Part shown: one piece after another, positions 1 through 20,888 of the stretch
Layout of the letters: every line of letters begins with the position of its first letter
How positions within the stretch are numbered: position 1 is the first letter of the stretch
Origin: an uncultured Subdoligranulum sp.
GTDB lineage: Bacteria > Bacillota_A > Clostridia > Oscillospirales > Ruminococcaceae
Length of the DNA stretch: 20,888 bases
Reading direction: 5' to 3'
Assembly (NCBI RefSeq): GCF_937890665.1
Contig: NZ_CALADU010000138.1
Coordinates: 1-20,888 of the forward strand
The notes under the pieces: model-generated
Databases searched by the model: none
What the model was told of the DNA's origin: nothing
The model's input: only the letters and a program-made list of their open reading frames with translations
Position numbers and translations under genes: made by a program

Positions 1-117
1 TGGCAGGTCCTGGTCAGCGACCGGGAAGCCCTGCAGCGGAAATACCCGAAGGCGCTGATCGTGCCCGCCACGATCGACGAGATCATGCTTCTGTATGTGA
101 AGGGGGAACAATCATGA
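1..117 (+). CDS. ABC transporter ATP-binding protein, C-terminal end (partial)
   Basis: The window opens inside a reading frame (frame 1) that ends at TGA 115-117. The 38 visible residues contain VPATIDEIMLLYVKGEQS, the kind of tail found on ATPases of ABC-2-type exporters, where a 'P-T-x-E-E-I-M' stretch precedes the end. The Walker and signature motifs lie upstream and cannot be checked. The stop codon overlaps the ATG of the next gene (ATGA at 114-117), so the two are translationally coupled, as expected for the ATPase and membrane subunit of one transporter. The substrate is unknown; the family covers drug, peptide and antibiotic exporters. Confidence 0.72.
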   Translation, partial: WQVLVSDREALQRKYPKALIVPATIDEIMLLYVKGEQS

Positions 118-743
118 GCGGCATTTTACTGAAAGATCTGTACATCGCCAAAAGCAACATTCTGATAACGCTCGTCTGCCTGATCGTGATCGGATTCGGG
201 CTTTCGTTTCTGGTGGAGCCCAGCGCCCTGCTGGTCATCGCCCCGGCCGCTGCCACAACGTCGGTCTTTATCAGCATCGCCAGCGACGCCGCTTGCAAAT
301 GGAACAAAAACGTCCTCACCATGCCGGTATCGCGGGCGCAGATCATCCGCGAAAAGTTTCTGCTCTACCTTCTGCTTGCGGCGGCGGGGGGGCTGGTCTC
401 GCTGCTGCCCTGCCTGGCGTTCCTGCTCACAGGCACGGCCACCACAGGGGATTCCGTCGCCCTGTATGCGTCCATCGGCATAAGCGCCGCGCTGCTGGCG
501 GGCGGCATCAGCCTGCCCTGCGCCTACCGTTTCGACCCCGATAAATCCCAAATCGTCTTTATGATGTCCTATATCGCGTCAACGGGCATCATCGTGGCGC
601 TTGTGCTTCTTACGAACCTGTTCTTACCCGTAAAGGAACACACCCTGGCGGCGTTCGGCGTTGTAAACGTCTTTTCCCTGATCTGGTTCTTCGTTTCCTG
701 CCGAATCGCAACAGTTCTGTACCAAAAGCAGGACATCACCTGA
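114..743 (+). CDS. ABC-2-type transporter permease
   Basis: A 209-residue, very hydrophobic protein with about six membrane segments. It begins MSGILLKDLYIAKSNI, the short amphipathic lead-in ending in 'KDLY' that is common in the ABC-2 permease family found in Firmicute ATPase-permease pairs. Hydrophobic blocks sit near residues 16-34, 38-56, 85-108, 117-135, 150-170 and 178-197. The stretch 'WNKNVLTMPVSRAQIIREKF' (about 63-82) matches the cytoplasmic loop of this family, in which 'LPVSR' is followed by 'KY'. The ATG overlaps the stop of the upstream ATPase and is preceded by AGGGGG about 8 bases away. It would form the channel of an exporter with that ATPase. The substrate cannot be inferred. 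A terminator follows. Confidence 0.82.
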   Translation: MSGILLKDLYIAKSNILITLVCLIVIGFGLSFLVEPSALLVIAPAAATTSVFISIASDAACKWNKNVLTMPVSRAQIIREKFLLYLLLAAAGGLVSLLPCLAFLLTGTATTGDSVALYASIGISAALLAGGISLPCAYRFDPDKSQIVFMMSYIASTGIIVALVLLTNLFLPVKEHTLAAFGVVNVFSLIWFFVSCRIATVLYQKQDIT

Positions 744-778
744 GCCACCCAGCCCCGACCACAGCCAAACTACAGCAG

Positions 779-808
779 AGCGGCAGCCCGAAACGCTGCC
801 GCTTTTTT
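779..808 (+). terminator. Rho-independent terminator after the ABC permease
   Basis: A 9-bp perfect stem (AGCGGCAGC at 779-787 with GCTGCCGCT at 795-803), a 7-base loop and six T's (803-808). It closes the ABC transporter operon on the + strand. Confidence 0.9.
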
Positions 809-1068
809 GTATGCCTTTATGCAAGGGGCGCAGCGGTCCCCGCCTGCCCAAGCACACGGCAGGCAAGCGCCCTGTATTTTGCCGCGCATTCTCACGCCGT
901 GGGGACGCGCCTTCCCCTGCCCCATTTACCCACATGTTTTTCCCGCATAGCGCAGCGCGGCGATCGGGTCCGGCGGTTTTGCTTTTTGGTGAGGACGGTC
1001 CCGGCAGCATTTTTTTACCGGCAGGCATAGGCAGCCTATCGCGGCGCCCTAAAAACAAACGAAAACGC
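809..1068. other. Intergenic stretch without a recognisable gene
   Basis: This is the space between two converging terminators. Open frames on both strands give arginine- and proline-rich translations without family features, and no convincing start site was seen. Small structures are a 7-bp hairpin (842-848 with 858-864), a 13-bp palindrome ATAGGCAGCCTAT (1027-1039) and a near-direct repeat of CCGGCAG flanking a T7 run at about 1001-1026. No promoter was recognised. Confidence 0.6.
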
Positions 1069-1098
1069 AAAAAGCCGCACGGCAAATGCCGTGCGGCT
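1069..1098 (-). terminator. Rho-independent terminator after rplL
   Basis: A perfect 12-bp stem, 1073-1084 with 1087-1098, and a 2-base apparent loop (in practice a 4-6-base loop). It is followed on the minus strand by a T5 run (A's at 1069-1073). It sits 22 bases past the rplL stop and ends the rplJ-rplL transcript. This makes it unlikely that rplL is co-transcribed with rpoBC. Confidence 0.93.
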
Positions 1099-1119
1099 CA
1101 AAACAACTGGGAAACTGAA

Positions 1120-1497
1120 TTACTTCAGCTCGACCTTGGCACCGACTTCTTCCAGCTTCTTCTGGATCTCTTCGGCGTCGGCCTTGGAAGCCTGCTCCTT
1201 CAGCTTGGCATCGGGAGTCTCGACCAGCTTCTTGGCCTCCATCAGGGAAGCACCGGTCAGCTCCTTGACGGTCTTGATGACCTGCATCTTGTTGGCGCCG
1301 ACGTCCTTCAGGATGACGTCGAACTCGGTCTTCTCTTCCTCAGCGGGAGCGGCGGCAGCGCCGGCAGCAGCGGGAGCGGCAGCAGCAACAGCGGAAACGC
1401 CGAACTCCTCGCAGATGGTGTCAACGAGCTCTTTGAGCTCCAGAACAGTCATAGTCTTGACAGACTCGACAATGGCAGTGATCTTCTCAGAAGCCAT
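1120..1497 (-). CDS. rplL: 50S ribosomal protein L7/L12
   Basis: Forms the L12 stalk of the 50S subunit, recruiting and activating translation GTPases; dimers bind the C-terminal tail of L10. The 125 residues show the three expected parts: an N-terminal dimerisation helix ([20 protein letters not shown]), an Ala/Pro-rich hinge (about 40-54) and a globular C-terminal domain starting near [15 protein letters not shown] and ending [10 protein letters not shown]. The start at 1497 was chosen because GGAGGT lies 7 bases upstream; an in-frame ATG five codons earlier overlaps that ribosome binding site. It follows rplJ after a 92-bp gap containing a GC-rich hairpin and precedes a strong terminator. 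The C-terminal domain has '[12 protein letters not shown]' where many homologues have 'GLGLKEAKxLV'. Confidence 0.97.
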
Positions 1498-1532
1498 GGT
1501 AGTTACCTCCATTAAATTTTATGGTTTGTTAT

Positions 1533-1564
1533 CCGGCGCGCAGGATTTTTGAGCGCCGCGCCGG
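1533..1564 (-). repeat. GC-rich inverted repeat between rplJ and rplL
   Basis: Arms CCGGCGCG (1533-1540) and CGCGCCGG (1557-1564) pair perfectly over 8 bp around a 16-base loop. There is no U tract after it on the minus strand, so it is not an ordinary terminator. It lies just upstream of the rplL ribosome binding site. It may be an RNA processing or stabilising element that helps rplL outproduce rplJ, but that role is inference. Confidence 0.55.
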
Positions 1565-1589
1565 GACGCTCAGGCAGCCCGATCTTCGA

Positions 1590-2102
1590 TCAGGCAGCGG
1601 TCTCGTCCTGCTTGTCGGCAACAGCCTGCAGGGCCACAGCCAGACCGCCGATGATCCCGTTGAGGGAGCCGGCCAGCATGGAGAGCAGACCCTCGCGGTT
1701 GGGCATGGTGGACAGGCCCTTGACGCCAGCGGCGTCCATAACCTGACCATCGCAGAAACCACCCTTAACGACGAAGCGCTTGGACTTGTCAGCGTCAGCG
1801 AACTTGCACAGGATGCGAGCCGCAGCAGCCGGGTCCTCCGGAGACAGCGCAATGGCGGTATCACCCTTGAAGTACTCGGTCAGACCCTCGTACTGGGTGC
1901 CCTTGACAGCCAGACGCAGCATGGTGTTCTTGACGACCATGTAGTGCACGCCGGCCTCACGCAGTTCCTTACGCAGCTTGGTGTCGTCGGCCACGCTGAT
2001 GCCGTTGTACGCGACAACCACACCGGCCAGAGAAGAAGAGATCTCCTCATTCAGGGCCTTGACAAGAGCCTTCTTGGATTCCAGAATCTTTGCACTGGGC
2101 AT
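1590..2102 (-). CDS. rplJ: 50S ribosomal protein L10
   Basis: Base of the ribosomal stalk; the N-terminal part binds 23S rRNA and the C-terminal helix carries L12 dimers. It also represses its own operon as the L10(L12)4 complex. The 170 residues begin MPSAKILESKKALVKALNEE and contain 'YMVVKNTMLRLAVKG' (about 55-69) and 'GLLSMLAGSLNGIIGGLAVAL', both typical of L10. The start at 2102 is favoured over an in-frame ATG seven codons upstream because GAGGTG sits about 8 bases before it and homologues start near this Met. It has its own promoter (2288-2316) and an L10-type leader with an attenuator, so its expression can be set apart from rplK-rplA. Confidence 0.97.
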   Translation of the reverse strand: MPSAKILESKKALVKALNEEISSSLAGVVVAYNGISVADDTKLRKELREAGVHYMVVKNTMLRLAVKGTQYEGLTEYFKGDTAIALSPEDPAAAARILCKFADADKSKRFVVKGGFCDGQVMDAAGVKGLSTMPNREGLLSMLAGSLNGIIGGLAVALQAVADKQDETAA

Positions 2103-2160
2103 TTGAATTTCACCTCGTTCCACTTACAGTTTGGTAACGGTAAGCGGCTTTTCGTGTAAC

Positions 2161-2281
2161 AAGAAAAGTCCCTTTCCCGTCGCCGGGAAAAGGGCTTGAA
2201 AGCACAGCAATCAAACGCACGTTTCTCGGCAGGTTGGGTTACCCCATTATGCCTTGCGGCACCTGCTGTCTTAAAAACAGC
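2161..2281 (-). promoter_or_regulatory. L10 leader (autoregulatory mRNA element) with attenuator
   Basis: Read on the minus strand, the leader has GACAGCAGGT ... AACCTGCCGAG, the conserved framing of the L10 leader family bound by L10(L12)4. GCAGGT (plus 2261-2266) pairs with ACCTGC (2229-2234). This encloses a small hairpin TGCC/GGCA (2250-2261) and a GGGT/ACCC hairpin (2236-2244), the branched form expected for the binding site. Downstream lies a terminator-like stem, plus 2170-2179 against 2184-2194 with one bulged base, followed by TTTTCTT (2161-2167). Known biology: in Bacillus, L10(L12)4 binding favours termination at such an attenuator. The start of transcription near 2281 is inferred from the -10 box. 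Confidence 0.88.
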
Positions 2282-2311
2282 TTAGATAGTATAGCACGCA
2301 AACGTGCGTTT
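2213..2311. repeat. 12-bp inverted repeat linking rplJ promoter and leader
   Basis: AAACGCACGTTT at 2213-2224 (leader) and its exact reverse complement AAACGTGCGTTT at 2300-2311 (between the -10 and -35 boxes). The promoter copy is not transcribed, so the match would act at the DNA level, for example as a pair of operators, or be coincidence. Confidence 0.6.
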
Positions 2312-2316
2312 GTCAA
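2288..2316 (-). promoter_or_regulatory. Sigma-A promoter of rplJ-rplL
   Basis: On the minus strand: TTGACA (2311-2316), 17-bp spacer, TATACT (2288-2293), with TG one base before the -10 (extended -10). This is a near-consensus, probably strong promoter placed between rplA and the L10 leader. It lets rplJL be transcribed without rplK-rplA. Confidence 0.9.
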
Positions 2317-2345
2317 GTACTTTTTAAGTGCGGCAATATGCCGGA

Positions 2346-3038
2346 TTAGACACCGTACTTGTTGGTAGCAACGCGGACGCCGGGGCCCATGGTGGTGGCG
2401 ACGGTCGCGCTCTTGAAGTACTGGCCCTTAGCCGCAGCGGGCTTCGCTTTGGCGATGGCTTCCAGAACGGTATCCAAGTTGGTCATGAGCTTCTCAGCGC
2501 CGAAAGAGGCCTTGCCGATGGGCACATGGATGATGTTCTGCTTGTCGAGGCGGTACTCGATCTTACCGGCCTTGGCATCGGTAACAGCCTTGCCAACGTC
2601 GGGGGTCACAGTGCCAGCCTTGGGGTTGGGCATCAAGCCACGGGGGCCAAGGATTTTACCCAAGCGGCCAACGCGGCCCATCATGTCAGGGGTGGTAACC
2701 AAAACGTCGAAGTCGAGGTATCCGCCCTGAATCTTAGCGATCAGATCGTCGTCACCGACCTCCTGCGCACCGGCAGCCTCGGCAGCCTTGGCAGCATCGC
2801 CCTTGGCGATGGCAATGACGCGAACGTTCTTGCCGGTACCGTTGGGCAGAACAACGGCGCCACGGACCTGCTGGTCGGCGTGACGGCTGTCAACGCCCAG
2901 ACGGACATGCAGCTCGACGGTCTCGTCGAACTTCGCGGTCGCGGTCTTGCAGCACAGCTCCAGAGCCTCGGCCGGATCGTAAGTCTTGCTGCTCTCGATC
3001 AGTTTGGCAGCATCGGTATATTTCTTGCCGTGTTTCAT
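2346..3038 (-). CDS. rplA: 50S ribosomal protein L1
   Basis: Binds 23S rRNA helix 77 to form the mobile L1 stalk at the E site. In many bacteria it also represses the rplK-rplA mRNA. The 230-residue length is standard. Diagnostic stretches are [20 protein letters not shown] at the start, '[23 protein letters not shown]' in domain I and '[19 protein letters not shown]' (around residues 125-145), the signature loop. AGGAGGGG about 9 bases upstream supports the start at 3038. It lies 18 bases after rplK and is followed by the rplJ promoter without an obvious terminator, so readthrough into rplJL is possible. Confidence 0.97.
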
Positions 3039-3056
3039 TGCTTATTCCCCTCCTGT

Positions 3057-3482
3057 TCAACCCTCAACGGTAACGCCCATGCTGCGGGCGGTGCCCTTGA
3101 TCATGCTGACAGCGGCCTCCAGCGTGGCGGCGTTCAGGTCGGGCATCTTGGTCTTGGCGATCTCCTCGGCCTGGGCCAGGGTGATGGAACCGACCTTGTT
3201 CTTGTTCGGCACGCCGGAAGCAGTGTCGATGCCGGCAGCCTTCTTGATCAGAACGGGCGCCGGAGGAGTCTTGGTGATGAAGCTGAAGGAGCGGTCAGCG
3301 TACACGGTGATGACGACGGGGATGATCATGCCCATCTGGTTCTTGGTACGCTCGTTGAACTCCTTGGTGAACGCCATGATGTTGACGCCCTTCTGGCCCA
3401 AAGCAGGACCAACAGGGGGGGCCGGAGTCGCCTTGCCGGCGGGAATTTGCAGCTTGATGTAGCCAGTGATTTTCTGTGCCAT
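3057..3482 (-). CDS. rplK: 50S ribosomal protein L11
   Basis: Part of the GTPase-associated centre of the 50S subunit; also needed for RelA-type stringent sensing. It has 141 residues, the usual length. It opens [20 protein letters not shown], then [15 protein letters not shown] (the proline-rich N-terminal domain), and ends in the rRNA-binding C-terminal domain with 'KTKMPDLNA'. The start at 3482 is set by GGAGGTG about 8 bases upstream and by homology; upstream in-frame codons run into the structured leader and should not be counted. It is preceded by a structured 153-bp gap after nusG that may hold an L1-binding site. Confidence 0.97.
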
Positions 3483-3504
3483 AATACTTGCACCTCCAAA
3501 TTTT

Positions 3505-3539
3505 GTGGTGAGTTGCGGCCCGCGGTGCAGGCCTCCCAC
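3505..3539 (-). promoter_or_regulatory. Candidate L1-binding leader structure before rplK
   Basis: On the minus strand, GTGGGAG pairs with CTCaCCAC around an asymmetric interruption, and inside it GGCCTGC pairs with GCGGGCC (7 bp with one G-T) around a 3-base loop. Two helices with an asymmetric inner loop directly before rplK resemble the mRNA site by which L1 represses its own operon. The match to that site is from memory and by shape only. Confidence 0.45.
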
Positions 3540-3562
3540 GGGTATGCGACCACCGCATACCC
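3540..3562 (-). repeat. 9-bp perfect hairpin in the nusG-rplK gap
   Basis: GGGTATGCG (3540-3548) and CGCATACCC (3554-3562) with a 5-base loop. On the minus strand it stands immediately before the candidate L1 site. No U tract follows, so termination is unlikely. It could be a processing signal or part of the rplK leader. Confidence 0.6.
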
Positions 3563-3620
3563 TATAAAAACCGTACCCCGGGTCGATGCCCGTTCGCGGT
3601 TCTTACCGGAAATTGCGTAG

Positions 3621-3642
3621 GTTCTAAGAAAAGCCTTAGAAC
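3621..3642 (-). repeat. Hairpin containing the nusG stop codon
   Basis: GTTCTAAG (3621-3628) and CTTAGAAC (3635-3642), 8 bp with a 6-base loop. The right arm contains the last Phe codon and the TAA of nusG. No T run follows on the minus strand beyond the loop. Confidence 0.6.
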
Positions 3643-4175
3643 AGTTTGACCTGATGCAGCTCCAACTCTGCGGGCAGCTCGCGGCCAAACATCGTGATTT
3701 TGACGCGCACCTTGCGCGCGGGGATGTCGATTTCCTCCACGGTGCCGACAGAGCCTTCCATCGGACCGGCAGTGATTTCGACGGTATCGCCGACTTTGTA
3801 GTCGACCTGCAGTTCGGCTGTGGTCTCGACGCCCATCTTGGCCACCTCGGCCTCGGTCAGCGGTTCCGGCTTAGATTCCGGACCCACAAAACCGGTGCAA
3901 CCGCGGGTGTTACGCACGATGTACCAAGTGTTGTCGTTCATGACCATCTTAACAAAGACGTAACCGGGGTAAAGCTTGCGCTGGACTTCCTTTTCACCGG
4001 TCTTGTTGCCGGTCTTGTCCAGTACTTCCTCGATCACAGTCTCGGTCGGGACCTTGACATCGCAGATCAAGTCCTGCAGACGGCGGTTTTCCACCATCGT
4101 CATCAGGTCCTGTGCGACCTTGTTCTCATAGCCGGAATAGGTATGCACCACATACCAGTTTGCCTGTTCAGCCAT
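3636..4175 (-). CDS. nusG: Transcription termination/antitermination factor NusG
   Basis: Binds the RNA polymerase clamp to control pausing and Rho-linked termination, and links transcription to translation. It has 179 residues. The NGN domain starts with the typical MAEQANWYVVHTYSGYENKV and contains 'RKLYPGYVFVKMVMNDNTWY' (about 87-106) and 'RNTRGCTGFVG'. The KOW domain is 'YKVGDTVEITAGPMEGSVGT' near 125-145. The start at 4175 has GGAGGC about 7 bases upstream. It sits 24 bases after secE, the usual secE-nusG pairing. Its stop codon is inside an 8-bp hairpin. Confidence 0.97.
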   Translation of the reverse strand: MAEQANWYVVHTYSGYENKVAQDLMTMVENRRLQDLICDVKVPTETVIEEVLDKTGNKTGEKEVQRKLYPGYVFVKMVMNDNTWYIVRNTRGCTGFVGPESKPEPLTEAEVAKMGVETTAELQVDYKVGDTVEITAGPMEGSVGTVEEIDIPARKVRVKITMFGRELPAELELHQVKLF

Positions 4176-4199
4176 TGGTCATTGCCTCCGCTCAAGCGC

Positions 4200-4475
4200 T
4201 CAGGCGCCGACCACTAGGTGGATAGCGCCGCCGAAGATAAGGTCCAGCACGATCAAAACGATTGCCGCAATCAGCACCACTGCGATTACCGTGATGGTGT
4301 TGTTCTTGACATCCTTCTTGCTGGGCCATACGACCTTTTTCAACTCGCTCTTCGTATCTTTAAAATACTTGGCGATGCCTTTGAAAAAGTTCTTGACCTT
4401 GCCGAAAAACGAGGTCTTTTTCTTTTTGTCGCTTTGAGCCTGGGCTGCGGTGTTCGAAGATTTCTTATCCGCCAT
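4200..4475 (-). CDS. secE: Preprotein translocase subunit SecE
   Basis: Small essential membrane subunit that clamps SecY in the SecYEG channel. The 91 residues have a Lys/Ser-rich cytoplasmic start, an amphipathic helix around 'FFKGIAKYFKDTKSELKKVVWPSKKD' (residues about 31-56, including the conserved 'ELKKVxWPxK') and one membrane helix, about 60-85. AGGAG lies 8 bases before the ATG. It lies 16 bases after rpmG and 24 before nusG, the standard Firmicute order. Confidence 0.96.
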   Translation of the reverse strand: MADKKSSNTAAQAQSDKKKKTSFFGKVKNFFKGIAKYFKDTKSELKKVVWPSKKDVKNNTITVIAVVLIAAIVLIVLDLIFGGAIHLVVGA

Positions 4476-4491
4476 CTCTAAGCTCCTATCC

Positions 4492-4641
4492 TCACTTGGT
4501 TTCGCGGTGAAGGGTATGCTTTTTGCAGAAACGGCAATACTTCTTCATCTCAAGACGATCGGGAGAATTCTTCTTGTTCTTCTCCTTGTTGTAGTTGCGC
4601 TGCTTGCATTCGGTGCAAGCCAGGGTGATCTTGACAGTCAT
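4492..4641 (-). CDS. rpmG: 50S ribosomal protein L33 (zinc-binding form)
   Basis: A short gene of 49 codons plus stop, read directly from the minus strand: [18 protein letters not shown] at the start and [16 protein letters not shown] at the end. Cys9, Cys12, Cys36 and Cys39 form two CxxC pairs, so this is the zinc-ribbon (C+) type of L33 rather than the cysteine-free paralogue used under zinc limitation. GGAGGTG lies 7 bases upstream of the ATG. It is the first gene of rpmG-secE-nusG, with a good promoter 100 bp upstream; secE starts 16 bases after its stop. Confidence 0.95.
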
Positions 4642-4710
4642 TGTTCGGCACCTCCATTATCGGTTAATAAGCCTCCCTCGCGCTTACGGGCTGCCCCCGA
4701 AAAAGGGCAT

Positions 4711-4763
4711 AAAAAATAAACCCGCAAAAGAGGTGCTATCATAATAGCACAACCGCGGGTTTA
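4711..4763 (-). terminator. Probable terminator of addBA, overlapping the rpmG promoter
   Basis: Outer arms TAAACCCGC (4717-4725) and GCGGGTTTA (4755-4763) pair over 9 bp. Nested inside, GTGCTAT (4733-4739) pairs with ATAGCAC (4744-4750). On the minus strand the outer stem is followed by TTATTTTTTATG, a suitable U-rich tract. It is the only terminator-like structure after the addA stop, but it encloses the rpmG promoter spacer and -10 box. Confidence 0.65.
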
Positions 4764-4769
4764 AGTCAA
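4741..4769 (-). promoter_or_regulatory. Sigma-A promoter of rpmG-secE-nusG
   Basis: On the minus strand: TTGACT (4764-4769), 17-bp spacer, TATTAT (4741-4746), with TG one base before the -10 (extended -10). Transcription would start near 4734, giving a leader of about 93 bases. The promoter lies inside nested inverted repeats. Confidence 0.88.
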
Positions 4770-4817
4770 GGCGTCCCGTAGGATTTTTTGCAGGTTTTTA
4801 TCGCGTTGGGACGCCTT
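4768..4817. repeat. 10-bp inverted repeat spanning the addA stop codon
   Basis: AAGGCGTCCC (4768-4777) and GGGACGCCTT (4808-4817), perfect over 10 bp with a 30-base interval. One arm codes for the last residues of AddA, the other touches the -35 box of the rpmG promoter. Confidence 0.7.
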
Positions 4818-7800
4818 CTTCCTGCAAAGGGATGTCGATTTCCTGCTGCAAGGTAAAACTGTAAATCGTAAGTTTGGTCACCGGCACCCCCAACCGCAGC
4901 GCAAAGGCATGGCGGTAGAGGCGCAGTTGCTCCGCGTATTCCTTTTTATAAAAGGCCGGGTCTTTGCTGGCATCGGTCTTATAGTCGCAGATTTCGGCAT
5001 GATCGTCAAAGACCAGCACCAAGTCGGCAATGCCTTGTACCAGAACTTCTGCATCGGTGCTTGCCGCTTCCGGCGTAATCCGTGTTGCCGGCAAAGCCGT
5101 GATAAACGGTTCTTCCCGCAGAACGCGGCGGGCGATCCGAATGCGCCGCCATACACCACTCTCGAAGAAGGGCTGCACCCGGGCAAGGTCCAGCTTTTCG
5201 GCCAAGGCCGGATCCAGCAGTTTTTGTTCAATCTGACGCTTGACCTCCGCCTGCAAGTCCGGCGCTTCCCCTTCAAAAGGAACGCTCTGCATAAACGCAT
5301 GAATGGCCGTGCCTCGCTCGGCGCCGGTCAGACCGCTTTTCTGCAAAAAGGCCGGGCGTTCCAACGCCACAGGCCGGGTCGCATGTGCCACCGCACTGAC
5401 ACTGACCTTCGCCGGGATCTTTTGCAGTGCCGCTCGGGGATTGTGCCAGTGAAACGACTGAACAACCTGCCGGTAGAGCGTTTCGTCCGGCACAGGCTGC
5501 GGCGGGTTCGGCTTGTTCGCCTGTATAGCCGGTACCGTCAGCAGCCGAACTTCCAGCGGCACACGGGTGGGCAGATGGTGCGGCAGCAAGGCGGTATACC
5601 CCCACAGTGCATCACTGTTGGGATGCAGCAGCGTTGCCGTCAACAGCCAAGCCCCCCAGCTCTTCATGCTCTGCATAGTTTCAGGGCCGGTAGCTTCCGC
5701 GGCCGCACAGAGAGCCGGCGTCTTCAGGTCCGTGTCGACCTTTTTTAGCGGCACAGTGATGATCAAGGCGTCCTGTGCCCGGGTCAGCGCCACATAGAGC
5801 ACCCGCATTTCTTCGCTCAGCGTTTCGGTGCGGATGGTCTGCGCCAACGCCGCATAGGGCAGTGTTTTATATCGCTTGGCGCGCTGTCCGGCCCGCAGCA
5901 TAACTCCTACACCTAAATGGCTGTGGGTAAGCACCGGCCGAACGGCATCACTCTGGTTGAATTGATGGGATGTATTGGCCACAAACACTACCGGAAACTC
6001 CAGTCCCTTGGAGCGATGTACCGTCATGATGCTGACACAGCCCGGACGGGTCTGTCCCCCGCCGCTCTGGTTCAGCCCACCATTGGCCGCAGCAGCATCC
6101 ATCGCACGGATCAGTGCCGACAAGCCGGCCCGTCCGGCGCCATTGGCCCAGACCACAAAGGTTTGCAGATCTTCCCGGCAGCGCGGGCCGTCCGGCAAGG
6201 CGCCCACCGCCGCCAAATATCCCGTGCGGGCCAGCAGTTCTTCCAACAACTGATCGACCGGCAGTGTGCGGGCCAGACGGCGGTATTCTTCCAACGACTC
6301 CAAGAACGAGGCAAAGCGAGGCTGCCAGCCGTAGAGCACCGCACCGTACAAGCTGCCTTGCGGGCAGGCGCGGCGCAGCGCCACCAGATCATCCGGCGTA
6401 TAGGGAAACATCGGACTGAGCAACACCGAGGCCAGTGGAATATCCTGTGCCGGGTTATCGATCACCCGCAGCAGTGCTGCAAAGGGACGAATGTGTGGCG
6501 CATCCAGAAGATCCGCTGCGGTGTCGGCAAAGACCGGAATCTCGGCCTGACGCAGCGCTTCCTCATAGACAGAGAAATCCCCGCGGCCTCGCAGCAAAAT
6601 GCAAAAGTCGTCATAGCGGCAGGGCCGCGGACCGGTTTTGTCCCGCACAAGGAAACCGCTCGCCATCATAGATGCAATCCGCTCCGCAATGACCCTCGCT
6701 TCCCCCTGCACATCGGCGTCCCGCAGGACATCCACCTCGCAAAGTCCCGGATATGCCGCGTCGGGGCGGCCTACCACCAGCCGCTGTCCGGCCCCGTAGC
6801 TCACACCGCCCAACTGGGGCGAGAAAATCACCGAAAACAGATAGTTGATCCCCTCGATTACCTGCGGAGCGCTGCGGAAGTTTGCATCCAGTGCCAACGT
6901 TGCCGGCTGAGGCACCGGCTGAGGATAAGGCTGCCAGCTTTGCTGTTTGCCCAAAAGCACCGACGGATCAGCCTGCCGAAACCGGTAGATGCTTTGTTTG
7001 ATATCCCCCACGAAGAAGAGATTGTCTGCCTGCGGAGAAGCCAATGCAAAATAAATAGCATCCTGCAAAGCGTTGGTGTCCTGATATTCATCCACCAGCA
7101 CCGCCGCATAGCGTTCACTGACGGTGCGGCAAAGGGGTGTGCGGCTGCCGTCCGGCGTCAGCAGCAGATCCAAGGTAAGGTGCTCGAAGTCCGCGTAGTC
7201 CAGCAGCTTTTCCTCACATTTGGCAGCAAAACAGGCATCGGAAAATTGCTGGGTCACCCGCACCAACGCCGCCACCAACGGTGCCGCCCGCAGACGGTCC
7301 TGCTGATATTCCTCGGCCGCACAAAGCAGAAAATCGCTGGCCAAACTCTCGATCTGTTTTTTGGCGCGGCTGCGCAGCTCACTAGCCGCAAAAGCCGCCG
7401 GGTTGGCGTCCTTGCCGCCTTTGATCCGGCCCGCTTTGCGCCAATTTCCTCCCACTTCTCGCAGCGCATCTATCGCTTTATCCCAGTTTCCCTGCTGCAA
7501 GACACTGCAAAGCCATTGCATCCGGGCGGCGTCATCCTGCAATACCGCCGTGTAGGCGGCATCCGCCGCCTCATCCCGGGCCGCAATGCGCGCACCGGCT
7601 TCCAACAGTTGCCGGGCACCCTCGGCCCGCTGCTCTGCCATTTGCAGCAGCGCCTTGCCCCAAGGGGTATCTTGCGGGGGCAAATCGCTTTGCCAAAGTT
7701 CAGCGAAAGATTGCAGCGCCTGCGCCGGATGCGGCAGCGCACGGCTGAAATGGTACAGTTCCAGAATGGCCCGTCCCGCCGTCTGGTCGGTACGGCCCCG

Positions 7801-8295
7801 ATCGTACAAATCGGCAAAGGCGCGGAACTCGGCATCTTGATAAGCGTTTTCCAGTACGCTGGACAGCGTTTCCTCCTCGATGCGTGCCAGATCCGCCTCT
7901 TCCGCCGTTTCAAAATCCGGCGGTACGTCCAGCGCGGCAAAATGCTGCTGCACAAAATGCAGACAGAAGGCATCTACGGTGCCAATGGAGGCCCGCTGCA
8001 GCAACAACTGCTGGCGGCGCAGCCGCACATCCTCGGGATGCGCCCGGACTTCCTCCGCCAGACGGGTAGAGATGTCCGCCCGCAGTTTGGCCGCCGCCGC
8101 ATTGGTAAAGGTCATGATCAGCAGGCTGTCTGCCTCCACGGGATGGTGTGGATCGGTGATCATTCCCACAACTCGTTCCACCAAACCCCGCGTCTGGCCC
8201 GAACCGGCCGCAGCCGATACCAACAGACTGCCGCCGCGTGCCCCAATGGCTGCGGCCTGTGCAGGCGTAAATTGAATTTTTGGGGTGTCCGGCAT
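4798..8295 (-). CDS. addA: ATP-dependent helicase/nuclease subunit A (AddA)
   Basis: Motor and nuclease subunit of AddAB, which resects double-strand breaks for RecA-mediated repair. At 1165 residues it is near full length. Superfamily 1 motifs are in order: motif Ia TFTNAAAAKLRADI (about 65-78), motif II VLVDEYQDTN (about 400), motif III FFVGDIKQSIYRFRQADPS, motif IV LDANFRS, motif V TVHRSKGLEFPVVFVAN (about 760) and motif VI RVLYVALTRAQDA (about 832). The C-terminal RecB-type nuclease is intact (GIADLV, then ICDYKTD near 1106, then EQLRLYRHA). The clear oddity is Walker A, which reads SAAAGSGQTRG: residue 34, normally the invariant Lys of GSGKT, is Gln (codon CAG, plus 8194-8196). AAAGGAG precedes the ATG, 12 bases after addB. 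Confidence 0.95.
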   Translation of the reverse strand: MPDTPKIQFTPAQAAAIGARGGSLLVSAAAGSGQTRGLVERVVGMITDPHHPVEADSLLIMTFTNAAAAKLRADISTRLAEEVRAHPEDVRLRRQQLLLQRASIGTVDAFCLHFVQQHFAALDVPPDFETAEEADLARIEEETLSSVLENAYQDAEFRAFADLYDRGRTDQTAGRAILELYHFSRALPHPAQALQSFAELWQSDLPPQDTPWGKALLQMAEQRAEGARQLLEAGARIAARDEAADAAYTAVLQDDAARMQWLCSVLQQGNWDKAIDALREVGGNWRKAGRIKGGKDANPAAFAASELRSRAKKQIESLASDFLLCAAEEYQQDRLRAAPLVAALVRVTQQFSDACFAAKCEEKLLDYADFEHLTLDLLLTPDGSRTPLCRTVSERYAAVLVDEYQDTNALQDAIYFALASPQADNLFFVGDIKQSIYRFRQADPSVLLGKQQSWQPYPQPVPQPATLALDANFRSAPQVIEGINYLFSVIFSPQLGGVSYGAGQRLVVGRPDAAYPGLCEVDVLRDADVQGEARVIAERIASMMASGFLVRDKTGPRPCRYDDFCILLRGRGDFSVYEEALRQAEIPVFADTAADLLDAPHIRPFAALLRVIDNPAQDIPLASVLLSPMFPYTPDDLVALRRACPQGSLYGAVLYGWQPRFASFLESLEEYRRLARTLPVDQLLEELLARTGYLAAVGALPDGPRCREDLQTFVVWANGAGRAGLSALIRAMDAAAANGGLNQSGGGQTRPGCVSIMTVHRSKGLEFPVVFVANTSHQFNQSDAVRPVLTHSHLGVGVMLRAGQRAKRYKTLPYAALAQTIRTETLSEEMRVLYVALTRAQDALIITVPLKKVDTDLKTPALCAAAEATGPETMQSMKSWGAWLLTATLLHPNSDALWGYTALLPHHLPTRVPLEVRLLTVPAIQANKPNPPQPVPDETLYRQVVQSFHWHNPRAALQKIPAKVSVSAVAHATRPVALERPAFLQKSGLTGAERGTAIHAFMQSVPFEGEAPDLQAEVKRQIEQKLLDPALAEKLDLARVQPFFESGVWRRIRIARRVLREEPFITALPATRITPEAASTDAEVLVQGIADLVLVFDDHAEICDYKTDASKDPAFYKKEYAEQLRLYRHAFALRLGVPVTKLTIYSFTLQQEIDIPLQEEGVPTR

Positions 8296-8307
8296 AGCGT
8301 TCTCCTT

Positions 8308-11300
8308 TTATGGTTCGTCAAAGGGATCGGCGGGAACATCCACTGTGCGTTCCTGCTCCCCGTCCCGATGGTTGCAGGCAATGCGGAAATCACAGTAGGC
8401 ACACGGGCTTTTTCCCCCGCTGCACAGCGGCTGCGCATCGATCTTGCCCGCATAAAGGTCCCGGGCCATCTGCACCAACAAGCCATCCAGATGGTCACGA
8501 ATCCGTCCCAATTTTTTCTCGTCGGCTAACCGACTTTTGGCGTTGGTAACCTTACCGGTCTTGGCATTAAAGTTCAGCGGCACGAATTCTCCCGTTCCGC
8601 GGGTATCCATGGCGCGGTAGATGCTCTCATCATCCAACAGCAGGCCGTTAAGGGGGTAGGTATTTTCCTCACCCTGCTGCTCCGCCTCTGCCTGTGCCCG
8701 AGGAACACTCTCCGGCGCGGGATCCGCCAACAGATACTCCACCCCCGCCGCGGTAGCGCCGGGGAACTCGTTCTGTGCCTTGCGCTCCAAGGTAAAGAGG
8801 TACAGCAGCATCTGGCAATCCAGACCGCAATACACTTCTTTCAGCTGAAAATCCTTACCGCCGGTCTTGTAGTCCACCACCCGCAGGTAGGTGCGCTGTC
8901 CCAACGGCATCGCGTCTACCCGGTCCACTGTGCCCACGATCCGCACGGTATGTCCGGCTCCATCTTCCAATTCCACCGGCTCTATCCGGGGCGCCTCGGG
9001 ATCATCGCCGGGACGATCATCGATGCGCAGCTCAAAGGCCACCGGCTGGAATCCCGACTGGCGCAGATCCCGCTGGATAAAGCCCAGCAAGCCCACCAGA
9101 TTGCGGCGAATTCGCTCGATCAAATATTGCATACGCAGTGTGATTCCCGGCAGGTTTGCATCGGCATATTCCTGTACCAGCTCATCCACCAGCTCCCGAA
9201 GTGCATCCTCTTGCAGGTCTTTGAAGGCTTCGCCCTTCCGCCGCAGGGCATTTTCCAGCACCCAGTGGGTCAGCGTGCCGCTGATGTTGGGGGCCAATTC
9301 CGCCTTGCGGCGAGGTGATGCCCGCAGCACGAACTGCATGAAGTAGCCAAAGGGACAAGTTTGGTACTTTTCAAACCGCGTAGGACTGACCCGCAGGCTC
9401 TTGCCCAGCAGTTTTTCCAGCTCACCGGTGTTTTCGACCGCCACCTCGGTTTCCTGCTGGGCCCGGCACAGCGAAGCATATCCGACAGCCGCTTCGGTGT
9501 CGGCAGCGTCCTCTTCCAACGCCCTGCGCAGAGCAGCGCCCTCCCCTTCCTGACCGGGCTGCTGGCTCAGCACACCGAGAATATCCAGCGCCGCCGCCGG
9601 AGTTGCCCCCAAAGTTGCCGTAGAGGGCGTCACAAAGGGCACCTGCAGCAGTTGCCGCACCGGCGTCAACACAGCACTGGCCTGTGAGGTATCCTCTCCA
9701 TGAGCGGCACCGGGCCAGCTCAACCACAGGAAGGACCGCGCCACCGTCAGCGCCTTATAAAAGCAGACACCCTCCCGCAGTACCTTATTTTCAAAACAGT
9801 CGGGCAGCTCTGCCCCTTGTGCGATCATGGCATCCCGGTCTGCATGGGAAAGCAGCCCCTGATCGCCGGGTGTTTGGGGGAACTCCCCTTCGGTCAATCC
9901 CACCACAAACACCGCATCCGTTTCGGGCAAGCGCATCCGCCCCGCCGTGGTCACAATCACGCTGTCCAAACTTTGGGGAATATGCCCCATGTCGGTGGTG
10001 CGCAGCAGCAGAGTGAACAATTCGGCGTAATCCGCCGGGGGCAGAGCTTCCTCCCCCAGCAACTGGGCCAACTGGTTGAGCAGCCCCATCACCACATTCC
10101 ACTCCCGCAGAATTTCATCGGCTTCCGGCAGACGCCCTTGCTGACGCAGCGTTTCAGCCAGATCGTTCAGCGTTTTTTCCGCCCCCAAGCTTTGCAAAAA
10201 CAAATAGATCTGTTTGGTGAGCGCCGCCGCTCCGGCATTTTTGACCCGGGCCAAAAAGTGTTGGATCCGTTCCACCACAAAAGCGCGGGCGGCCTCAGCA
10301 TCTTGCCGGGTGCGCACATCCTCCGCCTGCTCCCGGTCCGCATATCCTGCGGCACTGCGGGTAAAGGGTTCCCGCCAGTCGCCAGCCTTCAACGGCCATG
10401 TATAGGCGTAGTTTTCCAGCGCGCTCTGCTGACGGGGCGGCAGATCCACCAGCCCTGTCTTAAGCAGCCGCAGCACCGTGCGGCTGCTCAAGCCGCCCCG
10501 GGCCAGATCCAGCGCAGCATGCACGGCCCGCGCGGGAGCAGTATTTTCCGGCGTTGTGGCCTCGTCGCAGAAAAGCGGAATGTTCTGCAAGCGAAACTCA
10601 TAGCGGATCGGGCCCAGATACTGCCCTGCATCTCGGCAAATCACCGCCATGCGATTGTAGGGCATACCCGCCCGGGCACGAGCGGCAATCTCGGCGGCTA
10701 CCGCCTTGGCTTCCGCTTGCCGCGAAGCTGCCGCATGGCAGACAATGGCCGGCTTGGCAGGATCCACCGTACATTGCGGCGTATAGGTGGGATCTGCCAG
10801 CAAAAGGTTCAGCTCTGCCAACGCCGGAGCCTCGGCATGGCGCAGGTCCTCGGTGAGTGTTTCGGTATGTACCGGCACCCCTGCATCGGCTGCCATACGG
10901 CGCAGACTGGCTGCCACCGCCTTAGCCCCACTAAACAGCCCCATGCCGCCGTCCCGATCCTGTGCACCATCACAGCACAGGCAGACCGTCACATCGGCCA
11001 CCGGAAGCATAGCCGACAACAAGGCCCGCTTCGGTGCATTAAAGGTGTCAAATTCATCAATGTAGACGCCGCGCCCCGCAAAAAAGTCCGCGTCCAGATA
11101 CCCGGCCGCCAGTTGCTGCCGGTCCCCGGGGTCCATAGCGCTCTGGCCCAACAGCGCCTCATACGCACCGTAAATCAGCGAGAGTTCCTGCAATTTGTCC
11201 CGGTCCGCGCCGAGGGCGCAGGCATACTGTGCCAAGGCCTGCGGCGTAATGCCTGCACTTTTCAGCTCCTCGATGGTCTGGGCCGCCTTTTCGCAAAAGG

Positions 11301-11640
11301 CAGCAGACCGGCGTTGGCGGTTATAGTACACCACTCGGTCCAGCAGTGAATCCACCGCGCGGCGCACCAGCAAGGCCCGGCCAGCTTCATCCAAGGTCTG
11401 CACGGCTGCGCCCCCGTAGCGACGCAGCAGTGTTTCCGCCAGCGAAGTAAAGGAATAACTCTCCACATAAGCCGAGAGCGTATCCCCCAAGGTACGGTAG
11501 AGCCGCCCTTCGGTGGAGGAAGTGAACTGCTCCGGCACAATCAGCAAACTGCGCTGACCGTGTTCAGCCCGGGTCCGCAGTTCTTCCATCATGCGGCTGG
11601 ATTTTCCGCTGCCCGATGGTCCCAGCAGTAGGTGTAACAT
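8308..11640 (-). CDS. addB: ATP-dependent helicase/nuclease subunit B (AddB)
   Basis: Partner of AddA; its nuclease cuts the other strand and its helicase-like N-terminal part helps recognise Chi. 1110 residues, near the usual length. The start MLHLLLGPSGSGKSSRM holds an intact Walker A (GPSGSGKS). The C-terminal nuclease shows 'VVDYKTGGKDFQLKEV' near 922. Cysteines for the iron-sulphur cluster are present: one in YQTCPFGYFMQF (about 763) and C-x2-C-x5-C in SPCAYCDFRIAC (about 1080), the same pattern as Bacillus AddB. GAGGAGGAAAGG lies before the ATG. No promoter was recognised in the 75 bp after the spoIIR terminator. Confidence 0.95.
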   Translation of the reverse strand: MLHLLLGPSGSGKSSRMMEELRTRAEHGQRSLLIVPEQFTSSTEGRLYRTLGDTLSAYVESYSFTSLAETLLRRYGGAAVQTLDEAGRALLVRRAVDSLLDRVVYYNRQRRSAAFCEKAAQTIEELKSAGITPQALAQYACALGADRDKLQELSLIYGAYEALLGQSAMDPGDRQQLAAGYLDADFFAGRGVYIDEFDTFNAPKRALLSAMLPVADVTVCLCCDGAQDRDGGMGLFSGAKAVAASLRRMAADAGVPVHTETLTEDLRHAEAPALAELNLLLADPTYTPQCTVDPAKPAIVCHAAASRQAEAKAVAAEIAARARAGMPYNRMAVICRDAGQYLGPIRYEFRLQNIPLFCDEATTPENTAPARAVHAALDLARGGLSSRTVLRLLKTGLVDLPPRQQSALENYAYTWPLKAGDWREPFTRSAAGYADREQAEDVRTRQDAEAARAFVVERIQHFLARVKNAGAAALTKQIYLFLQSLGAEKTLNDLAETLRQQGRLPEADEILREWNVVMGLLNQLAQLLGEEALPPADYAELFTLLLRTTDMGHIPQSLDSVIVTTAGRMRLPETDAVFVVGLTEGEFPQTPGDQGLLSHADRDAMIAQGAELPDCFENKVLREGVCFYKALTVARSFLWLSWPGAAHGEDTSQASAVLTPVRQLLQVPFVTPSTATLGATPAAALDILGVLSQQPGQEGEGAALRRALEEDAADTEAAVGYASLCRAQQETEVAVENTGELEKLLGKSLRVSPTRFEKYQTCPFGYFMQFVLRASPRRKAELAPNISGTLTHWVLENALRRKGEAFKDLQEDALRELVDELVQEYADANLPGITLRMQYLIERIRRNLVGLLGFIQRDLRQSGFQPVAFELRIDDRPGDDPEAPRIEPVELEDGAGHTVRIVGTVDRVDAMPLGQRTYLRVVDYKTGGKDFQLKEVYCGLDCQMLLYLFTLERKAQNEFPGATAAGVEYLLADPAPESVPRAQAEAEQQGEENTYPLNGLLLDDESIYRAMDTRGTGEFVPLNFNAKTGKVTNAKSRLADEKKLGRIRDHLDGLLVQMARDLYAGKIDAQPLCSGGKSPCAYCDFRIACNHRDGEQERTVDVPADPFDEP

Positions 11641-11665
11641 AGCGCCTTCCTTTCCTCCTCGACAG

Positions 11666-11709
11666 AAAAAGAGGGAGCAAGGATTCCCGCTCAGGGTCCT
11701 TTCCCTCTT
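11666..11709 (-). terminator. Terminator after spoIIR
   Basis: Outer arms AAGAGGGA (11669-11676) and TCCCTCTT (11702-11709), inner arms AAGGA (11679-11683) and TCCTT (11697-11701), followed on the minus strand by T5 (A's at 11666-11670). It begins 6 bases after the spoIIR stop and separates that operon from addBA. Confidence 0.88.
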
Positions 11710-11715
11710 ATGCTT

Positions 11716-12297
11716 TTACCGGCCCTGCAGGGCGTCCAGCAGGGCGAGCCGAATTTCGTAGTCGCCGAATACCAGTGCGTTTTCCGCTTCGGTGGGATAT
11801 TCCGCCGAAGCCCCCGACACGCACAAAGCCGGGTAGAGCACACAAAACCAGTTGTGCCCCTGCGCGGCCCCCACTTCCACCCGTAGGGCCGTGTATGTCC
11901 CGCCGGGCAGTGCAAACTGACCGTAATCTCGGGCATCAAACCCAAAGGATTCCAACCGAACTGTCGCCGTCTGCCCGCTGTGGGCTTTCAGCAACGCACG
12001 GTTGGCCGCTGCCTGCAACCTCGGCACGGCATTTTGTAGCGCATGGGTAGCTTGTTGGGGTGTTGCTGCCTGTGTAACGGTTTCGGGCAGCGTCTCCAAT
12101 ATGGCATCCCTCACTTTTAGTTTGAGCAGTTGGTCCTCAATGGTATCGCTGTTCGCCAGCACGTGCAGCCGGATCGTATCGGCACGCACCTGCGCTGCCA
12201 CCTGTTCCCGGCGGCTTGCCGCCAGAGTAAGTACCACGCTCAGCAAAAAGCCCAGACCAACGCCCAGTTCCCACATCCATCTTCTGCGATGTTTCAT
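11716..12297 (-). CDS. spoIIR: Stage II sporulation protein R
   Basis: In endospore formers this secreted forespore protein signals across the septum to SpoIIGA, which then activates sigma-E in the mother cell. The 193 residues start MKHRRRWMWELGVG with one membrane or signal segment (about 9-28). The family hallmark 'IRLHVLANSDTIEDQLLKLKVRDAIL' follows (around 43-68), and 'GHNWFCVLYPALC' lies near 150, matching the G-x-N-W-W-C-V-L-F-P-P-L-C pattern of the family. The start at 12297 is chosen because GGAGGG lies about 9 bases upstream; a frame opening 12 codons earlier lacks a site. It follows ispE after 47 bases. The gene implies a spore-forming lineage, though no other sporulation gene is in the window. 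Confidence 0.92.
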   Translation of the reverse strand: MKHRRRWMWELGVGLGFLLSVVLTLAASRREQVAAQVRADTIRLHVLANSDTIEDQLLKLKVRDAILETLPETVTQAATPQQATHALQNAVPRLQAAANRALLKAHSGQTATVRLESFGFDARDYGQFALPGGTYTALRVEVGAAQGHNWFCVLYPALCVSGASAEYPTEAENALVFGDYEIRLALLDALQGR

Positions 12298-12344
12298 GAC
12301 CTCATCCCTCCCTGTACTGGGAGTATGGGCCAAACCTTCGCTGT

Positions 12345-13244
12345 TTAAACCGATTCTTTTTTCATGGGTCGGCGCACAGTCACCCGCGGGCCGCCATGCG
12401 TAGGACGGCAGAGGTAAACCTGCTTGTACCCCGCGCGCAGTGCCGTCTGGGCCGCCCGGGCTTTTTCTTCCGCATCAAAGATACCAAACACCGCGGCTCC
12501 ACTGCCGGTCATCTGCGCCGTCAGCGCACCATGGTCTCGCAGAATCTGACAGATCGCAGGCGTTTCCACCGCACCGGAACAATGTTCCAGCGCATTGCCC
12601 GCCGTTTTGCAGACACCTGCCAGATCGCCGGCTCGTACCGCCTGTTCCTGTGCTTCACAGTCGGGATGAACCGGACTGCCCATGGTATCGTACCGTGCGA
12701 AAGCCTCCGGGGTAGAAACGCCCACGCTGGGCATCGCCACCACAAACCAACAGTCTGGACAGGGCGGCAGAGCTTTCATCAAATCGCCCACGCCGCGCAC
12801 CCGGCAAGTGCCGCCCAACAGAGCAAAAGGGACATCCGCTCCGATGGAAGCGCCCAGAGCACAGAGTTCGCTCATGGAGAGTTTGGCATCGTACAGATCA
12901 TTGAGACCTACCAGTACACCAGCAGCATCGGCGCTGCCGCCGGCCATGCCGGCCCGCACCGGTACCCGCTTATAGATCGTCATATCCACCCCGGCCAGCA
13001 AGCCCGTGTAATGGAAAAACGCCAACGCTGCTTTGATGGCAGTGTTCTTATCGTTAACGGGTACAAAGCTGCCCGGCAAGGTCAGGCTGAGCCCCTCGCT
13101 GCGGCGCAGAGTGATCTTTTCATACAGATCGATGGTCTGCATGACCATATCCAGATCGTGGTAGCCGTTGGGCAACGTGCCCACCACATCCAGCGAGAGA
13201 TTTAGTTTGGCCGGTGCCAGCACCGTGACGGATTTTTTGCGCAT
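12345..13244 (-). CDS. ispE: 4-diphosphocytidyl-2-C-methyl-D-erythritol kinase
   Basis: Phosphorylates the 2-hydroxyl of CDP-methylerythritol with ATP, a step of the non-mevalonate isoprenoid pathway. 299 residues, close to the usual 280-290. GHMP-kinase features are visible: the substrate-site start 'VLAPAKLNLSLDVVG' with Lys13 and Asn15, the ATP loop 'PVRAGMAGGSADAAG' (about 95-109, with Asp106) and the C-terminal glycine motif 'MTGSGAAVFGIF' near 240-250. The start at 13244 begins MRKKSVTVLAPAKLN, with AGGGAA about 9 bases upstream; a longer in-frame reading would run back into the aminotransferase gene. It lies 34 bases after the aminotransferase stop and 47 before spoIIR, so it is probably co-transcribed. 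Confidence 0.95.
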   Translation of the reverse strand: MRKKSVTVLAPAKLNLSLDVVGTLPNGYHDLDMVMQTIDLYEKITLRRSEGLSLTLPGSFVPVNDKNTAIKAALAFFHYTGLLAGVDMTIYKRVPVRAGMAGGSADAAGVLVGLNDLYDAKLSMSELCALGASIGADVPFALLGGTCRVRGVGDLMKALPPCPDCWFVVAMPSVGVSTPEAFARYDTMGSPVHPDCEAQEQAVRAGDLAGVCKTAGNALEHCSGAVETPAICQILRDHGALTAQMTGSGAAVFGIFDAEEKARAAQTALRAGYKQVYLCRPTHGGPRVTVRRPMKKESV

Positions 13245-13278
13245 GGAGTCACTTCCCTGTTTTGTATAACGGTTGTAT

Positions 13279-14460
13279 TTAGACTTTGAGCCAGCCGTTC
13301 TCCTGCAAGAAGGCACGGATACGGCGCATGGCGGTCTCCAAATGGTCTACGCTGTAAGCATAGCTGATTCGTGCATACCCTTCGCCCGAAGCGCCGAATG
13401 CATCGCCGGGGATAATGGCGACCTCTTTTTCCCGCAGCAGGCGTTCGCAGAATTCCTCACTGGAAAGCCCACTGATCTGGATGGAGGGGAACACATAGAA
13501 CGCACCCCGAGGTTCAAAGCAGGTCAAGCCCATCTCGTTGAGGGTCTTAACCACATAGCGGCGACGGCGGTTATACTCGTCACGCATCATTTCAATTTGA
13601 TCATCACACTGGCGCAGCGCCGTGATTGCGGCATACTGGCTGGTGGTAGGAGCGCTCATGATACAGCTCTGGTGAATCTTGGTCATCACCTTGATGATGG
13701 GCTCCGGCCCCGCCGCATAGCCCAGACGCCAACCGGTCATCGCGTAGGACTTGGAGAAGCCATTGACCACAATGGTGCGTTCCGCCATGCCGGGCAGCGA
13801 CGCAAAGGAAACGTGCCGGTCCAGCCCATAGGTCAATTCCGAGTAAATCTCATCGGAAAGCACCATGATGTTGGTATCCCGCAGTACCGCAGCAATTTCT
13901 TCCAAATCCGCCGTGCTCATCACCGCACCGGTGGGATTGTTGGGATACGGGAAAATCACCAGCTTAGTGCGGGGCGTGATAGCCGCCTTGAGCTGCTGAG
14001 CCGTCAAGCGGAACTCATCCTCCGCCCGGGTGGCGATATGTACCGGCACACCACCGGTGAGCTGGGTGATGGGTTCATAGCAGACAAAGCAAGGTTCGGG
14101 GATGATAACCTCGTCCCCGGGTTTGACCAACGCACGGATGGCCAAGTCGATGGCCTCGCTGCCGCCTACTGTAACCAGAATCTGGGGCACTTCATATTGC
14201 AGATCGAAACGACGTTTCAAATACCGGCAGATTTCGGCGCGCAGTTCTTTCAAGCCGGCATTGGCCGTGTACTTGGTTCGTCCCTGCTCCAAGCTGCGGA
14301 TTCCTGCATCCCGCACGCTCCAAGGGGTCTTGAAGTCCGGTTCCCCCACGCCCAACGAAATACAGTGCGGCATCTCGGTGGCCAGATCAAAGAACTTGCG
14401 GATGCCGGACGGGCGCATGGCTTGGGCGGCAGGCGCAAGCAGTTCGTTGTAGTTTATCAC
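13279..14460 (-). CDS. Class I/II pyridoxal-phosphate aminotransferase (aspartate/aromatic type)
   Basis: A fold-type I aminotransferase of 393 residues. Seen: substrate-site 'SLGVGEPDFKTP' near 35, 'TVGGSEAIDLA' phosphate loop, 'PYPNNPTGAV' (about 171-180) with the ring-contacting Asn, 'LSDEIYSELTY' with Asp and Tyr, 'NGFSKSYAMTGWRLGY' with the PLP Lys near 237, and 'YARISYAYS' with the carboxylate-binding Arg. This pattern fits the AspC/PatA-like group in Firmicutes; the true amino acid is not determined. The likely start is GTG at 14458-14460, overlapping the lrp stop (GTGA) and giving MINYNELLAPAAQAM; an alternative GTG at 14470-14472 adds four residues. The overlap with an Lrp-type regulator suggests a role in amino acid metabolism tied to that regulator. 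Confidence 0.9.
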   Translation of the reverse strand: MINYNELLAPAAQAMRPSGIRKFFDLATEMPHCISLGVGEPDFKTPWSVRDAGIRSLEQGRTKYTANAGLKELRAEICRYLKRRFDLQYEVPQILVTVGGSEAIDLAIRALVKPGDEVIIPEPCFVCYEPITQLTGGVPVHIATRAEDEFRLTAQQLKAAITPRTKLVIFPYPNNPTGAVMSTADLEEIAAVLRDTNIMVLSDEIYSELTYGLDRHVSFASLPGMAERTIVVNGFSKSYAMTGWRLGYAAGPEPIIKVMTKIHQSCIMSAPTTSQYAAITALRQCDDQIEMMRDEYNRRRRYVVKTLNEMGLTCFEPRGAFYVFPSIQISGLSSEEFCERLLREKEVAIIPGDAFGASGEGYARISYAYSVDHLETAMRRIRAFLQENGWLKV

Positions 14461-14936
14461 AGCATCGTCCACTCTCTTTCGTCGGTCTCCTCGGCCTGAT
14501 ACAGGCGGCCGCCCCGCTTATACGCACGCAGCACAAAACTGGTCGCAGTGGAGATCACATCGTCCAGTGGCGACAGGCGCTTGGCCACAAAGAGGGCAAT
14601 TTCCTGAAAACTGCGGCCTTTGATGATGACCTGCAAATCATAGCTGCCGCTCATCAGCAAGACGGTATCCACCTCGTCAAAGCCCGCAATGGTGGTGGCA
14701 ATATCGTCGAATCCCCGGGATTTGTGGGGTGTCACACGCAGTTCAATCACCGCTTCTACCACATTCACGCCGGCCTGCTCCCAGTCCACCAGCGTTTCAT
14801 AACCGCGGATATAGCCCTTTGCCGCGGCCTCATCCATCATAGCCGCCACCTGCTCCGGCGTGGTATCCAGCATGGCCGCAATATCTTCGATGGGCATGCG
14901 GGCATTCTTCTCCAAAATGCGCAGCAATTCTTCCAT
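14457..14936 (-). CDS. Lrp/AsnC-family transcriptional regulator
   Basis: 159 residues. The N-terminal winged helix-turn-helix covers about 1-50 (MEELLRILEKNARMPIEDIA, then TTPEQVAAMMDEAAAKGYIR). The C-terminal RAM ligand-binding domain covers about 60-140 (VEAVIELRVTPHKSRGFDDI and 'LMSGSYDLQVIIKG', the Gly-x-Tyr-Asp-Leu signature). Family members bind DNA as dimers or octamers and respond to amino acids. AGAGGTG lies about 8 bases before the ATG. It is first in an operon with the aminotransferase (4-base overlap), ispE and spoIIR. The promoter -10 box is inside a 13-bp palindrome, a reasonable self-operator. The ligand is not known. Confidence 0.93.
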   Translation of the reverse strand: MEELLRILEKNARMPIEDIAAMLDTTPEQVAAMMDEAAAKGYIRGYETLVDWEQAGVNVVEAVIELRVTPHKSRGFDDIATTIAGFDEVDTVLLMSGSYDLQVIIKGRSFQEIALFVAKRLSPLDDVISTATSFVLRAYKRGGRLYQAEETDEREWTML

Positions 14937-14964
14937 ATTGATACACCTCTTTATGTATATATGG

Positions 14965-14977
14965 TGGTATTATACCA
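14965..14977 (-). promoter_or_regulatory. Promoter -10 box inside a palindrome, upstream of the Lrp-like gene
   Basis: TGGTATTATACCA is a perfect 13-bp palindrome about the central T. On the minus strand it contains TATAAT (14969-14974) with TG one base before it (extended -10). No good -35 was found 16-18 bp upstream, which fits an extended -10 promoter or one needing help. The start of transcription would be near 14962, about 26 bases before the ATG. Confidence 0.72.
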
Positions 14978-15019
14978 TACCCGCGCCGAGATTGCATCCT
15001 CTTTTTTGGCGCCATTACT

Positions 15020-15053
15020 AAAAAAGACCCCCGTGCCGTAACACGGGAGTCTT
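15020..15053 (-). terminator. Terminator at the end of the rhamnose operon
   Basis: AAGAC-CCCGTG (15024-15035) and CACGGG-GTCTT (15042-15053) with one mismatch pair and a 6-base loop, followed on the minus strand by T6 (A's at 15020-15025). It lies 17 bases past the stop of the membrane protein gene. Confidence 0.9.
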
Positions 15054-15070
15054 GTTGATCCTGTTGGGGA

Positions 15071-16039
15071 TTACCCTACCGCATCGTCGGATGCAGCGGC
15101 ATCACTGTTGCCTTCCTCGGAAGAAGTCGCCTGTGCGGCGTCGCCCTCCTCAGCAGCATCGGTATCGGCTTCTGCCGCCGGTTCGCTTTCCGCTTCCGGT
15201 GCCGGCGTAACCTGCGTCGCGTCACTGCCGGCCGTACTGCTGGCAGCATCCGTCATGGAAGAATTCAGCTGGCTTTCCACCATGCTCTGGGCGTCCTGCG
15301 TAACGGCCGCCGTGGGAGAGGGTTCCGGCGTAGCTTCCACCTTCATCTCGCTCTCCTGCAAAGCGGTGAGATACCATTCCCGGTTTTCGCCGCGGGTAAA
15401 GACGTAATCCATATATTTGACCGGATCCGTCGGCGCTGTCAGAGAAAGCTCACCGCTGGCACTGTTGCTTGCCGTGGGAACATACCCCACCGTCACATAC
15501 AGCTTGCCGCCGGAAGTGGCGATCTTTTCTACCTTCGGGGTGTACTGCGCCACCGAGCTGGTAACGGGGACCAGATAGCACTGTTTTTCTTCGTTGTACT
15601 GGTAGACAAATTCATCGGTGCTGAAGCTGCCTTCGCTCACCACATAGTCGGAGCCCAGCAGGTTGGCGATGTAGGTGTCGATCTCCAATTTCGGGATCAT
15701 GGCCGAACCGGTGTCGGGATCACGCTCGTACTGGTCCAAGCTGCCACCGTTCTTCTGAATCTCGTACACGGTACCCCAGATAGCGGCCTGTTTGAATACA
15801 CCGGGGTCCACTTCGTTGACGTCGTCAAAGGTCAGCGGATCCAGCATGACCATGCCGTACAGGCGGTCTTCGTAAGAGGCGCGGCGGCCGGAATCATCCA
15901 GTACGTTGCGCAGCGCCCCCACCAGCCAGCCAAACACCGTGAATAAACCGATGAGCGCTAACAGCAGCGAGATGCCGCCCAGAACCTGACGCGCCAAGCG
16001 GCGACTGTTGCGGACTTGTTCTTCTCTGTAATTTGCCAT
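15071..16039 (-). CDS. Unrecognised single-pass membrane protein with acidic tail
   Basis: 322 residues; no family recognised. A basic cytoplasmic start (MANYREEQVRNSRRLARQ) is followed by one membrane helix, about 18-43, and an extracytoplasmic region. Residues about 50-235 look folded: 'YGMVMLDPLTFDDVNEVDP', a Trp-containing stretch 'QAAIWGTVYEIQKNGGSLDQ' and 'GGKLYVTVGYVPTA'. From about 237 the chain is disordered, Ala/Glu/Ser/Thr/Asp-rich and strongly acidic, ending without a sorting signal. AGGAG lies about 14 bases before the ATG. It starts 60 bases after rfbB and ends at a terminator, so it is probably the last gene of the rhamnose operon. A cell-envelope role is plausible from topology and context only. 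Confidence 0.85.
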   Translation of the reverse strand: MANYREEQVRNSRRLARQVLGGISLLLALIGLFTVFGWLVGALRNVLDDSGRRASYEDRLYGMVMLDPLTFDDVNEVDPGVFKQAAIWGTVYEIQKNGGSLDQYERDPDTGSAMIPKLEIDTYIANLLGSDYVVSEGSFSTDEFVYQYNEEKQCYLVPVTSSVAQYTPKVEKIATSGGKLYVTVGYVPTASNSASGELSLTAPTDPVKYMDYVFTRGENREWYLTALQESEMKVEATPEPSPTAAVTQDAQSMVESQLNSSMTDAASSTAGSDATQVTPAPEAESEPAAEADTDAAEEGDAAQATSSEEGNSDAAASDDAVG

Positions 16040-16099
16040 TGTGGATTATGAAGCTCCTAAATCGATGGGCCAACGGCCCGAATGGACGAACCAAGCAGA

Positions 16100-17164
16100 T
16101 TACTTATTTTTATACATCTGCTCGTAATATTTCTGGTAATCACCACTGGTGACATGGCTCATCCACTCCGGGTGTGCCAGATACCAGTCGATGGTCAGGA
16201 CAATGCCCTTCTCAAACGGGGTCTCGGGATACCAGCCCAAATCTTCTTTGATCTTGGTGGGATCGATTCCATAGCGGCGGTCATGACCCAAACGGTCTGC
16301 CACATGGGTGATCAGTTCTTCGCTGATGCCTTCATCTTTCAGGCGGTCATGCAGCTGGGCGATGACCGTCTTGACAATGAAGATGTTGGGGCGCTCGTTG
16401 TGGCCGCCTACGTTGTAAACTTCGCCATCCTTGCCGCCGGTGGCCACCATATCGATAGCCTTGCAGTGGTCCATGACGTACAGCCAGTCACGAATCTGCA
16501 TACCGTCGCCGTATACCGGCAGCTTCTTGTGCTGCTTGGCGTTGTTGATCAGCAGCGGAATGAGCTTTTCGGGGAACTGATAGGGACCATAGTTGTTGGA
16601 GCAGCGGGTGATGTTCATCGGCATGCCGTAAGTATCATGGAATGCCTTGACAAACATATCGGCGCTGGCCTTGCTGGCCGAATAGGGGCTGTGCGGGCAC
16701 AGCGGCGTGGTCTCCATGAAATAGCCCTCGGCACCCAGCGCACCATAGACTTCATCGGTGGAAACCTGCAGATACTTCTTGCCCTCTTTCCACGTCTTGG
16801 CCTCGGCATCGTACCAAGCGTCCTTGCAGCACTGCAGCAGGTTGACAGTACCCAGCACGTTGCTTTCCACAAAAATTTCGGGATTCTTAATGCTGCGGTC
16901 CACATGGCTCTCGGCTGCAAAGTTGATCACATAGTCGGGATCGTACTTAGCAATCAGGTCGGTGACCAGCGCTTTGTCGCAGATGTCCCCCTGCACAAAG
17001 ATGTGGCGTGCATCGCCTTCGATATCCTGCAAGTTCTCGAGGTTGCCGGCATAGGTCAGCTTATCGAGGTTGATCAGGCGGATGTCTTCATATTTGTCCA
17101 ACATGTAATGGACGAAGTTAGAACCGATAAAGCCGGCACAGCCGGTGACAAGATAGGTTTTCAT
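16100..17164 (-). CDS. rfbB: dTDP-glucose 4,6-dehydratase
   Basis: Converts dTDP-glucose to dTDP-4-keto-6-deoxyglucose, the second step to dTDP-rhamnose. 354 residues, extended short-chain dehydrogenase fold. The NAD-binding glycine motif is TGCAGFIGSN (7-16). Catalytic elements are VSTDEVYG (134-141), with the Thr-Asp-Glu triad of dehydratases, and YSASK (161-165). Family stretches 'NYGPYQFPEKLIPLLI' and 'GHDRRYGIDPTKI' follow. The start at 17164 (MKTYLVTG) is chosen over an in-frame ATG ten codons upstream that would lie in rfbD; GGAGAA is about 12 bases before it. It follows rfbD by 7 bases. Confidence 0.97.
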   Translation of the reverse strand: MKTYLVTGCAGFIGSNFVHYMLDKYEDIRLINLDKLTYAGNLENLQDIEGDARHIFVQGDICDKALVTDLIAKYDPDYVINFAAESHVDRSIKNPEIFVESNVLGTVNLLQCCKDAWYDAEAKTWKEGKKYLQVSTDEVYGALGAEGYFMETTPLCPHSPYSASKASADMFVKAFHDTYGMPMNITRCSNNYGPYQFPEKLIPLLINNAKQHKKLPVYGDGMQIRDWLYVMDHCKAIDMVATGGKDGEVYNVGGHNERPNIFIVKTVIAQLHDRLKDEGISEELITHVADRLGHDRRYGIDPTKIKEDLGWYPETPFEKGIVLTIDWYLAHPEWMSHVTSGDYQKYYEQMYKNK

Positions 17165-17171
17165 AGATAAA

Positions 17172-18074
17172 TCATTCTCCGTTCCAGTTTGCAAAAAAGT
17201 CCTTCAGCGCTTCCTGCCAGTCGCGCATGGTATCTCCAACGGTGCAGCGCAGCATACGGTTTTCCAATGCGCTCCACGCAGGGCGGTTAGCGCTTTCGGG
17301 GTGTGCTGCCGCATATTCCTCACTGGTGCATGGAATCACCTTGCAGTTCAGTCCCGCACCTTCCATAATCGCCTTGGCAAAGTCAGCCCAGCTGCAGATG
17401 CCGTTGCCCGTGCAATGGTAAATGCCATAATCATGGCTGATGGCCAATTTCAGAATATGGTAAGCAAGGTCCACCGCATTGGTGGGATTGCCCATCTGGT
17501 CGTTGACAACGGTAATTTTTTCATGGGTTTTGCCCAGATTGACCATCGTCTTCACGAAGTTTTTACCATAATAGCTGTACAGCCATGCCGTGCGTACAAT
17601 GATATGGCGGCGGCAGAACTGTTCCACATATTGCTCGCCCAGCAGTTTCGTCTGGCCGTAGGCCGAGATCGGTGCCGGCACCGCGCATTCATCCAGCGCC
17701 ACACCGCCATTGGGCGCACCGGAGAACACATAGTCGGTGGAAATATGAATCAGCCGCGCATTGACCTTGTCACAGGCCAGCGCCAGATTGCGCGGTCCGA
17801 TGGCGTTGACCCGAAAAGCTGCATCCCGGGACGTTTCGCAGCCATTGACGTTGGTGAATGCCGCGCAGTTGATGACCGTGTCGGGCTGATGGCGGCGGAC
17901 ATAGCTGATGGTTGCCTCCCGATCGGTAATGTCCAGCTCATCCACATCTACCGGGATGACCGTGGCCTTACGCAGCCGCTCCGGCAAGGGGCCCAGTACA
18001 CAGCCTTCCTCCGCCAGTTGGTGCTGCAGTTCGGTGCCAAGCTGTCCCCGACACCCTGTAATCAAAATCTTCAT
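17172..18074 (-). CDS. rfbD: dTDP-4-dehydrorhamnose reductase
   Basis: Reduces dTDP-4-keto-rhamnose to dTDP-L-rhamnose, the last step of the pathway. 300 residues. It starts MKILITGCRGQLGTEL (nucleotide-binding GxxGxxG at 7-13), has HISTDYVFSG (110-119) and the catalytic Y139-x3-K143 in SAYGQTKLLGE. 'RTAWLYSYYGKNFVKTM' and 'VVNDQMGNPTNAVDLA' are also typical of the family. GAGAGGG precedes the ATG. It lies between rfbA (11 bases upstream) and rfbB (7 bases downstream), so all three are surely one transcript. Its substrate needs the 3,5-epimerase RfbC, which is not encoded here. Confidence 0.96.
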   Translation of the reverse strand: MKILITGCRGQLGTELQHQLAEEGCVLGPLPERLRKATVIPVDVDELDITDREATISYVRRHQPDTVINCAAFTNVNGCETSRDAAFRVNAIGPRNLALACDKVNARLIHISTDYVFSGAPNGGVALDECAVPAPISAYGQTKLLGEQYVEQFCRRHIIVRTAWLYSYYGKNFVKTMVNLGKTHEKITVVNDQMGNPTNAVDLAYHILKLAISHDYGIYHCTGNGICSWADFAKAIMEGAGLNCKVIPCTSEEYAAAHPESANRPAWSALENRMLRCTVGDTMRDWQEALKDFFANWNGE

Positions 18075-18085
18075 CGTAAACCCTC

Positions 18086-18970
18086 TCAGTACAGCAGCTT
18101 ATCATCCGCAACATTCTTCAGATGCTGCCCATAAGGCGATTTGCCGTAACGCGCTGCACTCTCCAGCAGCTTTTCTTTGGTAATCCATCCGTACTTGTAC
18201 GCGATCTCTTCGGGCGCCGAAATCTTGATGCCCTGCCGCTGTTCCACCGTCTGTACGAAGGTCGCTGCTTCCACCAGCGAGTCCATCGTGCCGGTATCCA
18301 GCCAGGCATAGCCGCGTCCCAGCAACTGCACATCCAGCTTGCCCTGCTCCAGGTACATCGCGTTCAGCGTGGTGATCTCCAATTCGCCGCGGGCGCTGGG
18401 CTTGACCTGCTTCGCCATCGCCACCACGTCTTTGTTATAGAAATACAGACCGGTGACCGCGTAGTTGCTCTTGGGATGTTCCGGCTTTTCTTCAATGGAA
18501 GTAGCCCGGCCCTCTTTGTCGAAGGAGACCACACCGAACCGCTCGGGGTCATTGACATAGTAGCCGAACACCGTGCTGCGGCCTGCTTCCGCATTGGCAG
18601 CAGCGGCTTTCAACCGCTTGGAGAAACCGGCGCCATAGAAAATGTTGTCGCCCAACACCATGGCACAGCAATCCCCATCAATAAATTCCTCGCCCAGCAG
18701 GAAGGCCTGCGCCAATCCGTCCGGGCTGGGCTGCACCTTGTATTGCAGATGCAGACCGTACTGGCTGCCGTCCCCCAACAAGGCCTCAAACCGGGGCGTA
18801 TCGGTGGGGGTGGAAATGATGAGAATATCCTGAATGCCCGCCAACATCAAGGTGGACAACGGATAATAGATCATCGGTTTGTCGTATACAGGCAGCAGCT
18901 GTTTGGAGGTGACCATCGTCAGCGGGTACAGTCTTGTGCCGGCACCACCGGCAAGGATAATCCCTTTCAT
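18086..18970 (-). CDS. rfbA: Glucose-1-phosphate thymidylyltransferase
   Basis: Joins dTTP and glucose-1-phosphate to give dTDP-glucose, the committed step to dTDP-rhamnose. 294 residues, the normal length. The nucleotidyl-transfer loop [13 protein letters not shown] (6-18) is followed by [20 protein letters not shown] (22-41). Substrate and metal residues lie in VLGDNIFYG (Asp108, Asn109). '[19 protein letters not shown]' and '[13 protein letters not shown]' complete the RmlA pattern. AAGGAG lies about 8 bases before the ATG. First gene of rfbA-rfbD-rfbB, with a promoter at 19064-19092. Confidence 0.97.
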
Positions 18971-19063
18971 CGTTACAACTCCTTAAACTGAATTTGACCA
19001 GTGCGCGCCGCCCATCCCACGGGTGGTTCCCACAGGGGCATAATCTCACACAATATTGAAGTT

Positions 19064-19092
19064 ATTATACCGCATTTATCCCCCCAGCGCAA
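19064..19092 (-). promoter_or_regulatory. Promoter of the rhamnose operon
   Basis: On the minus strand: TTGCGC (19087-19092), 17-bp spacer, TATAAT (19064-19069). The -10 is consensus, the -35 matches TTGACA at four of six. Transcription would start near 19057, leaving an 87-base leader before rfbA. It diverges from the promoter at 19169-19197; about 76 bp separate the two -35 boxes. Confidence 0.78.
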
Positions 19093-19168
19093 GGGGAAAA
19101 TCCCGCCTGCCTGCCAAGGAACCGCGGCGGCAGTTGTTTCCAGTTTGTTACCATTTGTTTACGAACGC

Positions 19169-19197
19169 TTGACGCAGGCCAAGTCATATGATACAAT
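19169..19197 (+). promoter_or_regulatory. Promoter of the lipoprotein-sortase genes
   Basis: TTGACG (19169-19174), 17-bp spacer, TACAAT (19192-19197), with TG one base before the -10 (extended -10). Transcription would start near 19204, leaving a leader of about 78 bases. Confidence 0.82.
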
Positions 19198-19215
19198 ATA
19201 CGCAGTGTAATTGAC

Positions 19216-19257
19216 GATGGCTATGTACGCCATCTTGTATATAAAGTTTTGAACTTT
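19216..19257 (+). promoter_or_regulatory. Leader with two small hairpins before the lipoprotein gene
   Basis: GATGGC (19216-19221) pairs with GCCATC (19229-19234) and AAAGTT (19243-19248) pairs with AACTTT (19252-19257). Both are short 6-bp stems in the 5' untranslated region. No known riboswitch or leader family was recognised. Confidence 0.4.
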
Positions 19258-19270
19258 GAATTTTAAGGAG

Positions 19271-19295
19271 GCGTTTTCGCGTTGAAACGCTTTTT
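19271..19295 (+). promoter_or_regulatory. Hairpin around the TTG start codon with T run
   Basis: GCGTTT (19271-19276) pairs with AAACGC (19285-19290) and is followed by TTTTT (19291-19295). The TTG start codon (19282-19284) is in the loop and the last G of AAGGAGG (19265-19271) is in the stem. The layout resembles a weak intrinsic terminator or a translation-limiting hairpin placed on the start site. The stem is only 6 bp, so this could be chance. Confidence 0.4.
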
Positions 19296-19620
19296 GTGTG
19301 CGGCCTTTTTTATTGCGCTGGTTGCGCTGTTGGCCGCATGTGGGGTGCTGAACAAGGCCAATGATCCCGCACAGTCTACGGCTACGCCGACCAGTTCTAC
19401 CTCTCGCACCCAGCATAGTGATACCGTCACTGTCAATGAAACCACGGCTAAAGTGGATGTGGTAACGGCACAGAGCAGCCAGACCCCCACTTCCACCGCA
19501 GAGCCTTCCCAAAATGTCCCCACTCCGGCCACCGGCGATTTCCCCGTATTGTATCTGGCGGGCATCGTTGGCCTGATCCTTATTTGTTCGGCGGGACTTT
19601 TGATGTTGCGAAAGATTTGA
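19282..19620 (+). CDS. Small lipoprotein with C-terminal sortase signal
   Basis: 112 residues, no known domain. Residues 1-20 form a lipoprotein signal peptide: MKRF, a hydrophobic core and the lipobox LAAC with Cys20. Residues 21-80 are a Thr/Ser/Pro/Gln-rich linker without predicted fold. Residues 81-112 form a cell-wall sorting signal: TPATG (81-85), Asp, a hydrophobic stretch (87-109) and the basic tail RKI. A class B sortase follows 67 bases later, so it is the likely enzyme; clostridial class B sortases are known to use (S/P)PxTG-like motifs. The start must be TTG because an in-frame TAA lies six codons upstream; AAGGAGG is 10 bases before. If both signals work, Cys20 would be lipidated and Thr84 joined to the wall or another amine. 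It could also be only a lipoprotein with a membrane tail. Confidence 0.88.
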   Translation: MKRFLCAAFFIALVALLAACGVLNKANDPAQSTATPTSSTSRTQHSDTVTVNETTAKVDVVTAQSSQTPTSTAEPSQNVPTPATGDFPVLYLAGIVGLILICSAGLLMLRKI

Positions 19621-19625
19621 TATAC

Positions 19626-19648
19626 AACGCCCTGCGGGGCGTTTTTTT
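19626..19648 (+). terminator. Terminator between the lipoprotein and sortase genes
   Basis: AACGCCC (19626-19632) and GGGCGTT (19637-19643), 7 bp with a 4-base loop, followed by T7 (19642-19648). No separate sortase promoter was seen in the next 40 bases, so it probably lets a fraction of transcripts through, giving more substrate than enzyme. Confidence 0.85.
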
Positions 19649-19687
19649 ATTATTACCTTCTATTTTTGCTGAAAGGAGTCGTCTGTC

Positions 19688-20629
19688 GTGGCCAAACGGT
19701 ACCGCAGATTGCGGGGTGACACCGCCTACTATCCCTTTGCCGCCCGCACCGGCTTGCGCGCCCAGCAAAAGCGCCATGCCCGTCGACTTCGTATCGCCGG
19801 CGGCGCTGCTTTGCTGCTTGCAGGTGCCTTGTTCCTGCGGCAGACAGTTTTTCGCGGCGGACAGCCGGAACCGCCGGCGCCGGTTGCTCCCGTGGTGGAT
19901 CACGCCACTGAAGAATCCGCTCATGTGCAAATTCTCCCCGTAGCTGCCACCCGCGACGCGCTGTCCCGCACCGAGGAGGCCGACGCTGCCGCCCACACCA
20001 CACCGGAGGCAGCCGCCACCCCCGCCCCTGAACAAACGGCAAAGGTCTTGTCACAGTATCAAGCGCTCTATGAGCAGAATCCCGATCTGGTGGGATGGCT
20101 TCGGATTGAAGGGACCGGCATCGATCTGCCGGTGGTACAGACCCCCGGCGACAACGAGTATTATCTGCGCCGCGGCTTTGACGGGCTGTACGCCACCGGC
20201 GGCACACTGTTTTTGGACGAACAATGCAGCCTTGATCCAAACCTTCCCACCGCCAACTGGCTTATCTATGGCCACAACATGGCAGACGGCTCCATGTTCG
20301 GTCACTTGACCTACTACCGGGAGGAGTCCTTTTTCCGTCAGCACCCCACCTTCACCTTTGACACCTTATATGAAACAGGGACTTGGCAGGTGGTGGCAGC
20401 ATGGGACACAACCCTCGGAGCCGACGAACTGCCTTACTACACCTTTTTTGACGCCGACACCAAACTGGAATGGGAAAAACGCGTAAATGCCATACTGGAT
20501 CTCGCCCTGTACGATACCGGCGTAGTCCCGGAATACGGCCAGCAGTTGCTGACGCTTTCCACTTGCGGTGACACCCGTCTGAATACCGATACCCGTTTTG
20601 CCCTTTTGGCCGTGCGGGTGGAGGATTGA
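19688..20629 (+). CDS. Class B sortase
   Basis: Transpeptidase that cleaves a sorting motif and joins the threonine to an amine of the cell wall. 313 residues. A basic cytoplasmic start is followed by one membrane helix (about 36-50), a Pro/Ala/Glu-rich disordered spacer (about 57-118) and the catalytic domain. The domain starts YQALYEQNPDLVGWLRI, the class B lead-in, then 'IDLPVVQ' and 'DNEYYLRRGFDG'. Catalytic residues are His196 in IYGHNMADGSMFG, Cys293 in TLSTC and Arg303 in DTRFALLAVR. The start is GTG, with AAAGGAG about 10 bases upstream. The gene follows a small protein bearing TPATG, its probable substrate. The unusually long disordered spacer would set the active site some way from the membrane. 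Confidence 0.94.
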   Translation: MAKRYRRLRGDTAYYPFAARTGLRAQQKRHARRLRIAGGAALLLAGALFLRQTVFRGGQPEPPAPVAPVVDHATEESAHVQILPVAATRDALSRTEEADAAAHTTPEAAATPAPEQTAKVLSQYQALYEQNPDLVGWLRIEGTGIDLPVVQTPGDNEYYLRRGFDGLYATGGTLFLDEQCSLDPNLPTANWLIYGHNMADGSMFGHLTYYREESFFRQHPTFTFDTLYETGTWQVVAAWDTTLGADELPYYTFFDADTKLEWEKRVNAILDLALYDTGVVPEYGQQLLTLSTCGDTRLNTDTRFALLAVRVED

Positions 20630-20649
20630 AGCACGCGTCCCGCCGATTG

Positions 20650-20691
20650 GTCTTGCATTTTTGCCGGGAATCGGCTATGATGTTGCAAGAC
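20650..20691 (+). promoter_or_regulatory. Promoter of the YdbC-like gene within an inverted repeat
   Basis: TTGCAT (20653-20658), 17-bp spacer, TATGAT (20676-20681). Arms GTCTTGCA (20650-20657) and TGCAAGAC (20684-20691) pair over 8 bp and flank the promoter, overlapping the -35 and the expected start of transcription. A smaller GCCG/CGGC repeat lies in the spacer (about 20663-20675). No clear terminator for the sortase was seen in the 20 bases before. Confidence 0.7.
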
Positions 20692-20717
20692 AATACTATG
20701 AGAGGAGCCTGTGAAGT

Positions 20718-20888
20718 ATGGCAGAATTCACCTATGAAATTACCGAGCGCATCGCTGTGCTCTCCACCAATGCACGGGGCTGGGAGCGCCAGCTGAACAT
20801 GATTAGTTGGAACGGCAACACCCCCAAGTACGACATCCGCGATTGGTCCCCCGACGGCAGCCGCATAGCCAAAGGCATCAGCCTGACC
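20718..20888 (+). CDS. YdbC/PC4-like protein, N-terminal part (runs off the window)
   Basis: 57 codons are visible, starting MAEFTYEITERIAVLSTNAR, then GWERQLNMISWNGNTPKYDI and RDWSPDGSRIAKGISLT. The sequence 'W-x-x-x-L-N-x-x-S-W-N', then 'K-Y-D-I-R-x-W-x-P-D', then 'G-K-G-I-x-L-T', is the pattern of the small YdbC family, whose fold resembles the eukaryotic coactivator PC4 and which binds single-stranded DNA. In this family the protein is about 70-80 residues, so roughly 15-25 residues are missing. GAGGAG lies about 11 bases before the ATG, which is slightly long. It has its own promoter, so it is probably separate from the sortase. Confidence 0.85.
   Translation, partial: MAEFTYEITERIAVLSTNARGWERQLNMISWNGNTPKYDIRDWSPDGSRIAKGISLT

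What the first reader, a model, noticed from the sequence alone, without database searches (positions are those of the whole stretch)
19282..20629. Small protein with both a lipobox and a sorting signal, paired with its own class B sortase
Seen: the 112-residue product has LAAC at 17-20, a 60-residue Thr/Ser/Pro-rich linker, then TPATGD, a hydrophobic stretch and RKI; the next gene encodes a class B sortase with His, Cys and Arg in place. Known: lipidation anchors the N-terminus in the membrane, and sortases join the Thr to wall amines. Inference: if both act on one chain, it becomes a short molecular tether between membrane and peptidoglycan, with no other domain. That differs from usual sortase substrates, which are cut free of the membrane. 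It could act as a spacer, a wall-distance sensor or a scaffold. I know of no described system of this form, but I could not search.
Basis: partly seen in the sequence, partly recalled or inferred. Interest (0 to 1): 0.72.

Follow-up and report, generated by a model that had tools for sequence, protein, structure and literature searches.

The report
Short lipid-to-wall tether with own sortase
A gut bacterium encodes a tiny floppy protein that seems built to be fixed to the cell membrane at one end and to the cell wall at the other, next to an enzyme that could do the wall-fixing; nobody has yet tested it at the bench.

Summary
Window 19282-19617 encodes a 112-residue protein: LAAC (17-20), 60-residue linker, TPATGD, hydrophobic stretch, RKI. 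The next gene is a class B sortase with His196, Cys293, Arg303. The window is Gemmiger-like. The pair is fixed in the genus: small protein in 33 of 35 genomes, sortase in 35 of 35, adjacent in all 33; in the other two a contig start cuts the sortase. In 34 sequences Cys20 and TPxTG are present in 34, the linker is 51-68 residues. TPxTG was not seen on 16 other readable sorting signals; nine readable signal peptides of other sortase substrates look type I. Best explanation: a short lipid-to-peptidoglycan tether made by a dedicated sortase, working like a Gram-positive Braun's lipoprotein. Against: only 19 of 34 match a strict lipobox and 24 of 34 have AxA after Cys20; six of 81 homologues lack the lipobox; the linker holds a conserved core, so it is no plain spacer. 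Neither anchor is proven. New variant of a known kind.

The parts
19169..19197 (+). sigma-70-like promoter TTGACG-17-TACAAT before the small gene
   Evidence: a TTGACG-type match starting 106-127 bases before the start codon in 18 of 34 loci; consensus match only
19282..19620 (+). gene of the 112-aa dual-signal protein (TTG start, TGA stop)
   Evidence: homologues in 33 of 35 genus genomes
19282..19338 (+). signal peptide, residues 1-19, ending in the lipobox LAA|C
   Evidence: sequence; alignments
19339..19341 (+). Cys20, predicted lipidation site
   Evidence: 34 of 34 in the genus set
19342..19521 (+). linker, residues 21-80, predicted disordered (pLDDT under 50 for 31-71)
19423..19464 (+). 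conserved linker core, residues 48-61 (V49, V51, E53, A56 invariant)
19522..19536 (+). sorting motif TPATG, residues 81-85
   Evidence: TPxTG in 34 of 34
19537..19617 (+). sorting tail, residues 86-112: Asp, hydrophobic helix 87-110, RKI
19626..19643 (+). intrinsic-terminator-like hairpin, followed by a T run, between the two genes
   Evidence: 3 such sites in the region scanned, 2.6 expected in shuffles; a terminator-like site within 120 bases of the stop in 21 of 34 loci, some of them weak
19688..20629 (+). class B sortase, 313 aa; N-terminal membrane helix, disordered stalk, sortase domain; H196, C293, R303

Best explanation
The small protein is a short flexible tether. It is exported, lipidated and cut at Cys20 (Lgt/LspA pathway), and held meanwhile in the membrane at its other end by the sorting tail. 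The neighbouring class B sortase then cuts between Thr84 and Gly85 and joins the Thr to an amine of peptidoglycan or its precursor. The product is a 65-residue unfolded chain (Cys20-Thr84) fixed to the outer face of the membrane at one end and to the wall at the other. Shown here: the pair, both signals on one chain, their conservation, the predicted disorder. Inferred: both modifications, that this sortase is the one acting, the peptidoglycan amine as acceptor, and the tether role.
For: Adjacent same-strand pair in all 33 genus genomes where both were found. Cys20 34 of 34 with Ala/Ser before it 34 of 34, TPxTG 34 of 34. TPxTG has the lowest pN/pS of the protein (0.15). The motif looks private: no TPxTG among 16 readable sorting signals (20 regions fetched, out of 26 anchor matches in two genomes), and of 10 TPxTG[D] DNA matches in three genomes the only two that form a sorting signal are this protein. 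The strict lipobox is not a habit of this host's sortase substrates: 9 of 9 readable signal peptides (15 regions fetched) have a type I-like [AV]xA site and none a strict lipobox; one of them (L154) passes a looser pattern. The model shows two end helices and nothing folded between. C. difficile's class B sortase is described as linking Thr to mDAP (PMC5270738, passages).
Against: No biochemistry, no SignalP or LipoP run. A strict lipobox [LVI][ASTVI][GAS]C is met by 19 of 34 genus sequences, a looser one (recalled PROSITE-like) by 26 of 34; Cys or Phe stands at -3 in the 15 that miss the strict pattern. AxA motifs lie within residues 21-36 in 24 of 34 (not in the window's own protein), though in Ala/Thr-rich sequence where they arise easily. 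Of 81 complete homologues, 2 lost Cys20 (P0003, P0092), 3 keep it but have Leu or Val before it and an AxA-like site after it (P0095, P0097, P0102), 1 has Thr before it (P0019). Residue 21 is Gly in 85%; a Gly at 'C+2' has been tied to lipoprotein release (PMC3415414, passages; whether that numbering means residue 21 is my reading). Linker length is not shown to be held by compensation. The conserved linker core and the conserved tail (76% mean pairwise identity with the motif, 74% without, against 70% for the sortase catalytic domain) are not needed by a plain spacer. PF00746 does not match the protein at E<=1.
Confidence: 0.47

Rival explanations
1. Ordinary small wall-anchored surface peptide: signal peptidase I removes the signal, Cys20 is not lipidated or lies in the removed part, and the sortase leaves a free Thr/Ser-rich chain in the wall.
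For: P0095, P0097 and P0102 keep Cys20 without a usable lipobox and have an AxA-like site just after it; AxA motifs follow Cys20 within residues 21-36 in 24 of 34 genus sequences; other readable sortase substrates here use type I-like signals.
Against: In the 34 genus sequences the residue before Cys is always Ala or Ser and Cys20 is invariant while the signal peptide averages 54% identity; the AxA motifs begin 8 or more residues beyond Cys20, past the hydrophobic stretch, and the window's protein has none there.
Confidence: 0.22
2. Sentinel rather than tether: the point is the membrane tail that sortase cuts off, or the state of the linker, read by another membrane protein as a report on wall synthesis.
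For: The tail is a little more conserved than the sortase catalytic domain (76% with the motif, 74% without, against 70%), with G97, L98, G105, L106 and L109 invariant; the conserved linker core could be a binding site. Sensing of sortase-cleaved tails in streptococci is recalled; one search found no paper of it in the library.
Against: I saw no sensor gene beside the pair: the neighbours tested are rfbA (13 of 20 loci) and a PC4-domain gene (16 of 20); other neighbours were not annotated. The tail may be conserved only for recognition by this sortase.
Confidence: 0.13
3. Uncut membrane loop: lipid at one end and tail helix at the other hold the chain to the membrane, and the sortase works on other proteins.
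For: TPxTG differs from the [IMV]PxTG and LPxTG signals common in the same genomes; no cleavage is shown.
Against: TPxTG invariance and linkage to one sortase in 33 genomes.
Confidence: 0.08
4. The sortase joins the Thr to a protein lysine, building a polymer or decorating another surface protein.
For: Some class B sortases serve pili, and two such (3psq, 4y4q) are among the fold matches.
Against: The substrate has no folded domain in the model; I noticed no pilin-like gene next to the pair, but did not search for one.
Confidence: 0.07

Closest known systems
Braun's lipoprotein (Lpp) with L,D-transpeptidases, Gram-negative bacteria
   Same: Works alike: a very small protein with a lipid on its N-terminal Cys and a C-terminal covalent bond to peptidoglycan (recalled; a paper on Lpp detachment, PMC8263019, seen in the listing only).
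   Different: Recalled: Lpp sits in the outer membrane, is a helical trimer and is linked through a C-terminal Lys by another enzyme class. The Pfam search lists no Lpp family at E<=1.
Lmo1136 of Listeria monocytogenes
   Same: Listed as an LPXTG protein that is also a lipoprotein, so both signals on one chain have been noted (PMC3415414, passages).
   Different: Recalled as a larger internalin-like protein; no partner sortase gene of its own is stated in the passages seen.
EF2685/EF0750 family of small sortase-dependent proteins (NF053819)
   Same: Model of 105 positions, sorting signal at the end; weak match over residues 1-111 (22.5 bits). A relative just under the family cut-off (L145, 42.7 bits) has a lipobox-like ISAC followed by an AxA-type site and an LPRTS motif.
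   Different: Our protein is below the curated 47 bits. The one full-length member over the cut-off that I read (L144) has a signal peptide without Cys and an LPKTN motif; the other match over the cut-off (L143) shows no readable signal peptide.
Class B sortases (S. aureus, B. anthracis and Listeria SrtB; C. difficile SrtB)
   Same: Fold and catalytic residues.
   Different: Partner motif TPxTG on a 112-aa protein with a lipobox; 135.5 bits, under the equivalog cut-off of TIGR03064.

Membership tests
class B sortase | sortase fold closest to solved class B enzymes | tested here: met
   best matches are SrtB of B. anthracis and S. aureus, then S. pneumoniae, C. perfringens, Listeria, C. difficile
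class B sortase | catalytic His, Cys, Arg | tested here: met
   H196, C293, R303 invariant in 27 of 27
class B sortase | curated score of TIGR03064 | tested here: not met
   135.5 bits against 153.75 (an equivalog cut-off; E 1.7e-39)
class B sortase | transpeptidation of this substrate | not testable with these tools
   needs an enzyme assay
bacterial lipoprotein (type II signal) | N-terminal positive charge, hydrophobic stretch, lipobox ending in Cys | tested here: met
   window: LAAC meets the strict pattern. Genus: Ala/Ser before Cys20 in 34 of 34, strict pattern 19 of 34, looser 26 of 34
bacterial lipoprotein (type II signal) | lipidation and LspA cleavage | not testable with these tools
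   needs labelling or mass spectrometry
sortase substrate (cell wall sorting signal) | xPxTG motif, hydrophobic helix, positive tail at the C-terminus | tested here: met
   motif and tail in 34 of 34; helix 87-110 in the window's protein; two basic residues
sortase substrate (cell wall sorting signal) | match to Pfam PF00746 | tested here: not met
   not among the families at E<=1
EF2685/EF0750 family (NF053819) | curated score 47 bits | tested here: not met
   22.5 bits
Braun's lipoprotein family | sequence match to the Lpp family | tested here: not met
   no such family listed at E<=1
Braun's lipoprotein family | lipid at the N-terminus and covalent bond to peptidoglycan at the C-terminus | not testable with these tools
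   both predicted, neither shown

The most novel reading that the evidence does not exclude
A minimal protein whose whole job is to be bonded at one end to membrane lipid and at the other to peptidoglycan, made by its own class B sortase: a Gram-positive counterpart of Braun's lipoprotein that arose separately, with a linker core that adds a binding or sensing step.
Probability: 0.4. Interest if true: 0.8.

Novelty: new variant of a known kind. Interest (0 to 1): 0.6.

Why it matters
Sortase substrates are usually thought of as cut free of the membrane and displayed. A chain kept on the lipid as well would fix the membrane to the wall at a set distance, something known from Gram-negative envelopes through Braun's lipoprotein; I found no description of it for a sortase system in the searches named under Tried and rejected. 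It would make the question of what sets the membrane-wall gap in such gut bacteria testable with two small adjacent genes.

Tried and rejected
Own-genome search: no whole genome is held for the window. EF0750-type family as home: rejected by score; of three relatives read, one over the cut-off has no Cys in its signal, one over the cut-off has no readable signal, and one under it has a lipobox-like ISAC, so the layout may be wider than this genus. Spread beyond the genus: in 297 family genomes, 149 had a match at E<=0.001, but of the rows listed only 5 covered model positions 1-111, and those 5 genomes are genus members; the other listed rows are partial, mostly from model position 1 or 2, and I did not check whether those ORFs are lipoproteins; not all rows were listed. 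The 13 other sortase loci (L021-L033) showed one sorting-signal ORF nearby (L021, IPQTG, no lipobox) and no dual-signal protein (a motif filter that can miss cases; with another filter also shows a large SPKTG protein in L028). Length compensation in the linker: not significant. Other class B sortases of three genus genomes: in 12 regions read I saw no second dual-signal small protein, but the script's ORF picking is crude: it missed the known small gene in L173 and several sortases. Literature searches. One search found one paper holding both Gemmiger and sortase (an acne review, listing only); searches found none. Seen as passages only: PMC2375117, PMC3415414, PMC5270738; no paper was read whole.

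Rows dropped before counts: of 113 proteins, 29 were set aside as incomplete by a motif filter and 3 more (P0059, P0101, P0104) as read from a wrong start, leaving 81 (lipobox there judged by a permissive pattern). Start and Cys were placed by a pattern that asks for a small residue before Cys; all 33 genus loci met it, none was dropped. L034 and L065 carry the same protein, so 34 rows hold 33 distinct sequences. Some of the 33 genus genomes are the same organisms as loci L001-L020.

Full report
What is there. The sortase ORF is 19688-20629 (313 aa, GTG start). A promoter-like TTGACG-17-TACAAT stands at 19169-19197 and a hairpin followed by a T run at 19626-19643, between the genes; such consensus sites are hardly more frequent here than in shuffles (3 promoters against 1.5, 3 terminators against 2.6). 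In related loci a TTGACG-type match 106-127 bases before the start is seen in 18 of 34 and a terminator-like site within 120 bases after the stop in 21 of 34, some weak. If the terminator works, the small protein would be made in excess over the sortase, as a structural substrate would; that is inference.

Where it comes from. The sortase's nearest relatives are Gemmiger genomes (79-80% identity at best). Of the 20 loci L001-L020, 19 hold the small protein just upstream of the sortase; L019 begins inside the sortase. In a scan of 35 genomes of the genus the small protein is found in 33, one copy each at E<=1e-9, and the sortase in 35 of 35. In the two without it (G312, G323) the sortase match itself is cut: it begins 4 and 45 bases from a contig start, at sortase residues 101 and 82. 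In all 33 the two genes are on one contig and strand, roughly 60 to 220 bases apart (coordinates). In 297 genomes of the family, the listed full-length matches are all genus members. So this is a genus-wide, stably kept pair.

Conservation. Across 33 genomes plus the window (33 distinct sequences) Cys is at residue 20 in 34 of 34, the residue before it is Ala or Ser in 34 of 34, TPxTG is present in 34 of 34, and the linker is 51-68 residues, mean 58.3, sd 3.7. Mean pairwise identity is 54% for the signal peptide, 45% for the linker, 76% for TPxTG to the end (74% without the motif), 70% for the sortase catalytic domain and 43% for the sortase stalk. pN/pS is 0.46 for the signal peptide, 0.62 for the linker, 0.15 for TPxTG and 0.28 for the tail; synonymous sites are near saturation, so the ratios are rough. 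The Cys20 codon varies synonymously (TGC 29, TGT 5).

How good the lipobox is. The window's LAAC is a strict lipobox. In the genus 19 of 34 meet the strict pattern and 26 of 34 a looser one; the 15 that miss the strict pattern have Cys or Phe at -3. AxA motifs occur within residues 21-36 in 24 of 34, none in the window's protein; they lie in Ala/Thr-rich sequence some 8-14 residues past Cys20.

What does not fit a plain spacer. Inside the linker the core at 48-61 (roughly PVxVxETYAxxDVV) has four invariant residues, V49, V51, E53 and A56, and pN/pS 0.45 against 0.68 for the rest of the linker. The tail is more conserved than a hydrophobic anchor needs. Linker length is steady, but the two half-lengths do not compensate each other beyond chance.

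Exceptions. Of 81 complete homologues from the protein search, 79 have Cys20; P0003 has Ser and P0092 Asp. P0095, P0097 and P0102 have Cys20 preceded by Leu or Val and followed by an AxA-like site, so that lineage probably uses type I cleavage or an odd lipobox; P0019 has Thr before Cys.

Controls in the host. In two Gemmiger genomes (26 anchor-family matches at E<=1) 20 regions were fetched; 16 show a sorting signal ([IMV]PxTG, LPxTG, and the odd IKATG and IAQTG), none TPxTG. A DNA pattern for TPxTG[D] gave 10 places in three genomes; two form a sorting signal and both are this protein (the third genome's copy is TPATGE, outside the pattern). Of 15 regions meant to show the N-termini of other sortase substrates, 9 show a signal peptide, read by eye as type I-like ([AV]xA); none has a strict lipobox, one (L154) passes a looser pattern and also has AFA after it; 6 were not readable. 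Five genomes carry 6-10 sortase-domain matches each, some of them partial, so other enzymes exist for the other motifs.

Structure. The small protein is modelled as helix 3-25, disorder, helix 87-110 (mean pLDDT 60.5; 31-71 under 50). The sortase model (mean pLDDT 71.2) has a long N-terminal helix 16-54, a low-confidence stalk 68-111 and a class B fold.

Mechanism and scale. After both steps the chain would be Cys20-Thr84, 65 residues, about 23 nm if fully stretched at 0.36 nm per residue and much shorter as a coil; that is of the order of the membrane-wall gap recalled for model Gram-positive bacteria. This is arithmetic and recall, not a measurement.

Known systems. It works like Braun's lipoprotein but is no member of that family. 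Dual signals on one chain have been listed before for Lmo1136 (PMC3415414, passages), and a sub-threshold relative of the EF0750 family (L145) has a lipobox-like site with a sorting-type end, so the layout may be wider than Gemmiger. No paper on this pair was found in the searches named in Tried and rejected. One source labels a homologue (P0007, Subdoligranulum variabile) as an LPXTG-motif cell wall anchor domain protein. I therefore call it a new variant of a known kind, with about even odds that the tether reading is right.

Noticed in passing
L167:3099-3602 and L171:1642-2223: Other class B sortases of the genus lie directly after a gene for a 168-194 aa protein, in L167 with a lipobox, with no sorting signal seen; a second lipoprotein-sortase neighbourhood of unknown meaning.
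   Followed up: partly
L145:1-901: A 120-residue-frame relative of the EF0750 family (42.7 bits, under the cut-off) has a lipobox-like ISAC followed by an AxA-type site, and an LPRTS sorting motif: possibly another dual-signal small protein.
   Followed up: no
window 19688-20629: The sortase family has an invariant extra Cys180 outside the active site, a conserved cytoplasmic start (YxxLxG-like) and an invariant GQPxxP just outside the membrane helix.
   Followed up: no
window 20718-20885: A PC4-domain gene (PF02229) starts right after the sortase; it is found downstream in 16 of 20 loci L001-L020, in L011 about 2 kb further off.
   Followed up: partly
window 11716-12333: A stage II sporulation protein R gene (PF09551) sits on the minus strand.
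   Followed up: no
window 15071-16039: A 322-aa protein with an N-terminal hydrophobic segment and a long acidic Ala/Ser-rich tail has no Pfam match at E<=0.01.
   Followed up: no
P0095, P0097, P0102: A homologue lineage keeps Cys20 but replaces the lipobox by a likely type I site; a natural test of whether lipidation matters.
   Followed up: partly
L015: A record titled Faecalibacterium sp. UBA1360 carries the pair like the Gemmiger loci and may be mislabelled.
   Followed up: no
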